Source of the DNA: Muricoccus pecuniae
Lineage (GTDB): Bacteria; Pseudomonadota; Alphaproteobacteria; Acetobacterales; Acetobacteraceae
Direction of reading: 5' to 3'
Assembly: GCF_014199205.1 (NCBI RefSeq)
Contig: NZ_JACIJD010000002.1
Location: 248,001-312,000, forward strand
DNA length: 64,000 bases
The notes beneath the pieces are model-generated. The model was not told the DNA's origin and made no database searches. It was given only the letters and a program-made list of their open reading frames with translations. Below, piece by piece: positions 1 through 64,000 of this stretch (position 1 is its first letter; each line of letters opens with the position of its first letter). Both the position numbers and the translations under genes were made by a program.

Positions 1-143
1 AACTGGCCGCGATCCTGGCGCGGGCCGGGGCGCAGCCGATGGCGCTGAAGGTCACGGCGGACGGGCAGCCCGGCCATCCGCTCTACATCGCCGGGGACAC
101 GCCTCCCCGGCCCTGGGCGCTGCCGGGCGGGGGCGGCGAATAG
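1..143 (+). CDS. C-terminal end of an unidentified protein (partial)
   Basis: An open frame enters from the left edge and stops at TAG 141-143, giving 46 residues that end in a Gly-rich tail (PGGGGE). It has GC-rich codon use like its neighbours and no in-frame stop. The fragment is too short to assign a family. The following gene is convergent on the minus strand, 22 bases away, which fits this being a real gene end. Function unknown. Confidence 0.5.
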   Translation, partial: LAAILARAGAQPMALKVTADGQPGHPLYIAGDTPPRPWALPGGGGE

Positions 144-165
144 GGCCGGGGCGCCTCCGGGGCTC

Positions 166-1044
166 TCACCCCACCGCCGCCGCCACCGCGCGCCCCACCG
201 AGGCCAGGGCGGCGTTCCGCGCCTCCAGCGGGGCCGCGCTCTCCGTGAGATAGGCCGCGACGAGGACCGGCGCGCGGCCGGGCGGCCAGAGCACGGCGAT
301 GTCGTTGTTCGTGCCGTGGCCGCCGCCTCCGGTCTTGTCTCCGCAGCGCCATCCCGCCGGCAGACCCGCTCGGATCTTCGCGTCCCCGGTGCGGCAGCCG
401 ACCAGCCAATCCGTCAGCCGGGCGCGGGAGGCCGGGGAGAGGGTATCCCCGAGTAGGAGGTGCCGCATGCTGCCCAGCATGGCCAGCGGGGTGGTGGTGT
501 CGCGGGGATCGCCCGGCCGCCCCTCGCCGAGCGCGGTTTCCCACCGGTCCAGCCGGAAAGCGGGGTCGCCCCAGCCCCGCACGATGCGCGTCAGCCCCTC
601 GGGGCCGCCGAGGGAGGGGAGGAGCAGGTTCGCGGCCGGATTGTCGCTCCAGACCATCGTCGCCTCGCAGAGTTCCGCGACGCTCAGCCCCTCCGGCCCG
701 ACATGCTTGCCCGTGACCGGCGCGTACTCGACGAGGTCGGAGGCGGCGATGGGCAGGCGGCGGTCGAGCCGCTCGCGCCCCGCATCCGCGGCCGCGAGGA
801 TGGCCGCGGCGAGGAGGAACTTGAAGGTACTGGCCGCGGGGAAGCGCTCCTCCCCGCGCCGGGCGAAGCGCGCGCCCGTGGCGGTGTCGAGCACGGCCAC
901 GCCGAGGCGCCCGCCGCCCTCCCTCTCCGCTCGCTGCAGGGCGCGGGAGAGGGCCTCCCCGTCGAGGGCGGCCTCGGCGCGCGGGAGGGCGGGAAGGAGC
1001 GGCGCGAGCGCGGCCCCGAGAAGAATGCTGCGTCTCCAGGCCAT
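166..1044 (-). CDS. bla: Class A beta-lactamase
   Basis: A 292-residue serine beta-lactamase that hydrolyses beta-lactam rings in the periplasm. It has an N-terminal signal peptide (roughly residues 1-25, ending PRAEA). All class A motifs are in order: STFK at 72-75 (acylating Ser72), SDN at 133-135, the omega-loop Glu169 in RWETALG, and KTG at 237-239. The residue four after the general base, normally Asn170 in Ambler numbering, is Gly173 here; known GES-type enzymes also carry Gly there. There are Cys at 126, 217 and 234, but none directly before the active Ser, so the Cys69-Cys238 bridge of KPC/SME enzymes is not expected. It lies 67 bases downstream of the ROK-like gene on the same strand. 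No ampR-like regulator is adjacent. Family assignment is firm; the substrate spectrum is unknown. Confidence 0.92.
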   Translation of the reverse strand: MAWRRSILLGAALAPLLPALPRAEAALDGEALSRALQRAEREGGGRLGVAVLDTATGARFARRGEERFPAASTFKFLLAAAILAAADAGRERLDRRLPIAASDLVEYAPVTGKHVGPEGLSVAELCEATMVWSDNPAANLLLPSLGGPEGLTRIVRGWGDPAFRLDRWETALGEGRPGDPRDTTTPLAMLGSMRHLLLGDTLSPASRARLTDWLVGCRTGDAKIRAGLPAGWRCGDKTGGGGHGTNNDIAVLWPPGRAPVLVAAYLTESAAPLEARNAALASVGRAVAAAVG

Positions 1045-1111
1045 TCCGGCAAGCGCCTCCGCGAGGTTCAGTCCAGGGCGGGGAGGCTTCTACAGCCTGC
1101 CGGCGGCGCCG

Positions 1112-2167
1112 TCAGTCCGGGTGCCGGTTGGTGAAGCGCGCGTTGCCCAGCCCCGTGCCGATGGTGAGCACGCCCCAGCGCTCCACGTCCCGCATGTTGT
1201 GGATCTCGCTCAGCCCCTGCAGCACGGCGTCGTTGTGCATCACCACCACCGGCGGATGGCCGGCGATCTCCGGCATTGCACGGGCGACGGCGCTGGGAAG
1301 GTGAAAGTCCGGGTCCTCCCAGTTGCCCGGCAGGTTCTGTCCGCCGCGGTCGATGGAGCCGTCCGGCTCGATGATGCCGGGGCAGCCGATTCCGATGAAG
1401 GGCGCGAGCGCCCGCCGCTTCGATTCCGCCAGGGACGCCATGCCGCGCAGCATGGTGGCGATGCGCTCCACCGCCGCCTCGCGGCTCGGCTTCTCGTCCC
1501 GGTGCCGCCAGATCTCCAGCCCGACGACGCGGGCCGCGGCGAGGTCCGGGGCCTTCTTCAGGTTCAGGTCCACCAGCCCCGCGCGGATGTTGGTGCCGCC
1601 GATATCCACGGCGAGCAGGCTGTCATGCCCGGCGAAAATCCAGCTCGGCGCGAGATGGGCGGCGCCGATCAGCGCGGCCTCGTCCGGCTCGTGGGTGATG
1701 GGGACCAGCTCCACCCCCTGCCCATCGGCCTTCAGCAGCAGGGAGGCGCGGCCGATGGCGAGCTTGCCCACCCGGCTGCCGCTCATCCCGCCGCCGACGG
1801 CGATGCGCTGCGTGTCCTTCCACCCCTTCAGCCGGAGGAAGCGGCGGGTGACGCCGGCCAGCTCCTGCGCGAATTCCTCGATCACGCCGTGGACGAGGGC
1901 CGCGGCCTCCGGGCGCTCGTCGTGGAGCAGCTTCTCCAGGCGGCGGTTCGACACCTCGATGTCATCGCCCAGCGGGTCCTCGTCGCCGAGCTTGCGGAGC
2001 CGGTCCCGCCACTCCTCCAGGATCGCGCGGAAGGCCCGCTTGCTCGCGCGGTCGCCGATGAAGCCCTCCTTGTCCCGCAGCTCGGCATTGTAGGCATCGA
2101 GCACGACATGGGTGAGCTCGGAGGCGCCGTGTCCGGCAACGGTCAGCGCGCTGGCCTGGTCGGGCAT
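1112..2167 (-). CDS. ROK/glucokinase-like protein with circularly permuted domain order
   Basis: A 351-residue actin-fold sugar-kinase-like protein. The usual ROK N-terminal motifs sit in the second half: phosphate-1 DIGGTN at 188-193, GIGCPG near 259-264, the catalytic-type Asp313 in HNDAVLQGLSE, and phosphate-2 GTGLGN at 337-342, after which the protein stops within ten residues. The segment normally C-terminal in ROK proteins (adenosine motif GGGMSG at 125-130, then EAALIGAAHL) lies in the first half. The ROK zinc motif (CxCGxxGCxE) is absent. ATP-dependent hexose phosphorylation is inferred from the motifs; the substrate is unknown. The start is ATG 2167, with AGGAG about 14 bases upstream. 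It follows the acyl-CoA synthetase by 58 bases on the same strand. A conventional glk lies at 27795. Confidence 0.75.
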   Translation of the reverse strand: MPDQASALTVAGHGASELTHVVLDAYNAELRDKEGFIGDRASKRAFRAILEEWRDRLRKLGDEDPLGDDIEVSNRRLEKLLHDERPEAAALVHGVIEEFAQELAGVTRRFLRLKGWKDTQRIAVGGGMSGSRVGKLAIGRASLLLKADGQGVELVPITHEPDEAALIGAAHLAPSWIFAGHDSLLAVDIGGTNIRAGLVDLNLKKAPDLAAARVVGLEIWRHRDEKPSREAAVERIATMLRGMASLAESKRRALAPFIGIGCPGIIEPDGSIDRGGQNLPGNWEDPDFHLPSAVARAMPEIAGHPPVVVMHNDAVLQGLSEIHNMRDVERWGVLTIGTGLGNARFTNRHPD

Positions 2168-2225
2168 GATGCGGGGGCTTCTCCTGTCGTCGCGGGAGGA
2201 ACGCCGCCGCAGTTCCCGGGTTGGC

Positions 2226-3869
2226 TCAGCCCTCCACCAGCCCCTCCCTCACGGCCTTGCGCAGCGGCACCTTCTGCAGCTTGCCGGTGGAGGTCTTGGG
2301 CACCTCCTGGAAGACGATGCGCTTGGGTGCCTTGAAGCCCGCCAGCCGCTCGCGGACATGGGCGATCAGCTCGGCCTCGGTGGCGTCAGCGTCCGGCTTC
2401 AGCTCGACGAAGGCCCAGGGCACCTCTCCCCATTTCTCGTCGGGCGCGGCGACCACGGCGGCGACCGCGACGGCGGGGTGCTTGTAGAGCGCGTCCTCCA
2501 CCTCGATGGAGGAGATGTTCTCGCCGCCGGAGATGATGATGTCCTTCGCCCGGTCCTTCAGCTGAACGTAGCCGTCGGGGTACTTGACCCCGAGGTCGCC
2601 CGTGCGGAACCAGCCGCCGGCGAAGGCCTTCGCGGTCGCGACGGGGTCCTTCAGATAGCCCTTCATCACGGTGTTCCCGCGCATGGCCACCTCGCCCATC
2701 GTCGCGCCGTCGGCGGGCACGGGGTTGTCGGCGCCGTCCAGCACGTCGAAGGCCTCCAGCGTGACGTAGCGCACGCCCTGGCGGGCCATGAGCGCCGCGC
2801 GCTCCGGCGCGGGCAGCGCGTCGTGCTCGGCGTGCCATTCGTTCACCACGGAGGGGCCGTAGCACTCCGTCAGCCCGTAGATGTGGCGCACGGTGACGCC
2901 GGCGGCATCGGCGGCGGCGAGCACGGCCTCGGGCGGGGCAGCGCCGGCCACGCCGAAGGAGAGGCCCGTGCCGGGAACCCGGTTGGGGTCGTTCACCAGC
3001 GTCTGCAGCACGATGGGCGCGCCGCACATGTGGGTGACGCCATGCGCGCGGATCAGCTCCCACATCACGGGGCCGCGCACGGCGCGCAGGCAGACATGGG
3101 TGCCGGAGACCGCGGCCACGGCCCAGGGGAAGCACCAGCCGTTGCAGTGGAACATCGGCAGCGTCCAGAGATAGATGGGCGCCGGGCCGATGGCGCAGGC
3201 CAGCAGGTCCCCGATCGCGCCGAGATAGGCGCCGCGGTGGTGATAGACCACGCCCTTTGGCCGCCCCGTGGTGCCGGAGGTGTAGTTCAGCGCGATGGCG
3301 TCCCACTCGTCGGCGGGGGGCTGCCAGGGGAAGGCGGGGTCGCCGCCCGCGATGAAGGCCTCGTAGTCCTCCCCGCCGAGCGTGTGGCCGAAGGGGGCCT
3401 CGGGGTCGTTCACCTCGATGACGAAGGGGCGGGCGCTCGCGATCTCCAGCGCCTTCTCCAGCAGGGGCGCGAACTCGCGGTCCACCACGATCGCGCGCGC
3501 CTCGCCGTGATCCAGGATGTAGGCGATGGTGTCGGCGTCCAGCCGGATGTTGATCGTGTTCAGCACCGCGCCCGTCATCGGCACGCCGTTGTGGCACTCG
3601 ATCATGGCGGGGATGTTCGGCAGCAGCGCCGCCACCGTGTCCCCGCGCCCGATACCGCGCGCGGCGAGGGCGGAGGCGAGCCGCACGCAGCGGTCCCTGT
3701 GCTCGCGCCAGGTGAAGCGCTGCGCGCCGTGGATCACCGCGGTCCGGTCGGGGAAGACCGCGGCCGCGCGCTCCACGAAGAGGAGTGGCGTCAGGGCCCG
3801 GTGATTCGCCGCCGTGCGGGGCAGGGCGTCATAGGCGGCCTTGGCGGAGAGGGGCGGGTTCGTGTCCAT
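2226..3869 (-). CDS. Acyl-CoA synthetase (AMP-forming)
   Basis: A 547-residue ANL-superfamily ligase that activates a carboxylic acid via an acyl-adenylate to its CoA thioester. Visible motifs are the P-loop-like YTSGTTGRPKG near 196-206, IYGLTE near 331-336, WFRTGDLG near 421-428, the hinge/A8 region RAKDIIISGGENIS near 441-454, and the catalytic Lys in KTSTGK near 530. It resembles medium-chain/AMP-binding acyl-CoA synthetases of the DMSP/methylbutanoate type more than acetyl-CoA synthetase. ATG 3869 is chosen over the in-frame ATG at 3884 because GGAGG lies 8 bases upstream. This ATG overlaps the enoyl-CoA hydratase stop by one base (TGATG), so the two are translationally coupled, suggesting activation followed by hydration of the same acyl chain. 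The acid substrate is unknown. Confidence 0.88.
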   Translation of the reverse strand: MDTNPPLSAKAAYDALPRTAANHRALTPLLFVERAAAVFPDRTAVIHGAQRFTWREHRDRCVRLASALAARGIGRGDTVAALLPNIPAMIECHNGVPMTGAVLNTINIRLDADTIAYILDHGEARAIVVDREFAPLLEKALEIASARPFVIEVNDPEAPFGHTLGGEDYEAFIAGGDPAFPWQPPADEWDAIALNYTSGTTGRPKGVVYHHRGAYLGAIGDLLACAIGPAPIYLWTLPMFHCNGWCFPWAVAAVSGTHVCLRAVRGPVMWELIRAHGVTHMCGAPIVLQTLVNDPNRVPGTGLSFGVAGAAPPEAVLAAADAAGVTVRHIYGLTECYGPSVVNEWHAEHDALPAPERAALMARQGVRYVTLEAFDVLDGADNPVPADGATMGEVAMRGNTVMKGYLKDPVATAKAFAGGWFRTGDLGVKYPDGYVQLKDRAKDIIISGGENISSIEVEDALYKHPAVAVAAVVAAPDEKWGEVPWAFVELKPDADATEAELIAHVRERLAGFKAPKRIVFQEVPKTSTGKLQKVPLRKAVREGLVEG

Positions 3870-4684
3870 CAGCGATGCCTCCATTCCGGTGCGCGCTTCG
3901 CGAGGAAGGCGCCGATGCCCTCGGCCGCGTCCTCGGCCAGCAGGTTCTCGACCATCGCCGCGGCGGCCAGCTCATAGGCCTCGGCCAGCGGCAGCCCGGC
4001 CTGGCGATGGAAGGTGCGCTTGCCCAGCTGCACAGCGTGCGCCGAGCGGGAGGCGATCCGCCCCGCCAGCGCCGCCGCCTCCGCGCGCAGCGCCGCGGCG
4101 GGCACGACGCGGTTCACCAGGCCGATCCGCCGCGCCTCCTCCGCGCCGACCGGCTCGGCCGTCAGCAGCATCTCCATCGCCGCCTTGTGGCCCACCGAGC
4201 GGGAGAGGGTGACGGCGGGGGTGGAGCAGAAGAGGCCGATATCGAGGCCCGGCGTGCAGAAGCGCGCGGTGTCGGCCGCAACCACCAGATCGCATGCGGC
4301 GGCGAGCTGGCAGCCGGCGGCGGTGGCCATGCCGCCCACCGCCGCGATCACGGGCTGGGGCAGGGCGGGGATGGCCTGCATCACGGCGGCGCAGCGCGCC
4401 ATCGCCTCGGCGAAGAAGGCGTGGCCGCCATCGGCGTCGGCGAGATGCGCCGTGATCTCCTTGAGGTCGTGGCCGGCGCAGAAGACGGGCCCCTCGGCCG
4501 CGATCACCACGCAGCGCGCGGCGGGATCGGCGGCGATGTCGCGGAGGGCGCCCCCGAGCGCCTCCAGCAGGGTCATGGAGAGGCCGTTCCGCGCCGAGGG
4601 GCGGTTGAGGGTGAGGGTGACGACACCCCCGGCGCTCTCCCGGAGCAGGATCGGCGCGGTGAGCCCCGCGGCACCGTCCGGCAT
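3869..4684 (-). CDS. Enoyl-CoA hydratase/isomerase family protein
   Basis: A 271-residue crotonase-fold protein. The oxyanion-hole segments are visible as FCAGHDLKE near 68-76 and the AAVGGMATAAGCQLA stretch near 114-128, where one catalytic Glu of classic hydratases is not obvious. It is most like the ECHDC3 type of enoyl-CoA hydratase domain protein, whose exact reaction is uncertain. It is the first gene of a coupled pair with the acyl-CoA synthetase (TGATG overlap), so fatty or branched acyl-CoA breakdown is the likely setting. The start is ATG 4684, followed by a normal N-terminal beta-strand (VVTLTLNRP). The upstream gap to 4789 holds a terminator that closes the MFS gene. Confidence 0.85.
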   Translation of the reverse strand: MPDGAAGLTAPILLRESAGGVVTLTLNRPSARNGLSMTLLEALGGALRDIAADPAARCVVIAAEGPVFCAGHDLKEITAHLADADGGHAFFAEAMARCAAVMQAIPALPQPVIAAVGGMATAAGCQLAAACDLVVAADTARFCTPGLDIGLFCSTPAVTLSRSVGHKAAMEMLLTAEPVGAEEARRIGLVNRVVPAAALRAEAAALAGRIASRSAHAVQLGKRTFHRQAGLPLAEAYELAAAAMVENLLAEDAAEGIGAFLAKRAPEWRHR

Positions 4685-4761
4685 GTCGCCCTCCCCGTTC
4701 GCTTGCCGGAAGGTTGGAGCGGGCGGCGGCCCGCGCGCAAGGGGAGATGCGGAAAAGAGAA

Positions 4762-4789
4762 GGGGCGCCGGGATCTCTCCCGGCGCCCC
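4762..4789 (-). terminator. Rho-independent terminator after the MFS gene
   Basis: A perfect 12-bp stem (GGGGCGCCGGGA pairing with TCCCGGCGCCCC) with a 4-base loop. Read on the minus strand it is followed by a T-rich run (TTCTCTTTTCC, 4761 down to 4751). It begins 22 bases after the MFS stop codon at 4811, so it ends that transcript and insulates the hydratase/ligase pair. Confidence 0.8.
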
Positions 4790-4810
4790 GTTCCGTTCAG
4801 GCGGGAGGGA

Positions 4811-6529
4811 TCAGGCCCGCGCGCTGGTCGCGTTGGTGCCGGATTCCTCGGCCTCGAAGATGTCGCGATCCTTCGTCTCCGGGATGAAGATCGCGCCGAT
4901 CACCACCGTCGCGAGGGCGATGACGATCGGGTACCAGAGGCCGAAGTAGATGTCGCCGGTCTGGGCCACCATGGCGAGCGAGGTCGCCGGCAGCAGGCCG
5001 CCGAACCAGCCATTGCCGATGTGATAGGGCAGCGACATGGAGGTGTAGCGGATGCGGGTGGGGAAGAGCTCCACCAGCGCCGCCGCGATCGGGCCGTAGA
5101 CCATGGTGACGTAGATCACCAGCAAGGTCAGCACCCCGATCAGCACCGCCGGCTGCTCGCGGAAGATGTCGAAAGGACCGGACATCTTCACGACCGTCGG
5201 GTTGGACGCCGCCGGATAGCCCGCCGAGGTCAGCCCCGCCGAGAGCTGCTGCGCGAAGGTCGGGTCGGTCGCGCGGATCGGCGTGCCGTTGTTGATGCGG
5301 ATCGCGGTCTCCGACGCCGGCGTGCCCGCCGGCAGCGCCTGCACCGAGTACTGCACCGAGGCCCGGGCGAGCGCCGCCTTGGCGATGTCGCAGGGCTGGG
5401 TGAAGCGCGCCGTGCCCACCGGGTTGAACTGGAAGGAGCAGGTCGAGGGATCGGTCAGCACCTGCACCGGGATGGTCTGCTGCGCCTGGTGCAGCGCCGG
5501 GTTGGCTTCCGCCGTCAGCAGCTTGAACAGCGGGAAGTAGGTGAGCGCCGCCAGGAGGCAGCCGCCGAGGATGATCGGCTTGCGGCCGATCTTGTCCGAC
5601 AGCCAGCCGAAGAGGACGAAGCCGCCCGAGCCCAGCAGCAGCGACCAGGCGATCAGCAGGTTCGTCGTCGCCCCGTCCACCTTCAGGATCGAGCCGAGGA
5701 AGAAGAGCGCGTAGAACTGGCCGGTGTACCAGACCACCGCCTGGCCCATGGTGAGGCCGAGCAGGGCGAGCAGCGCCCACTTGGCGTTCTTCCACTGGCC
5801 GAAGGCCTCGGACAGCGGCGCCTTGGAGGAGGTGCCCTCCTCCTTCATCTTCTTGAAGGCCGGGCTCTCATGCAGCGTCGTGCGGATCCAGACGGAGATG
5901 CCGAGCAGCACGACGGAGAGCAGGAAGGGAATGCGCCAGCCCCAGGCCGCGAACTCCGCCTCGCCGATCCAGGTGCGGGTGCCCAGGATCACCAGCAGCG
6001 AGAGGAACAGGCCCGCCGTCGCCGTGATCTGGATGAAGGAGGTGTAGAAGCCGCGGCGCCCGTTCGGCGCGTGCTCCGCCACATAGGTCGCCGCGCCGCC
6101 ATACTCGCCGCCGAGCGCCAGGCCCTGGAGGCAGCGCAGGACGATGAGCAGGATGGGGGCGAGAATGCCGATCGTCTCCGATCCCGGGAGGAGGCCGACG
6201 ATGAAGGTCGAGGCGCCCATGATGAGGATGGTGACGAGGAAGGTGTACTTGCGCCCGACGAGGTCGCCGATGCGGCCGAAGACGATGGCGCCGAAGGGGC
6301 GCACGAGGAAGCCGGCCGCGAAAGTCAGCAGCGCGAAGATGTTGCGCGTGCCCTCGGGGTACTGGCTGAAGAAGTGGGTGCCGATCAGCCCGGCAAGGCT
6401 GCCGTAGAGATAGAAGTCGTACCACTCGAAGACGGTGCCGAGTGAGGAGCCGAGGATGACCTTCCTCTCCTCGCGCGTCATCGGCCGGTTCCTCTCGGCC
6501 GCGGCGCTTGTCGAATAGGTGGCGCTCAT
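4811..6529 (-). CDS. MHS-family MFS transporter with a long extracytoplasmic insertion
   Basis: A 572-residue inner-membrane carrier of the metabolite:H+ symporter group (ShiA/ProP-like). It shows SSLGTVFEWYDFYLYGSLA in TM1, the loop 2-3 motif GRIGDLVGRK, RCLQGLALGGEYGGA in TM4, and the repeated motif GWLSDKIGRKP. Between TM9 and TM10 is an unusual insertion of roughly 110 residues with two Cys (DPSTC and TQPCDIA) predicted outside the membrane. Substrate is probably a small organic acid or osmolyte; not determinable here. ATG 6529 (MSATYSTSAAAER) is preferred; an in-frame start at 6589 would add 20 non-conserved-looking residues. It is transcribed alone and closed by the terminator at 4762-4789. 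Confidence 0.87.
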   Translation of the reverse strand: MSATYSTSAAAERNRPMTREERKVILGSSLGTVFEWYDFYLYGSLAGLIGTHFFSQYPEGTRNIFALLTFAAGFLVRPFGAIVFGRIGDLVGRKYTFLVTILIMGASTFIVGLLPGSETIGILAPILLIVLRCLQGLALGGEYGGAATYVAEHAPNGRRGFYTSFIQITATAGLFLSLLVILGTRTWIGEAEFAAWGWRIPFLLSVVLLGISVWIRTTLHESPAFKKMKEEGTSSKAPLSEAFGQWKNAKWALLALLGLTMGQAVVWYTGQFYALFFLGSILKVDGATTNLLIAWSLLLGSGGFVLFGWLSDKIGRKPIILGGCLLAALTYFPLFKLLTAEANPALHQAQQTIPVQVLTDPSTCSFQFNPVGTARFTQPCDIAKAALARASVQYSVQALPAGTPASETAIRINNGTPIRATDPTFAQQLSAGLTSAGYPAASNPTVVKMSGPFDIFREQPAVLIGVLTLLVIYVTMVYGPIAAALVELFPTRIRYTSMSLPYHIGNGWFGGLLPATSLAMVAQTGDIYFGLWYPIVIALATVVIGAIFIPETKDRDIFEAEESGTNATSARA

Positions 6530-6589
6530 GTGTTCACTTGGTCCTGAATTCCCCCCGGGGCGCGACGCTGCCCGGACCTCGGTTGCCAC

Positions 6590-6757
6590 GCCGGGCCGAT
6601 GACGGCCGGGCGGGGACGAGCCGTCGCGCAGACCCGTCCCGGAGAGGCTAGATCAGCATCGTGCCGCGCCGCCAGACGGATTCCTTAAGAAGGCGCAACC
6701 TTGTGCAACTTTCTCGTCGTTACGCCTGTAAATTCTTTCTCTTTGCTTTGTAAAACC
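6590..6757 (-). promoter_or_regulatory. AT-rich intergenic region, probable promoter of the MFS gene
   Basis: This is the least GC-rich stretch in the first 10 kb (about 6690-6770). It lies between the end of the TRAP/hydratase operon and the start of the MFS gene, both on the minus strand. A near-repeat is visible on the plus strand, GCGCAAC then GTGCAAC ten bases apart (near 6693-6710), which could be an activator or repressor site. At its right edge, within the last codons of the hydratase-like gene, CACGGGAATCGTG (about 6761-6773) could form a weak hairpin followed on the minus strand by TTTT. I cannot fix a -35/-10 pair with confidence. Confidence 0.35.
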
Positions 6758-7405
6758 TCACGGGAATCGTGCCGTTACCGATCCCACTCCGAAATCCAGC
6801 CGCAGCAGGCCGTGGCTGTCGGCCGCGATGGGGGCGGAGAGGCCCGCGGCGACCAGGAGGGCGCCGGCCGGCAACCCGCCCAGGCGGCGCGCGGCGGCGG
6901 CGACCGGGGCTAGCACCTCCGCCGGATTCGCCGGCGCCGCGCCGAGCCGCAGCTCCTCCTCCGGTGCCAGGGGCGCGCCCACCACGACAAAGCCCAGCCC
7001 CGCGAGATCCGCCGCCCGCTGAGCCGCGCTCCGGGGCGGCTGGGTGAAACGGTGGTCCGCGACGTCGAGCGCGGGGTGGAGTGCGGCGAAGGCGGGCAGC
7101 GCGTCGCTCCCGGGGTCGAGCGGCTCGGCCAGCACGGCGAGCAGGGCGGCGGTGACGACGGGGTGGCGCAACCCGGCGACGGCGGTGCCGTCGGGCAGGA
7201 TGCGGCCCTCGATCAGCGGCCCGGCGATGCCCCCCGACATCCGGAGCCCGCAGGGCGGCAGGCCCAGGGACTCGATGGCGCGCAGGGCGACCCGCTCCCC
7301 CTCCGAGCGGCGCCGGGGGGCGATCTCATCGGGCAGCTCGGCCAGGGGATTGCCGGTCGAGAAGGCCTCGGCGATCCAGCCGGCGGCGCGCGCGGTGCGG
7401 CTCAT
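6758..7405 (-). CDS. Fumarylacetoacetase/2-keto-4-pentenoate hydratase-like protein
   Basis: A 215-residue protein resembling the MhpD/2-oxopent-4-enoate hydratase branch of the FAH fold, seen in GGIAGPLIEGRILPDGT, a central FVVVGAPLAPEE segment, and a C-terminal half with AGLSAPIAADSHGLLRLDFG. It is shorter than the usual 250-270 residues. The metal-binding Glu/Asp residues of catechol-pathway hydratases are not clearly placed, so catalytic activity is inferred only. Its ATG overlaps the dctM stop by four bases (ATGA, 7402-7405), so it is translated with the transporter and probably acts on the imported acid or a product of it. Family call moderate, reaction unknown. Confidence 0.6.
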   Translation of the reverse strand: MSRTARAAGWIAEAFSTGNPLAELPDEIAPRRRSEGERVALRAIESLGLPPCGLRMSGGIAGPLIEGRILPDGTAVAGLRHPVVTAALLAVLAEPLDPGSDALPAFAALHPALDVADHRFTQPPRSAAQRAADLAGLGFVVVGAPLAPEEELRLGAAPANPAEVLAPVAAAARRLGGLPAGALLVAAGLSAPIAADSHGLLRLDFGVGSVTARFP

Positions 7406-8802
7406 TCGCGCATCACCTCCTCCTCCGTGAAGCCGCCGCTGGGCGGGGCCTCGATGGCGAGGGCGGGGTCTCCCGCGGTGGTGCCGCCATAGAGCGTTTC
7501 GGGAAGCCAGGTGACGAGCTCGGGCACGAAGTACATCACCACCATCGTCGCCACGACGATGTAGATGAAGGGCATCACGCCGGCGAAGATATCCTCCAGC
7601 CGCACGTGCTTCGGCGCCACGCCCTTGAGGTAGAAGGTCGCCATGGCGACGGGGGGCGAGAGGAAGGAGGTCTGGAGGTTGAGGGCGATCATCACCCCGA
7701 AGAAGAGGGGGGAGACGCCGAAATCGTCCAGCAGCGGCAGGAAGATCGGGACGAAGATCACGATGATCTCCGTCCATTCCAGCGGCCAGCCGAGCACGAA
7801 GATGATGGCCTGGGCGAGGATCATGAAGGTGAAGGAGTTCAGCGGGAGGGACTTCACGAACTCCTCGACCACCGACTGGCCGCCGAGATAGCCGAAGACC
7901 GAGGAGAAGATGTAGGAGCCGACGAAGAGCCAGCACACCATCGCCGATGTGCGCGCCGTCAGGTACACGCTCTCCCGCAGCTTGGCCCAGGTGAAGGCGC
8001 GGTAGACCACGGCCAGCACGACAGCACCGAGGCTGCCCATCGCCGCCGCCTCGCTCGGCGTGGCCAGCCCCATCAGGATGGCGCCGAGGACGGCCGCGAT
8101 CAGGAGGGCGAGCGGCACGAAGGATGTGACGAGCGCGATCACGAGTTGGCCGGTGGGAACGTTGCGCTGCTCCGGCGGCAGGGGCGGCGCGACCTGCGGC
8201 TTCAGCATCGCCAGGATGATGACGTAGAGCATGTAGCAGATGGCCAGCGCGACGCCCGGGATGAAGGCCGCGGCGTAGAGCTGCACCACCGAGACGCCCG
8301 CCGTCGCGCCGTAGAGGATGAGCATGATCGAGGGCGGGATGAGGATGCCCAGGCACCCGCCCGCGCAGGTGACGCCCGCGGCCAGCCGCACGTCGTAGCC
8401 GGCCTTCAGCATGGCGGGGAAGGCGAGCAGCCCCATCAGCGTCACCACCGCGCCCACGATGCCGGTCGCCGTGGCGAAGAGCGCGCAGGTGGCGAGGGTC
8501 GCGACGGCGAGGCTGCCGGGAATGTTGCCCGATGCCATCTGCAAGGCGCGGAACAATCGGTCGAGGATGTTCGCCCGCTCGATGACGTAGCCCATGAAGA
8601 CGAAGAGCGGGACGGAGATGAGCACGTCGTTCGCCATCACCGCGTAGGTGCGCTGCACCAGCAGGTCGAAGACGCGGTCGCCCATGCCGAGATAGCCGAA
8701 GGCGAGCCCCATCGCCATCAACGTGAAGGCGATGGGGAAGCCCAGCAGGATGAAGAACAGGAACAGCCCGAGCATCGTCAGGCCGAGGGCGGGATCGCTC
8801 AT
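7402..8802 (-). CDS. dctM: TRAP transporter large permease (DctM)
   Basis: A 466-residue polytopic membrane protein, the transport subunit of a tripartite ATP-independent periplasmic importer that uses a Na+ gradient. About 12-13 hydrophobic segments are visible, starting with LGLTMLGLFLFFILLGFPIA. The CAGGCLGILIPPSIMLILYG stretch near 145-165 carries the conserved GxxIPPS signature, and NLQTSFLSPPVA near 384 is the second-repeat equivalent. It is the third gene of dctP-dctQ-dctM, 34 bases after dctQ, and overlaps the following hydratase-like gene by four bases. Length is slightly above the usual 425-440 residues because of an extended loop near 195-205 and a C-terminal tail. Confidence 0.95.
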   Translation of the reverse strand: MSDPALGLTMLGLFLFFILLGFPIAFTLMAMGLAFGYLGMGDRVFDLLVQRTYAVMANDVLISVPLFVFMGYVIERANILDRLFRALQMASGNIPGSLAVATLATCALFATATGIVGAVVTLMGLLAFPAMLKAGYDVRLAAGVTCAGGCLGILIPPSIMLILYGATAGVSVVQLYAAAFIPGVALAICYMLYVIILAMLKPQVAPPLPPEQRNVPTGQLVIALVTSFVPLALLIAAVLGAILMGLATPSEAAAMGSLGAVVLAVVYRAFTWAKLRESVYLTARTSAMVCWLFVGSYIFSSVFGYLGGQSVVEEFVKSLPLNSFTFMILAQAIIFVLGWPLEWTEIIVIFVPIFLPLLDDFGVSPLFFGVMIALNLQTSFLSPPVAMATFYLKGVAPKHVRLEDIFAGVMPFIYIVVATMVVMYFVPELVTWLPETLYGGTTAGDPALAIEAPPSGGFTEEEVMRE

Positions 8803-8836
8803 CGTGCGGCGTCGTCTCGCTCGGGTTCGGGTTGCT

Positions 8837-9511
8837 TCAACGGCCGTCCTGCTGGTCGCCCGCGCGCTCCTTCGGTGCCGCCTCGGCCGGCGGGCTCACT
8901 CCCACGTCCCGGCCGCGCGCGAGATCGGCGGCCAGGGCCTCCGCGCCCCGCGCCTCCGCCTGGGCGAGGATAAGCTGGTCCAGCTCCTCTACGTCCGAGA
9001 GGCGCTGGGGCCACTCGCCCTCGCGAATGCAGCGGATGCAGCGCACCACCTCCACGAGCCCCTGCAGCAGCAGCAGCAAGCCGACGAGCGGGATGAGGAA
9101 CTTGAAGGGCCAGATCACCGGCCCCGTCGGCGAGAACATGGAGCGCTCGTTCTGCCGGTAGCTCTCCTCGAAGAAGTGCAGCCCGGAGATCATGAAAGCG
9201 AAGATCGCGGGGAAGAAGAACAGGATGTAGAGAACGAGGTCGAGCGTCGCCTGCCGGCGCGGCGCCAACATGCGGTAGAGGAAGTCGCCGCGGACATGCC
9301 CGTTGCGCGACAGCGCATAGGCCCCTGCCATCATGAACAGCGTGCCGTAGAGCATGTAGCTCACGTCGTAGCCCCAGGTCGTCGGCGCGCGGAAGGCGTA
9401 ACGGGCGACCACCTCGTAGGTGACGACGAGGGTGAGAGCGACGATGCACCAGGCAAAGACCTGGCCGACGATGGTGGAGAGGCGGTCTATCCCCAGCAGG
9501 ATGCGCTGCAT
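8837..9511 (-). CDS. dctQ: TRAP transporter small permease (DctQ)
   Basis: A 224-residue membrane protein with four hydrophobic segments, including QVFAWCIVALTLVVTYEVV and FKFLIPLVGLLLLLQGLVEVV. The TM1-end signature VVARYAFRAPTTWGYDVS (E/R-x-x-R-Y-x-F-x-x-x-x-x-W) is typical of DctQ. The last 60 residues form a charged, Ala/Glu-rich cytoplasmic tail that is longer than in most small permeases. It docks with DctM and lies between dctP (53 bases upstream) and dctM (34 bases downstream) on the minus strand. Confidence 0.93.
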   Translation of the reverse strand: MQRILLGIDRLSTIVGQVFAWCIVALTLVVTYEVVARYAFRAPTTWGYDVSYMLYGTLFMMAGAYALSRNGHVRGDFLYRMLAPRRQATLDLVLYILFFFPAIFAFMISGLHFFEESYRQNERSMFSPTGPVIWPFKFLIPLVGLLLLLQGLVEVVRCIRCIREGEWPQRLSDVEELDQLILAQAEARGAEALAADLARGRDVGVSPPAEAAPKERAGDQQDGR

Positions 9512-9564
9512 GACGCTCCTTCAACGGCGAGCGACCGGCGGGGCGCGCGGCCCCGCCGGCGGCA

Positions 9565-10704
9565 TCACCCGCGATTGGTGAAGAAGTGGTTGTAGGAGAC
9601 GACCTGGCTCGCCTCGTAGCGCAGGAAGAAGTTGCCCACGCGGCGGCACCATTCCCGCTGGCTGTCGCAGACCTTCTTGAAGAAGGGGCCGTTGGTAGGG
9701 GTGGAGTTGTCGCCCTCCAGCCGCGCGATCACGGCGTTCCAGGCCTGGAGCTGCGCGTCCAGCACGGGGCGGGGCAGGGGGCGGGCCTGCACGCCCTGGC
9801 GCTGGGTCATCTCCAGCAGGTCCTTGGAGTAGCGGTCCTGCAGCTTCCAGGACATGTCGGCCGAGGCCGCCTCCGCGCCGTGGCGGATGATGGCCTGCAG
9901 CTCGGCTGGCAGGCTCTCGTACTTCTGGCGGTTGAACAGGATCTCGAAGCTCTCCACCCGCTGGTGGTAGCTCTGGAGCATGTAGGCCTTGGCCACGTCG
10001 GGGAAGCCGAGGACGCGGTCGGATGAGGGGTTGTTGAACTCCGCCCCGTCGATCACCCCGCGCTCCAGCGCCGGCACGATCTCGCCGCCGGGAAGGGAGA
10101 CGACGGCCGCGCCCATCTCCGCCATCAGATCCGCCGCGAGGCCGACGGTGCGGTACTTCAGGCCACGGATCTGGTCGGGCCGCTCGATCGGGTTCTTGAA
10201 CCAGCCGAAGGGCTGCGTCGGCATCGGGCCGGAGAGGAAGCCGACGACGTTCACCTTCAGGACGTCGTGCAGAAGCTCCTTGTACAGGGCCTCGCCGCCG
10301 CCGTGGTAGAACCAGCCGAGCATCTGGTTGGCGTCCCCGAACCAGGGCGGGGTGGTGCCGAAGAGCGAGAAGGCCTTGTTCTTGCCGAACCAGTAGGCCG
10401 CGACGCCGTGCCCGCCATCCAGCGTGCCGGCATGCACGGCATCCAGCACCTGGAAGGCGCCGACGACGGCGCCGGCCGCCAGCAGCTCCACCCGCAGCCG
10501 GCCGCCGGCCATGCGGTTCACCCGCTCCACATAGTCCTGGGCGAATTCATGGAAGATGTCGCGCTGCGGCCAGGTGGACTGGAAACGGAGGGTGGTGGTC
10601 TGGGCGCGGCTCACGCTCGGCGTGGCAAGAACGGCGGCACCGGTTGCGCCGACGGCGGCGGCGCGCAGCAGGCCGCGGCGGCCTGCCCCTTTCTTCTCGG
10701 ACAT
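9565..10704 (-). CDS. dctP: TRAP transporter substrate-binding protein (DctP type)
   Basis: A 379-residue periplasmic solute receptor. Its N-terminus carries a twin-arginine export signal (GRRGLLRAAAVGATGAAVLA, then SRAQ before the mature part). The mature domain shows TRAP receptor features: LRFQSTWPQRDIFHEFAQD, AGTLDGGHG, the carboxylate-clamp region with RGLKYRTVGLAADLM, and VIDGAEFNNPSSDRVLG. This subgroup resembles receptors for 2-oxo acids such as TakP rather than C4-dicarboxylate DctP; that is inference from the sequence pattern. ATG 10704 has AAGGGAG five bases upstream; an in-frame ATG at 10728 lacks one. It is first in the dctPQM-hydratase unit. Confidence 0.92.
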   Translation of the reverse strand: MSEKKGAGRRGLLRAAAVGATGAAVLATPSVSRAQTTTLRFQSTWPQRDIFHEFAQDYVERVNRMAGGRLRVELLAAGAVVGAFQVLDAVHAGTLDGGHGVAAYWFGKNKAFSLFGTTPPWFGDANQMLGWFYHGGGEALYKELLHDVLKVNVVGFLSGPMPTQPFGWFKNPIERPDQIRGLKYRTVGLAADLMAEMGAAVVSLPGGEIVPALERGVIDGAEFNNPSSDRVLGFPDVAKAYMLQSYHQRVESFEILFNRQKYESLPAELQAIIRHGAEAASADMSWKLQDRYSKDLLEMTQRQGVQARPLPRPVLDAQLQAWNAVIARLEGDNSTPTNGPFFKKVCDSQREWCRRVGNFFLRYEASQVVSYNHFFTNRG

Positions 10705-10799
10705 CGAAGCTCCCTTGCGGCGCGGCATCTATCGGCCGCGTCCGCGGGGAGCCTGCCCGAGGAACTAACCCCGGTGCAACAATTTCGTCGGGGCCCGGA

Positions 10800-11627
10800 T
10801 CATTTGTCGACGAAGGCGCGTTCCACCACGAAGTGCCCGGGCTCATGGGCGCTGCCCTCGCGCATGCCGATCGCTTCGAGGCGCGCGCGGGTGTCGACGA
10901 GCATCTCGGGCGAGCCGCAGAGCATCAGGCGGTCGTCCTCGGGCGAGAGGGGGGGCAGGCCGAGATCGGCGTAGATCCTGCCGCTGTCCATCAGCTCGGT
11001 GATCCGGCCGCGCGTCGGGAACTCCTCGCGGGTGACGCTGGGATAGTAGACCAGGCCCTCGCGGACCATCTCGCCCAGGAACTCGTGCTCCATCAGGTCC
11101 TTGGTGATGTATTCGCGATAGGCCAGCTCCTCCACCTCGCGCACGGTGTGGGTGACGATCACCTTCTCGAAGCGGTCATAGGCCTCGGGCTCGCGGATGA
11201 GGGACATGAAGGGCGCGAGCCCCGTGCCGGTGGAGAGGAACCACAGGCGCTTGCCGGGCAGCAGGTTGTCCAGCAGCAGCGTGCCGACGGGCTTGCGGTT
11301 GATCAGCACCGTGTCGCCGGGCCGGATGTTCTGCAGCCGAGAGGTGAGCGGCCCGTCCTGCACCTTGATGGAGAGGAACTCCAGCGTCTCCTCCCAGGGC
11401 GGCGAGGCGACGGAATAGGCCCGCATGAGCGGCTTGCCGTCCACCATCAGCCCGATCATCGCGAACTGCCCGGCCTGGAAGCGGAAGCCCGGGTCCCGCG
11501 TGCAGCGGAAGGAGAAGAGCCGGTCCGTCCAGTGGCGGACATCCAGCACCGTCTCGTTCAGGAAGGCGGACATGGCGGGCCGCTTGGGGTCCGGTCCGGT
11601 CTTGGAGGGGGAGGCGTCGTTCGGCAT
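10800..11627 (-). CDS. fpr: Ferredoxin/flavodoxin--NADP+ reductase
   Basis: A 275-residue FAD enzyme transferring electrons between NADPH and ferredoxin or flavodoxin. The FAD-binding motif RAYSVASPP, the pyrophosphate segment LINRKPVGTLLLDNL, the NADP motif STGTGLAPFMSLIRE, LCGSPEM and the C-terminal VVERAFVDK (usual FPR ending) are all visible. It is of the bacterial subclass (about 257 residues). The start is uncertain: ATG 11627 gives an 18-residue Pro/Lys-rich lead, whereas ATG 11573 (MSAFLNETVL) gives the family length; neither has a strong ribosome site. It is divergent from the GNAT gene at 11709. Likely roles are oxidative-stress defence or Fe-S assembly. Confidence 0.9.
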   Translation of the reverse strand: MPNDASPSKTGPDPKRPAMSAFLNETVLDVRHWTDRLFSFRCTRDPGFRFQAGQFAMIGLMVDGKPLMRAYSVASPPWEETLEFLSIKVQDGPLTSRLQNIRPGDTVLINRKPVGTLLLDNLLPGKRLWFLSTGTGLAPFMSLIREPEAYDRFEKVIVTHTVREVEELAYREYITKDLMEHEFLGEMVREGLVYYPSVTREEFPTRGRITELMDSGRIYADLGLPPLSPEDDRLMLCGSPEMLVDTRARLEAIGMREGSAHEPGHFVVERAFVDK

Positions 11628-11708
11628 GGCGGGACGGTATGGGGTGAGGGCGCCGCTTGTGCAATGCGGCAACTTGTGGGTGCGCCCATGCCCCGTCAGC
11701 ATCCCGCC

Positions 11709-12422
11709 ATGCCCGATTCGCCGCCCCTCGGCCCCGAGGTCGACCCGACGCCCCGGCCCCTGCCGGCCCGCACCCCCCATGAGGGGGTGAGCGTGACGCT
11801 CGAACCCCTGCACACCCGCCACGCGGCGGAGCTGTGGGAGGCGTCCCGGGCGCCAGGGGCGGAGCCGGGCTGGGCCTATCTCGGCTACGGCCCCTTCCCG
11901 GACGAGGGCGCCATGCGCCGCCACGTCGCCGCCTTCGCCGCCCAGCACGACCCCATGGCCTGGGCGGTCCGGCAGAAGGCGACCGGCACGGCCGATGGCT
12001 GGCTGACGCTGATGGAGATCTTCCCGGCGGATGCGGCGATCGAGCTGGGCCATATCTGGTTCTCCCCCCGGCTCCAGCGCACGCGCGCCGCGACCGAGGC
12101 GATGTTCCTGCTCATGCGCCACGCCATGGACGATCTCGGCTACCGCCGGCTCGTCTGGAAGTGCCACGCCCTCAACGCGCCCTCCCGCGCCGCGGCCGCC
12201 CGGCTCGGCTTCCGCTACGAGGGCACGCTGCGTGCGATCAAGGTGATCAAGGGCCGGCTGCGGGACACGGCGCAGTTCTCCATCCTGGCGGAGGAGTGGC
12301 CGGCCCGGCGCGAGGCGGTCGCCGCCTGGCTGGACGAGGTCAACTGGGGGCCGGACGGCCGCCCCCTGGCGCCGCTCGCCCGCGCGGCACATTCGCCGCT
12401 GCCCTGGGTGGCGGAGGGCTGA
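11709..12422 (+). CDS. GNAT family N-acetyltransferase (RimJ/RimL-like)
   Basis: A 237-residue GNAT-fold acetyl-CoA-dependent transferase. The order is typical of the RimJ-like group: VTLEPLHTRHAAELWEA, ELGHIWFSPRLQRTRAATEAMFLLMRHAMDDLGYRRLVWKCHALNAPSRAAAARLGFRYEGTLR split across about residues 115-178, with the N-A-x-S-x-x-x-A-x-x-L-G-F motif-A/B end clearly present. ATG 11709 is chosen; two further in-frame ATGs lie upstream without ribosome sites. It stands divergent to fpr. Substrate (protein N-terminus or small amine) unknown. Confidence 0.85.
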   Translation: MPDSPPLGPEVDPTPRPLPARTPHEGVSVTLEPLHTRHAAELWEASRAPGAEPGWAYLGYGPFPDEGAMRRHVAAFAAQHDPMAWAVRQKATGTADGWLTLMEIFPADAAIELGHIWFSPRLQRTRAATEAMFLLMRHAMDDLGYRRLVWKCHALNAPSRAAAARLGFRYEGTLRAIKVIKGRLRDTAQFSILAEEWPARREAVAAWLDEVNWGPDGRPLAPLARAAHSPLPWVAEG

Positions 12423-12481
12423 GCGGCGGGGCTTGCGGCGGGGCTTGCAACAGGGCTTGCGGTGAGGCGCCCCGGCACGAG

Positions 12482-12931
12482 ATGCCCGGCATGAACGACG
12501 CCCTGCCCAGCCCCGCCCGCATCCTCGGCCCCGCGGGGCTGATCCCCTTCGCCGGGCTGGCCCTGGCCGCGCTCCTCCTGCCGGAGTGGCGCAGCCTCGC
12601 CCTCATCGCGCTGCTCGCCTACGGGGCGACGATCGCCTCCTTCCTCGGCGCCGTTCACTGGGGCCTGGCGCTGCACCCGGCACCGGGGGAGGAAGGGGCG
12701 GCCTGGGGGCGCATGGGGCTCGGCGTGGTGCCGTCCCTGCTGGCCTGGGTGGCGCTGCTCCTCCCGCTCGGGCCGGGCCTGCTCGCCCTGGCGGCCATCC
12801 TCCTCGCCACGGCGCTGGCCGAGACGCTGGCGGCGCGGCGCGGGCTGGTGCCGGGCCCCTACCTCCGGCTGCGCTGGGGGCTGAGCCTCGGCGCGGCGGC
12901 CTGCCTTCTTCTCGGCGCCGCCATCGCCTGA
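12482..12931 (+). CDS. DUF3429 domain integral membrane protein
   Basis: A 149-residue protein with about five hydrophobic helices. It matches the DUF3429/TMEM69-like pattern: GPAGLIPFAGLALAALLL, then ALLAYGATIASFLGAVHWGLAL (Y-G-A-x-I-x-S-F-L-G-x-x-H-W-G) near 46-64, and C-terminal PYLRLRWGLS. The conserved His/Trp pair is present. The family has no established biochemical role. ATG 12482 is used, though an in-frame ATG at 12491 is equally possible. It lies 59 bases after the GNAT gene on the same strand. Confidence 0.8.
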   Translation: MPGMNDALPSPARILGPAGLIPFAGLALAALLLPEWRSLALIALLAYGATIASFLGAVHWGLALHPAPGEEGAAWGRMGLGVVPSLLAWVALLLPLGPGLLALAAILLATALAETLAARRGLVPGPYLRLRWGLSLGAAACLLLGAAIA

Positions 12932-13025
12932 GGGGCGCGGCGACACGGCTTCGTCATCTCCCTGTCAAACCGGCGCAACGCGGCGGCCCTAACCCCCGGC
13001 CCGACCTCTTGGGGGAATCAGAGAC

Positions 13026-14396
13026 ATGCGCGCCATCCTCATGGCATCCGCCGCCCTGCTGGCCCTGGCCGGTGCCGCCCGGGCCGACCAGCGTTTCGAG
13101 GCGGTGCTCGAGGGGCAGGCCATCCTGCCCGCCAACACCCTCGTGCAGCCCCCGGCCGATGCCCCGGCCGATGCAAGGGTGGCCGGGAAGTTCGCGGGCC
13201 CTGGCAACCGCCGCGTGGACGCCGCAGGCAGCATCGCCGGCACCACCGGCCCCGCGCCGAACGGCCGCCCGACCGGCCTCTCCTTTCCCTTCCAGGGGCA
13301 GGCCGTGCAGGGCTTCTCCGGCATCAAGCCCGTGGGGGGCGAGCCCGGCGCCTACTGGGTGCTGACGGACAACGGCTTCGGCAACAAGCGCAACTCCCCG
13401 GACGCGCTGCTGATGCTCCACAAGATCCGCCCGGATTTCCGCACGGGCGCCGTGGCCGTGGAGCGCACGATCTTCCTCTCGGACCCCGAGCGCCGCGTGC
13501 CCTTCCGCATCGCGCATGAGGGGACGGAGCGCCGCTACCTCACCGGAAGCGACTTCGACATCGAGAGCATCCAGCCCGTGGGCGGCGGCTTCTGGATCGG
13601 CGACGAGTTCGGCCCCTTCCTCATCCAGGTCGATGGCGAGGGCCGGGTGCAGCGCGTGGTGGAGACGGTGGTGGACGGCCGCCCCATCCGCAGCCCCGAC
13701 CACCCCGACCTCTCCCTGCCCGCGAGCCCGACGGCGACGGTCGCCTTCGAGGCCCAGCGCAGCGGCGGCTATGAGGGCCTGGCCGCGAGCCCGGACGGCA
13801 GCCGCCTCTACGCCCTGCTGGAGAAGCCCCTCTTCGCCGGGGCCGGCGCGGCGGAGGGCCCCTTCCTCCGCATCGTCGAGTTCGACACCGCCCGCGGCGC
13901 CTGGACCGGCCGGGTGCTGCGCTTCCGCCTGGCCGAGGGCGCGACCTCGATCGGCGACTTCAACATGGTGGACGACCGCCGCGCCCTGGTGATCGAGCGC
14001 GACGACGGGGAGGGCGATCCCGCCCGCGCCTGCACCGCCGGCACGGCCCCGCCCGCCTGCTTCCACAGCCCGGCGAAGGTGAAGCGGATCTCGCTCGTCG
14101 ATCTCGGCGAGGCCGATGCGGAGGGCTTCGTGCGCAAGATCGGCCATATCGACCTCATGGCCATCCGCGACCCCGAGGGCGTCGCCCGCCAGCGCGGCGA
14201 CATCGCCCCCGACGCGCCGCGCGACCGCTTCGCCTTCCCCTTCTTCACGATCGAGAACGTGGCGGTGGTGGATGCGGACCACATCATCGTGGGCAACGAC
14301 AACAACCTGCCCTTCAGCGCCGGCCGCCACCTGACCCGGGCGGACGACAACGAGCTGATCCTGCTGCGCGTGCCGGAGTTCCTGCGCGCCCGCTGA
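13026..14396 (+). CDS. Esterase-like activity of phytase family protein
   Basis: A 456-residue secreted protein. It has a signal peptide (MRAILMASAALLALAGAARA, cleavage around residue 20) and then a beta-propeller-like domain of the phytase-like/esterase-like family. Blocks visible are GFSGIKPVGGEPGAYWVLTDNGFG split near 98-121, FDIESIQPVGGGFWIGDEFGP, GYEGLAASPDGSRLYALLEKP, and C-terminal TIENVAVVDADHIIVGNDNNLP. These Asp/Glu-rich loops are the probable metal sites. The family is thought to be periplasmic or extracellular phosphoesterases; substrate untested. Ribosome site GGGGG lies about 10 bases upstream of ATG 13026. It stands alone between DUF3429 and the amidase. Confidence 0.85.
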   Translation: MRAILMASAALLALAGAARADQRFEAVLEGQAILPANTLVQPPADAPADARVAGKFAGPGNRRVDAAGSIAGTTGPAPNGRPTGLSFPFQGQAVQGFSGIKPVGGEPGAYWVLTDNGFGNKRNSPDALLMLHKIRPDFRTGAVAVERTIFLSDPERRVPFRIAHEGTERRYLTGSDFDIESIQPVGGGFWIGDEFGPFLIQVDGEGRVQRVVETVVDGRPIRSPDHPDLSLPASPTATVAFEAQRSGGYEGLAASPDGSRLYALLEKPLFAGAGAAEGPFLRIVEFDTARGAWTGRVLRFRLAEGATSIGDFNMVDDRRALVIERDDGEGDPARACTAGTAPPACFHSPAKVKRISLVDLGEADAEGFVRKIGHIDLMAIRDPEGVARQRGDIAPDAPRDRFAFPFFTIENVAVVDADHIIVGNDNNLPFSAGRHLTRADDNELILLRVPEFLRAR

Positions 14397-14532
14397 GGTT
14401 GCATTCCGGCTCCGGCGGGCGGCAGGTTCGCGCCGCCGCCGTTCCGGATGGCGCGGCTACTCGCGTTCCGGGCGGTAGACAGGAGGGTGCCCCTGCCGCA
14501 GCATTCCTCGGCACCACCAGAGGCGGGGATGA

Positions 14533-15723
14533 ATGGCGGACGAGGATCGCTGCAGCGGCTTCATGCCGGGGGAGAGGGCGGCCTTGCCGCACGCCCCGGC
14601 CGGGCCGCTGGCGGGCCTGACCTTCGCCGCCAAGGACCTGTTCGACGTCGCCGGCCACCCCACCACCTACGGCAACCCGGACTGGGCGCGCACGCATCCC
14701 CCGGCCGTCGCCACCGCGACGGCCGTCCTCGCCCTCGCCGAGGCGGGGGCGCGCTTTCTCGGCAAGACGAAGACGGTGGAGCTGGCCTTCGGGCTGACGG
14801 GGGAGAATGTCTGGTACGGCACCCCGCTGAACCCGGCGGCGCCGGACCGCTTCCCCGGCGGCTCCTCCTGCGGCAGCGCCTCGGTCGTGGCGCGGGGAGA
14901 GGCCGACATCGCCCTCGGCTCGGATACCGGCGGCTCCGTGCGGATCCCGGCCTCCTACTGCGGCATCTACGGCATCCGGCCCTCCTGGGGCGCCGTCTCG
15001 CTCGTGGGCGCGCGAGAGCTGGCGCCCAGCTTCGACACGGCGGGCTGGTTCGCCGCCCGCGCCTCGGCCCTGCGCCGCGCCGGGGAGGTGCTGCTGCCCG
15101 AGGGCGGGGAAGGCCCGCTCGGCCCGCCGCTGCGGGTGCAGGAAGCCTGGGTGAACGCCCAGCCCGCGGTCGCCACCGCCCTCAAGCCGGCGTTGGAGGC
15201 GGTGGAGAGCATCCTGGGCCCCTGCGTGCAGGTCTCGACCGTGCCGCACGCGCTGCCCTTCCTCTACGAGCAGTTCCGCTGCATCCAGGCCGAGGAGGCC
15301 TGGGCGACGCTGGGCGCATGGATCGCGCATGAATCGCCCCGATTCGGCCCGGGGGTGGGCGAGCGCTTCGCCCTCGCGCGGGACCTGGAGCCGGGCAAGG
15401 CCGCGGCCGCCCGTGCCTTCCGCCAGCGGTTCCGCCGGCGCCTGCTGGGGCTTCTCGGCGGCGGCGCGGTGATGGCCTACCCGACCTCGCCCCTCGTCGC
15501 GCCGCGGCTGGACTCCTCGCCGGCCGAGCAGCTCTGGGTGCGGGAGATCACCATCGGGGTCACGGCCATCGCCGGCATGGCCGGTCTCGCCGAGGTCTCG
15601 ATCCCCGCGGGCCGGGCGAACGGCGCCCCGGTCGGCCTTTCCCTCGTCGCGGCACCCGGGCGGGACCGGGCGCTGCTCGCCCTCGCGGAGAGGGTTGCGG
15701 AGAGGATGGGGCTGCCGGTCTGA
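14533..15723 (+). CDS. Amidase (amidase-signature family)
   Basis: A 396-residue hydrolase of amide bonds with the Ser-cisSer-Lys triad: Lys34 in FAAKDLFDV, cis-Ser111 in PGGSSCGSA, and nucleophile Ser135 in GSDTGGSVRIPA, spaced 77 and 24 residues as in the family. It is shorter than most (450-500) because the C-terminal half is compact. It ends in the normal EVSIPAGRANGAPVGLSLVA segment. GGCGGGGATGA precedes ATG 14533. The GatA role is unlikely because gatB/gatC are not adjacent and the length is short; it more likely acts on a small amide or carbamoyl substrate. It is followed by a GNAT gene 75 bases downstream. Confidence 0.88.
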   Translation: MADEDRCSGFMPGERAALPHAPAGPLAGLTFAAKDLFDVAGHPTTYGNPDWARTHPPAVATATAVLALAEAGARFLGKTKTVELAFGLTGENVWYGTPLNPAAPDRFPGGSSCGSASVVARGEADIALGSDTGGSVRIPASYCGIYGIRPSWGAVSLVGARELAPSFDTAGWFAARASALRRAGEVLLPEGGEGPLGPPLRVQEAWVNAQPAVATALKPALEAVESILGPCVQVSTVPHALPFLYEQFRCIQAEEAWATLGAWIAHESPRFGPGVGERFALARDLEPGKAAAARAFRQRFRRRLLGLLGGGAVMAYPTSPLVAPRLDSSPAEQLWVREITIGVTAIAGMAGLAEVSIPAGRANGAPVGLSLVAAPGRDRALLALAERVAERMGLPV

Positions 15724-15798
15724 CGCGCCGTTGGGATGGCCGATTCGGGGCAGGGGGGGGTGATTTCCCCGCCGCCCATTCTGCTCTAGGGGTCGTGC

Positions 15799-16317
15799 AT
15801 GCCGATTCGTGACGCCACGCCCGACGACGCTCCCGCCATGGCGGCGATCTACGCCCATCACGTGCTGCACGGCACCGGCACCTTCGAGGAGCAGCCTCCC
15901 GCGGCGGAGGAGATGGCCGCCCGCCTCGCCCGGATCGGCGCCGCCGGCCATGCCTGGATCGTGGTCGAGGAGGAGGGGACGATCCTCGGCTACGGCTACT
16001 TCAACAACTTCCACCCCCGCTCCGCCTATCGCCACACGGCGGAGGACTCCATCTACGTGCGCGACGACGTGCGCGGCCAGGGCGTGGGCAAGGCGCTGGT
16101 CGCCGAGCTTCTTCGCCGTGCCGAAGCGGCGGGTTTCCGCCAGATGGTCGCGGTGATCGGCGATTCGGAGAATGTCGGCTCGATCGGCCTGCACCTCTCC
16201 CTCGGCTTCAGGCAGGCCGGGACGCTGAAGGCCGTCGGCCTCAAGTTCGGGCGCTGGGTGGACGTGGTCTACATGCAGAAGGCGCTGGGCGAGGGCGAGC
16301 GCACCCTTGCCGGCTGA
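15799..16317 (+). CDS. GNAT N-acetyltransferase, phosphinothricin acetyltransferase-like
   Basis: A 172-residue acetyltransferase of the PAT/YncA group. It begins MPIRDATPDDAPAMAAIYAHHV with the typical Y-x-H-H/V, has GTGTFEEQPP near 27, and the acetyl-CoA loop DVRGQGVGKALVAELL near 94-109, then MVAVIGDSENVGSIGLHLSLGFRQAG split near 117-141 and a C-terminal GRWVDVVYMQKAL. Members acetylate L-phosphinothricin, methionine sulfoximine or related glutamate analogues; the native substrate here is not determinable. It is convergent with the CxCC protein gene, separated by only nine bases. Confidence 0.87.
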   Translation: MPIRDATPDDAPAMAAIYAHHVLHGTGTFEEQPPAAEEMAARLARIGAAGHAWIVVEEEGTILGYGYFNNFHPRSAYRHTAEDSIYVRDDVRGQGVGKALVAELLRRAEAAGFRQMVAVIGDSENVGSIGLHLSLGFRQAGTLKAVGLKFGRWVDVVYMQKALGEGERTLAG

Positions 16318-16326
16318 CCCCGGCGC

Positions 16327-16701
16327 TCAGGCCTCCGGCCGGTAGCGGCTGACCGTCAGCGCATCCTCCCGCAGTGCCGAGGCGAGGGCCTGACGCGCCT
16401 CCTCGTCGGGCAGCAGGGCGACCACCCGGTCGAACCACCGCGCCTGCCCCTTCACCCGCGCCAGGAAGAGACGATCGAGGGCGACGGCGAGGGACGGCCG
16501 CCCCGCGCAGCAGGCGCAGGCCGCGGGGTGCTGCTCGGGCGCGTCCTCGATCGTCAGGGCATGGACCGCGCCCTCGGGCAGGGCGGCCCCCCGCGCCTCG
16601 GCCAGCAAGGCGGCGCCCGGCCGCGCGGCGAGGCTGGCAGCGAGGGACGCCTTGTCCGCCACCACGGTGACGGGGATCCTTCCATCGGCGAAGACGGGCA
16701 T
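16327..16701 (-). CDS. Small CxCC protein resembling a P-loop-less G3E (COG0523) metallochaperone
   Basis: A 124-residue protein. It opens with IPVTVVADKASLAASLAARP, which follows the pattern of the first strand and helix of G3E GTPases but lacks GxxGxGKT. It then carries Cys62-x-Cys64-Cys65 in ACACCAGRPSLAVALDRL, comparable to the GCxCCxxRxDLxxAL metal motif of CobW/ZNG1/YjiA, followed by WFDRVVALLPDEEARQAL, comparable to FDRVVIETTGLADP. The nucleotide-binding and C-terminal halves of G3E proteins are missing, so GTP hydrolysis is not expected. Similarity is by eye. ATG 16701 has GGAG seven bases upstream and is preferred to 16725, which would run into the palindrome. It is divergent from the arsR-metH unit and shares its operator. 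Confidence 0.65.
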   Translation of the reverse strand: MPVFADGRIPVTVVADKASLAASLAARPGAALLAEARGAALPEGAVHALTIEDAPEQHPAACACCAGRPSLAVALDRLFLARVKGQARWFDRVVALLPDEEARQALASALREDALTVSRYRPEA

Positions 16702-16720
16702 CGGCGACTCCTTTCCGATA

Positions 16721-16742
16721 GACATAAAGATATCGTTATGTC
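16721..16742. promoter_or_regulatory. 22-bp palindromic operator between the CxCC gene and arsR-metH
   Basis: Half-sites GACATAA (16721-16727) and TTATGTC (16736-16742) flank a central GATATC; only one base pair of the 22-bp dyad is mismatched. It is AT-rich in a 70% GC genome and lies 12 bases upstream of ATG 16755 and 19 bases upstream of ATG 16701. It is thus placed to control both directions. The divergent gene encodes an ArsR regulator, and ArsR dimers bind dyads of this kind. Binding by that regulator, possibly sensing S-adenosylhomocysteine as SahR does, is inference. Confidence 0.7.
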
Positions 16743-16754
16743 ATTTACAAGCCC

Positions 16755-17699
16755 ATGGAAGAGACCCTGGCCCAGCTCCGTGCCGCCGCCGAGCCGACCC
16801 GGCTGCGGCTGCTCGCGCTCTGCGCGCGCGGGGCACTCTGCGTGACCGATCTCTGCGCCGCCCTCGGCCAGTCCCAGCCGCGCCTCTCCCGCCACCTGAA
16901 GCTGCTGGTCGAGGCCGGGCTGCTGGAGCGGCTGCCGGAGGGCTCCAACGTCTACTTCTCCCTCGCCCCCCGCGCGGACTTGGCGCGCGCCATCCTCGCC
17001 CGGCTGCCGGAGGACGATCCCCTCCTCGCCGCCGACCGCCGCCTCGCCGCCCGGCTCGGGGCGGAGCGCGTGCGGGCCGCTTCCGAGGCCTTCCGGGAGG
17101 CCGGGGCGGACTGGGACGAGATGCGCGCCCTCGGCCTGCCCGCCGCCTCCGTCGGCGCGGCGCTGCTGGACGCGCTGCCCGCGCGCATCGGGCGCCTGCT
17201 GGATATCGGGGCGGGCACGGGGCAGCTGCTCGAACTCGTGGCGGAGCGCTGCGACGCGGCGCTCGGCGTGGATGCGAGCCGCGACATGCTGGCGCTCGCC
17301 CGCGGCCGGCTCGCCGAGCGCGGCCTCGCCCCGCGCTGCACCGTGCGCCAGGCCGACATGTACCGCCTGCCCTTCCCCGAGGCGGGCTTCGACGCCGTGA
17401 CGCTGCAGATGGTGCTGCACTACGCCGAGGACCCCGCCGCCGCGCTCGCCGAGGCCGCGCGCGTCCTCTCCCCCGACGGCGTGCTGCTCGTGGTGGACCT
17501 CGCCCCCCATTCCCGCGGCGAGCTGATGGAGCGCCACGCCCATCGCTGGCCCGGCTTCGACGACGCGCAGATGGCCGGCTGGCTCGGCGATGCCGGCTGC
17601 GCGCTGAATTCCCCCGTGGAGATCGCCGGATCCCCCGGAACCGACCTGAACGTCCGCCTGTGGTCGGCGCATCGCGCCACCGCCGCGCAGCCCGCCTGA
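16755..17699 (+). CDS. ArsR-family regulator fused to a SAM-dependent methyltransferase (SahR-like)
   Basis: A 314-residue two-domain protein. Residues 1-90 form an ArsR winged helix (EPTRLRLLALCARGALCVTDL, then QSQPRLSRHLKLLVEAGLLE). Residues about 145-265 form a class I methyltransferase with motif I LLDIGAGTGQLLE at 148-160 and Asp173 in GVDASRDMLALARG, then FDAVTLQMVLHY. This architecture next to methionine-cycle genes is known in Proteobacteria, and related SahR proteins sense S-adenosylhomocysteine. The methyltransferase fold here may serve as the ligand sensor. It starts 12 bases after the palindrome and is followed 11 bases later by metH. Autoregulation is likely. Confidence 0.85.
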   Translation: MEETLAQLRAAAEPTRLRLLALCARGALCVTDLCAALGQSQPRLSRHLKLLVEAGLLERLPEGSNVYFSLAPRADLARAILARLPEDDPLLAADRRLAARLGAERVRAASEAFREAGADWDEMRALGLPAASVGAALLDALPARIGRLLDIGAGTGQLLELVAERCDAALGVDASRDMLALARGRLAERGLAPRCTVRQADMYRLPFPEAGFDAVTLQMVLHYAEDPAAALAEAARVLSPDGVLLVVDLAPHSRGELMERHAHRWPGFDDAQMAGWLGDAGCALNSPVEIAGSPGTDLNVRLWSAHRATAAQPA

Positions 17700-17710
17700 G
17701 AGAACGACAC

Positions 17711-20700
17711 ATGTCCCGACCGCATCTGCTCGACGCCCTTCGCGACCGCGTGCTGCTCTGCGACGGCGCCATGGGCAGCCGGGTGCAGGCGCTGACCCTC
17801 GATGTCGAGAAGGACTACTGGGGCCAGGAGAACTGCACGGAGGTACTGAACCTCTCCCGCCCCGACCTCGTGCGCGAGATCCATCGCGGATACTTCGAGG
17901 CCGGCGCGGACATGGTGCTGACCAACTCCTTCGGCGGCAGCCCCGTGACGCTGGGCGAGTTCGACCTGACCGACCGCGCGCGCGAGATCAACCGCCGCGC
18001 CGTGGAGCTGGCGCGCGAGGCGAGCGAGGGCTTCGCCGACGGCCGCCCGCGCTGGGTGATCGGCGACATCGGCCCGGGCACGCGCCTGCCGAGCCTCGGC
18101 CACATCACCTATGACGCGCTGGAGGCGGCGCTGGCCGAGCAGTGCCGCGGCCTGATCGAGGGCGGCGCGGACGCGATCCTGACGGAGACGAACCAGGACA
18201 CGCTCTTCATCAAGGCCGCGGTGAACGGCGCCAAGCGCGCCATCGCCGAGGCGAAGTCGGACATCCCGATCTTCGTGCAGGTGACGGTGGAGACCACCGG
18301 CACCCTCCTCGTCGGCCCCGATATCGCCGCCGCCGCGACGGTGATCGACGCGCTGGACGTGCCGCTGATCGGGCTGAACTGCGCGACCGGCCCGCAGGAG
18401 ATGGCCGAGCACGTCCGCTGGCTCTCGCAGAACTGGCGCGGGCTGATCTCCGTGCAGCCCAATGCCGGCCTGCCGGAGCTGGTGGACGGGAAGACGCACT
18501 ACCCCCTCGGCGCTGCGGAAATGGCGAGCTGGATGGAGCGCTTCGTCCTGGAGGACGGGATGAACCTCATCGGCGGCTGCTGCGGCACCTCCATCCCGCA
18601 CATCACCGCGCTGGACGCGATGCTGCGCAAGCTGGGCGGCACCAGCCACCGCCCGGCGCCGGTGGCGCGCAAGCCGGTCTGGATCCCCTCCGTCGCCTCC
18701 CTCTACGGCGCCGTCGCGCTGCGGCAGGAGAACGCCTACTTCTCCATCGGCGAGCGCTGCAATGCCAACGGCTCCAAAGCCTGGCGCGAGCGTCAGGCGT
18801 CGCATGACTGGGACGGCTGCGTTGCCATCGGCCGCGAGCAGGTGGGCGAGGGCTCCAACTCGCTCGACATCTGCACCGCCTTCGTCGGGCGCGACGAGAT
18901 GGCGGAGATGAACGAGGTGGTCACGCGCTTCACCTCCTCGGTGAACGCGCCGCTCGTGATCGACTCCACCGAGACGCCGGTGATCGAAGCCGCGCTGAAG
19001 CTGCATGGCGGCAAGCCCATCATAAACTCGATCAACTTCGAGGACGGCGAGGGGCACGCGCATGACCGCCTGACGCTCGCCAAGAAGTTCGGCGCCGCCG
19101 TCATCGCGCTGACCATCGACGAGGTGGGCATGGCCAAGACGGCGGAGGACAAGCTCCGCATCGCCGAGCGCCTCGTGGACTTCGCCTGCAACAAGTACGG
19201 GTTGCCGCAGGGCGACCTGATGATCGACCCCCTGACCTTCACCATCGCGACGGGCAACGAGGACGACCGCAAGCTCGGGCTGTGGACGCTGGAGGGCATC
19301 CGCATGATCCGGGAGCGCTTCCCGGACATCCAGATCATCCTCGGCCTGTCCAACATCTCCTTCGGCCTGAACCCCGCCGCCCGGCACGTGCTGAACTCCG
19401 TCTTCCTCGACCACGCGGTGCGGGCCGGCATGACGGGCGCGATCGTGCATGTCTCGAAGATCAAGCCGCTGCACCTCATCCCCGCCGAGGAGGTGAAGGT
19501 CGCCGAGGACCTGATCTTCGATCGCCGTACGGAGGGCTACGATCCCCTCCAGGCTCTGCTGGAGCTCTTCGCCGGCCGCAAGGCCGCCGACACCGCCAAG
19601 CGAGCCAAGGCCGAGACGGTGGAGGGGCGCCTGAAGGACCGCATCGTGGACGGCGACCGCAAGGGGCTGGACGAGGAGCTCGCGGACGCGCTGGCCAAGG
19701 GCATCGCCCCGCTCTCCATCATCAACGACATTCTGCTGGACGGGATGAAGGTGGTGGGCGAGCTGTTCGGCGCGGGCAAGATGCAGCTCCCCTTCGTGCT
19801 GCAATCCGCGGAGACGATGAAGGCGGCCGTCGCCTATCTCGAGCCGCACATGGAGCGCATCGAGGGGCAGGAGAAGGGCACGATCGTCCTCGGCACGGTC
19901 AAGGGCGACGTGCACGACATCGGCAAGAACCTCGTCGACATCATCCTGACGAACAACGGCTACAAGGTGGTGAACCTCGGCATCAAGGTGCCGCTGCAGG
20001 ACATCGTGGCGGCCGCGAGGGACCACAAGGCGCACGCCATCGGCATGTCCGGCCTGCTGGTGAAGTCCACCGTCGTGATGCGCGAGAACCTGGAGGAGAT
20101 GTCGCGCCAGGGCGTCGATATCCCCGTCATGCTCGGCGGCGCGGCGCTGACGCGCAACTATGTCGAGGACGACTGCGTGCGCGCCTATGCCTCCGGCCGC
20201 GTCGCCTATGCGCGGGACGCCTTCGATGGCCTGCACCTGATGGACAAGGTGATGGGCAACGGCTTCGACGACTACCTCGCCGCGCTCCAGGCCAAGCGCA
20301 CGGGCAAGGGCAGGAGCGAGCGCCGCACCCTCGGCACCGCCGATGCCCGCGGCTTCGCGCCCGTGGAGATCGGCTATGCCCAGGGGCGCCGCCGGCGCCT
20401 GACGGCGGAGGAGCCCGTTCCCACCCCGCCCTTCTGGGGCGCGCGGGTGGTGGAGGCGCCGCAGAAGGCGATCGTGCCCTTCATCAACGAGCGCAGCCTG
20501 TACCAGTTCCAGTGGGGCTTCCGGAAGCAGGGCCGCAGCCTGGACGACTTCCTCGGCTGGGCGAAGCAGGAGCTGCGCCCCGTGCTGCGGCGGATGCTGC
20601 AGATCACGGAGGAGGGGGGAATCCTCAGGCCGCAGGCGATCTACGGCTATTGGAAATGCGCGGGGCAGGGGAACGACCTCATCCTCTTCGAGGAGGACGG

Positions 20701-21211
20701 CACCACCGAGGCCGCGCGCTTCACCCTGCCGCGGCAGCCGAAGGAGGATGGCGACTGCATCGCGGACTTCGTGCGCGACGTGGATGACGGGCCGGAGGGG
20801 CGCGACGTGATCGGGCTGCAGGTCGTCACCGTCGGCCAGAAGGCGAGCGACATGGCGCGGGACTGGTTCGAGGAGAACCGCTACCAGGACTACCTCTATC
20901 TCCACGGCCTCTCGGTCGAGATGGCGGAGGGCATGGCGGAATACGTCCACAAGCGCATCCGCGCCGAGCTCGGCTATGCCGGCGAGGACGCGCGCGACAT
21001 GGAGAGGATGCTGTCCCAGGGCTACCGGGGCGGGCGCTACTCCTTCGGCTATCCCGCCTGCCCGAAGCTGGAGGACCAGGAGCCCCTGCTGCGCCTGCTG
21101 AAGGCCGAGCGGATCGGCGTCTCGATCTCGGACGAATGGCAATTGCATCCTGAGCAATCCACCTCCGCGATCGTGCTGCACCATCCCCGCGCGAAGTACT
21201 TCTCGGTCTAG
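17711..21211 (+). CDS. metH: Cobalamin-dependent methionine synthase
   Basis: A full-length 1166-residue enzyme that transfers the methyl group of 5-methyltetrahydrofolate to homocysteine through cob(I)alamin in the cytosol. Domains in order: homocysteine/zinc module with LIGGCCGTS near residue 287; pterin module starting at ISGERCNANGSKAWRE-like sequence near 343 (here FSIGERCNANGSKAW); helical cap plus B12 module with GDVHDIGKNLV (axial His in DxHxxG near 733); and the AdoMet reactivation domain with RYSFGYPACP near 1110. It lies 11 bases after the ArsR-methyltransferase gene, with GAGA as a weak ribosome site. CDF, tonB and cobalamin adenosyltransferase genes follow closely. No metF is in the window. 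Confidence 0.97.
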   Translation: MSRPHLLDALRDRVLLCDGAMGSRVQALTLDVEKDYWGQENCTEVLNLSRPDLVREIHRGYFEAGADMVLTNSFGGSPVTLGEFDLTDRAREINRRAVELAREASEGFADGRPRWVIGDIGPGTRLPSLGHITYDALEAALAEQCRGLIEGGADAILTETNQDTLFIKAAVNGAKRAIAEAKSDIPIFVQVTVETTGTLLVGPDIAAAATVIDALDVPLIGLNCATGPQEMAEHVRWLSQNWRGLISVQPNAGLPELVDGKTHYPLGAAEMASWMERFVLEDGMNLIGGCCGTSIPHITALDAMLRKLGGTSHRPAPVARKPVWIPSVASLYGAVALRQENAYFSIGERCNANGSKAWRERQASHDWDGCVAIGREQVGEGSNSLDICTAFVGRDEMAEMNEVVTRFTSSVNAPLVIDSTETPVIEAALKLHGGKPIINSINFEDGEGHAHDRLTLAKKFGAAVIALTIDEVGMAKTAEDKLRIAERLVDFACNKYGLPQGDLMIDPLTFTIATGNEDDRKLGLWTLEGIRMIRERFPDIQIILGLSNISFGLNPAARHVLNSVFLDHAVRAGMTGAIVHVSKIKPLHLIPAEEVKVAEDLIFDRRTEGYDPLQALLELFAGRKAADTAKRAKAETVEGRLKDRIVDGDRKGLDEELADALAKGIAPLSIINDILLDGMKVVGELFGAGKMQLPFVLQSAETMKAAVAYLEPHMERIEGQEKGTIVLGTVKGDVHDIGKNLVDIILTNNGYKVVNLGIKVPLQDIVAAARDHKAHAIGMSGLLVKSTVVMRENLEEMSRQGVDIPVMLGGAALTRNYVEDDCVRAYASGRVAYARDAFDGLHLMDKVMGNGFDDYLAALQAKRTGKGRSERRTLGTADARGFAPVEIGYAQGRRRRLTAEEPVPTPPFWGARVVEAPQKAIVPFINERSLYQFQWGFRKQGRSLDDFLGWAKQELRPVLRRMLQITEEGGILRPQAIYGYWKCAGQGNDLILFEEDGTTEAARFTLPRQPKEDGDCIADFVRDVDDGPEGRDVIGLQVVTVGQKASDMARDWFEENRYQDYLYLHGLSVEMAEGMAEYVHKRIRAELGYAGEDARDMERMLSQGYRGGRYSFGYPACPKLEDQEPLLRLLKAERIGVSISDEWQLHPEQSTSAIVLHHPRAKYFSV

Positions 21212-21236
21212 GGGAGGGCGGGCTATTCGGGGGCCG

Positions 21237-22124
21237 ATGAGCCCGACCGAACGCACAGCCTGGACCAGCCTCGGCACCGGCCTCACCGTGCTCGCCCTGA
21301 AAGGGGCGGCATGGTGGCTGACCGGCAGCACCGCGCTCTTCGCGGACATGCTGGAGACGGTGGTGAACGTCGCCGCGGCCTGCGCGGCGCTGGCGGCCGT
21401 GCGCTACTCCGCCATGCCGGCCGACGAGAACCACCCCTACGGGCACACGAAGATCGAGTATTTCTCGGCGGTGCTGGAGGGGACGCTGATCCTCGTCGCG
21501 GCCTCCATGATCCTGCAGGAGGTGTGGCAGGCCTGGGCCAACCCGCGCGTGCCGGACCAGCCCGTGGTGGGCCTCGCCCTCTCGGCCGTGGCCACGGTGA
21601 TCAACGCGGCCTGGGCCACGGTGCTGCGCCGGCGCGGCAAGCGGCTGGGCTCCCCGGCGCTGGTGGCGGATTCGCACTACCTCATGTCGGACGTGGTCAC
21701 CTCCGCCGGGGTGATCATCGGCGTCGGGCTGGTCGCGGCCACCGGGCTGCTCTGGCTCGACCCGCTGCTGGCGGGCGTGACGGCGGTGATGATCCTCTTC
21801 TCCGGCTGGCGCCTGCTGCGCGAGAGCGTGGGCGGGCTGATGGACGAGGGGCTGGGGGGCGAGGAGGTGGCCGCCATCCGCACCCTCGTTTCCACCAATG
21901 CGGAGGGCGCGATCGAGGCGCACGACCTCCGCACCCGCCGGGCCGGGCGCATCTCCTTCGTGGAGTTCCACCTCGTGGTCCCCGGCGCCATGCCGGTGGC
22001 CGAGGCGCATGAGATCTGCGACCGCATCGAGGCGGCGCTGAAGGACAGGCTCGGCAACGCCGTGATCTCCATCCATGTGGAGCCGGAGGGCAAGGCGAAG
22101 CACAGCGGGGTGGTCGTGCTGTGA
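21237..22124 (+). CDS. Cation diffusion facilitator (CDF) metal transporter with atypical site A
   Basis: A 295-residue inner-membrane divalent-metal/H+ antiporter with six hydrophobic helices and a C-terminal cytoplasmic ferredoxin-like domain (ISFVEFHLVVPGAMPVAEAH, then ISIHVEPEG). NHPYGHTKIEYF after TM2 is the CDF signature. The TM2 metal pair, usually H/D-x3-D, is Glu40-x3-Asn44 (FADMLETVVNV). In TM5 the usual H-x3-D reads HYLMSD, with Tyr149 at the normal His position. Metal specificity therefore cannot be assumed to be zinc. It follows metH by 25 bases and precedes tonB by 10, so cobalt, iron or manganese export or delivery are open options. Confidence 0.88.
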   Translation: MSPTERTAWTSLGTGLTVLALKGAAWWLTGSTALFADMLETVVNVAAACAALAAVRYSAMPADENHPYGHTKIEYFSAVLEGTLILVAASMILQEVWQAWANPRVPDQPVVGLALSAVATVINAAWATVLRRRGKRLGSPALVADSHYLMSDVVTSAGVIIGVGLVAATGLLWLDPLLAGVTAVMILFSGWRLLRESVGGLMDEGLGGEEVAAIRTLVSTNAEGAIEAHDLRTRRAGRISFVEFHLVVPGAMPVAEAHEICDRIEAALKDRLGNAVISIHVEPEGKAKHSGVVVL

Positions 22125-22134
22125 TTCCCGGGCC

Positions 22135-23088
22135 TTGAGCGCCGAGGCCCCCGCCGGGCCCTGGGCCTTCGCCCCCGCCGCCGCGCCCTTCTGGCGCCCG
22201 AGGGGGCGCAGGCCGCGGCGCCGCGACCTCGCCTGGTGGGTCGCGGCGGCGCTGCACGCGGCGGCGCTGGCCGCATTGCTGCTCCGCCTGGAGCCGGAAA
22301 CCCTGCCCGAGCCCCGGATCGTCGAGGGCACGCCGCTGCTCTGGGAAGGGCCGGTCGGGACAGGGGAAGGGGCCGAAACCCTCTCTCCCGACCTGCCGGA
22401 GCAGCCCGTGCCGGCGGAGGCCGCCCCGCCCCGGCCCGCGCCATCCCTGCCCGAAGCCGCGCCCGCCCCGGCGGAGCCGCCGACGGCCGAGGCGCCGCCA
22501 GCTGCCGCACCCGCGCCGCCACCCGCCGCCGAAGCCGCGCCGGCCCTGCCGCCTCCCCCCGACTCTCTCGCGGAAACCCGTCCCACACCGCCTGCCCGGC
22601 GCCCGCCCGCACCGCCTAGTCCTGCGGCGGACCCCCTGCCGCTGCCGATGCCGCCGGCCCCGCCCGCGCCGCCCCGTGCCAGCCCCGCCCCTCCCGCGCC
22701 CGCCGCGGCGCCACCTGCTGCCGCGGTGCCCGCTGCCACCCCGGCCGAGCGCCCGCCCGCCGCGGGTTCCGTCCGTCTCGATGCGGGCACGGCCGGCGCC
22801 CCCGGGGAGAGCCGCGTGGTCGGCGCGCCGCAGGCCGGCTGCCAGGACGCGATCGGCTATCCGCCCTCCGAGCGGCAGCGCGGCATCACCGGCGCCGTGG
22901 GGCTGCGGCTGCGTGTTTCCGATGACGGCCGCGTGGTCGAGGCGCGGCTGGTCGAGCCCAGCGGCTCCTTCGCGCTGGACGAGGCCGCCCAGCGCGGGAT
23001 CCGCCGCTGCCGCTTCGTGCCCGCGCTGCGGGATGGCATCCCCGTCTGGGGAAGCCGGGACTACCGCGTCGTTTTCAGGCTGGATTAG
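22135..23088 (+). CDS. tonB: Energy transducer TonB
   Basis: A 317-residue periplasm-spanning protein that passes proton-motive energy to outer-membrane receptors. It has an N-terminal Arg-rich stretch and one transmembrane helix (LAWWVAAALHAAALAALLLRL, near 32-52; the H in the helix is typical of TonB). A very long Pro/Ala-rich linker (about 60-225) follows, then a C-terminal TonB domain with GAVGLRLRVSDDGRVVEARLVEPSG and FVPALRDGIPVWGSRDYRVVFRL. No exbB/exbD is adjacent. No ATG fits outside the CDF gene; TTG 22135, ten bases after the CDF stop, is chosen. Its place between metH and cobalamin adenosyltransferase suggests cobalamin-receptor energisation. Confidence 0.87.
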   Translation: MSAEAPAGPWAFAPAAAPFWRPRGRRPRRRDLAWWVAAALHAAALAALLLRLEPETLPEPRIVEGTPLLWEGPVGTGEGAETLSPDLPEQPVPAEAAPPRPAPSLPEAAPAPAEPPTAEAPPAAAPAPPPAAEAAPALPPPPDSLAETRPTPPARRPPAPPSPAADPLPLPMPPAPPAPPRASPAPPAPAAAPPAAAVPAATPAERPPAAGSVRLDAGTAGAPGESRVVGAPQAGCQDAIGYPPSERQRGITGAVGLRLRVSDDGRVVEARLVEPSGSFALDEAAQRGIRRCRFVPALRDGIPVWGSRDYRVVFRLD

Positions 23089-23096
23089 GAGAAGGC

Positions 23097-23639
23097 ATGG
23101 TCAAGCTGGACGTCATCACCACCCGGGGCGGCGATTCCGGGGAAACCTCTCTCGGCGACGGGACGCGCCTGCCGAAGCACGCCGCGCGGATCGAGGCACT
23201 GGGCGCGGTGGACGAGGCGAACTGCGCCATCGGCCTGCTGCGCCTGCACACCGCGCAGGAGGAGGACGCGATGCTCGCCCGCATCCAGAACGATCTCTTC
23301 GATCTCGGCGCCGACCTCGCCGTGCCGGGCGAGGAGGGGCTGCGGGTCTCGGCCGCGCAGTGTCTGCGGCTGGAGCGGGAGCTGGCCTCGATGAACGAGG
23401 ATCTGGAGCCGCTGCGCTCCTTCGTCCTGCCGGGCGGCACGCCGGCGGCGGCCCATGCGCATCTCGCCCGCGCCCTGGCCCGGCGGGCCGAGCGGGCGGT
23501 GGCGGCGCTGGCGGCCGAGGAGGCGGTGAACGGCAACGCGCTGCGCTACCTCAACCGCCTCTCGGACCACCTGTTCGTCCTCTCCCGGAGCCTGAACATG
23601 GGCCAGGACCCGCTCTGGCAGCCCGGGGAGAATCGCTGA
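23097..23639 (+). CDS. pduO: Cob(I)alamin adenosyltransferase, PduO type
   Basis: A 180-residue ATP:cob(I)alamin adenosyltransferase making adenosylcobalamin in the cytosol. The N-terminal TTRGGDSGETSLGDGTRLPK is the ATP-binding signature of the PduO/MMAB family, and GAVDEANCAIGLLRLH and C-terminal LNRLSDHLFVLSRSLN (R-x-S-D-x-L-F) are the conserved helices of the trimer. Ribosome site AGGAGAAGG immediately precedes ATG 23097. It is eight bases after tonB and probably the last gene of the arsR-metH-CDF-tonB unit; a GC-rich hairpin follows. Confidence 0.94.
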   Translation: MVKLDVITTRGGDSGETSLGDGTRLPKHAARIEALGAVDEANCAIGLLRLHTAQEEDAMLARIQNDLFDLGADLAVPGEEGLRVSAAQCLRLERELASMNEDLEPLRSFVLPGGTPAAAHAHLARALARRAERAVAALAAEEAVNGNALRYLNRLSDHLFVLSRSLNMGQDPLWQPGENR

Positions 23640-23643
23640 CGCA

Positions 23644-23681
23644 CCGGAAGGGGCGCGCCCCGCGGGGGGCGGCCCTTCCGG
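23644..23681. terminator. GC-rich hairpin between convergent genes
   Basis: Arms CCGGAAGGG (23644-23652) and CCCTTCCGG (23673-23681) pair perfectly, enclosing further complementary G/C runs. It sits between the stops of the adenosyltransferase gene (plus) and the DUF4142 gene (minus), so it could stop both transcripts. There is no T-run on either side, so efficiency is uncertain. Confidence 0.5.
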
Positions 23682-23687
23682 AACCGG

Positions 23688-24209
23688 TCAGACGCGGGCC
23701 GGAACGGCCTGCAGGAAGGCCAGGTGCTCGCGGATGCGGTCCACCGCCAGCAGGGCGATGGCGCGGTCGGCCGGCGGGGCCGCGCTGTCCTGCGCGATCG
23801 CCGTGTAGGTGTTCAGCGCCTCCTGGTGGCCCTGGACCTGCGCCATCACGAAGGCGCGGTCGAAGGCGGCGCCGTTGGCGGACTGGAGCTGCTGGAGCAT
23901 CGCCGCCTTCTCGCCCACCAGCGGCGGGGGAGTCGTGGCCTCGCCCATCAGGCTCATAGCCTGCACCAGGCCCTGCTGCTCGCTCACCTCGAAGGGCGCC
24001 CAGCGGCGCAGGTCGGCGCGCTGCGCCTTGCTGGCGCCGAGCTGCGCGGTCTGCATCAGGAAGGCGCCGCCCTGGAGGGCCTGCCTGCGCAGCCCCGAGG
24101 GGGCGGCACCGATGGGGGCCTGGGGGGCCGCCGCCTGCTGCGCCGTGGCGGCACAGCCCGCGAGTCCCGCGCCCGCGAGGGCGATCCCGATCACGCGTCG
24201 ATTGATCAT
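23688..24209 (-). CDS. DUF4142 family lipoprotein
   Basis: A 173-residue exported protein. It has a lipoprotein signal ending LAGC with Cys19 (MINRRVIGIALAGAGLAGC), then an Ala/Gln-rich linker and a helical DUF4142 domain (GGAFLMQTAQLGASKAQRADL, FEVSEQQGLVQAM, MAQVQGHQEALNTY). DUF4142 proteins are ferritin-like helical bundles of unknown role, often stress-induced. ATG 24209 is chosen because it begins the lipoprotein signal and has GGAG upstream; the frame is open to 24347 without sense. A GGAAC-like/CGTT stress-promoter match lies upstream at 24267-24292. Confidence 0.82.
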   Translation of the reverse strand: MINRRVIGIALAGAGLAGCAATAQQAAAPQAPIGAAPSGLRRQALQGGAFLMQTAQLGASKAQRADLRRWAPFEVSEQQGLVQAMSLMGEATTPPPLVGEKAAMLQQLQSANGAAFDRAFVMAQVQGHQEALNTYTAIAQDSAAPPADRAIALLAVDRIREHLAFLQAVPARV

Positions 24210-24266
24210 GCTGCGATCTCCGTGCTCTGGCTTCGCCGCTTTTGGTCTGGTTGAAGCCGTGGCCCC

Positions 24267-24292
24267 AACGCCAGGGAGCGTGCGCGAGTTCG
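24267..24292 (-). promoter_or_regulatory. Possible EcfG-type (general stress) promoter of the DUF4142 gene
   Basis: On the minus strand CGAAC (24292-24288), a 17-base spacer, then CGTT (24270-24267). The alphaproteobacterial EcfG consensus is GGAAC, 16-17 bases, CGTT, so this matches eight of nine positions. It lies 57 bases before the start codon. One match of this quality can occur by chance. Confidence 0.3.
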
Positions 24293-24327
24293 CAGCGCCG
24301 GGCGGAAAACATTGCGCCCGGTCCATT

Positions 24328-24352
24328 TTGTCCCGTCGGACAAACAATTGTT
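24328..24352. promoter_or_regulatory. Adjacent small palindromes upstream of the DUF4142 gene
   Basis: TTGTCC and GGACAA (24328-24343) form a perfect dyad around CGTC, immediately followed by the perfect 10-bp palindrome AACAATTGTT (24343-24352). The site lies 24 bases beyond the end of the M20 peptidase gene and about 120 bases before the DUF4142 start. It may be a repressor site for DUF4142 or a weak stop signal for the peptidase gene. Confidence 0.35.
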
Positions 24353-24376
24353 AAGGCGGGGCGAGCTCCAACGCCC

Positions 24377-25498
24377 TCAGCCGGCCGCGCTCCCCTCCCG
24401 CAGCAGCCGCCGGAACAGCGGCACGGCGGCGGCCAGCTCCGACAGCGGCACCCGTTCCCCGGGGGAGTGGGCGACGCCGATATCGCCGGGGCCCAGCACG
24501 ATGCAGGGGGCGAGCGCGTTCAGCCGCGTGGCGTCCGTCCCGAAGGGAACGGTCCGCGCCGCCTGTCCCGTGGCCGCCATGGCCGAGCGGACCAGCGGAT
24601 GGTTCTCGGGCAGCTCGGGCGGGGAGCCGTCCACGACGAGGGTGAGGGAGAGGCCGGCCCGCGCCGCCGCTTCCTCCACCGCGCGGATGACGGGCGCGGG
24701 GTCCAGCCGGCGGGAGTAGCGGAACTTCATCCGCGCCGTCGCCCGCGCCACGGTGACGTTGATGGCCGTGCCGTGGTTGTCCACGGTGATGTTGAAGTCG
24801 GGGAAGGGCGGGTCGTAGCCGGGGTCGCGGAAGCCGGGCTCCTCGCGCAGCCGGTCGTGCAGGGCGCGCATCTCCGCGAGGAAGGGAATGAGGGCGAGGT
24901 TCGCGTTCACCCCCTGGCCGGTCGAGGAATGCGCCTGGCTGCCCTTCGCCACCGCCTCGAAGTTGACAGTGCCGCGATGGCCGCGGACGGGGGCGAGGCG
25001 CGTGGGCTCCGCCACCACGATGCCGCGCAGGGCCGCCCGCCGCGCGAGGGCCGATTCCTCGGCGATGATTGCGGCGCCCGCTTTCGTCGTCTCCTCGTCC
25101 GTCGTGATCAGCAGCGTCACCGGATGGTCCGCCGGCATGCCGAGCGCCGCCACGATGCAGGCCGCGAGCGGGCCCTTCATGTCGGCCGCGCCGAGGCCGT
25201 GCATCACCCCTTCCCCGTCCACGCGGGCGGAGAAGGGGTCCTCCTGCCAGCCCGTGTCGGGCACCGTGTCCATGTGGCCGGACAGGGCGAGGCCGCCCGG
25301 CCCGCCGCGATGCGCGACGAGGGCGCGCTTGCCCACCCCGTTCGCGTCGGTGAAGTCGAGATGCTCGATCTCGAAGCCGGGCAGCGCCGCCTCCACCCGC
25401 TCGGCGATGGCGAGGTTGGAGACGAAGGAGCGGCTGTCGATGCGGATGAGGTCGGCGGCGAGGGCCGCGACGGCCTCGGCATCGGTGCGTGCGATCAT
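24377..25498 (-). CDS. M20 family amidohydrolase (acetylornithine deacetylase/ArgE-like)
   Basis: A 373-residue zinc-dependent deacylase or peptidase. Metal ligands are visible: His75 and Asp77 in SGHMDTVPD, the bridging Asp106 in GLGAADMKG, catalytic Glu135 and ligand Glu136 in TTDEETT, plus Glu in VVAEPTRLAPVRGHRG and a C-terminal His in IGVAHSPGERV. The pattern LAPVRGHRGTVNFEA and GTDATRLN is close to ArgE of alphaproteobacteria. ArgE would hydrolyse N-acetylornithine, but many paralogues act on other N-acyl amino acids. The gene stands divergent from the threonine-synthase-like gene with a 69-base shared promoter region. Confidence 0.87.
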   Translation of the reverse strand: MIARTDAEAVAALAADLIRIDSRSFVSNLAIAERVEAALPGFEIEHLDFTDANGVGKRALVAHRGGPGGLALSGHMDTVPDTGWQEDPFSARVDGEGVMHGLGAADMKGPLAACIVAALGMPADHPVTLLITTDEETTKAGAAIIAEESALARRAALRGIVVAEPTRLAPVRGHRGTVNFEAVAKGSQAHSSTGQGVNANLALIPFLAEMRALHDRLREEPGFRDPGYDPPFPDFNITVDNHGTAINVTVARATARMKFRYSRRLDPAPVIRAVEEAAARAGLSLTLVVDGSPPELPENHPLVRSAMAATGQAARTVPFGTDATRLNALAPCIVLGPGDIGVAHSPGERVPLSELAAAVPLFRRLLREGSAAG

Positions 25499-25567
25499 GG
25501 GAGCGGTATCCCTTGCCGGCGGGGCGGCCGCAAGACAGGGTGCCGCCCCCGCCGCGAAGAGGGCCCC

Positions 25568-26701
25568 GTGACCGCCTATCTCGATCCCCGCACCCGCCAG
25601 ACCTGGCCGCTGGAGGCGCCGCGCTGGCGCGGCGACGACGGGCAGCCCCTGCTGTTGACCGACCTGCCCGGCATCGCGTGGGAGGGGATCGACCAAGCCG
25701 CGCCCGGGTTGTGGCGCTATGCCGCCGCGCTGCCCTTCCGCCCGCGCGAGCCGATCGCGATGGGGGAGGGGCGCACCCCGCTGCTCTCCCGCGCGCTCGA
25801 CGGCTTCCCCGCCCTGCTGAAATGCGAGTGGCTGATGCCCACCGGCTCCTTCAAGGACCGCGGGGCCTCGGTGATGCTCTCCCTCCTGCGGGAGCAGGGG
25901 ATCGCGGCGGTGCTGGAGGATTCCTCGGGCAATGGCGGCGCGGCCATCGCCACCTATGCCGCCGCCGGCGGGATGCGGGCGCGGATCCTCGTGCCCGACA
26001 GCACCTCCCCGGCCAAGACCGTGCAGTCCCGCGCGGCGGGGGCGGAGATCCAGCTCACCCCCGGAAGCCGCCAGGACTGCGCGGAGGAGGCGCTGCGCCA
26101 GGGGAACGACCCGTCCTCCGGCTTCTTCTATGCCAGCCACAACTGGCACCCCTTCTTCCTCCAGGGCACGAAGACCCTCGCCTACGAGCTGTGGGAGGAT
26201 CTCGGCTTCGTGGCGCCCGATGCGGTGGTGATCCCCTGCGGCGCGGGGTCCAACGTGCTCGGCTGCGACATCGGCTTCGGGGAGTTGCTGCGCGCGGGCG
26301 CCATCTCCCGCCTCCCGCGCCTCTACGCCGCCCAGCCGGCGAATTGCGGCCCGATCGCGCGGGCGGCGCTGGGCCTGCCGCCCGAGCCGCCGCGCCCCAC
26401 CATCGCGGAGGGCACCGCCATCGCCCAGCCCATCCGCCCGGCCGAGGTGCTGGGCGCCCTTCGCCGCAGCGGCGGCGGCGGCGTGCTGCTGGAGGAGGAG
26501 GAGATCGCCGCCGCCTCCCTCGGCCTCGCGCGGAGCGGCATCTATGTCGAGCCGACCTGCGCCCAGGCGGTGGCGGCCCTCGGCAAGCTCGCGGCCGATG
26601 GGCGGGTGCGGCCGGGGGAGAGGGTGGTGGTCGTCCTCACCGGCACCGGGCTGAAGGCCACGCCGCGCTACGCGGAACTGCTCGGCCTCGGGCCGGTCTG
26701 A
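25568..26701 (+). CDS. Threonine synthase-like PLP-dependent enzyme
   Basis: A 377-residue fold-type II PLP protein. The Schiff-base lysine is Lys96 in PTGSFKDRGASVML; SSGNGGAAIATYAAAGG (phosphate and substrate loop) and the Gly-rich PLP phosphate loop PCGAGSNVLG are present. It resembles ThrC of the short class, but the Cys-rich N-terminal zinc motif of many relatives is absent, so substrate (O-phosphohomoserine or another amino acid) is uncertain. No homoserine kinase or dehydrogenase is adjacent. The start is GTG 25568, preceded by AAGAGGG; no ATG fits. It is divergent from the M20 gene. Confidence 0.82.
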   Translation: MTAYLDPRTRQTWPLEAPRWRGDDGQPLLLTDLPGIAWEGIDQAAPGLWRYAAALPFRPREPIAMGEGRTPLLSRALDGFPALLKCEWLMPTGSFKDRGASVMLSLLREQGIAAVLEDSSGNGGAAIATYAAAGGMRARILVPDSTSPAKTVQSRAAGAEIQLTPGSRQDCAEEALRQGNDPSSGFFYASHNWHPFFLQGTKTLAYELWEDLGFVAPDAVVIPCGAGSNVLGCDIGFGELLRAGAISRLPRLYAAQPANCGPIARAALGLPPEPPRPTIAEGTAIAQPIRPAEVLGALRRSGGGGVLLEEEEIAAASLGLARSGIYVEPTCAQAVAALGKLAADGRVRPGERVVVVLTGTGLKATPRYAELLGLGPV

Positions 26702-26835
26702 CCGGGCGGCCCCGGCTGGACGGTCGGGCGGCGGCGCTTAGACTGGTCCCGGAGGCAAAGAAGCCGCGCCTCCCCGCGTTGCGGGGGTGAAGGCCGCCCG
26801 ACCATCGCGACCGGCCCAGGAGAGACGCCGCCCCC

Positions 26836-27798
26836 ATGCCCGCCGTGATCACGACGCTCACCCTCAACCCCACCATCGACCTGGCCAGCGAGGCCGAGGC
26901 CGTCCGCCCCATCCACAAGGTCCGCACCTCCAACGAGCGCCAGGACCCCGGGGGCGGCGGGGTGAACGTCTCGCGCGTGGTGCGGGAGCTGGGCGGGGAG
27001 ACGCGGGCGGTGATCCTCGCCGGCGGGGTGACCGGCCATTTCCTTGACGAGCTGCTGGACGAGGCCGGAGTGCCCCGCCGCACGGTCCCCATCGCGGGCC
27101 GAACGCGGATCAGCCAGACCGTGCTCGACCGCGGCAGCGGCCAGGAATACCGCTTCGTGCCCGAGGGGCCGGCGGTGACGGAGGCCGAATGGGGCGCGGC
27201 CCTCTCGGCGGTCGCGGAGGCCGAGCCGGGATGGCTCGTCGCCAGCGGCAGCCTGCCCAACGGCGTGCCGGAGGACTTCTACGCCCGCGCCATCGAGGCC
27301 GCCCGGGCGCGCGGCCTGCCCTTCGTGCTCGACACCTCCGGCCCCGCGCTGCGCGCCGCCGTGGAGCGGGGCGGGATCGAGCTGATCAAGCCGAGCCAGG
27401 GCGAGTTCGAGACGCTGGCGGGCGGCCCGCTGGCCGAGCCCGGCGCGCTGGAGCGGGAGGCCGTCGCGCTCGCGCGGTCCGGCCGCGTCCGGCTCGTGGC
27501 CGTCACCCTTGGGCGGGACGGCGCCCTGCTGGCGAGTGCCGAGCGCAGCCTGCGCCTGCCCGCGCTGGACGTGCCCGTGCGCGGCGCCGTGGGGGCGGGC
27601 GACAGCTTCCTGGCGGCCATGACCCTTGCCCTGGTCCGGGGGAGCCCGCCGGAGGACGCCTTCGCCTGGGGCGTGGCCGCCGGGGCCGCCGCCGTCTCCA
27701 GCCCCGGCACCGCCCATCCCCGGCGTGCCGATGTCGTCGCGCTTCGGGACCGCATCCGCGAGGTTCCCGCCGCGCCGGCCGTGCGGGAGAGGGCATGA
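26836..27798 (+). CDS. pfkB: PfkB-family hexose kinase (6-phosphofructokinase II / 1-phosphofructokinase type)
   Basis: A 320-residue ribokinase-fold kinase. It has TLTLNPTIDLASEA at the N-terminus (the conserved NPxxD), GGGGVNVSRVVRELGG near 38-53, LVASGSLPNGVPEDFY, and the C-terminal anion-hole motif GAVGAGDSFLAAM with catalytic Asp. This fits the group phosphorylating fructose-6-phosphate or fructose-1-phosphate; the absence of a PTS fruA gene nearby favours PfkB. It overlaps glk by four bases (ATGA, 27795-27798), so both are cotranslated and likely channel glucose into glycolysis. Confidence 0.88.
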   Translation: MPAVITTLTLNPTIDLASEAEAVRPIHKVRTSNERQDPGGGGVNVSRVVRELGGETRAVILAGGVTGHFLDELLDEAGVPRRTVPIAGRTRISQTVLDRGSGQEYRFVPEGPAVTEAEWGAALSAVAEAEPGWLVASGSLPNGVPEDFYARAIEAARARGLPFVLDTSGPALRAAVERGGIELIKPSQGEFETLAGGPLAEPGALEREAVALARSGRVRLVAVTLGRDGALLASAERSLRLPALDVPVRGAVGAGDSFLAAMTLALVRGSPPEDAFAWGVAAGAAAVSSPGTAHPRRADVVALRDRIREVPAAPAVRERA

Positions 27799-28727
27799 CC
27801 ATGCGCCTCGTCGGCGATATCGGCGGCACCAACGCCCGCTTCGCCCTCTGCGAGCCGGGCTGCGCGCCGCGGGAGGAGCGCAAGCTCTCGGTGGCGGAGC
27901 ATCCCGGGCTGATCGAGGCGGCGGGGGCCTACCTGGCCGGGCGCGCGGTGGAGGAGGCGGTCTTCGCCGTGGCCACCCCCGTGCTCGGGGACGAGGTGGC
28001 CTTCACCAACAGCCCCTGGCGCTTCACCATCCCCGAGGCGCGGGAGAGGCTCGGCCTGCGGCGCCTGGTGATCATCAACGACTTCGTCGCCCAGGCCTCG
28101 GCTATCCGGGGCCTCGGCACGGCGGACCTGCGGGAGCTGAAGCCGGGCGAGGCCGATCCGGCCGCCCCCCGCGTGGTGATCGGCCCCGGCACCGGCCTCG
28201 GCGTCGCCTTCCTGCTCGGCGGCGGGGGCGCCGCCCGGGTGCTGGCGAGCGAGGCCGGGCACAGCTCCTTCTCCCCCCAGGACGAGACGGAGGAGCGCAT
28301 CCTGCACGGGCTGCGCCGTGAGTTCGGCCATGTCTCGGTGGAGCGCCTTCTCTCTGGCCCTGGCCTGCTGCGGATCGCGAACGGGCTCGCGGAGATCCGG
28401 GGCGAGGGGCTGCGCTTCGCCTCGCCCAAGGAGGTGACAGAGGCGGCCGGGGCGGGCGACCACCTCTGCCTGGAGGCAACCCGCATCTTCTCCGCCATCC
28501 TCGGCGCCGCGGCGGGGGACATGGCGTTGACGGTGCTGGCCGAGGGCGGCGTCTACGTCACGGGCGGGCTCTGCCGGAATCTCGGCCCGCTGCTGGACCG
28601 GGAGGCGCTGGTGCGCGGCTTCACCGGCAAGGGGCGCTTCGCCGGCTATCTCGGGGGCATTCCCATCACCCAGGTGATGCGGCCGCATACCGGGCTGCTT
28701 GGCGCCGCGATCTACGAGGAGCACTGA
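27795..28727 (+). CDS. glk: Glucokinase (GlkA type)
   Basis: A 310-residue ATP-dependent glucokinase of the non-ROK bacterial family. Motifs are LVGDIGGTNARFAL at the N-terminus, the sugar-contact FTNSPWRF, INDFVAQASAI with the catalytic Asp, GPGTGLGVAFLLG, SEAGHSSFSPQ (hexose-binding E/H), and GGVYVTGGLCRNL near the C-terminus. It makes glucose-6-phosphate in the cytosol. The start ATG 27795 overlaps the pfkB stop; GGGAGAGGG is the ribosome site. It is the second gene of the pair. Confidence 0.93.
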   Translation: MTMRLVGDIGGTNARFALCEPGCAPREERKLSVAEHPGLIEAAGAYLAGRAVEEAVFAVATPVLGDEVAFTNSPWRFTIPEARERLGLRRLVIINDFVAQASAIRGLGTADLRELKPGEADPAAPRVVIGPGTGLGVAFLLGGGGAARVLASEAGHSSFSPQDETEERILHGLRREFGHVSVERLLSGPGLLRIANGLAEIRGEGLRFASPKEVTEAAGAGDHLCLEATRIFSAILGAAAGDMALTVLAEGGVYVTGGLCRNLGPLLDREALVRGFTGKGRFAGYLGGIPITQVMRPHTGLLGAAIYEEH

Positions 28728-28900
28728 GCGGCGCCCGCTCGCGCATGAAGGCGGTGTCACGTTCTTCAGCAACGCGCGATGAGGCATGCCGGGCGCGCGG
28801 AGCGGGCGAGCGAGTTGCGCGCTGTCCTCTATAAGTCGTCTGTCATAAGCCCCGCCAATCTCAGGGCAGGCCTGTTTTCCGGCCCGGCACGGAACCCCGC
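28728..28900 (+). promoter_or_regulatory. Intergenic region upstream of dctA
   Basis: Directly after the glk stop, GAGCGG and CCGCTC (28728-28742) can form a short hairpin without a T-run. Further on there is a -10-like TATAAG at 28830-28835 and a second CATAAG at 28844-28849, either of which could serve dctA at 28901. I cannot assign a convincing -35 element or a sigma-54 site for DctD-type control. Confidence 0.3.
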
Positions 28901-30226
28901 ATGATCAGACGCGCCCTCTCCCTGCTCTACGTGCAGGTGCTCATCGCCATCGTCCTCGGCGTCGCCGTGGGCGTGATCTGGCCGCAGACGGGCGCGGCGC
29001 TGCGCCCGCTGGGCGACGGCTTCGTCAAGCTCATCCGCATGGTGATCGCGCCGGTGGTGTTCTTCACCATCGTCCACGGCATCGCCTCCGTGCGGGACGC
29101 CAAGAGCGTCGGCCGCGTGGGCATCAAGGCGCTCGCCTATTTCGAGATCGTCTCCACCTTCGCGCTCGTCATCGGCCTCTGCGTCGCGAAGATCTTCAAG
29201 ACGGGATCGGGCTTCAACATCGATCCGAGCCAGATGAACGCGGCGGCCATCCAGGGCTACGCGCAGAAGGCGGCGAATGACAGCGTCGTCTCGCACTTCA
29301 TGGCGCTGATCCCCGACACCTTCGTCGGCGCCTTCGCCAATGGCGACCTGCTGCAGGTGCTGGTGCTCGCCGTGCTGACGGGCTTCGCCATCAACGCCCT
29401 GCCGGACAAGCTGCGCGAGCCCATCTCCCACAGCGTCGATTCCCTCTCGGCCATCTTCTTCGGCATCGTTTCGATCGTCGTGAAGGCCGCGCCCGTCGGC
29501 GCCTTCGGCGCCATGGCCTTCACCATCGGCGCCTACGGCTTCGGTTCCCTGCTGCGGCTGGGCGAGCTGGTGGCGACCTTCTATCTCACCGCCCTGTTCT
29601 TCGTCGTCGTGGTGCTCGGCACCATCGCGCGCTTCTGCGGCTTCTCCATCTTCCGCTTCATCGCCTACATCCGCGAGGAGCTGCTGATCGTCCTCGGCAC
29701 CTCCTCGTCGGAATCCGTGCTGGCGCAGATCATGCGGAAGATGGAGGCGCTCGGCGCCTCGCCGAAGGTGGTCGGCATCACCGTGCCGCTCGGCTACTCC
29801 TTCAACCTCGACGGCACGAACATCTACATGACGCTGGCGACCATGTTCCTGGCCTATGCCACGAACACGGACCTCACGCTGGGCCAGGAGCTGACGATCC
29901 TGCTGGTGGCGATGCTCACCTCCAAGGGCGCCTCGGGCGTCACGGGGGCGGGCTTCATCACCCTGGCGGCCACCCTCTCCGTCATCCCCGACATCCCCAT
30001 CGCCGCGCTCGCCGTGCTGATCGGCATCGACAAGTTCATGAGCGAGGTGCGCGCCCTGACCAACCTCATCGGCAACGGCGTGGCCTGCCTCGCCATCTCC
30101 CGCTGGGAGGGCGAGCTGGACCCGGTGAAGCTGCGCCAGGCGATGGGGCCGAAGCCGATGGCCGGCGCGGGGCCGCAGCCGGCCCCCGTGGTCTCGCTAC
30201 CCGGTGGGGCACGCAGCGGCGACTGA
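28901..30226 (+). CDS. dctA: C4-dicarboxylate:cation symporter DctA
   Basis: A 441-residue inner-membrane carrier of the DAACS/glutamate transporter family, importing succinate, fumarate or malate with protons or sodium. Signatures are [21 protein letters not shown] near 39-59, the re-entrant loop 1 serine motif [13 protein letters not shown] near 266-278, and [17 protein letters not shown] near 306-322, then [19 protein letters not shown] split near 346-364. The dctB/dctD two-component genes are not adjacent. It is convergent with the TRIC gene, 12 bases apart. Confidence 0.95.
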
Positions 30227-30238
30227 GCGGGGGACCCC

Positions 30239-30952
30239 TCAGGCCGGGGGAGGGGCGGGGCGCGGCGGCGCTTCCGCCCCTTTCTCTTTCCGGGCCTCTT
30301 TCCGGGGTTCCGGATCGGCCGAGCCCTCCGCGGGCCGGCCGCCATAGGCGGGCAGGGACCAGCCCCCGCCCAGGGCGGCCGCGCGGATGAGGAAGGCCGT
30401 GCCCGCCCCGGCCGCGACCGCCAGCGCCCGCCCCGTGCCCAGCGCCCCCAGCGCGAGGAAGGCGCCCGCCCCGGCCGCCGCGGCGGTGGCGTAGATCTCC
30501 CGCCGCAGGATCAGCGGGATCTCGCCGCAGATCACGTCGCGGATGAGGCCGCCGAAGCTCGCGGTCATCACCCCCATCAGCACGCAGACCCAGGGTGCGG
30601 CCCCGGCGCGGGACGCCGCCTCGGCCCCCAGCACGGCGAAGACCGCCATCCCCGCCGCATCGGCCCAGAGCAGCAGGGCCACGCGCCGCTCGACCCCCGG
30701 CGCGAAGAGGAAGACCAGCAGGGCGCAGAGGGCCGCGAGCCCCGCGAGGTCCGGGCGGAGAAGCCAGGCCACGGGCAGGCCGAGCATGAGGTCGCGCAGG
30801 GTGCCGCCACCGAAGGCCGTGACCCCCGCGACGAGCAGGAAGCCCACGGGATCCAGCCTCTTCCGCGCGGCGGCGAGGGCGCCCGCCGTGGCGAAGGCGG
30901 CGGTGCCGATCCAGCCCAGCGCCTCCAGCGCCAGGTCGAAGGACCCCGCCAT
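30239..30952 (-). CDS. Trimeric intracellular cation (TRIC) channel family protein
   Basis: A 237-residue membrane protein with seven hydrophobic helices in two internal repeats. The repeated Gly/Arg motifs are GVTAFGGGTLRDLMLG near 43-58 and GVMTASFGGLIRDVICGEIP near 127-146. Prokaryotic TRIC proteins (YicG/UPF0126) form homotrimeric K+-permeable channels; the physiological role in bacteria is unclear. The last 30 residues form a charged, Pro/Glu/Lys-rich tail. It lies eight bases after the MFS gene on the same strand and is probably cotranscribed. Confidence 0.9.
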   Translation of the reverse strand: MAGSFDLALEALGWIGTAAFATAGALAAARKRLDPVGFLLVAGVTAFGGGTLRDLMLGLPVAWLLRPDLAGLAALCALLVFLFAPGVERRVALLLWADAAGMAVFAVLGAEAASRAGAAPWVCVLMGVMTASFGGLIRDVICGEIPLILRREIYATAAAAGAGAFLALGALGTGRALAVAAGAGTAFLIRAAALGGGWSLPAYGGRPAEGSADPEPRKEARKEKGAEAPPRPAPPPA

Positions 30953-30960
30953 GTCGATAC

Positions 30961-32208
30961 CTACTCGGCCGGGGCGGGGACGGTGCTCCGGGATGCGCGC
31001 AGCGCCCCCCCGCGCGCCGTGCCGGCGCAGAGAAGGGAGAGCAGCAGCAGCAGCGCCACGCAGGGAAGGACGAGCCAGGGCACCCCGTTGTCCAGCATCA
31101 GCCCGAAGGGCACGGGGGTGATGGCGCCGCCGAGCGGCAGGCCGGAGGAGATGAAGCCGAAGACCTTGCCCATCTGCCCCGGGGGCGCCGCGTGCTTCAC
31201 CATCACGTCCCGCGGCGTGCGGGAGGCGCCGAGCGCCGTGCCCGCCGCGAGCGCCACCACGGGAAGCAGGGGATCGGGCAGCGGCACGAGGCCCATCGCC
31301 AGGAAGAGGATGATGGCCAGCGCCGTCAGCCCCGTGACGAAGGTGAAGTGGCTGCTGTGCCGGTCCGCGTACCAGCCGCCGATCAGCACCCCGCCCGTGG
31401 CCCCCGCGACATAGGCCGTGAGGGTGATGGAGGCGACGGCGAGCGGGGTGGACCAGAGCCGGTCCAGCGTCGCGATCAGGAAGGACTGCACCCCGACCCC
31501 CGCCATGGCGGAGAGAAGGAAGAAGGCGAAGAACATCAGCATGGTACGGGAGAGCAGGACCTGCCGTCCGATCGGGGCGCCACCCTTCTTCGGCCTTGCC
31601 TGGTCCTTCAGGATGCCGGACTGGAGCAGGATCGCCGCCACCACGGGCACGCCGAGCAGCCCGACCGTCAGCAGCGCCGCCCGCCAGCCCAGCCCCATCC
31701 CCTGCGTCATCGCCCCGATCGCCAGCGGCGCCAGGGCGAAGCCGAGATTGCCGGTGAAGGTGTGCATGGCAAAGGCGCGGCCGATCCGCTTCTCGCCGAT
31801 GCTGCTGCCGAGGATGGCGTAGTCCGCGGGGTGGATCACCGAGTTGCCGATGCCCGACAGCACGGCGAGGCCGAGGATCACCCAGTAGTTGGGCGCCAGC
31901 GCCATGGCCGAGATGGAGAGGGCCATGATGAGCGTGCCGCCGACGAGGTAGGGCCGCGCCCCGTGCCGGTCCACCAGGAAGCCCACGGGGGTCTGCAGCA
32001 GCGCTGTCACCGCGCTCATCAGCGCGACCGAGAGGCCGAGCACGGCGTAGGACACGCCGAACTCCTCCCGCCAGATCGGGAAGAGGGGCGCGAGGCAGAG
32101 CATGTAGAAGTGGGAGAGGAAGTGCCCCGTGCCGATCAGCCCGATGATGCGCCAGTCCCTGTCCGGGGCTTCGTTCGGGGCCTCGCCGGCCGGGGTCGCC
32201 TGAGTCAT
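30961..32208 (-). CDS. MFS transporter (FSR/NarK-like group)
   Basis: A 415-residue inner-membrane carrier with 12 hydrophobic helices. Early signatures are GTGHFLSHFYMLCLAPLFPIW and VGFLVDRHGARPYLVGG (loop 2-3). VLSGIGNSVIHPADYAILG in TM4 is typical of the fosmidomycin-resistance/FSR-type MFS group, and HTFTGNLGFALAPL in TM5 follows. Direction and substrate are unknown. ATG 32208 is chosen; the frame extends to a TTG at 32244 whose purine run is too close. It follows the LysR gene by 64 bases, so the regulator may control it. Confidence 0.85.
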   Translation of the reverse strand: MTQATPAGEAPNEAPDRDWRIIGLIGTGHFLSHFYMLCLAPLFPIWREEFGVSYAVLGLSVALMSAVTALLQTPVGFLVDRHGARPYLVGGTLIMALSISAMALAPNYWVILGLAVLSGIGNSVIHPADYAILGSSIGEKRIGRAFAMHTFTGNLGFALAPLAIGAMTQGMGLGWRAALLTVGLLGVPVVAAILLQSGILKDQARPKKGGAPIGRQVLLSRTMLMFFAFFLLSAMAGVGVQSFLIATLDRLWSTPLAVASITLTAYVAGATGGVLIGGWYADRHSSHFTFVTGLTALAIILFLAMGLVPLPDPLLPVVALAAGTALGASRTPRDVMVKHAAPPGQMGKVFGFISSGLPLGGAITPVPFGLMLDNGVPWLVLPCVALLLLLSLLCAGTARGGALRASRSTVPAPAE

Positions 32209-32272
32209 GGCCGGAAACTGCGCCCCGCCCCGGCCGGGGGTCAACCTTCCTTCTCCTGCGCTCCCGCCGCCG

Positions 32273-33139
32273 TTACGCCGCGAGCGGCGCGGGCCCGCCT
32301 ACCGTCTCCCGGATGGCCTCCACCAGCGGCCCGGCCAGCGGCGCGAGGCCGGCGAGGTCGCCGAACACCGCCATCTCCGCGGTGCCCAGGGGCGGGAGGC
32401 CGGGGAGGGGAATCAGCCCGTCCGGCAGGCCGGAGGCGCCCATCACCGTCACCCCCAGCCCTGCCTGCGCTGCCGCCGCCACGCCGAGGAGGCTGGGCGA
32501 GGTGTAGGTGATCTCGAATCCCATCCCCGCACGGGCGAGGGCGGCGAGCGCCCGGTCCCGGAACATGCAGCCGGCGGGGAGCATGGCGAGGGGCAGGGGC
32601 CGTCCCTCGGGCGGGGTCCAGCCGGGGGTGGCGGCCCAGATAACCGGCTCGGTCCAGAGAATCGTGCCCTCGCTCTCCCCGTCCCGCCGCTTGCCGAGCA
32701 CGAGGTCGAGCGCGCCCGCCTCCATGGCACGGCGCAACTCGTGGGAGCGGCCGACCTCCACCTCCAGCCGGATGCCGGGATGGGAGCGGGAGAAGCGGGC
32801 GAGCAGCGGGGCGAGGTTGCGCGGCACGAAGTGGTCCGCCACGCCCAGGCGCAGATGGCCGGAGACGGGCGGGGCGACGAGCCGCCGCACCGCTTCCTCG
32901 TTCAGCGCGAGCATCCGGCGGGCATAGGCGAGCAGGGTCTCCCCCTGCGGGGTGAGGGCGACGCTGCGGCTGGTGCGCTCCAGCACGCGCTTGCCCAGAA
33001 GCTCCTCCAGCCGCCGGATCTTGAGCGAGATGGCCGATTGCGTCAGGCCGAGGGCGGGTGCCGCCGCGGTGAAGCCGCCGCGCTCGGCCACCTGCACGAA
33101 GCAGCGGAGAAGATCGAGATCGAGGTCCGGAACGCGCAT
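32273..33139 (-). CDS. LysR-family transcriptional regulator
   Basis: A 288-residue LTTR. The winged helix is at the N-terminus (DLDLLRCFVQVAERGGFTAAA, LGLTQSAISLKIRRLEELLG, LTPQGETLLAYARR), followed by an effector domain (LRLGVADHFVPRNLAPLLARF). It belongs to the group opening DLDLLRCF that often controls adjacent transporters. The gene order places it upstream of and codirectional with an MFS gene and the TRIC gene rather than divergent. A perfect 10-bp stem hairpin ends one base before its ATG, and no ribosome site is visible. Confidence 0.92.
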   Translation of the reverse strand: MRVPDLDLDLLRCFVQVAERGGFTAAAPALGLTQSAISLKIRRLEELLGKRVLERTSRSVALTPQGETLLAYARRMLALNEEAVRRLVAPPVSGHLRLGVADHFVPRNLAPLLARFSRSHPGIRLEVEVGRSHELRRAMEAGALDLVLGKRRDGESEGTILWTEPVIWAATPGWTPPEGRPLPLAMLPAGCMFRDRALAALARAGMGFEITYTSPSLLGVAAAAQAGLGVTVMGASGLPDGLIPLPGLPPLGTAEMAVFGDLAGLAPLAGPLVEAIRETVGGPAPLAA

Positions 33140-33140
33140 C

Positions 33141-33165
33141 GGGGCGCAGGCTGGACCTGCGCCCC
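33141..33165 (-). terminator. Hairpin abutting the LysR start codon
   Basis: GGGGCGCAGG (33141-33150) and CCTGCGCCCC (33156-33165) form a perfect 10-bp stem with a 5-base loop. On the minus strand it begins 61 bases after the DUF2076 stop codon and ends one base before ATG 33139 of the LysR gene. It lacks a T-run. It could stop the DUF2076 transcript, or act in the LysR leader by hiding its start region. Confidence 0.55.
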
Positions 33166-33225
33166 GACGGGGTCAATGACGATTCGGCGGTGCTACCCGC
33201 CGGATCGATGAGAAGGGCTGATCGC

Positions 33226-34020
33226 TCAGACTTCCTCGTCGAAGCCGCCGGCGTCGTCGAACCCACCGGCATCGTCATAGCCGGCGCCCTGGTCGAAGCC
33301 GGCCGCGTCATTGCCACCCCAGCCATTATCAGAGACGGGCGAGGCGTCGTTGCCCGCGCCGCCCGGATCGGTCCAGGGAGAGGCTGCGGGGGTATCGACC
33401 GCCTGCTCGCCGAAGGCACCGCCCGTGGCACCGGAGACGGCATCGGACACGCCGGAGGCCGCATGGGCCGCGCCGCCCGAGAACATGCCCATCAGCGCGT
33501 TGCCCAGCACCATGCCGCCGGCCACGCCCGCCGCGGTCGTCAGCGCCGTGCCGAGGAAGCCGGAGCCGCGCCCCCCCTGCTGCATCATGGCCGGGTTCAT
33601 CGCGCCCATGGGCGGCTGGATCGGCTGCGGGCGGGGGGTCATCGGCACCTGCCGGTTCCCGCCGCCGCCGAACATGCCGCCGAACAGCCCGCCGCGGGAC
33701 CCCTGGTTGGCCTGCGCCTGGTTCTGCGTGTTCTCCAGCTGCCACTCCAGTTCCTGGATGCGGTTCTGGGCCTGGACCAGCGCGGCTTCCTGCACGAAGG
33801 CCGTCTGGGTGATGCGGTAACGCGCCTCGGGGTAGCGGGTGAACAGCTCGCCGATCAGGCGGTCCGCCTCCGGGTCCACGGGGGGCAGGCTGGGGCGCGG
33901 CTGCGTGCTGGGCACGCTGCGGCCACCCCAGGGGCCGGTTGAGGTCGCGGCCGGCTGCGGCGCGGCGCCAGCGACGCGCTCCACATAGCCGGTGATGATG
34001 CGGCGCTCTTCCTCGGTCAT
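33226..34020 (-). CDS. DUF2076 domain protein
   Basis: A 264-residue protein of the DUF2076 (COG3416) family. It has an N-terminal helical part (EERRIITGYVERVAG, then EADRLIGELFTRYPEARYRITQTAFVQEAALVQAQ split near 47-82, a coiled-coil-like helix), a Gly/Met/Pro-rich middle (GGLFGGMFGGGG), one hydrophobic segment (FLGTALTTAAGVAGGMVLGNALMG, near 150-173), and an acidic C-terminal tail of imperfect GGFDDA repeats. Function unknown; the name ligand-binding sensor has been used without proof. ATG 34020 (MTEEERR) is chosen over the ATG at 34029 because family members start at that position; GAGG lies upstream. Confidence 0.78.
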   Translation of the reverse strand: MTEEERRIITGYVERVAGAAPQPAATSTGPWGGRSVPSTQPRPSLPPVDPEADRLIGELFTRYPEARYRITQTAFVQEAALVQAQNRIQELEWQLENTQNQAQANQGSRGGLFGGMFGGGGNRQVPMTPRPQPIQPPMGAMNPAMMQQGGRGSGFLGTALTTAAGVAGGMVLGNALMGMFSGGAAHAASGVSDAVSGATGGAFGEQAVDTPAASPWTDPGGAGNDASPVSDNGWGGNDAAGFDQGAGYDDAGGFDDAGGFDEEV

Positions 34021-34098
34021 GTCCCTCATAACTCCTCGTTGCGGGCAGATGCCCACGACGGCCGCGAGATGGCCCGCCGCGGCAAACCTTTCAAGATG

Positions 34099-34548
34099 TT
34101 AATCTACCGCGCCGGCCGGCACCCGGGAAGGCAGGCCGAGCCGGCCCCACTCGATGGCGGGGCAGCGGTCCATCACGATCGCTATCCCGGCCGCCCGCGC
34201 CCGCTCCGCCGCCGCGTCGTCCCAGACGCCGAGTTGGAGCCAGACCGATTTCGCGCCGAGTCGGATGGCCTCGTCCACCACCTCCCCGGCCTGTTCGCTC
34301 CGACGGAACACATCCACCATGTCGAGCGGCGCGGCCTCCTCCAGGGAGGGCACGGCCTGCATGCCGTGGATGCTGCGGCCGTCGAGCGCCGGGTTCACCG
34401 GGATCGCGCTGTAGCCGCGCTGGAGAAGGAAGGCGAAGACGCCGTTGGAGGCGCGCCCCGGCTTGTCCGAGGCGCCGACCACCGCGATCCGGCGCGTCCG
34501 CAGCAGGAGGTCCCTCACTGCATCGTCGCTCAACCCGTCCCTGGCCAT
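34099..34548 (-). CDS. CoA-binding domain protein (YccU-like)
   Basis: A 149-residue Rossmann-fold protein related to the CoA-binding domain of succinyl-CoA synthetase alpha. IAVVGASDKPGRASNGVFAFL near 20-40 is the nucleotide loop. VPSLEEAAPLDMVDVFRRSE and KSVWLQLGVWDDAAAERARAAG split near 67-122 and the invariant Cys in VMDRCPAIEW are present. YccU-like proteins are small stand-alone CoA binders of unsettled role. It is transcribed alone toward the DUF2076 gene. Confidence 0.88.
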   Translation of the reverse strand: MARDGLSDDAVRDLLLRTRRIAVVGASDKPGRASNGVFAFLLQRGYSAIPVNPALDGRSIHGMQAVPSLEEAAPLDMVDVFRRSEQAGEVVDEAIRLGAKSVWLQLGVWDDAAAERARAAGIAIVMDRCPAIEWGRLGLPSRVPAGAVD

Positions 34549-34687
34549 GCTCTCTCTCCTGCCTTGTCCCGGGGCAGTGCCCTGCCCCGGGGGCAGTTGG
34601 GACGGAAGGGTGAGGATGCCAATGGGGCGCCATTGCGGCGCGCGCCGCCTTTCGTGAGCCTCAGGCGGGGGCTAGAGGTGGGGCGCC

Positions 34688-36376
34688 ATGCCCGTATCCC
34701 GCTCCGTCGCCGCCGCGCTGATCCTCTCCGCGCTCGCCACCGCCCTCCTCTGGTGGGTGCCCAACCGGGAAAGGGCGGGCGAGGTGCCGATGACGGCCGA
34801 GCGCTTCAACAGCGTCTCCTTCGCCCCTTTCCGGGAGGGGCAGAGCCCGCTGCGCGACATTTTCCCCACGGCGGCGGAGGTGGATGAGGACATCCGCCTC
34901 ATCGCCCCGCGCGTGCGCGCCATCCGCAGCTACGCCAGCATCGAGGGCGCCTACGACACCGCTGAGATCGCCGGGCGGCACGGGGTGAAGATGTGGAAGG
35001 GCGCCTGGCTCGGCCGCGACCTCCGCGGGAACGACCGCGAGATCGCCGCCCTGATCGCCACCGCCAACAAGCACCCGGAGGTGGTGGAGCGCGTGGTCGT
35101 CGGCAACGAGGTGCTGCTGCGCCGCGACCTGCCGGTGGAGGAGCTGGCCCGCCAGATCGACCGCGTGAAGGCGGCCGTGCGCCAGCCCGTGACCTATGCC
35201 GATGTCTGGGAGTTCTGGGCCCAGTTCCCCGAGCTGGCCCGCCATGTGGACATCGTGACCATCCATATCCTCCCCTACTGGGAGGACGAGCCGCTGGGCG
35301 TGGACGTCGCCATGGCCCATGTGCGCGACGTCTATCGCCGGATGAAGGCGATGTTCCCGGACAAGGCCATTGCCATCGGCGAGATCGGCTGGCCTAGCGC
35401 CGGCCGCTGGCGCGAGGGCGCGGTTCCCTCCCGCGTGGATCAGGCGGTGTTCCTCCGCCAGTTCATCGCGCTCAGCCAGGAGGAGGGCTTCGACTACAAT
35501 CTCATCGAGGCCTTCGACCAGGTCTGGAAGTACCGCAACGAGGGCACGGTGGGCGCCGCCTGGGGGCTGTGGACGGCGGACCGGCAGCCGAAGTTCGACC
35601 TCTCCGGCCCCGTGCGGGAGAACCCGTGGTGGGCCTGGTACGCGGGCGCGGCACTGCTGCTCGGCGCCGGCATGTTCGCCGCCACCGCCCGCGCCTGGCC
35701 CCGCGCCTTCCGCGCCGCGCTGGCGGTGCTCTCGGCCGCGCTGGGCAACGCCCTGGCTTATGCCTGGTGCGGCGGCTGGCCCTACGCCTTCGACGAGCAT
35801 CTGAAGCTCGCCTTCGTCGTGAACATCCTCGGCCAGTCGCTTCTCGCCGCACTGCTGCTGCGCCGGGCGGGCGCGCGGCTCTCGGGGGACAGGGTGGAGC
35901 CCGCGCGCAATGGCGCCCAGGCCAGCGCTAACCTTCGCTCGGTCTTCCGCGGCCGCTTCCGCCCGCGGGACTGGCGCGGCTTCGCCTTCGAGGACCTGCT
36001 CTTCCTCTTCATCGTCACCGCGGCCGTGCTGCAGATGATGCTGCTCTTCGACCCCCGCTACCGCGACTTCCCCTTCCCCACCTTCGCCGTACCGCTCGTG
36101 GCGGTGGTCGCGCGCGCCCTGTTGCGGGACCTTCCGCGCACGGGGGGCGGCTGGGCGGAATGGCTGGCGGGCGGCGTGCTCGCGGCCTGCGCCGTGGCGA
36201 GCGCGGTGATGGAGGGGCCGCACAACCTCCAGGCCATGGGCTGGAGCACCTGCGCGATCGGCCTCGCCCTGCCGCCCCTCCTACGGCTGAAGCCCTTCAG
36301 CCGGGCGGCGCGGGTGCCTGCCCCTGCCTCTCCGCCCCCCGGCTCCCGGCGAGGAGCGCCATCCCGAGCGGCGTGA
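34688..36376 (+). CDS. GH17-like beta-glucan enzyme with C-terminal membrane domain
   Basis: A 562-residue membrane protein. TM1 (about 5-24) precedes a TIM-barrel domain of the glycoside hydrolase 17 type (SVSFAPFREGQSP, IRSYASIEGAYD). The acid/base Glu141 sits in VVVGNEVLLR and nucleophile Glu232 in IGEIGWPSAG, both in family context. From about residue 318 on there are six to seven hydrophobic helices. This combination is known in proteobacterial beta-(1,3)/(1,6)-glucan synthesis proteins (NdvC-like), where GH17 proteins transglycosylate cyclic or osmoregulated periplasmic glucans. No GT2/GT84 glucan synthase gene is adjacent. The C-terminus overlaps the convergent small gene at 36297 by 80 bases. 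Confidence 0.82.
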   Translation: MPVSRSVAAALILSALATALLWWVPNRERAGEVPMTAERFNSVSFAPFREGQSPLRDIFPTAAEVDEDIRLIAPRVRAIRSYASIEGAYDTAEIAGRHGVKMWKGAWLGRDLRGNDREIAALIATANKHPEVVERVVVGNEVLLRRDLPVEELARQIDRVKAAVRQPVTYADVWEFWAQFPELARHVDIVTIHILPYWEDEPLGVDVAMAHVRDVYRRMKAMFPDKAIAIGEIGWPSAGRWREGAVPSRVDQAVFLRQFIALSQEEGFDYNLIEAFDQVWKYRNEGTVGAAWGLWTADRQPKFDLSGPVRENPWWAWYAGAALLLGAGMFAATARAWPRAFRAALAVLSAALGNALAYAWCGGWPYAFDEHLKLAFVVNILGQSLLAALLLRRAGARLSGDRVEPARNGAQASANLRSVFRGRFRPRDWRGFAFEDLLFLFIVTAAVLQMMLLFDPRYRDFPFPTFAVPLVAVVARALLRDLPRTGGGWAEWLAGGVLAACAVASAVMEGPHNLQAMGWSTCAIGLALPPLLRLKPFSRAARVPAPASPPPGSRRGAPSRAA

Positions 36377-36545
36377 CCCGCACCGGTTCCGCCCGCGCCA
36401 GGAAGCCCTTCTCGAAGGCTTCCTCCCACACCATCAGGCGCGGGCAGGAGGTGCGCCAGGCCTCGTTCAGCTCGGCGAGGCTGCGCGGCCGCCGCGCCGC
36501 CCATTCCACGAGGTCGGCGACCAGAGGATCGGTGATCCCGCTCAT
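36297..36545 (-). CDS. Small winged-helix-like conserved hypothetical protein
   Basis: An 82-residue protein, helical with a helix-turn-helix-like pattern: DPLVADLVEWAARRPRSLAEL, then NEAWRTSCPRLMVWEEAFEKGFL and a beta-wing-like RAEPVRVTPLGMALLAG. It resembles small winged-helix proteins, but the DNA-binding role is unproven. The gene overlaps the 3' end of the GH17-like gene tail to tail over 80 bases. ATG 36545 is followed by a coherent globular sequence; the last 15 residues are low-complexity. Moderately sure it is expressed. Confidence 0.55.
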   Translation of the reverse strand: MSGITDPLVADLVEWAARRPRSLAELNEAWRTSCPRLMVWEEAFEKGFLARAEPVRVTPLGMALLAGSRGAERQGQAPAPPG

Positions 36546-36692
36546 CTCCTGAACATCCCCGCGCGCCCCGGTTCATGCCGGCAGGCGTTGGGGAGGACGA
36601 TAGGCGCGGTGCGGGGAGGGGAGGGAGGCGAATCCGTCACCCCATCGCCGGCCGCGCGCGGGCGGGTGCTGCCCGGCGAAACGGGCCGGGGC

Positions 36693-36718
36693 GCAACGCG
36701 GGGCCCCGCCAGGGCGTT
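36693..36718 (+). promoter_or_regulatory. Possible EcfG-type promoter of the DUF892 gene
   Basis: GCAAC (36693-36697), 17 bases, then CGTT (36715-36718), 69 bases before ATG 36788. This is one mismatch from the alphaproteobacterial general-stress consensus GGAAC-N16/17-CGTT. YciE/YciF-like proteins belong to general stress regulons in relatives. The rest of 36546-36787 shows no coding sense. Confidence 0.3.
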
Positions 36719-36787
36719 CCCTGTGCGACATCGGCCCGGTCCCCCCAGGCCGGGCTCCCCGCATCACGCGCAGGAAGGCAGACCGCC

Positions 36788-37291
36788 ATGGCCCTCTTCT
36801 CCAAGCCCATCAAGACGCTCGACGACCTCTTCGTCCACACGCTGCAGGACATCTATTACGCCGAGAACCAGATCACGAAGGCGCTGCCCAAGATGATCGA
36901 CAAGGCGACGGATCCTCAGCTCAAGCAGGGCTTCGAGTTGCACCTGCAGGAGACGAAGAACCAGATCACCCGCCTGGAGAAGGTCTTCCAGATGCATGGC
37001 CAGCCCGTGAAGGGCGTCACCTGCGCCGCCATGGACGGCATCCTGGAGGAAGCCCAGGAGATCATGGGCGACGTGGACGACAAGGAGGTGCTCGACGCCG
37101 CCATGCTCGCCGCCGCCCAGGCCGTGGAGCACTACGAGATCACCCGCTACGGCACGCTGGTCGCCTTCGCCCGCCAGCTCGGCCGCGCCGACTGCGCCTC
37201 GGTGCTGGAGGAGAACCTCGCCGAGGAGAAGGCGACGGACAAGAAGCTGACTATGCTCGCCGAGAGCAAGGTCAACCGCATGGCCGCCTGA
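36788..37291 (+). CDS. DUF892 ferritin-like protein (YciE/YciF family)
   Basis: A 167-residue four-helix-bundle protein. The N-terminal pattern TLDDLFVHTLQDIYYAENQITKALPKM split near 10-36 contains the first metal-ligand Glu; ELHLQETKNQITRLEKVF carries E-x-x-x-Q/H-x-x-R-L; and QAVEHYEITRYGTL and LEENLAEEKATDKKL give the second pair of carboxylates. Members are stress-induced dimeric diiron-type proteins of unclear activity. AGGAAGG lies 8 bases before ATG 36788. It stands alone, downstream of a possible EcfG promoter. Confidence 0.9.
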   Translation: MALFSKPIKTLDDLFVHTLQDIYYAENQITKALPKMIDKATDPQLKQGFELHLQETKNQITRLEKVFQMHGQPVKGVTCAAMDGILEEAQEIMGDVDDKEVLDAAMLAAAQAVEHYEITRYGTLVAFARQLGRADCASVLEENLAEEKATDKKLTMLAESKVNRMAA

Positions 37292-37396
37292 GGCGTTACC
37301 TCTTTCGCCTCGGACGATCCACCAGGGGCAAGGGGCGCCGGTTTCCGATCCCGCAGCGCGGGGGAGGGGGCCGGCGCTTCGCCGTTCAGGCCCCCT

Positions 37397-37714
37397 TCAG
37401 GCGAGACGTTCCGCCAGCCTCGCGGCCAGGGCGGCGGGGTCGCCCTCCGCCAGCACGGTCTTCTCCCGGGACGCCGCACCCGCCGTGACCGAGAGGCGGG
37501 AGGGGGCGAGGCCGAGCGCCTCGGCCAGAAGGGCGAGGATCGCGCGGTTCGCGCGCCCGTCCTCCGGTGCCTCGTTCACCGCCGCCTTGATTTTCGGCCC
37601 GTCCACCCCGGGCACCAGCCCTTGCAGGCCCGGCCGCCTCGCGCGGGGATGGGCCTTCACGCGAAGCTCCAGCCCGCCTTCCACCGCGCGCCAGGGAAGG
37701 TCGCGCGGTGTCAC
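37397..37714 (-). CDS. DUF167 (YggU) family protein
   Basis: A 105-residue protein with the conserved YggU pattern: LRVKAHPRARRPGLQG near 17-32, KIKAAVNEAPEDGRANRAI near 41-59, and LSVTAGAASREKTVL near 74-88. Its fold is known from structural genomics but its function is not. The start is GTG 37714, overlapping the stop of the upstream membrane protein by four bases (GTGA), so both are cotranslated. Confidence 0.88.
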   Translation of the reverse strand: MTPRDLPWRAVEGGLELRVKAHPRARRPGLQGLVPGVDGPKIKAAVNEAPEDGRANRAILALLAEALGLAPSRLSVTAGAASREKTVLAEGDPAALAARLAERLA

Positions 37715-38100
37715 CGGCCCCGGAGCGGGGTGACGACCGCCTTGCGCGCATTCGCCTCCACCCAGGCCCAGCCGCCCAGCGCCGCGCCGATCATCCCCCA
37801 GGTGGCGTTGAAGTTCAGCACCGCGGTCACGCCCAGCGCCACGGCCGCCGCGCGCACCGCGAAGGGGGCGCCGATGAAGGCCCAGATCCCGAGCGCCATG
37901 GCCCCCGCGCCCCAGAGCTGCCAGTGCTGGAGCCAGAGCAGCACCGCGCGCGGCTTGCAGGCGAAGGGCGCGCTGGCGAGGTCGAGGCAGAGCGCGCCCA
38001 TCTCGCGCGGCTCAACCTGCAGGTAGCGGTAGAGCAGCATCAGCCCGATGGCGGCGGCAACCGCGAGAATCGCCAGGAAATCACGCTTGGGGACGGTCAT
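37711..38100 (-). CDS. Hypothetical four-helix membrane protein
   Basis: A 129-residue protein with about four hydrophobic helices (DFLAILAVAAAIGLMLLYRYL near 7-27, WQLWGAGAMALGIWAFIGAPF near 61-81, AVRAAAVALGVTAVLNF, GMIGAALGGWAWVEANA). It has two Cys (GALCLDLASAPFACKP) in the first outside loop that could form a disulfide. I do not recognise the family with certainty. The gene overlaps the DUF167 gene by four bases. Confidence 0.65.
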   Translation of the reverse strand: MTVPKRDFLAILAVAAAIGLMLLYRYLQVEPREMGALCLDLASAPFACKPRAVLLWLQHWQLWGAGAMALGIWAFIGAPFAVRAAAVALGVTAVLNFNATWGMIGAALGGWAWVEANARKAVVTPLRGR

Positions 38101-38191
38101 GCCGATGTGATCCCGCGATCGCTTCGGGCGTGCAAGCGGCATCATTGGGGCAGCGCCTTGAAGCCGCCGCACTCGGCGCGACCTTTGGCTG

Positions 38192-39022
38192 ATGAAGCTT
38201 CCCTTCCTCGATCGTTCCCCCCGCGTCGCCGTCGTGCGGCTCGCCGGCGTCATCGCGCCGCGCGCGAACGGCCTGGCCGGCCCCACCCTCTCCGCCGCCG
38301 CGCTGGACCCCGTGCTGGAGCGCGCCTTCGGGCTGAAGCGCCTGGCCGGCGTGGTGCTGGCGCTGAACTCGCCCGGCGGCTCGCCCGCGCAATCCTCCCT
38401 CATCGCCGCGCGCATCCGGCAACTCGCGGAGAAGAAAGGCGTGCCCGTCATCGCCTGCGTGGAGGATGCGGCGGCCTCGGGCGGCTACTGGCTCGCCTGC
38501 GCGGCGGACGAGATCGTGGCGGACCCCGCGAGCATCGTCGGCTCCATCGGCGTCATCTCCGCCGGCTTCGGCTTCGAGGAGGCGATCGCGCGGCTCGGCA
38601 TCGAGCGGCGGCTGGTGACGGCGGGGGAGGACAAGTCCTTCCTCGACCCCTTCCGCCCCGTCGACCCCGCGCAGCAGGAGCGGCTGCGCGACCTGATGGG
38701 CGGGCTGCACCGCGAGTTCGTCGGCTGGGTGGAATCGCGCCGCGGGGAGAGGCTGCGCGGGGCGGAGGAGCCGCTCTTCACCGGCCGCTTCTGGACGGGG
38801 CGCCGCGCGCTGGAGCTCGGGCTGGTGGACCGTCTGGGCGACCTGCGCGGTGAGGTGACCCGCCGCTTCGGCGAGGCTGCCCGGATCGTGCCCCTCGGCG
38901 CCCGCCGCCCGCGCCTGCCCTGGCGCCTGCTCTCCGGCGCCGCGCTCGATCCGTCGGCGGCGGTGGAGGGCGCGATCGTGGCGGCCGAGGCGCGGGCGGC
39001 CTGGGGGCGTATCGGCCTTTGA
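38192..39022 (+). CDS. S49 family serine peptidase (SppA/SohB-like)
   Basis: A 276-residue Ser-Lys dyad peptidase of the signal-peptide-peptidase class. Nucleophile Ser96 lies in EDAAASGGYWLACAAD, and Lys148 in VTAGEDKSFLDPF, a 52-residue spacing typical of SohB/SppA. LALNSPGGSPAQSSLIA near 57-72 supplies the oxyanion site, and IVGSIGVISAGFGF follows. No N-terminal transmembrane helix is obvious, so it may be cytoplasmic or peripheral. It is divergent from the membrane protein gene at 37711 (91-base gap). Confidence 0.9.
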   Translation: MKLPFLDRSPRVAVVRLAGVIAPRANGLAGPTLSAAALDPVLERAFGLKRLAGVVLALNSPGGSPAQSSLIAARIRQLAEKKGVPVIACVEDAAASGGYWLACAADEIVADPASIVGSIGVISAGFGFEEAIARLGIERRLVTAGEDKSFLDPFRPVDPAQQERLRDLMGGLHREFVGWVESRRGERLRGAEEPLFTGRFWTGRRALELGLVDRLGDLRGEVTRRFGEAARIVPLGARRPRLPWRLLSGAALDPSAAVEGAIVAAEARAAWGRIGL

Positions 39023-39232
39023 CCCCGAGGGGCGGGCCGCTCATGAAGCCTTGATCGGTGGCGCCCGCCCAGGCCCTCGGCCCCACCCGAATCGTTCTTG
39101 ATTTGTTCGAATACAAAGGTCAGAATTCCTACATCGATCGGGCGGGCGGGGGTGAATGGCGCGGCTGCGCCGGCACCTCCGCGGGGGGATTCCGTGCCCT
39201 GGCCCGCCCGCGACAGGACAAAGGGAAGTCTG

Positions 39233-39847
39233 ATGAGCAACACGCCGCTCCTGCTCGGCCTGGCGGTGGGATTCTCCATCGCCGTCCCGATCGGCCCGAT
39301 GGGGATTCTCTGCATCCAGCGAACTCTCGCCTCGGGCATGCGCGTCGGCCTCTGCACCGGGCTCGGCGCGGCGACAGTGAACATCGCCTACGGTGCGGCC
39401 GTGGTGCTCGGGATGGAGAGCGCCGCGCCGTGGATGGAGCGGGCGGGGAGGGTGCTGTCGATCGCGGCCGGAATCGTTCTCTTGCTGATGGCAGCGAGGA
39501 TGTTGATGCGCCGTCACGTCGCGGAGGACGCGCCCGGACAGGCGCCGCGTTCCTGCGCCTCGGCCTATCTCTCCGCGCTCGCCTTCAACGCGGCGAACCC
39601 GATGTCGCTGCTCCTCATCTTCTCGCTGCTCTCGCCCATCGCCGGCACGACGGCCACTTCGCCGGCCGCGGCCTCCGCGCTCCTGTTCGGCATGTTCGCG
39701 GCGGCGAGCCTGTGGTGGATGCTGCTCAGCGGCGGCGTGGCGCTGCTGCGCTCGCGGCTGCGGCCGGAACTGCTGCTCCACGCCAACCTCGCGGCCGGGA
39801 TGCTTCTGACGGCCTATGGCACCCTCGCCCTGGCGCGCGTGAACTGA
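39233..39847 (+). CDS. LysE/RhtB family amino-acid exporter
   Basis: A 204-residue inner-membrane protein with six hydrophobic helices. The family signature is [35 protein letters not shown] split near 14-48 (P-x-G-P, then R-x-G-L-x-x-G-x-G), followed by [16 protein letters not shown] near 118-133 (N-P). Members export lysine, arginine, homoserine or other amino acids. AAGGGAAG precedes ATG 39233. The 210-base region before it has an AT-rich core (about 39094-39135) suitable for a promoter, but I cannot assign an operator. Confidence 0.87.
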
Positions 39848-39901
39848 AATTATTCCCATTTCGCTGCGGGGCCTGGGCCGGCTCCGGGGTGGGGGGCTTC
39901 C

Positions 39902-39931
39902 TTGCGGGGGTGCGGCGGGCGCCCCTATACC
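39902..39931 (+). promoter_or_regulatory. Candidate sigma-70 promoter of glyQ-glyS
   Basis: TTGCGG (39902-39907), an 18-base spacer, then TATACC (39926-39931), 44 bases upstream of the glyQ start codon. TATACC in an otherwise GC-rich sequence resembles alphaproteobacterial housekeeping promoters. No T-box or glycine riboswitch architecture is visible. Confidence 0.4.
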
Positions 39932-39975
39932 GGCCGCGCCAAGGAACGCCTCCCCAGCCCGATGATCGCCCCTGC

Positions 39976-40838
<863 letters not shown>

Positions 40839-40839
<1 letters not shown>

Positions 40840-43076
40840 TGGCCGAGCTTCTACTGGAGATCCTCTCCGAGGAGATCCCCGCCCGCATGCAGGCCCGCGC
40901 GGCCGAGGCCCTCGCGCGGCTGCTGGGCGAGGCGATCAGGCCCGCCGGGCTGTCGCTCGACGGCGTCCGCACCCTCTACGGCCCGCGCCGCATCGCGCTC
41001 GTCGCGCAGATCCCGGGCGAGACGCCGGCGAGCGAGCGGGAAGAGAAGGGGCCGCGCCTCGGCGCCCCCGAGGCGGCGCTGGGCGGCTTCGCCCGCAAGC
41101 ACGCGCTCCCCGATGACGCGGTGGCCGCCATGCGCGGCGCCGCCGGCCCCTCCGACACGCCGGTCTATGAGGGGGAGGGGCTGGTGATCCTGGCCCGCCC
41201 GGAGAAGTCCGGCGCCTCCTTCCTCCTGCGGCTGCGGAACCCCGCGCGCTCCAGCGCCGAGGTGCTGGCCGAGGCGGTCCCGGCCCTCATCCGCCGCTTT
41301 CCCTGGCCGAAGTCGATGCGATGGGGCACCTCGGACCTCATCTGGGTCCGCCCGATGCAGCGCATCCTCCTCCTGCTCGATGGAGAGGTGGTGCCCTTCG
41401 CTCTCGGCGAGGGGGCGGACGAGGCGCACGGCCTCCGCTCCGCCGACCTCACCGAGGGGCACCGCATCCAGTCGCCCGGCGCCTTCGCCGTGGCCTCCGC
41501 AGCGGAGTACGAGGCGGGGCTGCGCGAGCGCTCCGTCATTCCCGACGCCGCCGAGCGCGAGCGGATGATCGAGGGCGGGATCGCCGCCCTCGCCGCCGCG
41601 GAGGGGCTGGAGGTGGTGCCGGACCGCGGGCTGCTGGCCGAGGTGGCCGGGCTGGTGGAGTGGCCCGTGCCGCTTCTCGGCCGGATCGACGACGCCTTCA
41701 TGGACCTGCCGCCTGAGCTGATGCGGACGACCATGCGGGTGAACCAGCGCTACTTCGCGCTCCGTCACCCCGACGGCCGCGCCGCCGCGCGCTTCGCCCT
41801 CGTCGCCAACATCGCGGCCAGGGACGGCGGCGGCGCCATCATCGGCGGCAACGAGCGCGTGCTGCGCGCCCGCCTCTCCGACGCCCGCTTCTTCTGGGAC
41901 CTGGACCGCAAGCAGCCGCTCGAATCCTTCCTGCCGAAGCTCGATTCCGTGGTGTTCCACGCGAAGCTCGGCACGCAGGGCGACCGCGTCCGCCGGCTGG
42001 AGCGGCTGGCCCGGCACATCGCGCCGATGGTGGGCGCGGAGCCCGGCCTCGCCGCCCGCGCCGCGCGGCTGGCCAAAGCGGACCTCGCCTCCGGCATGGT
42101 GGGCGAGTTCCCCGAGCTCCAGGGCGTGATGGGCCGCTACTACGCGCTCCATGCCGGGGAGGACCCGCGCGTGGCCGAGGCGATCGGCGCGCATTACCGC
42201 CCCCTCGGCCCCGGCGACGCCGTGCCATCCGAGCCTGTCGCGGTGGCCGTCGCCCTCGCGGACAAGCTGGACCAGCTCGCCGGCTTCTTCGCCGCGGACG
42301 AGCGCCCGACCGGCTCGGGCGATCCCTACGCGCTGCGCCGCGCGGCGCTCGGCGTCATCCGCATCGTCCGGGAGAACGGGCTGCGCTTGCCGCTGGCGGA
42401 TGCGGTGGCGGAGGCCTTCTTCGGCTACCCCATGGCCCAGGGCACGACCGCGACGCCCGAGTTCGGCATGGCGGTGGCCGCCGAGCGAATGAATGCGGGC
42501 TGGAAGCCGCCGGCCGAATCGGCCCATCCTCCCATGGTCGCCGCCTTCGCCCAGGGGGTGGTCGAGTTCCTGGCCGAGCGGCTCCGTGTGCAGATGCGGG
42601 CGGAGGGGCTGCGTCACGATCTCGTGGCCGCGGCCTTCGGGCGCTCGGGCGACGACGACCTGAACCGGCTGCTGGCGCGCGCCGACGCACTGCGCGACTT
42701 CCTCTCCACCGCCGAGGGAACGGACCTGCTGGCGGCCTATCGCCGCGCCGCGAACATCCTCAAAATTGAGGAAAAGCGGGACGGGCGGGCCTACGCTCCG
42801 GCGATCCGCGCCGACCTGCTCCGTGCCCCGGAGGAGATCGCCCTTGCCTCGGCGATCGAGGCCGCGCGCCCGGCCGTCCGGGAGGCGCTGGCACAGGAGG
42901 GCTTCGCAGCCGCCATGTCGGCCCTTGCGCCAATCCGCGCGCCGGTGGACGCTTTTTTCGACGGGGTCACGGTCAATGATCCGGATAGGGAATTGCGGGA
43001 GAACCGGCTAGGCTTGCTGGCGCTGCTTCGCGGCGCCATGGACGAGGTGGCCGATATCGCGCGTATCGAAGGCTGA
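40839..43076 (+). CDS. glyS: Glycine--tRNA ligase beta subunit
   Basis: A 745-residue subunit that carries the tRNA-recognition and HD/anticodon-binding domains. The N-terminal LLLEILSEEIPARMQARA is the family start, and MRVNQRYFALRHPDGRAAARFALVANI and RVLRARLSDARFFWDLDRK are core blocks. The C-terminal VNDPDRELRENRLGLLALL closes the anticodon-binding domain. It is about 50 residues longer than the usual 690, from a few Ala/Gly loops. It overlaps glyQ by one base; ppdK follows 10 bases downstream. Confidence 0.96.
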
Positions 43077-43086
43077 GGATGAGGTC

Positions 43087-45768
<2,682 letters not shown>

Positions 45769-45786
45769 CGCCGCTGGCTTTCCGGT

Positions 45787-45812
45787 CCGGGGAAGGCGAC
45801 GACCTTCCCCGG
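45787..45812. terminator. Bidirectional terminator between ppdK and xth
   Basis: CCGGGGAAGG (45787-45796) and CCTTCCCCGG (45803-45812) form a perfect 10-bp stem with a 6-base loop, midway between the convergent stops at 45768 and 45836. The flanks carry only weak T-rich sequence, so it may act together with Rho. Confidence 0.65.
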
Positions 45813-45835
45813 ATCTGCCCGCCTTTCCGGTCTGG

Positions 45836-46666
45836 CTAGACCGTGATCTCCAGCATCACGGGGACATGGTCGCTGGTCTGCGCCCAGTCGCGCGCGTCCT
45901 TCAGCACCGCGTGCCGCTGGAGCGCGCCGGCAAGGTCCTGGCTGACCCAGATGTGGTCCAGCCGCCGCCCCCGGTCCGAGGCGCGCCAGTCCTTCGCGCG
46001 GTAGGACCACCAAGTGTAGAGCTTCTGGTCCTCCGGTACGAAGTGGCGAAGGGCGTCGTACCAGTTCCCCGCCCTCTGCCAGCCCGCCATCGCCTCCACC
46101 TCCACGGGGGTGTGGGAGACAACGCCGACCATCTGCCTGTGGCTCCAGACATCGTGCTCCAGCGGCGCGATGTTCAGGTCGCCGACCAGCACGGAGCGGT
46201 GCGCCGGGCCGCGCGCGGCGGTCCAGGCGGTGACCTCGGCCACGAAGTCCAGCTTATGGGCAAACTTCGGGTTCACCGCGGGGTCCGGCACGTCGCCGCC
46301 GGCGGGGACGTAGAAGTTGTGCACCTCCAGCGGGCCGCCGGGCAGGTCCACCGCCACGCCGAGATGGCGGCAGTCGCCCTTCCCGCACCAGTCCCGCCCG
46401 TCCGGCAAGCGGGTGAGGGGCAGGCGGGAGAGGACGGCGACGCCGTTGTAGCCCTTCATCCCCGTGATGATCCGGTGGGTGAAACCCAGCGCCTCCGCCG
46501 CCTCGTGCGGGAAGTGCTCGTCCGGCGTCTTCGTTTCCTGGAGGCAGAGGACGTCCGGGTTCAGCTCGTCCACCAGCGCGCGCAGCAGGGGCGCGCGCAG
46601 ACGGACGGAGTTGATGTTCCAGGTGGCCACGCGAAGGGGCGCGGCCACCAATGCCGGTGCGGACAC
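45836..46666 (-). CDS. xth: Exodeoxyribonuclease III
   Basis: A 276-residue AP endonuclease/3' exonuclease of the EEP fold acting in base-excision repair. Active-site blocks are RVATWNINSVRLR, DVLCLQETKTPDEHFP (metal Glu), GDCRHLGVAVD, VLVGDLNIAPLEHDVW (D-x-N), DRGRRLDHIWVS and the catalytic TSDHVPVMLEI (D-H). No ATG lies near the N-terminus; GTG 46666 (then SAPALVAAPLRVATWN) is the most upstream start that does not enter the FAH gene. A later GTG or TTG is possible. It follows the FAH hydrolase gene by eight bases. Confidence 0.93.
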   Translation of the reverse strand: MSAPALVAAPLRVATWNINSVRLRAPLLRALVDELNPDVLCLQETKTPDEHFPHEAAEALGFTHRIITGMKGYNGVAVLSRLPLTRLPDGRDWCGKGDCRHLGVAVDLPGGPLEVHNFYVPAGGDVPDPAVNPKFAHKLDFVAEVTAWTAARGPAHRSVLVGDLNIAPLEHDVWSHRQMVGVVSHTPVEVEAMAGWQRAGNWYDALRHFVPEDQKLYTWWSYRAKDWRASDRGRRLDHIWVSQDLAGALQRHAVLKDARDWAQTSDHVPVMLEITV

Positions 46667-46674
46667 GGGCTGGA

Positions 46675-47358
46675 TCAGACGATCCGGGTGGTGACCGTGC
46701 CGACGCCCTCGACCACGCCTTCCAGCACGTCGCCGCGCTGCACGGCCGCCACGTTCTCCGGCGTGCCGGTCATGATGAGGTCGCCGGGGGCGAGGCGCAC
46801 GAGGCGGGAGAGGTTGGCGATCACCTCCGGCACGGACCAGATGAGCTTCGAGAGGTCGGAGGTCTGGCGGACCTGGCCGTTCACCTTCAGCTCGATCCTG
46901 CCCTTGCCCGGGTCGAAGGAGCCGGCCGGCACCAGCTCGCCCATCGGCGCGGACTGGTCGAAGCCCTTGCCCATGTCCCAGGGGCGCCCTCCCTTCTTCG
47001 CCTCGGCCTGGAGGTCGCGGCGGGTCATGTCGAGGCCGGCGCAGTAGCCCCAGACATGGTTCAGCGCGTCCGCCTCGGCGATGTCGACCCCACCCACGCC
47101 GATGGCGACGACCAGCTCCATCTCGTGGTGCAGGTCCTTGGTCATGGTGGGGTAGGGCATGTCGGCGCCGCCGGTCACCACGGCATCGGCGGGCTTGGTG
47201 AAGTAGAAGGGCGGCTCGCGGTCGGGGTCGCTGCCCATCTCGCGCGCGTGCTCGGCATAGTTGCGGCCGACGCAGAAGATGCGCCGCACGGGGAAGAGCC
47301 CACCGCCGCGCACGGGAATGGCGGCGACGGGAGGTGGGGCGATGACATAGTCGGCCAT
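46675..47358 (-). CDS. Fumarylacetoacetate hydrolase family protein
   Basis: A 227-residue FAH-fold hydrolase of the small (maleylpyruvate/acylpyruvate hydrolase-like) type. The catalytic pocket residues are in RIFCVGRNYAEHAREMG near 26-42 and FYFTKPADAVV, and the metal ligands in HHEMELVVAIG (E-x-E) and GLDMTRRDLQ (Asp). GDLIMTGTPENVAAVQRGD is the usual C-terminal loop. It probably hydrolyses a 2,4-diketo acid. ATG 47358 matches the family start; the frame stays open to 47631 but the extra 91 residues lack family character. Confidence 0.9.
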   Translation of the reverse strand: MADYVIAPPPVAAIPVRGGGLFPVRRIFCVGRNYAEHAREMGSDPDREPPFYFTKPADAVVTGGADMPYPTMTKDLHHEMELVVAIGVGGVDIAEADALNHVWGYCAGLDMTRRDLQAEAKKGGRPWDMGKGFDQSAPMGELVPAGSFDPGKGRIELKVNGQVRQTSDLSKLIWSVPEVIANLSRLVRLAPGDLIMTGTPENVAAVQRGDVLEGVVEGVGTVTTRIV

Positions 47359-47727
47359 GGAGCGATCCGATCCGGTTCCGGGAACGGCCAAAGGGTATAG
47401 GGCCGGTGCGGCAGCGGGGATAGCGGGGCTGTCCGGAACGACCGGGCCTGAACGGATGGCCTGGGCCGCGCAAGAACTGGACGGCGCAAAGAAGTGGCGC
47501 CCGGTGAGGGGGGTCACCGGGCGCCGTAACACGCTAGTTCCGATCGGAGTATTGATGGTCGGGTGAACCGGCAGGGGATACCGGGCCACCGCCGGCTTCT
47601 CAGCCGACGACGGAACATTACTCATATCCACAGGCAGAATGCAAAGCCGCGGGTTACCGTTTCAATCACAGCAGCGTGAGAACGCTTAACTTCGCCAGCG
47701 TTGCATTTCTCCCCGCGTTACGACTCA
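47359..47727. other. Non-coding stretch of about 370 bases with a strong hairpin
   Basis: The region between the FAH gene and the amidotransferase gene is less GC-rich (especially 47530-47725). It holds the hairpin at 47496-47525 and short frames only, none with a convincing ribosome site. The minus-strand frame upstream of the FAH ATG is open but low in coding sense. It may hold the FAH promoter and a small RNA. Confidence 0.5.
47496..47525 (-). terminator. Strong intergenic hairpin, possible small-RNA terminator
   Basis: GGCGCCCGGTGA (47496-47507) pairs perfectly with TCACCGGGCGCC (47514-47525) around a six-G loop. On the minus strand it is followed by ACTTCTTTG, a weak T-rich tail. It lies about 140 bases before the FAH start and more than 200 bases after the amidotransferase stop. 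It could end the amidotransferase transcript or an unannotated small transcript. Confidence 0.5.
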
Positions 47728-48534
47728 TCACTCTGCGGCGATGGGAGTGGGGAGGCCCGCCCCGGCGTTCCGGCGCGCAGCATGGCTGACGGCCGCCTGC
47801 CCGAAGCGGTCGAAGATGCGGCGGGACAGGGCGTCCCGCTCCCAGTCGTATTCCGGGTGCCACTGGACGCCGAGCGCGAAGCCCGGCGCGTCCTCGATGC
47901 TCGCCGCCTCGATCGTGCCGTCCGGCGCCCATGCTTCCGGCCGGAGGCGCGGGGCAGGGCGGCGCACGGCCTGGTTGTGGAGGGAGTTCACCGGCACGGT
48001 GCCGGCATCGTAGTCCAGCCCCGCCCAGAGCCGGGCGAGGCTGCTGCCGGGCTCGATGCGGACAGGATGGGCCTTGCCGGTCCTCACCCGCGCGATCGTC
48101 TGGTCCGTGGGGGTGGAATGGTCCATCCGCCCTTCCAGATCCTGCACTCGCTGGTCGAGCGAGCCGCCGAGGGCGACGTTCAGTTCCTGAAAACCGCGGC
48201 AGATGGCCAGCAACGGCACGCCGGCCGCGATCGCCGCGCGGATGAGGGGAAGGGTGGTGGCATCCCGCGCCTGATCCTCGGGCGTCCCCTCCGCGTGGTC
48301 AGGGCCGTCGTAGTAGACCGGGCAGACATTCGAGCGGCTGCCCGTGAGCAACAGCCCGTCCAGCCGCGAGAGCAGCTCGCGCGAGACGTCCTCGCCCGCG
48401 GCGGGGAGGAGCACCGGCATCCCGCCCACGGGGCCGAGCACCACGCGCACATAGTGGTCCGATGCTGCGTGGTTCGGCATCCCCGAGGGGCCGAAGGGCT
48501 TCACGCAGCAGGAAATACCGATCAGGGGGCGCAT
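47728..48534 (-). CDS. puuD: Gamma-glutamyl-gamma-aminobutyrate hydrolase-like class I glutamine amidotransferase
   Basis: A 268-residue class I GATase-like hydrolase (peptidase C26). The nucleophile is Cys112 in LAICRGFQELNV, and the catalytic His226/Glu228 lie in GVQWHPEYDW. LLTGSRSNVCPVYY follows the family pattern after GLLLTG. In PuuD the reaction frees GABA from gamma-Glu-GABA in putrescine breakdown; no other puu genes are near, so the substrate is uncertain. ATG 48534 is chosen; a GTG at 48540 would add two residues. Confidence 0.86.
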   Translation of the reverse strand: MRPLIGISCCVKPFGPSGMPNHAASDHYVRVVLGPVGGMPVLLPAAGEDVSRELLSRLDGLLLTGSRSNVCPVYYDGPDHAEGTPEDQARDATTLPLIRAAIAAGVPLLAICRGFQELNVALGGSLDQRVQDLEGRMDHSTPTDQTIARVRTGKAHPVRIEPGSSLARLWAGLDYDAGTVPVNSLHNQAVRRPAPRLRPEAWAPDGTIEAASIEDAPGFALGVQWHPEYDWERDALSRRIFDRFGQAAVSHAARRNAGAGLPTPIAAE

Positions 48535-48609
48535 GGACACTTATGTTGCAGTCGCGGCGTGGCGCCTTCAAGGAGGAAGCGCCACGGAACGCACAAGGCA
48601 GGGCCGTGC

Positions 48610-49242
48610 CTAGTTGTTGTCCACGGGATTGGCCATGAAGCGGGGGTCGTTGAAGTCGAAGGCCGCGCGGTTGAGCCGGAGCCCCGTCTCGATCGCCGAG
48701 AGGGTGACGCGGGTCGTGCGCCCCTGGCCATCGACGACCAGCCATTGCCGCAGCTCCATCGGCTCCTGCGCGAAGACGAGGGTGATGCGGCCCTCGGCCG
48801 GGTTCTCCGTGCGGTAGAGCGTCACCCGGAGCAGCCCCTGCTCCCGCTGCACCGCGGAGACCGTCACGTCTCCCGAGAGGGTGATGCGGTCGCGCAGGAG
48901 GATGCCGAGCGGGGTCGAGCCGACCGGGACGATGGAGGGCTGGCGCAGCTCCTTGTCGTAGTGCAGGAACTGGCCGGCATTGGCGATCAGCAGCAGCGGC
49001 TCGGGCGGATCGTAGTCGAAGCGCATGCGTCCCGGACGCCAGATGAGCGCCGTTCCCTGGGCGGTCGCGCCATTCTGAGCGATCTGGATGAAGCGGGCGC
49101 GGAGCGTGGTCAGCCCGTTCAGGTAGGCCTCCACCCGCTGCAGGTCCGCCCGGTCGCGGGCGCTGGGTGCCGGCGCCTGCGCCAGGGCGGGCGGCGCGAG
49201 GGCGAGCAGGGAGAGAAGGGGGAGCATCTGGCGGCGAAGCAT
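48610..49242 (-). CDS. lolA: Outer-membrane lipoprotein carrier protein LolA
   Basis: A 210-residue periplasmic chaperone that carries lipoproteins from LolCDE to the outer membrane. A signal peptide (MLRRQMLPLLSLLALAPPALA, cleavage near 21-22) precedes LQRVEAYLNGLTTLRARFIQ and the characteristic GTALIWRPGRMRFDYDPPEPLLLIANAGQF split near 63-92. The C-terminus ends DFNDPRFMANPVDNN. ATG 49242 or 49227 both give a working signal. It is divergent from the GT-like gene. Confidence 0.9.
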   Translation of the reverse strand: MLRRQMLPLLSLLALAPPALAQAPAPSARDRADLQRVEAYLNGLTTLRARFIQIAQNGATAQGTALIWRPGRMRFDYDPPEPLLLIANAGQFLHYDKELRQPSIVPVGSTPLGILLRDRITLSGDVTVSAVQREQGLLRVTLYRTENPAEGRITLVFAQEPMELRQWLVVDGQGRTTRVTLSAIETGLRLNRAAFDFNDPRFMANPVDNN

Positions 49243-49352
49243 AGGGCGGAGATGGCGCAGGAGGGCCGCCGGCGGAAGGCCCCGCGGCGCGATACGGCCG
49301 GAAACATGCCTTTCCGCCGCCTGCCGCGTTAATGTCATTGTAAGGAAGCGCG

Positions 49353-49994
49353 TTGTCCTATCGCGATATGAACACCCTGGCCCATCTTCCGACGCGTGCG
49401 GCACCCCAGGTCTTCCACGAACCCACTAAGCATCAGCGGGCGGGCACGGTGACGCCCGCGGCCGTGGTGATCGTGCCCGTTCCGCGCGGGAGGGCGGAGG
49501 GGCTGCGGGCCCTGCTCTTCTCCCTCGCGCGGTCGCGCGGGGCTGGGGACGTGCCCATGGCTGCCGGAGCCCTCGCCGTGCTGGTTGTGTCGGATCACCC
49601 GGATGTCCGGCAGATCGTCGAATCCATGGCGCCGGAGCTGCCTTTTCCCCTCCGGATCGAGCCCGGCCCTGGGGATCTGCCCCTCGCCTTGCGGCTGGCC
49701 TCGGACTGGGCCGCTGCGCTGGACGCCCCCGGGGTGCCGGTGCTGATCGCGGCGCCCGGGGCGCCCGTGGCCCCGCGCTGGGCCCACACCCTTCTGTCCG
49801 CCCTGCGGGACGGGGCGGATCTGGTCACTCACAGGGCGGGCTGGACGGCCAGGCTGGCCGGCACCCCGGCGGAACCCCTGGCCCTGTCCGGCCGGGCGCA
49901 ATGGGTCTTGGAGAGATGGGCGGCTGAGGATGGTCCCGGCCCCTCGCCGCTGCAGCGCCCCGAGAGGGCCGGGCTCCGCGTCGTTTCCGTCTGA
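49353..49994 (+). CDS. Hypothetical protein resembling a truncated family-2 glycosyltransferase
   Basis: A 213-residue protein. AAVVIVPVPRGRAEGLRALLFSLARSR near 36-62 follows the first strand and helix of GT-A glycosyltransferases, LAVLVVSDHPDVRQIVESM is the next unit, and GVPVLIAAPGAPVAPRWAHTLLSAL sits where GT2 proteins carry DxD, here AAPGA. The catalytic acidic residues and the rest of the domain are absent, so activity is doubtful. TTG 49353 has AAGGAAG four bases upstream; ATG 49368 is an alternative. It is divergent from lolA. Confidence 0.55.
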   Translation: MSYRDMNTLAHLPTRAAPQVFHEPTKHQRAGTVTPAAVVIVPVPRGRAEGLRALLFSLARSRGAGDVPMAAGALAVLVVSDHPDVRQIVESMAPELPFPLRIEPGPGDLPLALRLASDWAAALDAPGVPVLIAAPGAPVAPRWAHTLLSALRDGADLVTHRAGWTARLAGTPAEPLALSGRAQWVLERWAAEDGPGPSPLQRPERAGLRVVSV

Positions 49995-50073
49995 CCCCTG
50001 GGCGCGCGGAGCGGCCACCCTGGACAGGGCGCCCCCTTGCCCCGAGACTCGGCCCTTTCCGAAGGGGGAGACG

Positions 50074-50406
50074 TTGGCGGTGCGGGGCAGGATCGGCGAC
50101 GACCAAGTGGTGGAGCTGGCCGAGATGTTCCGGCTGATGAGTGACCCCACCCGGCTGAGCATCATCCTCGCCTGCCTCGACGCCCCGGCCTCCGTGGGGG
50201 AGATGGCGGACCGCATCGGGATCTCGGGCAGCCTCGTCTCCCACCACCTCCGGCTCCTCCGCGCCGCGCGCCTCCTGCAGGCTGACCGGCGGGGGCGGCA
50301 GGTCTTCTACGCCGTGATGGACGAGCACATCCGCTCGATGCTGACGGACATGGTGGACCATGTCGCCGAGGGCGAGGCGGAGGGAGAGGTTGCGCCTCCG
50401 GGGTGA
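50074..50406 (+). CDS. ArsR/SmtB-family regulator with an alpha-5 zinc site
   Basis: A 110-residue winged-helix repressor. DNA-binding part: LMSDPTRLSIILACLDAPAS, then VGEMADRIGISGSLVSHHLRLLRAARLL. In the last helix Asp, His, His and Glu are spaced D-x-H-x10-H-x2-E (DEHIRSMLTDMVDHVAE), exactly the zinc-sensing alpha-5 arrangement of SmtB (Asp104, His106, His117, Glu120) and CzrA. No Cys-based alpha-3 site is present. TTG 50074 has GGGGGAG as ribosome site; an ATG-led frame from 49930 lies inside the upstream gene. The cytochrome oxidase cluster begins 222 bases later. Confidence 0.82.
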   Translation: MAVRGRIGDDQVVELAEMFRLMSDPTRLSIILACLDAPASVGEMADRIGISGSLVSHHLRLLRAARLLQADRRGRQVFYAVMDEHIRSMLTDMVDHVAEGEAEGEVAPPG

Positions 50407-50628
50407 GAAGGATTCGCAAGGAAGATCACCCTCTTCCAACCCGGGCGCGAGCCCCAATCTTGTGCCCTGGCTCGGCCCGTGATTAGTGTCCGGTTGCGCT
50501 GGGACCCGCGGCTTCGCGGGGCGGCGTTCGGCCGGCGCGGGACGCACCGGGCGGCACAGGTTTTCGAGCGGCGCGTGGTCGCCCGGCGCGCGGTGCGCCC
50601 GGGCGGAACACCGGATCAGGACGGCGGA

Positions 50629-51546
50629 ATGCGGCGGATTCTCTCAACAGCCCTGGCTTTGATGTTGACGGCCGGGACCGGCGCGATGGCGCAGTCCCCC
50701 GCTCCGGCCCCCACGGGGGAGGCGGTCGGCGCCCCCGTGCCCTGGGGCACGGGCCTCCAGGAGGCCTTCGGGCCGGTGAAGGTGGCCATCCACGACTTCA
50801 ACGACCTCGTGCTCTACATCATCGTCGCGATCACGATCTTCGTGGCCGCCCTGCTGGCCTATGTGATGTGGCGCTACAGCGCGAGCCGGAACCCCAACCC
50901 GTCCCGCGTCAGCCACCACACGATGCTGGAAGTGGCCTGGACGGTCGTGCCGGTGCTGATCCTGCTGGTGATCGCCATTCCCTCCTTCCGCCTGATCTAC
51001 TACGAGGACCGGGCGCGTGACGCGGACATGACGATCTCCGTCCAGGGGCGGCAGTGGTACTGGCACTACGCCTATCCCGACCACGGCAACTTCGCCTTCG
51101 ACAGCTACCCCATCGCCGACGCCGAGATCCGTCCCGGCCAGATCGCCAAGCTCTCGGTGGACAACCCCCTGGTGATCCCGGTGGGCGCGACCATCCGCGT
51201 GATGACGAGCGGCCACGACGTCATCCACTCCTTCTTCGTGCCCTCGCTGGGCGTGCAGAAGTACACGATCCCCGGCCGCACCATGGAGACCTGGTTCCGG
51301 GCCGACCGGGAGGGGACCTTCTACGGCCAGTGCAACCAGATCTGCGGCACGAACCATTGGTTCATGCCGATCGCCGTCCGCGCCGTGCCGCGCGCCGAAT
51401 TCGATGCCTGGGTGGCCCAGGCCCGCACCCGCTTCGCCGAGGGCAACGGCCCCGGCTGGCCGGAGCGGGACCGCACCACCTCGGTCGCCGCGCTGGGCGG
51501 CCCCGTCGCTTCCATCACCGACCACTCCGCGGAGGCCCGCCGTTAA
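50629..51546 (+). CDS. coxB: Cytochrome c oxidase subunit II
   Basis: A 305-residue subunit II of aa3-type oxidase. Signal peptide (cleavage after GAMA), two transmembrane helices (near 60-85 and 100-122), and the periplasmic cupredoxin domain. CuA ligands are His200 in HDVIHSFFVP, Cys235, Cys239, His243 and Met246 in GQCNQICGTNHWFMP. The residue between the two Cys that is usually Glu (CSExC) is Gln237. The aromatic electron-entry motif QWYWHY is intact. No haem c domain. It opens coxB-coxA-ctaB-(49 aa)-ctaG-coxC-surf1. The 222-base upstream region presumably holds the promoter. Confidence 0.95.
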   Translation: MRRILSTALALMLTAGTGAMAQSPAPAPTGEAVGAPVPWGTGLQEAFGPVKVAIHDFNDLVLYIIVAITIFVAALLAYVMWRYSASRNPNPSRVSHHTMLEVAWTVVPVLILLVIAIPSFRLIYYEDRARDADMTISVQGRQWYWHYAYPDHGNFAFDSYPIADAEIRPGQIAKLSVDNPLVIPVGATIRVMTSGHDVIHSFFVPSLGVQKYTIPGRTMETWFRADREGTFYGQCNQICGTNHWFMPIAVRAVPRAEFDAWVAQARTRFAEGNGPGWPERDRTTSVAALGGPVASITDHSAEARR

Positions 51547-51556
51547 GGCGGCCTGA

Positions 51557-53167
<1,611 letters not shown>

Positions 53168-53221
53168 TCCCGGCAGTTCCCCGTTGCGGTTCGCCGCTTC
53201 GGGACGATATGAGGCGTCACC

Positions 53222-54193
53222 ATGAGTGACCTGATCCGGAGGGGGGCCACGGCCCCCCTTTCCATATCTTCCGGGGCCATCTCCGCCGACTGGTCGGAGC
53301 TGCGCGACTGGGTCGCGCTCCTGAAGCCGCGCGTGATGACGCTGGTGGTGTTCACCGGCCTGATCGGCCTGCTGCTCGCCCCCGGGCACATCCATCCCGT
53401 GCTGGGCACCGTCGCCATCCTCTGCATCGCGCTCGGGGCCGGGGCCGCGGGCTGCATCAACATGTGGTACGACCGCGACATCGACGCGGTGATGCGCCGC
53501 ACCGCCCGCCGCCCCATCCCGGCGGGCCGGGTGGAGCCCGGGGCGGCCCTGGCATTCGGCATCACCCTTTCGGTTCTCTCCGTGCTGATGATGGGCCTCG
53601 CAACCAATGCAGTGGCGGGGGCCTGGCTCGCCGGGTCGATCCTCTTCTACGTGTTCATCTACACCATGTGGCTGAAGCGCCGGACGCCGCAGAACATCGT
53701 CATCGGCGGCGCCGCCGGGGCTTTCCCCCCGGTGATCGGCTGGGCCGCGGTAACGGGTGGCGTGGACGTGCTGCCCCTCATCCTCTTCGCCATCGTCTTC
53801 ACCTGGACTCCGCCGCATTTCTGGTCCCTCAGCCTCTGGGCGCATGACGACTACGCCCGGGCCGGCGTGCCCATGCTCCCGGTCGCGGCCGGGGCCCGGG
53901 AGACGCGGCGGCAGATCATGCTCTACACGCTGGTACTGGCCCCGCTCGGGCTGCTGCCCGTGCTGATGGGGCAGGCGGGCTGGGTCTACGGTGCCTACGC
54001 CCTCTCCCTCGGCGCCGGCTTCCTCTTCCATGCCTGGCGTGTGCTGACCGAGCCGCAGGATGCTTCCGGGGTGAGCCTCGTCGGCGACCGGGCGGCGAAG
54101 GCGGCGTTCCGCTTCTCCCTTCTGCACCTTGCCGGCCTGTTCGCCGCCATTGCGCTCGATCACTGGCTGCGCGCCGCCGGAGTCCTCGGCTGA
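53222..54193 (+). CDS. ctaB: Protohaem IX farnesyltransferase (haem O synthase)
   Basis: A 323-residue UbiA-type prenyltransferase that makes haem O from haem B. The first Asp-rich motif is in NMWYDRDIDAVMRRTARRPIPAGR split near 80-104 (D-R-D-x-D). LKPRVMTLVVFTGLIGLLLAP is TM1, and the second motif region is TWTPPHFWSLSLWAHDDYARAG. It has nine predicted helices. Its stop overlaps the ATG of the small 49-residue protein by one base. Confidence 0.94.
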   Translation: MSDLIRRGATAPLSISSGAISADWSELRDWVALLKPRVMTLVVFTGLIGLLLAPGHIHPVLGTVAILCIALGAGAAGCINMWYDRDIDAVMRRTARRPIPAGRVEPGAALAFGITLSVLSVLMMGLATNAVAGAWLAGSILFYVFIYTMWLKRRTPQNIVIGGAAGAFPPVIGWAAVTGGVDVLPLILFAIVFTWTPPHFWSLSLWAHDDYARAGVPMLPVAAGARETRRQIMLYTLVLAPLGLLPVLMGQAGWVYGAYALSLGAGFLFHAWRVLTEPQDASGVSLVGDRAAKAAFRFSLLHLAGLFAAIALDHWLRAAGVLG

Positions 54194-54342
54194 TGGAACC
54201 TGCCCAGATGTCGGATGATGAGGCGGCCGCCTTCGTGCGCCGCCGGCGCGGCCGTAACATCGCCCTGCTCGTCGTGCTCGTCGCGCTGGTCGTGATCTTC
54301 TATGCCATTACCATGGCGAAGCTGACCTCCTCCGTCTCTTGA
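54193..54342 (+). CDS. Small single-span membrane protein of the oxidase operon (CoxF-like)
   Basis: A 49-residue protein: an acidic N-terminus (MSDDEAAAFVRRRRGRN) and one transmembrane helix (IALLVVLVALVVIFYAITMA), ending LTSSVS. It starts at ATG 54193, which shares one base with the ctaB stop (TGATG), and stops at TGA 54342. Small proteins with this layout lie between ctaB and ctaG in many alphaproteobacteria. A role in oxidase assembly is inferred from position only. Confidence 0.8.
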   Translation: MEPAQMSDDEAAAFVRRRRGRNIALLVVLVALVVIFYAITMAKLTSSVS

Positions 54343-54376
54343 GGAAGGGGAGGGAGGGGAGCATCTGAGGGCCGAC

Positions 54377-54976
54377 ATGAACGACTCCATCGCTCGCCGG
54401 AACCGCCGCGTCGCCCTGGCCGCCTTCGCCACCGTGGCGGGGATGGCCGGCCTCTCCTTCGCGGCCGTGCCGCTCTACGCCATGTTCTGCCGGATCACCG
54501 GCTATAACGGCACGGTCCAGGCCGGTGGCCAGGCCGCGCCGGGCGCGGTCGAGCGGCAGGTGACGGTGCGCTTCGCCGCCAACACCCATCCCTCCCTGCC
54601 CTGGAAGTTCGAGGCTGCCCAGCTCTCCATGCCCGTCCATCTCGGGGATCAGGGGCTGGCCTTCTACCGCGCCGCCAATGAGGCGAACCGCCCCGTCGAG
54701 GGTGTGGCGACCTACAACGTGACGCCGGAGGTGGTGGGCAAGTACTTCCACAAGACCGCCTGCTTCTGCTTCGACGCCCAGACCCTCCAGCCCGGCCAGT
54801 CCGTGGAGATGCCCGTCAGCTTCTGGGTGGACCCCGCGATCGCGCAGGACCCGAACACGCGCGACATCCGCACGATCACCCTGAACTACACCTTCTTCCG
54901 CACCCTGGCGGATGCCGAGCGCAACGGCGCCCTGGCCAGCGCCGGGCCGCATGTGGGTCGCACCGCGACACCCTGA
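54377..54976 (+). CDS. ctaG: Cytochrome c oxidase assembly protein CtaG/Cox11
   Basis: A 199-residue membrane-anchored copper chaperone that inserts CuB into subunit I. One N-terminal helix (VALAAFATVAGMAGLSFAAVPLY) carries the periplasmic domain, with the copper-binding CFCF in FHKTACFCFDAQTLQPGQ near 130-148. MFCRITGYNGT after the helix is family-typical. It follows the 49-residue gene by 34 bases. Confidence 0.95.
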   Translation: MNDSIARRNRRVALAAFATVAGMAGLSFAAVPLYAMFCRITGYNGTVQAGGQAAPGAVERQVTVRFAANTHPSLPWKFEAAQLSMPVHLGDQGLAFYRAANEANRPVEGVATYNVTPEVVGKYFHKTACFCFDAQTLQPGQSVEMPVSFWVDPAIAQDPNTRDIRTITLNYTFFRTLADAERNGALASAGPHVGRTATP

Positions 54977-55084
54977 GGTGAGGGGGGCGCGATGCGCCGG
55001 TCCAACCCTTGATCCGCGCGGCCGTTTGCGGGATTGATGCGACGAGACCTTCCGGGGCCCGGCCCCGCTTCACCAGGACGCGCG

Positions 55085-55954
55085 ATGGCTTCCCTCGATA
55101 CCACCACGGCCGACGTCACCCTCGATCCGAGCGAGCCGCCGCCGCCGAACCGGCATCCGTACCACCTCGTCGACCCGTCCCCCTGGCCGCTGACCGCCTC
55201 CTTCTCCGCGGGCGCGCTGCTGCTCGGGATCGTGCTGTTCGCGCACTACAACATCCACTGGGTGCTGGGCGTCGGCTTCCTCGGCGTCATCGCCTCCATG
55301 TACTTCTGGTGGCGCGACGTGGTGCGGGAGGCGAAGACCCCCGGCCTGCACACCCCCATCGTGCGCATCGGCCTGCGCTACGGCATGGCGCTGTTCATCG
55401 CCTCCGAGGTGATGTTCTTCGTCGCCTTCTTCTGGGCCTTCTTCCACTTCGCCCTCTATCCCGAGCACGTCTCGGGCGCCGAGGTCGCGACCTGGCCGCC
55501 CAAGGGCATCCACACCTTCGATCCCTTCGGCTTGCCCTTCCTGAACACGATGATCCTGCTGCTCTCGGGCTGCACGGTGACCTGGGCGCACCACGCGCTG
55601 GTCGAGGGCGACCGCAAGGGCATGATCCAGGGCCTGCTCCTGACCGTGCTGCTCGGCCTCTTCTTCACCTTCCTCCAGGCCGTGGAGTACGCCGAGGCGC
55701 CCTTCCCCTTCTCCGGCGGCGGCATCTATCCCTCCACCTTCTTCCTGGCCACCGGCTTCCACGGCTTCCACGTGATCGTCGGCACCATCTTCCTGGCCGT
55801 CTGCCTCTTCCGCGGCCTGCGCGGGGACTTCACGCCGCGCAAGCACTTCGGCTTCGAGGCGGCCGCCTGGTACTGGCACTTCGTCGACGTGGTGTGGCTG
55901 TTCCTCTTCGTCGTCGTCTATCTCTGGGGCGCGGGCGAGATCGCGCAGCACTGA
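55085..55954 (+). CDS. coxC: Cytochrome c oxidase subunit III
   Basis: A 289-residue subunit III with seven transmembrane helices. Signatures are HPYHLVDPSPWPLTASFSAG, YFWWRDVVREA, the carboxylate region FIASEVMFFVAFFWAFFH (Glu near the conserved position), EYAEAPF, and the terminal HFVDVVWLFLFVVVYLWG. It supports proton uptake and stability of subunit I. ATG 55085 (MASLDTTTADV) fits the family start. It lies 108 bases after ctaG. Confidence 0.96.
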   Translation: MASLDTTTADVTLDPSEPPPPNRHPYHLVDPSPWPLTASFSAGALLLGIVLFAHYNIHWVLGVGFLGVIASMYFWWRDVVREAKTPGLHTPIVRIGLRYGMALFIASEVMFFVAFFWAFFHFALYPEHVSGAEVATWPPKGIHTFDPFGLPFLNTMILLLSGCTVTWAHHALVEGDRKGMIQGLLLTVLLGLFFTFLQAVEYAEAPFPFSGGGIYPSTFFLATGFHGFHVIVGTIFLAVCLFRGLRGDFTPRKHFGFEAAAWYWHFVDVVWLFLFVVVYLWGAGEIAQH

Positions 55955-56039
55955 CGCCCCCCGGCGCGTTACCCGAGCCCCGTCCGGCCCGCCGAGAGCT
56001 TTCGGCCGGCCGGGCGGGGTTCGTCGTTGAGAGGTCCGC

Positions 56040-56729
56040 ATGACGCCCCGCCTGCGCCGCATCCTTCCGGCCGTGCTGGCCTCCATCCCGGTGCTGGCGA
56101 TCCTCCTGGCCCTCGGCACCTGGCAGGTGAGGCGGCTGCACTGGAAGACCGACCTCCTCGCCGGGATCGCGGCCGCCGAGGCCGGGCCGCCCGTGCCGCT
56201 GACCGCCTCGCCCGCTCCCTTCACCAAGGTCCAGGTGACCGGCCGCTTCCGCTACGACCTGGAGGCGATCCTCGGGGTGCAGGTGCGCGGCCCCACCCTC
56301 GGCACGCGCCTCATCACCCCACTGGAGGCGGAGGGCCTGCCGCCCGTGCTGGTCGATCGCGGCTGGGTTCCGCTGGAGCGGCAGGGCGTGCGGATCGAGC
56401 GCCCGGAGGGGCCCGTCACCGTCACGGGCTACGTCTCCCCGCCCGACCCGCGCGACCTCTTCGCCGCCACCGACGACACGGTCGGGCGCCGCTTCTACAC
56501 CGCCGACGCCCGGGCCATCGGCGCCGCGCTCGGCCTGCCGGACGCGATGCCGGATCTGCTCGTCGCCCTCGTCGGGCCCGGCCAAGCGGGGAACGCGCTG
56601 CCGCAGCCGGCCGCGACGCTGCCCCGGCCCACCAACTCCCATCTCGGCTACGCCATCACCTGGTACGGGCTCGCCGCCTCCCTCGTCGGCGTGCTCATCG
56701 CCTTCTGCCTCCGCAAGGACGACCCGTGA
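56040..56729 (+). CDS. SURF1 family cytochrome oxidase assembly protein
   Basis: A 229-residue protein with two transmembrane helices, one near each end (VLASIPVLAILLALGTWQV at 12-30, and YAITWYGLAASLVGVLIAFCL near 204-224). The periplasmic domain holds GTWQVRRLHWKTDLL and GVQVRGPTLGTRLITPLE and ends SHLGYAITWYGLA (the Y-x-x-x-W-Y/F-x-L-A signature). SURF1 helps deliver haem a to subunit I. It overlaps the M32 gene by four bases. Confidence 0.93.
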   Translation: MTPRLRRILPAVLASIPVLAILLALGTWQVRRLHWKTDLLAGIAAAEAGPPVPLTASPAPFTKVQVTGRFRYDLEAILGVQVRGPTLGTRLITPLEAEGLPPVLVDRGWVPLERQGVRIERPEGPVTVTGYVSPPDPRDLFAATDDTVGRRFYTADARAIGAALGLPDAMPDLLVALVGPGQAGNALPQPAATLPRPTNSHLGYAITWYGLAASLVGVLIAFCLRKDDP

Positions 56730-58219
56730 GCGACACCTCCGCGACCGCCTATGCCCGCCTGAAGGATCGCTTCGCCCGTATCGCGACCCTCAACGAGGCC
56801 GCGGCCATGCTCGGCTGGGATGCCTCCGCCATGATGCCGCCCGGCGGCGGCGCGGCGCGGGGGGAGCAGCTCGCGGTGCTGGCGGGGGTTTCCCACGCCA
56901 TGCTCGTCGCGCCGGAAGTGGCCGGCGACCTTGCCGCGGCCGGGGCGGAGGGGGCCTGGGGCGAGGCGAACCTCGCCCTCATGCGCCGCGCCCACCGGCG
57001 CGCGACCGCCCTGCCGGCCGATCTCGTCGAGGCGACGGCCCGGGCGAACTCCGCCTGCGAGAAGGTCTGGCGCGAGGCGCGGCCCCGCTCCGACTTCGCG
57101 GCGGTCCGCCCTTGGCTGGAGGAGGTGGTGGCGCTCCAGCGGGAGACGGCCGCCGCCCTGGCCGGCGCCACCGGCCTCTCGCCCTATGACGCGCTGATGG
57201 ACACCTACCAGCCCGGTATCCTCGCCGCCGATGTCGAGCCGGTCTTCGCCGCCTACGAGGCCTTCCTGGCCGAGGCGCTGCCGCGGGCCGAGGAGGTCCA
57301 GGCCTCCCGCCCCGCGCCGGTTGAGCCGCAGGGCCCCTTCCCGGTGGAGGTGCAGCGCGCCCTCGGCCGCCGCCTCTCGGAGCGGGCGGGGCTGGACTAC
57401 GACCACGCCCGGCTGGACGAGAGCGCGCACCCCTTCTGCGGCGGCACACCGACCGACGTGCGGATCACCACGCGCTACACGCCGGAGGCCTTCGGACAGG
57501 CGATGCTCGGCATCCTGCACGAGACCGGCCACGCCCTCTACGAGCGCGGCCTGCCCGAGGCCTATGCGCGCCAGCCCGTGGGCGAGGCCGCCGGCATGGC
57601 TGCCCACGAATCGCAGAGCCTCATCATCGAGATGCAGGCCAGCCGTTCCGATGCCTTCCTCTCCTGGCTCGGCCCCGAGCTGCACGCCGCCTTCGGGGGC
57701 GATCCCGCCGCCTATGCCGGGGCGAATCTCGGCCGGCTCTGGCGGCGCGTGGGGCGCGGCTTCATCCGAGTCGAGGCGGACGAGATCACCTACCCCGCCC
57801 ATGTCATCCTGCGCTTCCGGCTGGAGCGGGCGCTGATCGCGGGCGATCTCCGCGTGGCCGAGCTGCCCGGTGCCTGGGGCGAGGGTCTGCAGGGGCTGCT
57901 CGGCATCATCCCGCCCGACGACGCGCGCGGCTGCCTGCAGGACATCCACTGGCACGACGGCGCCTTCGGCTACTTCCCCTCCTACACCCTCGGCGCCATG
58001 GCGGCGGCACAGCTCATGCAGGCGGCGCGCATCGCCGTGCCCGGGCTGGACGAGGCGCTGGGCAGGGGCGATTTCGCCCCGCTGGTAGGTTGGCTCCGCG
58101 TCTCCATCCATGAGAGGGGATCGCTCCTCGGCTTCCAGGAGCTGATGACGTCCGCAACCGGCCGGCCGCTCGACCCCTCGGCCTTCATGGAGCACCTGCG
58201 CGCGCGCTATCTTACCTGA
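56726..58219 (+). CDS. M32 family metallocarboxypeptidase (thermostable carboxypeptidase Taq-like)
   Basis: A 497-residue zinc carboxypeptidase, mostly helical. The zinc motif HETGHALYERGLP has His265, Glu266 and His269; the third ligand Glu295 is in AAHESQSLIIEM. DVRITTRYTPEAF precedes the motif, and GFIRVEADEITYPAHVILRF is the substrate-binding block. The start is GTG 56726, overlapping the SURF1 stop (GTGA), so it is cotranslated with the oxidase assembly genes although no direct functional link is known. Confidence 0.92.
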   Translation: MSDTSATAYARLKDRFARIATLNEAAAMLGWDASAMMPPGGGAARGEQLAVLAGVSHAMLVAPEVAGDLAAAGAEGAWGEANLALMRRAHRRATALPADLVEATARANSACEKVWREARPRSDFAAVRPWLEEVVALQRETAAALAGATGLSPYDALMDTYQPGILAADVEPVFAAYEAFLAEALPRAEEVQASRPAPVEPQGPFPVEVQRALGRRLSERAGLDYDHARLDESAHPFCGGTPTDVRITTRYTPEAFGQAMLGILHETGHALYERGLPEAYARQPVGEAAGMAAHESQSLIIEMQASRSDAFLSWLGPELHAAFGGDPAAYAGANLGRLWRRVGRGFIRVEADEITYPAHVILRFRLERALIAGDLRVAELPGAWGEGLQGLLGIIPPDDARGCLQDIHWHDGAFGYFPSYTLGAMAAAQLMQAARIAVPGLDEALGRGDFAPLVGWLRVSIHERGSLLGFQELMTSATGRPLDPSAFMEHLRARYLT

Positions 58220-58264
58220 TCCGGCCGGAAGCCGGGGGACCTGATCCGGCAGAAAGCCGGGCGG
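58215..58264. repeat. Two imperfect 25-base tandem copies
   Basis: CCTGATCCGGC occurs at 58215 and again at 58240, each followed by a closely similar (G/A)AAGCCGGG stretch. The first copy covers the stop codon of the M32 gene; the second ends just before the DUF2272 stop. It probably arose by local duplication. Each copy can form a small CCGGC/GCCGG hairpin. Confidence 0.6.
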
Positions 58265-58266
58265 CG

Positions 58267-59106
58267 CTACCGCCGGTTCTCGAAGATCACGAAGAAGGGT
58301 GGGCGATCGGGCGGCGGGGGCAGGACATGGCCCGCCGCATCCGTCGGCACCCGCCGGCGCAGCACGACGTCCAGCACGTTGCCGCCGATGATGTCGACTG
58401 TTCCCCCGCCCGCGCGCACCACGATGTCGCAGTGCATCGGGCGGAAGCTCCCGGCCTCGGCGAGGCGGGAGGGCCAGTCCGGCAGCGGCGCGGCCGAGCG
58501 GTCCGCGCAGAGGAGGTCGCCGGGGCGGGCGGCGTGCTCGGCGGGGCCGCGCGGCAGGAAGGCGGCGCCCTCGGGATCGGCCAGCGCCGCCGCGATCAGC
58601 CGGTCCACATAGAGAGCGTGGCTGGCGGAGGGGTCGAAATCCGCGCGCGGGGCTCCCGCCTCGGCCATGGCGAAGCTGATGAAGGCGGCGGACCAGGCAG
58701 GGTGGTTGAAGCTGGAGATGGCCACGTTCGCCGGCACCACCGTGAAGGGCAGGCCGGAGACGGGATCCAGCGAGGCGGCCTCGGCCAGTGGAGCGGTGAT
58801 CGTGTCGCGGAAGAGGCGATGGGCGGTGACCACCTCCGGTCCCTCGGGGGTGGCGGACCAGTAGGTCATCAGCCGCTCGAAGAGCTCCGGCGTCGCGTCC
58901 GGCGTGCGCTCCAGGGCAACGGGCCAGCCGTCGACGGCGATCCGCCCCCAGGCCCGCCACTCCCGCTCGGCAACGGAGGCGAGGCGTGCGGCACCGGGGC
59001 CGGGGGAGCGGGAGGCCCCGGAGGAACCCGTGCCTCCCGGACCGGATGCCCCCGAGGCGCAGGCCGCCAGGAGGAGAGCGAGCAGAGAAGAAGAAGCGCG
59101 GCGCAT
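58267..59106 (-). CDS. DUF2272 domain lipoprotein
   Basis: A 279-residue exported protein with a lipoprotein signal (SSLLALLLAACASG; lipidated Cys16). A Gly/Ser/Pro-rich linker leads to the DUF2272 domain: FNHPAWSAAFISFAMAEAG, the catalytic-like His in SASHALYVDRLIAAAL, and RPGDLLCADRS. DUF2272 is distantly like NlpC/P60-type or CHAP domains, but activity is not established. It is closed by no obvious terminator; a tandem 25-base repeat lies between its stop and that of the M32 gene. Confidence 0.82.
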   Translation of the reverse strand: MRRASSSLLALLLAACASGASGPGGTGSSGASRSPGPGAARLASVAEREWRAWGRIAVDGWPVALERTPDATPELFERLMTYWSATPEGPEVVTAHRLFRDTITAPLAEAASLDPVSGLPFTVVPANVAISSFNHPAWSAAFISFAMAEAGAPRADFDPSASHALYVDRLIAAALADPEGAAFLPRGPAEHAARPGDLLCADRSAAPLPDWPSRLAEAGSFRPMHCDIVVRAGGGTVDIIGGNVLDVVLRRRVPTDAAGHVLPPPPDRPPFFVIFENRR

Positions 59107-59169
59107 GGTCCGGTATCGCGGCGCAACAACCGCCGGTTTCGGCCCGCGCGCAAAATGACGAGGGCCGTC

Positions 59170-60126
59170 TCAGCCGCTGCCGATGAAGATGCCCGCCAGC
59201 AGCACGAGCAGCCCGCCCAGCACGATCTGCACGAGCGCCGAGCCGAAGGGCGTCTCCATGTAGCGCCAGCGGATCCAGGCGATGGCCAGGAGTTCTACCA
59301 CCACCACCACCGCGGCGACGGCGGTCGCCGTCCAGAAGTCGGGGATGAGGTAGGGCAGGGCATGGCCCAGCCCGCCCACCGCCGTCGCGAGGCCGCAGGC
59401 GAGGCCGCGGATCCAGGGACGGCCGCGCCCGGTGATCGCGCCGTCATCCGACATCGCCTCGGTCAGCCCCATCGAGATGCCCGCGCCGACCGAGGCGGCG
59501 AGGCCGACGAGGAAGGTCTCGTGCGTGTTCCCCGTCGCGAAGGCGGCGGCGAAGATGGGGGCGAGGGTGGAGACGGAGCCGTCGATCAGCCCGGCCAGGG
59601 CGGGCTGCACCACCTGCAGCACCAGCAGGCGCCGCTTGGTCTCGTCCTCCCCCGTGCGGGCGGCTTCCGTCAGATGCGTCTCGGCCAGGCGCTCGGCCAC
59701 CGCCTCGTGCTTCTGCTCGATCAGGGCGAGGTCGCCGAGAAGGCGGCGGACATCCGTGTCGCGCGCCCGCTCGGCGGCGCGGGCGTAGAACTGCCCGGCC
59801 TCCAGTTCCATGATCGAGGCCTGTCTGCGCACCACGTCGATCCGCAGCTCCTCGGCCAGCCAGACGGGGTTGCGGCGGAGGAAGCCGCGCACGTCCTGGC
59901 GGGTGATGAGGGGCAGCTCCTGCCCGAACTTGCGCTCGTAGAGGGCGAGGAGGGAGCGGCGGTGCTCGTTCTCCTCCTCCGCCATGCCGTCGAAGACGGC
60001 GGCGGTCGCGGGGTAGTCGCCGCGCAGCCGCATGGCGAAGGTGGCGTAGATCCGCGAGTCCTCCTCCTCGTTCGCGATGGCGAGGGCGAGGGTCTCGGCC
60101 TCCGTGAGGTCCTCGAAGCGCTTCAT
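59170..60126 (-). CDS. mbfA: Rubrerythrin-VIT1 fusion protein (MbfA-like iron exporter)
   Basis: A 318-residue two-domain protein. Residues 1-145 form a ferritin/rubrerythrin four-helix bundle with diiron carboxylate and His ligands: Glu in [14 protein letters not shown]-x-x-H in [10 protein letters not shown], Glu in [11 protein letters not shown], and E-x-x-H in [11 protein letters not shown]. Residues about 165-318 are a five-helix VIT1/CCC1 membrane domain ([30 protein letters not shown]). MbfA of rhizobia exports iron and protects against iron and peroxide stress. ATG 60126 has AGAGGG as ribosome site; an earlier in-frame start at 60156 is unlikely. Iron regulation (Irr) is plausible, but I see no clear ICE box. 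Confidence 0.9.
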
Positions 60127-60183
60127 CCCTCTAGCTAGCCCCGGATCGGGCTTCAAGGGAAGGCCAAGAAAAACAGATATTTA

Positions 60184-60214
60184 GGCGCAATCGTGACGCA
60201 TTCTCGATTGCGCC
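60184..60214 (-). terminator. Rho-independent terminator after lpxK
   Basis: GGCGCAATCG (60184-60193) and CGATTGCGCC (60205-60214) form a perfect 10-bp stem with an 11-base loop, starting seven bases after the lpxK stop. On the minus strand it is followed by TAAATATCTGTTTTTC, a T-rich run that also forms the AT-rich promoter region of mbfA. Confidence 0.75.
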
Positions 60215-60221
60215 GCCCGGA

Positions 60222-61211
60222 TCAGGCCGGCACGGGCACGCGCCCGGCCAGCGGGTCCAGCATCGCCTCCAGCTGCGCCGCCTCGTCCCAGGCGAGCGTC
60301 ACCGTCACCACCGTCACCCGCGAGCGGAAGGCGGGGGGGATGCGGACGAAGTCCTTGCGCGTGGTCACGGGGATGGCGCGCAGCCGGTCGGCCTCGGCCA
60401 TCAGGTCGCGCATGTCGCCGGCGTCGTAGGGATAGTGGTCGGCGAAGGAGGCGCGGCCGGCGATGCTCGCGCCCGCCCCGGCCAGCGTCGCGAAGAACTT
60501 GCGGGGATTGCCGATGCCGCAGAAGGCGAAGACCGGCTGCCCCGAGAGCTGCGCCGCCTCCGGCCCGGGCACGGTGCGGGCGCGCAGCACGGGCATCCCC
60601 GGGGGGAGATGCGCCAGCGCGCCGGTCTCGTCATCGCCGATCAGCACGGCGGCCCGGGCGCGGCCGGCGGCATTGGCCACGGGCTCGCGCAGCGGGCCGG
60701 CCGGGATCACCCGGCCGTTGCCGAAGCCGTAGGAGCCGTCGATCGTCAGGAAGGAGAGGTCCTTCTCCAGCGTCGGGTTCTGCAGCCCGTCATCCATGAC
60801 GATGACCTGCGCGCCGGCCTCCACCGCGGCGCGGGCGCCGGCGGCGCGGTCCGCGGCCACCCAGGTCGGCTGCTCGGCGGCGAGCAGCAGGGCCTCGTCG
60901 CCCACGGCGCGGCTGTCATGCTTGCCCGGCTCCACCCGGATCGGACCGCGCTCCGTGCCGCCATAGCCGCGGGTGAGGAAGTGGGCGGCCACGCCCCGGT
61001 TGGCCAGGCGCTGGCCGAGGTCGAGGGCGAGGCTCGTCTTGCCCGCGCCGCCCGCCGTCGCGTTGCCGCAGCAGATCACGGGGACCGGGGCGTGCCAGCC
61101 CGGCCTGGCCACGCGCCGCGCGGTGGCCGAGGCATAGAGGGCGGCGATGGGGGAGAGCAGGATGGGGGCGAGCCCGCCGCCATCCCCGGTCCAGAAATCG
61201 GGGGCACGCAT
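60222..61211 (-). CDS. lpxK: Tetraacyldisaccharide 4'-kinase
   Basis: A 329-residue membrane-associated P-loop kinase adding the 4'-phosphate of lipid A. It begins APDFWTGDGGGLAPIL; the Walker A region is CCGNATAGGAGKTSLAL near 54-70, FLTRGYGG follows, DEALLLAAEQPTWVAADR near 110-127 is conserved, and VIVMDDGLQNPTLEKDL holds the catalytic Asp pair. ATG 61211 is supported by the N-terminal family pattern. It is seven bases after kdtA. Confidence 0.95.
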   Translation of the reverse strand: MRAPDFWTGDGGGLAPILLSPIAALYASATARRVARPGWHAPVPVICCGNATAGGAGKTSLALDLGQRLANRGVAAHFLTRGYGGTERGPIRVEPGKHDSRAVGDEALLLAAEQPTWVAADRAAGARAAVEAGAQVIVMDDGLQNPTLEKDLSFLTIDGSYGFGNGRVIPAGPLREPVANAAGRARAAVLIGDDETGALAHLPPGMPVLRARTVPGPEAAQLSGQPVFAFCGIGNPRKFFATLAGAGASIAGRASFADHYPYDAGDMRDLMAEADRLRAIPVTTRKDFVRIPPAFRSRVTVVTVTLAWDEAAQLEAMLDPLAGRVPVPA

Positions 61212-61218
61212 GGTGCCG

Positions 61219-62559
61219 TCAGGCTTCCTTTTCCTGATCCCGCCCGGTCCCGGAGGGGGCGGGCAGGAGGGTCTCGATCGCGGCGGCCATCCGCTCGGGC
61301 AGCGCCCCCGCATCCGCCGCGATCCGGGCGGCGGCCGAGGTCATGGCGCGAGCCCGTTCGGGATGCGTTAGCACGCCAGCAGCGGCCTCGGCCAGCGCGG
61401 CGGGGCCGGCCACGCGGAGGGCCGCGCCGGCCTCGATCATACGGTCCACGATGGCGGTGAAATTGGCTGTGTGCGGGCCGAGCAGAACGGGGCAGCCGAG
61501 CCGCGCCGCCTCCAGCGGGTTCTGCCCGCCATGGGGCACGAGGGAGCCGCCGATCAGCGCGGCCCCGGCCAGGCGGTAGAGCAGCCCCAGCTCGCCCAGC
61601 GTGTCCGCCACGTAGAGCGCCGTGTCCGCGCCGGGCAGCTCGCCGCGCGAGCGCAGCGCGAGGGGAAGCGCATCGAGTTCCCGCGCCAGGGCCGGGCCGC
61701 GCTCGGGGTGGCGGGGCGCGAGGATGGTCAGCAGCTCGGGAAGGCGCTCGGCCAACAGGGCGTGCGCCTCGGCGACCTGCGCCTCCTCCCCGGGATGGGT
61801 GCTGGCGGCCAGCAGCACGGGGCGGGGACCGATGGCGCCGCGCAGGGCGGCCAGCGCCGCCTCCGGGGCGGGAAGGGGGCGGGCGGCGAATTTCAGGTTG
61901 CCCCAGGCCTCCGCCCCCTCGGCGCCGAGGGCGCGCAGGCGGGCGGCATCGTCCTCCGTCTGCGCGATCACCAGCCGGAAGGCGCCGAAGAGCCGCCGCG
62001 CCACGGAGGGCACCCGCCCCCAGCCGCGGGCGGAGCCGGCGGAGAGGCGCGCGTTCACCAGCGCCATGGGCACGCCGCGCCCGGCGGCGGCGAGGATGAG
62101 GTTCGGCCAGATCTCGCTCTCGATGAACACCGCCGCGTCCGGCCGCCAGCCATCGAGGAAGCGCTCGACATGGGCGGGCACGTCGAGCGGGGCGAAGCGG
62201 TGTTGCACCCGGGGCGCGAGAGAGGGCGGCAGGCGCTCCGCCAGCAGCCGCGCGGCGGTGACCGTGCCGGTGGTGACGAGGAAGCGCAGCGCGGGACGGG
62301 AGGCGGCGAGGGCCTCGATCAGCGGCAGGGCGGACTGGCTCTCCCCCACGCTCGCGCCGTGCAGCCAGAGCAGCGGGCCGGGCGGACGGTCCGCGCCCTC
62401 GCCCCGGCGCTCGCCCAGCCGCGCGGGGTCCTCCTTCCCGCGCCTGGCGCGGCGGGCTAGCCAGAGCGGCAGGAGCGGCGCGGCGAGGCCGGTCGCCGCG
62501 CGCCAGGCGAGCAGCGGCAGCGTGCCGCGCCAGCCACCGGGAAGGGTTGCGTCGCTCAA
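61219..62559 (-). CDS. waaA: 3-deoxy-D-manno-octulosonic acid (Kdo) transferase
   Basis: A 446-residue GT30 membrane-anchored enzyme adding Kdo to lipid IVA. PLLWLHGASVGESQSALPLIEAL contains the catalytic Glu in ASVGE; FIESEIWPNLI, ALVNARLS, the C-terminal LAPRHPERG and GGSLVPHGGQNPLEAARLGCPVLLGP split across the nucleotide-sugar site are present. An N-terminal hydrophobic segment (LLAWRAATGLAAPLLPLWLA) anchors it. No ATG fits; TTG 62559 follows the DUF374 gene by 34 bases. It is the middle gene of DUF374-kdtA-lpxK. Confidence 0.93.
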   Translation of the reverse strand: MSDATLPGGWRGTLPLLAWRAATGLAAPLLPLWLARRARRGKEDPARLGERRGEGADRPPGPLLWLHGASVGESQSALPLIEALAASRPALRFLVTTGTVTAARLLAERLPPSLAPRVQHRFAPLDVPAHVERFLDGWRPDAAVFIESEIWPNLILAAAGRGVPMALVNARLSAGSARGWGRVPSVARRLFGAFRLVIAQTEDDAARLRALGAEGAEAWGNLKFAARPLPAPEAALAALRGAIGPRPVLLAASTHPGEEAQVAEAHALLAERLPELLTILAPRHPERGPALARELDALPLALRSRGELPGADTALYVADTLGELGLLYRLAGAALIGGSLVPHGGQNPLEAARLGCPVLLGPHTANFTAIVDRMIEAGAALRVAGPAALAEAAAGVLTHPERARAMTSAAARIAADAGALPERMAAAIETLLPAPSGTGRDQEKEA

Positions 62560-62593
62560 GCCGGCGGCGCCGGGCGGGAATCCCCGGCGAGGG

Positions 62594-63388
62594 TCAAGCC
62601 GCCTCCGTCCCGGGCCCTGCCGGGGGTGCGGGGAAGGCGGGCGGCGCGCGGCGCGCGATGGCCTGGGCGGCGGCCAGCTCGGCCTCGCCGCCGCGCCCCG
62701 CGCGCCGCGCCTCGGCCCAGGCATCGGCGGCGTCGCAGACCTCGGTGAGCGCCGCCTCCACGGCCGCGCGCCCGGCCTCGGCGGCGTGGGGCGGCACGGT
62801 GAAGGGGGGGTGCAGCACGATCAGCCCGCGCGAGAAGGGCAGGGGGATGAGCATCCGGTCCCAGGAGCGCAGGCGGAAGCCGCGCGTGGTCGCGGCGGCA
62901 TAGGGGAGGACGGGCGCGCCCGACACGGCCGCGAGCTGCCCCACCCCCGGCGCCGCCACCCGGCGCGGCCCGCGCGGCCCGTCCGGGGTGATGGCCACGA
63001 CGCCCTCCTTTCGGAGAATCTTCAGCATCGTTCGCAGCGCCTGGCTGCCGCCCTTGGAGGTGGAGCCGTAGATCATGTCGAGATCGAAGCGCGCCACGAC
63101 CTCGCCGATGAACACGCCGTCCCGGTGCTGGGAGACGAGGACCTGAGGCCGCTTGGGGCGCAGCGCGGGCACCAGCCGCTGCATGCCGATCCAGGGCCGG
63201 GGGCCGAGCGCGATCCGCTCGTGCCAGAAGGAGAGGATGATCGGGCCGGGCCGGGCCTGGAGCGCCGCGATGGCGGCGTCGCCCGCCAGCGTCCAGCGCG
63301 TCGTGCGGTGGACGAGGGCGATGTAGAGGCCCAGCAGCCGGGCCGCGGCCGCGAGGAAGCGGGGGTGGCGGGTCAGCCGCTTGAGCAT
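62594..63388 (-). CDS. Lysophospholipid acyltransferase-like protein (DUF374)
   Basis: A 264-residue membrane-associated acyltransferase-fold protein. DUF374 signatures are PIILSFWHERIAL with the catalytic-type His, VLVSQHRDGVFIGEVVARFD, YGSTSKGGSQALRTML near 107-122, and VAITPDGPRGPRRVAAPG near 130-147. A C-terminal Ala/Pro-rich tail is extra. It adjoins Kdo/lipid A genes in many alphaproteobacteria, suggesting acylation of lipid A or another envelope lipid. The reaction is not proven here. Confidence 0.9.
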   Translation of the reverse strand: MLKRLTRHPRFLAAAARLLGLYIALVHRTTRWTLAGDAAIAALQARPGPIILSFWHERIALGPRPWIGMQRLVPALRPKRPQVLVSQHRDGVFIGEVVARFDLDMIYGSTSKGGSQALRTMLKILRKEGVVAITPDGPRGPRRVAAPGVGQLAAVSGAPVLPYAAATTRGFRLRSWDRMLIPLPFSRGLIVLHPPFTVPPHAAEAGRAAVEAALTEVCDAADAWAEARRAGRGGEAELAAAQAIARRAPPAFPAPPAGPGTEAA

Positions 63389-63499
63389 CGGAGGCGTGCC
63401 ATGGGTCGGGCGCCCCTAGCACGGGCGCGGCGGGAGGTCACGGGCAGGGCTCCGGCCGGGCGCGCGGGACGGGGCGCGGGCGGGAACGGCTGGGCCGGA

Positions 63500-63599
63500 G
63501 CATTTTCAAGCCGGGTGGAATCACCCGGCGGCTCGGAAGATGCGCCAAAGCAGAACGCGAGAGCGGTTGCCGCGAGCCACGGCGAACGGAAACCGCTCT
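63500..63599. repeat. Intergenic inverted-repeat element (REP/RIME-like)
   Basis: Outer near-repeat GCATTTTC (63500-63507) and GAAGATGC (63536-63543) encloses a perfect 8-bp stem GCCGGGTG/CACCCGGC with GAAT loop (63510-63529). A second dyad follows: AGAGCGGTT (63560-63568) and AACCGCTCT (63591-63599), with GCCG/CGGC inside. It lies between the stops and starts of DUF1489 and DUF374. Its layout resembles dispersed intergenic elements of alphaproteobacteria; only one copy is in this window. Confidence 0.55.
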
Positions 63600-64000
63600 A
63601 GAGGAGGCCGAGGTCGAGAAGCGCCCGGCGCATCGCCGGCGGCAGTTCCTCGATTCCCTCCACCGCCGCCTCGCCCTCCGCGAGGTCCGGGGGTGCCGCA
63701 TGGGCTTCGAGGTAGCGCCACCCCTGGAAGGCCTTCACCGGGCGGGGGCGGACATGGACGAGGCCGGGCTGGAGGATGAGCGCTGTGGCGCCCGTGCCGT
63801 CCGCCCGCTTCACGGGCTCGATCGCGAGGATTCGCTGGCGCACGCGCAGCACCCCCGCCACCACCCAGTAGATGGAGCCGCCCTCCAGGATCTCCGGCGC
63901 GCGCCGGGGCGTCATGCGCGTGACGTGGCGCAGCCCCTCCGGGCCGCGGGCGCGCAGCGCCTGGCCGCGCTCCAGCGCATCGACGTCCTTCGGCCCCACG
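63598..64000 (-). CDS. DUF1489 family protein (partial)
   Basis: The C-terminal 133 residues of a DUF1489 protein run off the right edge, so the start is outside the window. The family pattern is HVTRMTPRRAPEILEGGSIYWVVAGVLRVRQRILAIEP split near 25-62 of the visible part, followed by LILQPGLVHVRPRPVKAFQGWRYL. The family is common in alphaproteobacteria and has no known function. The stop at 63598 lies inside the second dyad of the intergenic repeat. Confidence 0.85.
   Translation of the reverse strand, partial: VGPKDVDALERGQALRARGPEGLRHVTRMTPRRAPEILEGGSIYWVVAGVLRVRQRILAIEPVKRADGTGATALILQPGLVHVRPRPVKAFQGWRYLEAHAAPPDLAEGEAAVEGIEELPPAMRRALLDLGLL

Follow-up and report, generated by a model that had tools for sequence, protein, structure and literature searches.

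The window (the whole stretch of Muricoccus pecuniae DNA analysed, 64,000 nt) carries near its start an open reading frame that is predicted to encode a ROK-type sugar kinase with its two halves in swapped order. The features of this gene, in window coordinates, are as follows.

1112-2167, minus strand: open reading frame of the predicted permuted ROK-type kinase, with an ATG start and 351 amino acids plus stop (ORF list, homologues, models)
1631-2167, minus strand: residues 1-179, counterpart of the C-terminal half in ordinary ROKs (hhalign, model, Pfam)
2030-2131, minus strand: residues 13-46, segment in the place of ExGH and the CxCGxxGCxE zinc motif (conservation in 62 homologues)
1778-1795, minus strand: residues 125-130, adenosine loop GGGMSG (GGG invariant in 62/62)
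1619-1645, minus strand: residues 175-183, short linker (sequence, model, best cut at residue 180)
1124-1618, minus strand: residues 184-348, module corresponding to the N-terminal half of ordinary ROKs (Pfam, hhalign, 3vov match)
1589-1606, minus strand: residues 188-193, phosphate-1 motif DIGGTN (D188, G190 and G191 invariant in 62/62)
1316-1339, minus strand: residues 277-284, substrate-side loop QNLPGNWE (sequence and conservation)
1226-1237, minus strand: residues 311-314, HNDA with the catalytic Asp313 (sequence and conservation)
1142-1159, minus strand: residues 337-342, phosphate-2 motif GTGLGN (GTG invariant in 62/62)

The ORF translation agrees with the motifs and positions given in the earlier note (GGGMSG, DIGGTN, Asp313 and GTGLGN). 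In ordinary ROK kinases, the phosphate-1 motif, catalytic Asp, phosphate-2 motif and adenosine loop follow one another in this order; here, GGG at residue 125 precedes DIGG at 188, D313 and GTG at 337, and only nine residues separate GTGLGN from the stop. The linker joins what would be a former C terminus (LIGAAHLAP) to a former N terminus (LLAVDIGGTN).

An acyl-CoA synthetase gene lies 58 bases upstream of the kinase gene, and a class A beta-lactamase gene (PF13354; window 166-1044, minus strand) lies directly downstream. The beta-lactamase occupies the same place in two relatives (L010 and L026) and was not found in the loci of the others. An operon with the acyl-CoA synthetase was rejected because the two genes are 0.6-1.8 kb apart in relatives, and no conserved operon of the kinase with either gene was seen in the relatives' loci. 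The normal glucokinase mentioned in the earlier note is indeed present, as a group-A glucokinase (PF02685, 306 bits) at about 27807-28721 of the window, and the genome also encodes one ordinary ROK (241 bits). At window 26836-28727, the group-A glucokinase gene begins before a PfkB-like sugar kinase gene has ended, in an apparent sugar-phosphorylation operon.

We collected 62 distinct homologues, mostly from Alphaproteobacteria and 46-100% identical to the window protein. The order GGG, DIGG, catalytic Asp, GTG, with the halves swapped relative to the ordinary arrangement, was kept in all 62, with the C-terminal end 12-45 residues past the start of GTG; conservation of the swapped order had been named earlier as a check on the permutation. 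Residues invariant in the 62 were D188, G190, G191, R195, W220, H222, R229, QNLPG, W283, H311, N312 and D313, as well as Q317, S320, GTG, GGG, W116, F36, G38, D39 and F46. The residue after the catalytic Asp was Gly (HNDG) in 11 homologues, mostly from a Bradyrhizobium-like group (L088-L097).

The sugar-binding side of the protein is different. The Glu and His of ExGH in ROK kinases have roles in sugar and zinc binding. The likely equivalents of these two residues, at positions 17 and 20, were variable among the 62 homologues (R/E/Q and S/A/G/H, respectively), and a CxC-x(4,6)-C zinc pattern was found in none of them. In its place, residues 13-46 carry a conserved HGA..L.....YN.E.....GF.GD.......F. 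The window protein itself has ELTH at 17-20, which we considered as a remnant of the zinc site or of ExGH and rejected, as it is not conserved. The zinc motif is thus absent, as had been proposed; the PPGK-like ROKs, to which the catalytic half is most similar, also lack the motif, so its loss need not stem from the rearrangement.

The identity of the two halves was assessed by profile comparison. Residues 185-348 aligned to positions 2-142 of the Pfam ROK profile (PF00480; E 4.8e-9), and the protein scored 36.6 bits in its native order, above the family cut-off of 22.9 bits. With the halves exchanged, a single stretch covering profile positions 2-292 of 294 was obtained at 38.4 bits. The N-terminal half alone matched positions 178-292 weakly and below the cut-off (E 0.06 (0.061)). 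Among 23 homologues, the best match of this half to ROK had an E value of 1.1e-3; it matched ROK in nine and FGGY_C in seven of the 23. For comparison with profiles of ordinary ROKs, we relied on hhalign in local mode. In native order, residues 74-175 aligned to ROK 204-298 (score 46.5) and residues 185-343 to ROK 6-139 (score 39.2). In rejoined order, one block, 5-346, aligned to ROK 6-298 with a score of 66.8, as compared with 46.5 for the best native block. Residue 180 was the top-scoring cut among those tried, and the scores of an apparently global-mode run peaked at the same cut. The likeness of the N-terminal half to ROK is not due to chance, as its score of 46.5 lies far above those of 60 column shuffles (14.3 ± 2.1, maximum 20.6). 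A single-sequence HMM search with a narrow, insensitive NagK-like model gave best domains of 2.6-7.6 bits and did not distinguish between cuts, and a PDB search with the profile of the N-terminal half yielded nothing credible.

Predicted structures pointed in the same direction. The AlphaFold2 model of the whole chain, built with 23 homologues in the alignment, had a pLDDT of 82.5 and a pTM of 0.82. With sequential aligners, one half only was matched in ROK structures: its residues 182-347 matched residues 1-143 of the Thermus ROK hexokinase 3vov (Z 9.5, rmsd 2.7, 133 aligned), residues 183-348 matched residues 3-142 of Streptomyces GlkA 3vgk (Z 8.8), and residues 180-345 matched human MNK. 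Residues 1-182 modelled alone (pLDDT 70) best matched the C-terminal half of ROK kinases, the outcome that the earlier note had set as a check: residues 141-313 of 3vgk (Z 9.1, rmsd 3.8, 145 aligned), followed by 3r8e 144-300 (Z 9.0) and 3vov 143-295 (Z 7.3). The top six structural matches of this half were all sugar kinases, with pantothenate kinases next at Z 7.4 and below, and Foldseek also ranked ROK first (best E 2.9e-3). The two half models therefore fit 3vgk 3-142 and 141-313, each superposed separately, and both would probably fit one ROK structure at once. Residues of about 20-36 and 160-182 were modelled with low confidence in the isolated half, but within the whole chain most of them reached about 80-90 pLDDT, a pattern that would follow if each half completes the other. 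In a sequential search with the whole chain, ROK matches spanned the catalytic half only, as expected for a permutant, and the whole-chain matches, to CoaX, Hsp70 and actin at Z 8-9, agree with the actin fold being internally duplicated.

The permuted kinase can be set beside several known systems. With the NagK/glucokinase-type ROKs (PF00480; 3vgk, 3vov), it shares both lobes, the phosphate-1, catalytic Asp, phosphate-2 and adenosine motifs and an NLPGxW-type substrate loop, and differs in its swapped halves, the missing zinc motif, the non-conserved ExGH and the different conserved segment at the zinc-site position. By sequence, the catalytic half is most closely related to polyphosphate/ATP glucomannokinase and PPGK-like ROKs (1woq, NF045942; L150-L153), which share NDA.xQGL and GTGLGxAxF with it and of which the alphaproteobacterial ones lack the zinc motif. 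They differ in their ordinary order, their length (about 220-267 aa) and a shorter second half unlike the N-terminal half of the permuted kinase. The polyphosphate glucokinase model NF045942 gave 22.3 bits over its N-terminal part only, below the curated cut-off of 250 bits. ROK repressors (Mlc, NagC, Lmo0178) have the same fold and suggest a possible sensor role; they have an N-terminal DNA-binding domain that the permuted kinase, with its invariant motifs, lacks. No Pfam match to an N-terminal helix-turn-helix was found, the N terminus being the module of the ROK C-lobe. FGGY kinases, CoaX and Hsp70 likewise consist of two RNase-H-like halves, the second lobe holding a Gly-rich adenosine loop, but in ordinary order, and their matches were weaker or less specific than those to ROK. 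We also noted short PPGK-like ROKs (about 219-262 aa) in Alphaproteobacteria and relatives (L150-L153, L184-L193) that have no zinc motif and a reduced second half and whose scores do not come near the NCBIfam cut-off for polyphosphate glucokinase.

The distribution of the family is patchy. Among 398 genomes sampled across the phylum, 24 clear full-length matches were found, the other, weak hits being to the DIGG-GTG region in ordinary ROKs, and the permuted kinase was present in 16 of 385 genomes of a class sample. Rhizobial plasmids often carry it (206 records), under the annotation 'ROK family protein'. On a tree of the catalytic lobe, the sampled permuted kinases formed one clade (support 100/99) on a long branch; because of long branches, the tree did not settle whether PPGK is their sister group. 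Some Bradyrhizobium-like genomes hold two copies (G336, G320; L121, L122, L123).

The gene neighbourhood in other lineages suggests a link with osmotic or general stress. The kinase gene is divergent from otsB in Rhizobium and Shinella; in two Phreatobacter genomes and a Rhizobiales MAG, otsB, a GH15 trehalase-like gene and otsA all diverge from it. An OpuAC betaine transporter gene is divergent from it in Variovorax (L046) and one more genome (L128), as is a gene for a peptidase of the NAGGN system in Sinorhizobium, and in one further genome the kinase gene lies beside DUF892. We searched up to 250 bases upstream of 54 non-Roseomonas homologues for an EcfG-type promoter (GGAAC-N(15-17)-nGTT). 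Such a site was found in 18 of the 54, as compared with 0.29 expected from shuffles and five on the reverse strand. Of these 18 sites, 17 were located 95-137 bases before the His13 codon and one was located 67 bases before it. The EcfG1 consensus of Rhizobium etli is GGAAC-N16-CGTT (PMC3892343), and otsB of this species is induced by (p)ppGpp (PMC3188799). In rhizobia and their relatives, the permuted kinase may thus belong to stress gene sets around trehalose or other compatible solutes. These links were not seen for the Methylobacterium, Roseomonas and most Bradyrhizobium-like homologues, and the window's own Roseomonas-type lineage had neither an EcfG site nor osmolyte neighbours.

We consider it probable that the protein is a ROK-type (actin-fold) kinase with a natural circular permutation, most likely active and, in other lineages, tied to osmotic stress. 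The permuted architecture proposed in the earlier note is supported by the profiles, the predicted models and the motif order of the 62 homologues, evidence on which a strict permutation and a fusion of two genes look the same. The chain would start just past the position of the GTGxG strand of ordinary ROKs, run through the adenosine-binding lobe and a short linker into the phosphate-binding and catalytic lobe, and end after GTGLGN. As the cut would fall at the boundary of the two RNase-H-like halves that make up the actin fold, a complete two-lobed kinase could still form. Every residue for phosphotransfer is invariant, which makes an active kinase with the usual ROK mechanism most likely: Asp313 would activate a sugar-like hydroxyl, which would attack the terminal phosphate of ATP or polyphosphate. 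The replacement of the sugar-clamping Glu and His and of the zinc site makes a plain hexose bound through ExGH an improbable substrate. The weak single-sequence match of the N-terminal half to ROK, its almost equally frequent Pfam matches to FGGY_C, the non-conserved ExGH pair and the missing EcfG site and osmolyte neighbours in the window's own lineage speak against this explanation.

Alternatives differ from this explanation in the origin of the halves or in the function. The C-terminal lobe of one ROK could have been fused ahead of the N-terminal lobe of another, PPGK-like ROK, which we regard as possible, if clearly less probable. By hhalign, the catalytic half scored 102.6 against the PPGK-like ROK profile and 39.0 against the NagK-like one, the N-terminal half scored 18.7 and 46.5, respectively, and no close ordinary-order relative of the latter was found in 318 genomes. 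The short second halves of PPGK-like ROKs may, however, have been reduced after the split, and the rejoined profile aligns, weakly, with 1woq across the junction to its residue 182. A convergent assembly of an independent actin-fold kinase with swapped lobes, not derived from ROK, is very unlikely: the native-order whole-chain matches to CoaX, Hsp70 and actin, in keeping with an internally duplicated fold, and the FGGY_C matches of the N-terminal half in some members would suit it, but the PPGK-like score of the catalytic half clearly marks it as a ROK, and ROKs were the top structural matches of both halves. Hardly any weight falls on an artefact, either a misassembly or an unrelated N-terminal domain ahead of a truncated ROK. 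The sub-threshold single-sequence Pfam evidence for the N-terminal half would allow the latter, against which the model of this half matches ROK first. Misassembly is refuted by the conservation of the same order across independent genomes from many genera, with identities of 46-86% and no internal stops in the best matches.

A sensor role was suggested earlier beside that of a kinase with another substrate. A non-catalytic sensor of sugars or nucleotides, resembling a ROK repressor that has lost its DNA-binding domain, we judge doubtful. The missing zinc site, the non-conserved ExGH, the stress-linked gene context and the presence of a normal Glk and another ROK in the genome are compatible with sensing, which is possible but not favoured given that the catalytic Asp, the phosphate loops and the adenosine loop are invariant in all 62 homologues; moreover, Pfam gave no match to an output domain, DNA-binding or other. 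Returning to the permuted, active kinase, we regard as still more speculative, and improbable as it stands, its extension to a new kinase family that arose by permutation or reversed fusion of ROK halves and, in a rebuilt substrate site, phosphorylates a compatible solute such as trehalose or a related stress metabolite under the alphaproteobacterial general stress response.

The open-access papers searched contained no description of a natural circular permutant among ROK kinases. A widespread family in which the permuted order is fixed and the phosphotransfer residues are kept would be a direct test of how well actin-fold kinases tolerate chain ends between the lobes, and a kinase hidden under the label 'ROK family protein' may carry a metabolic step of the osmotic stress response in rhizobia and their relatives. 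In three of the relatives' loci (L030, L031, L047), OtsA (GT20) has an N-terminal extension of about 270 residues with a hydrophobic stretch at its start, and the extended otsA adjoins the GH15 trehalase-like gene and otsB.
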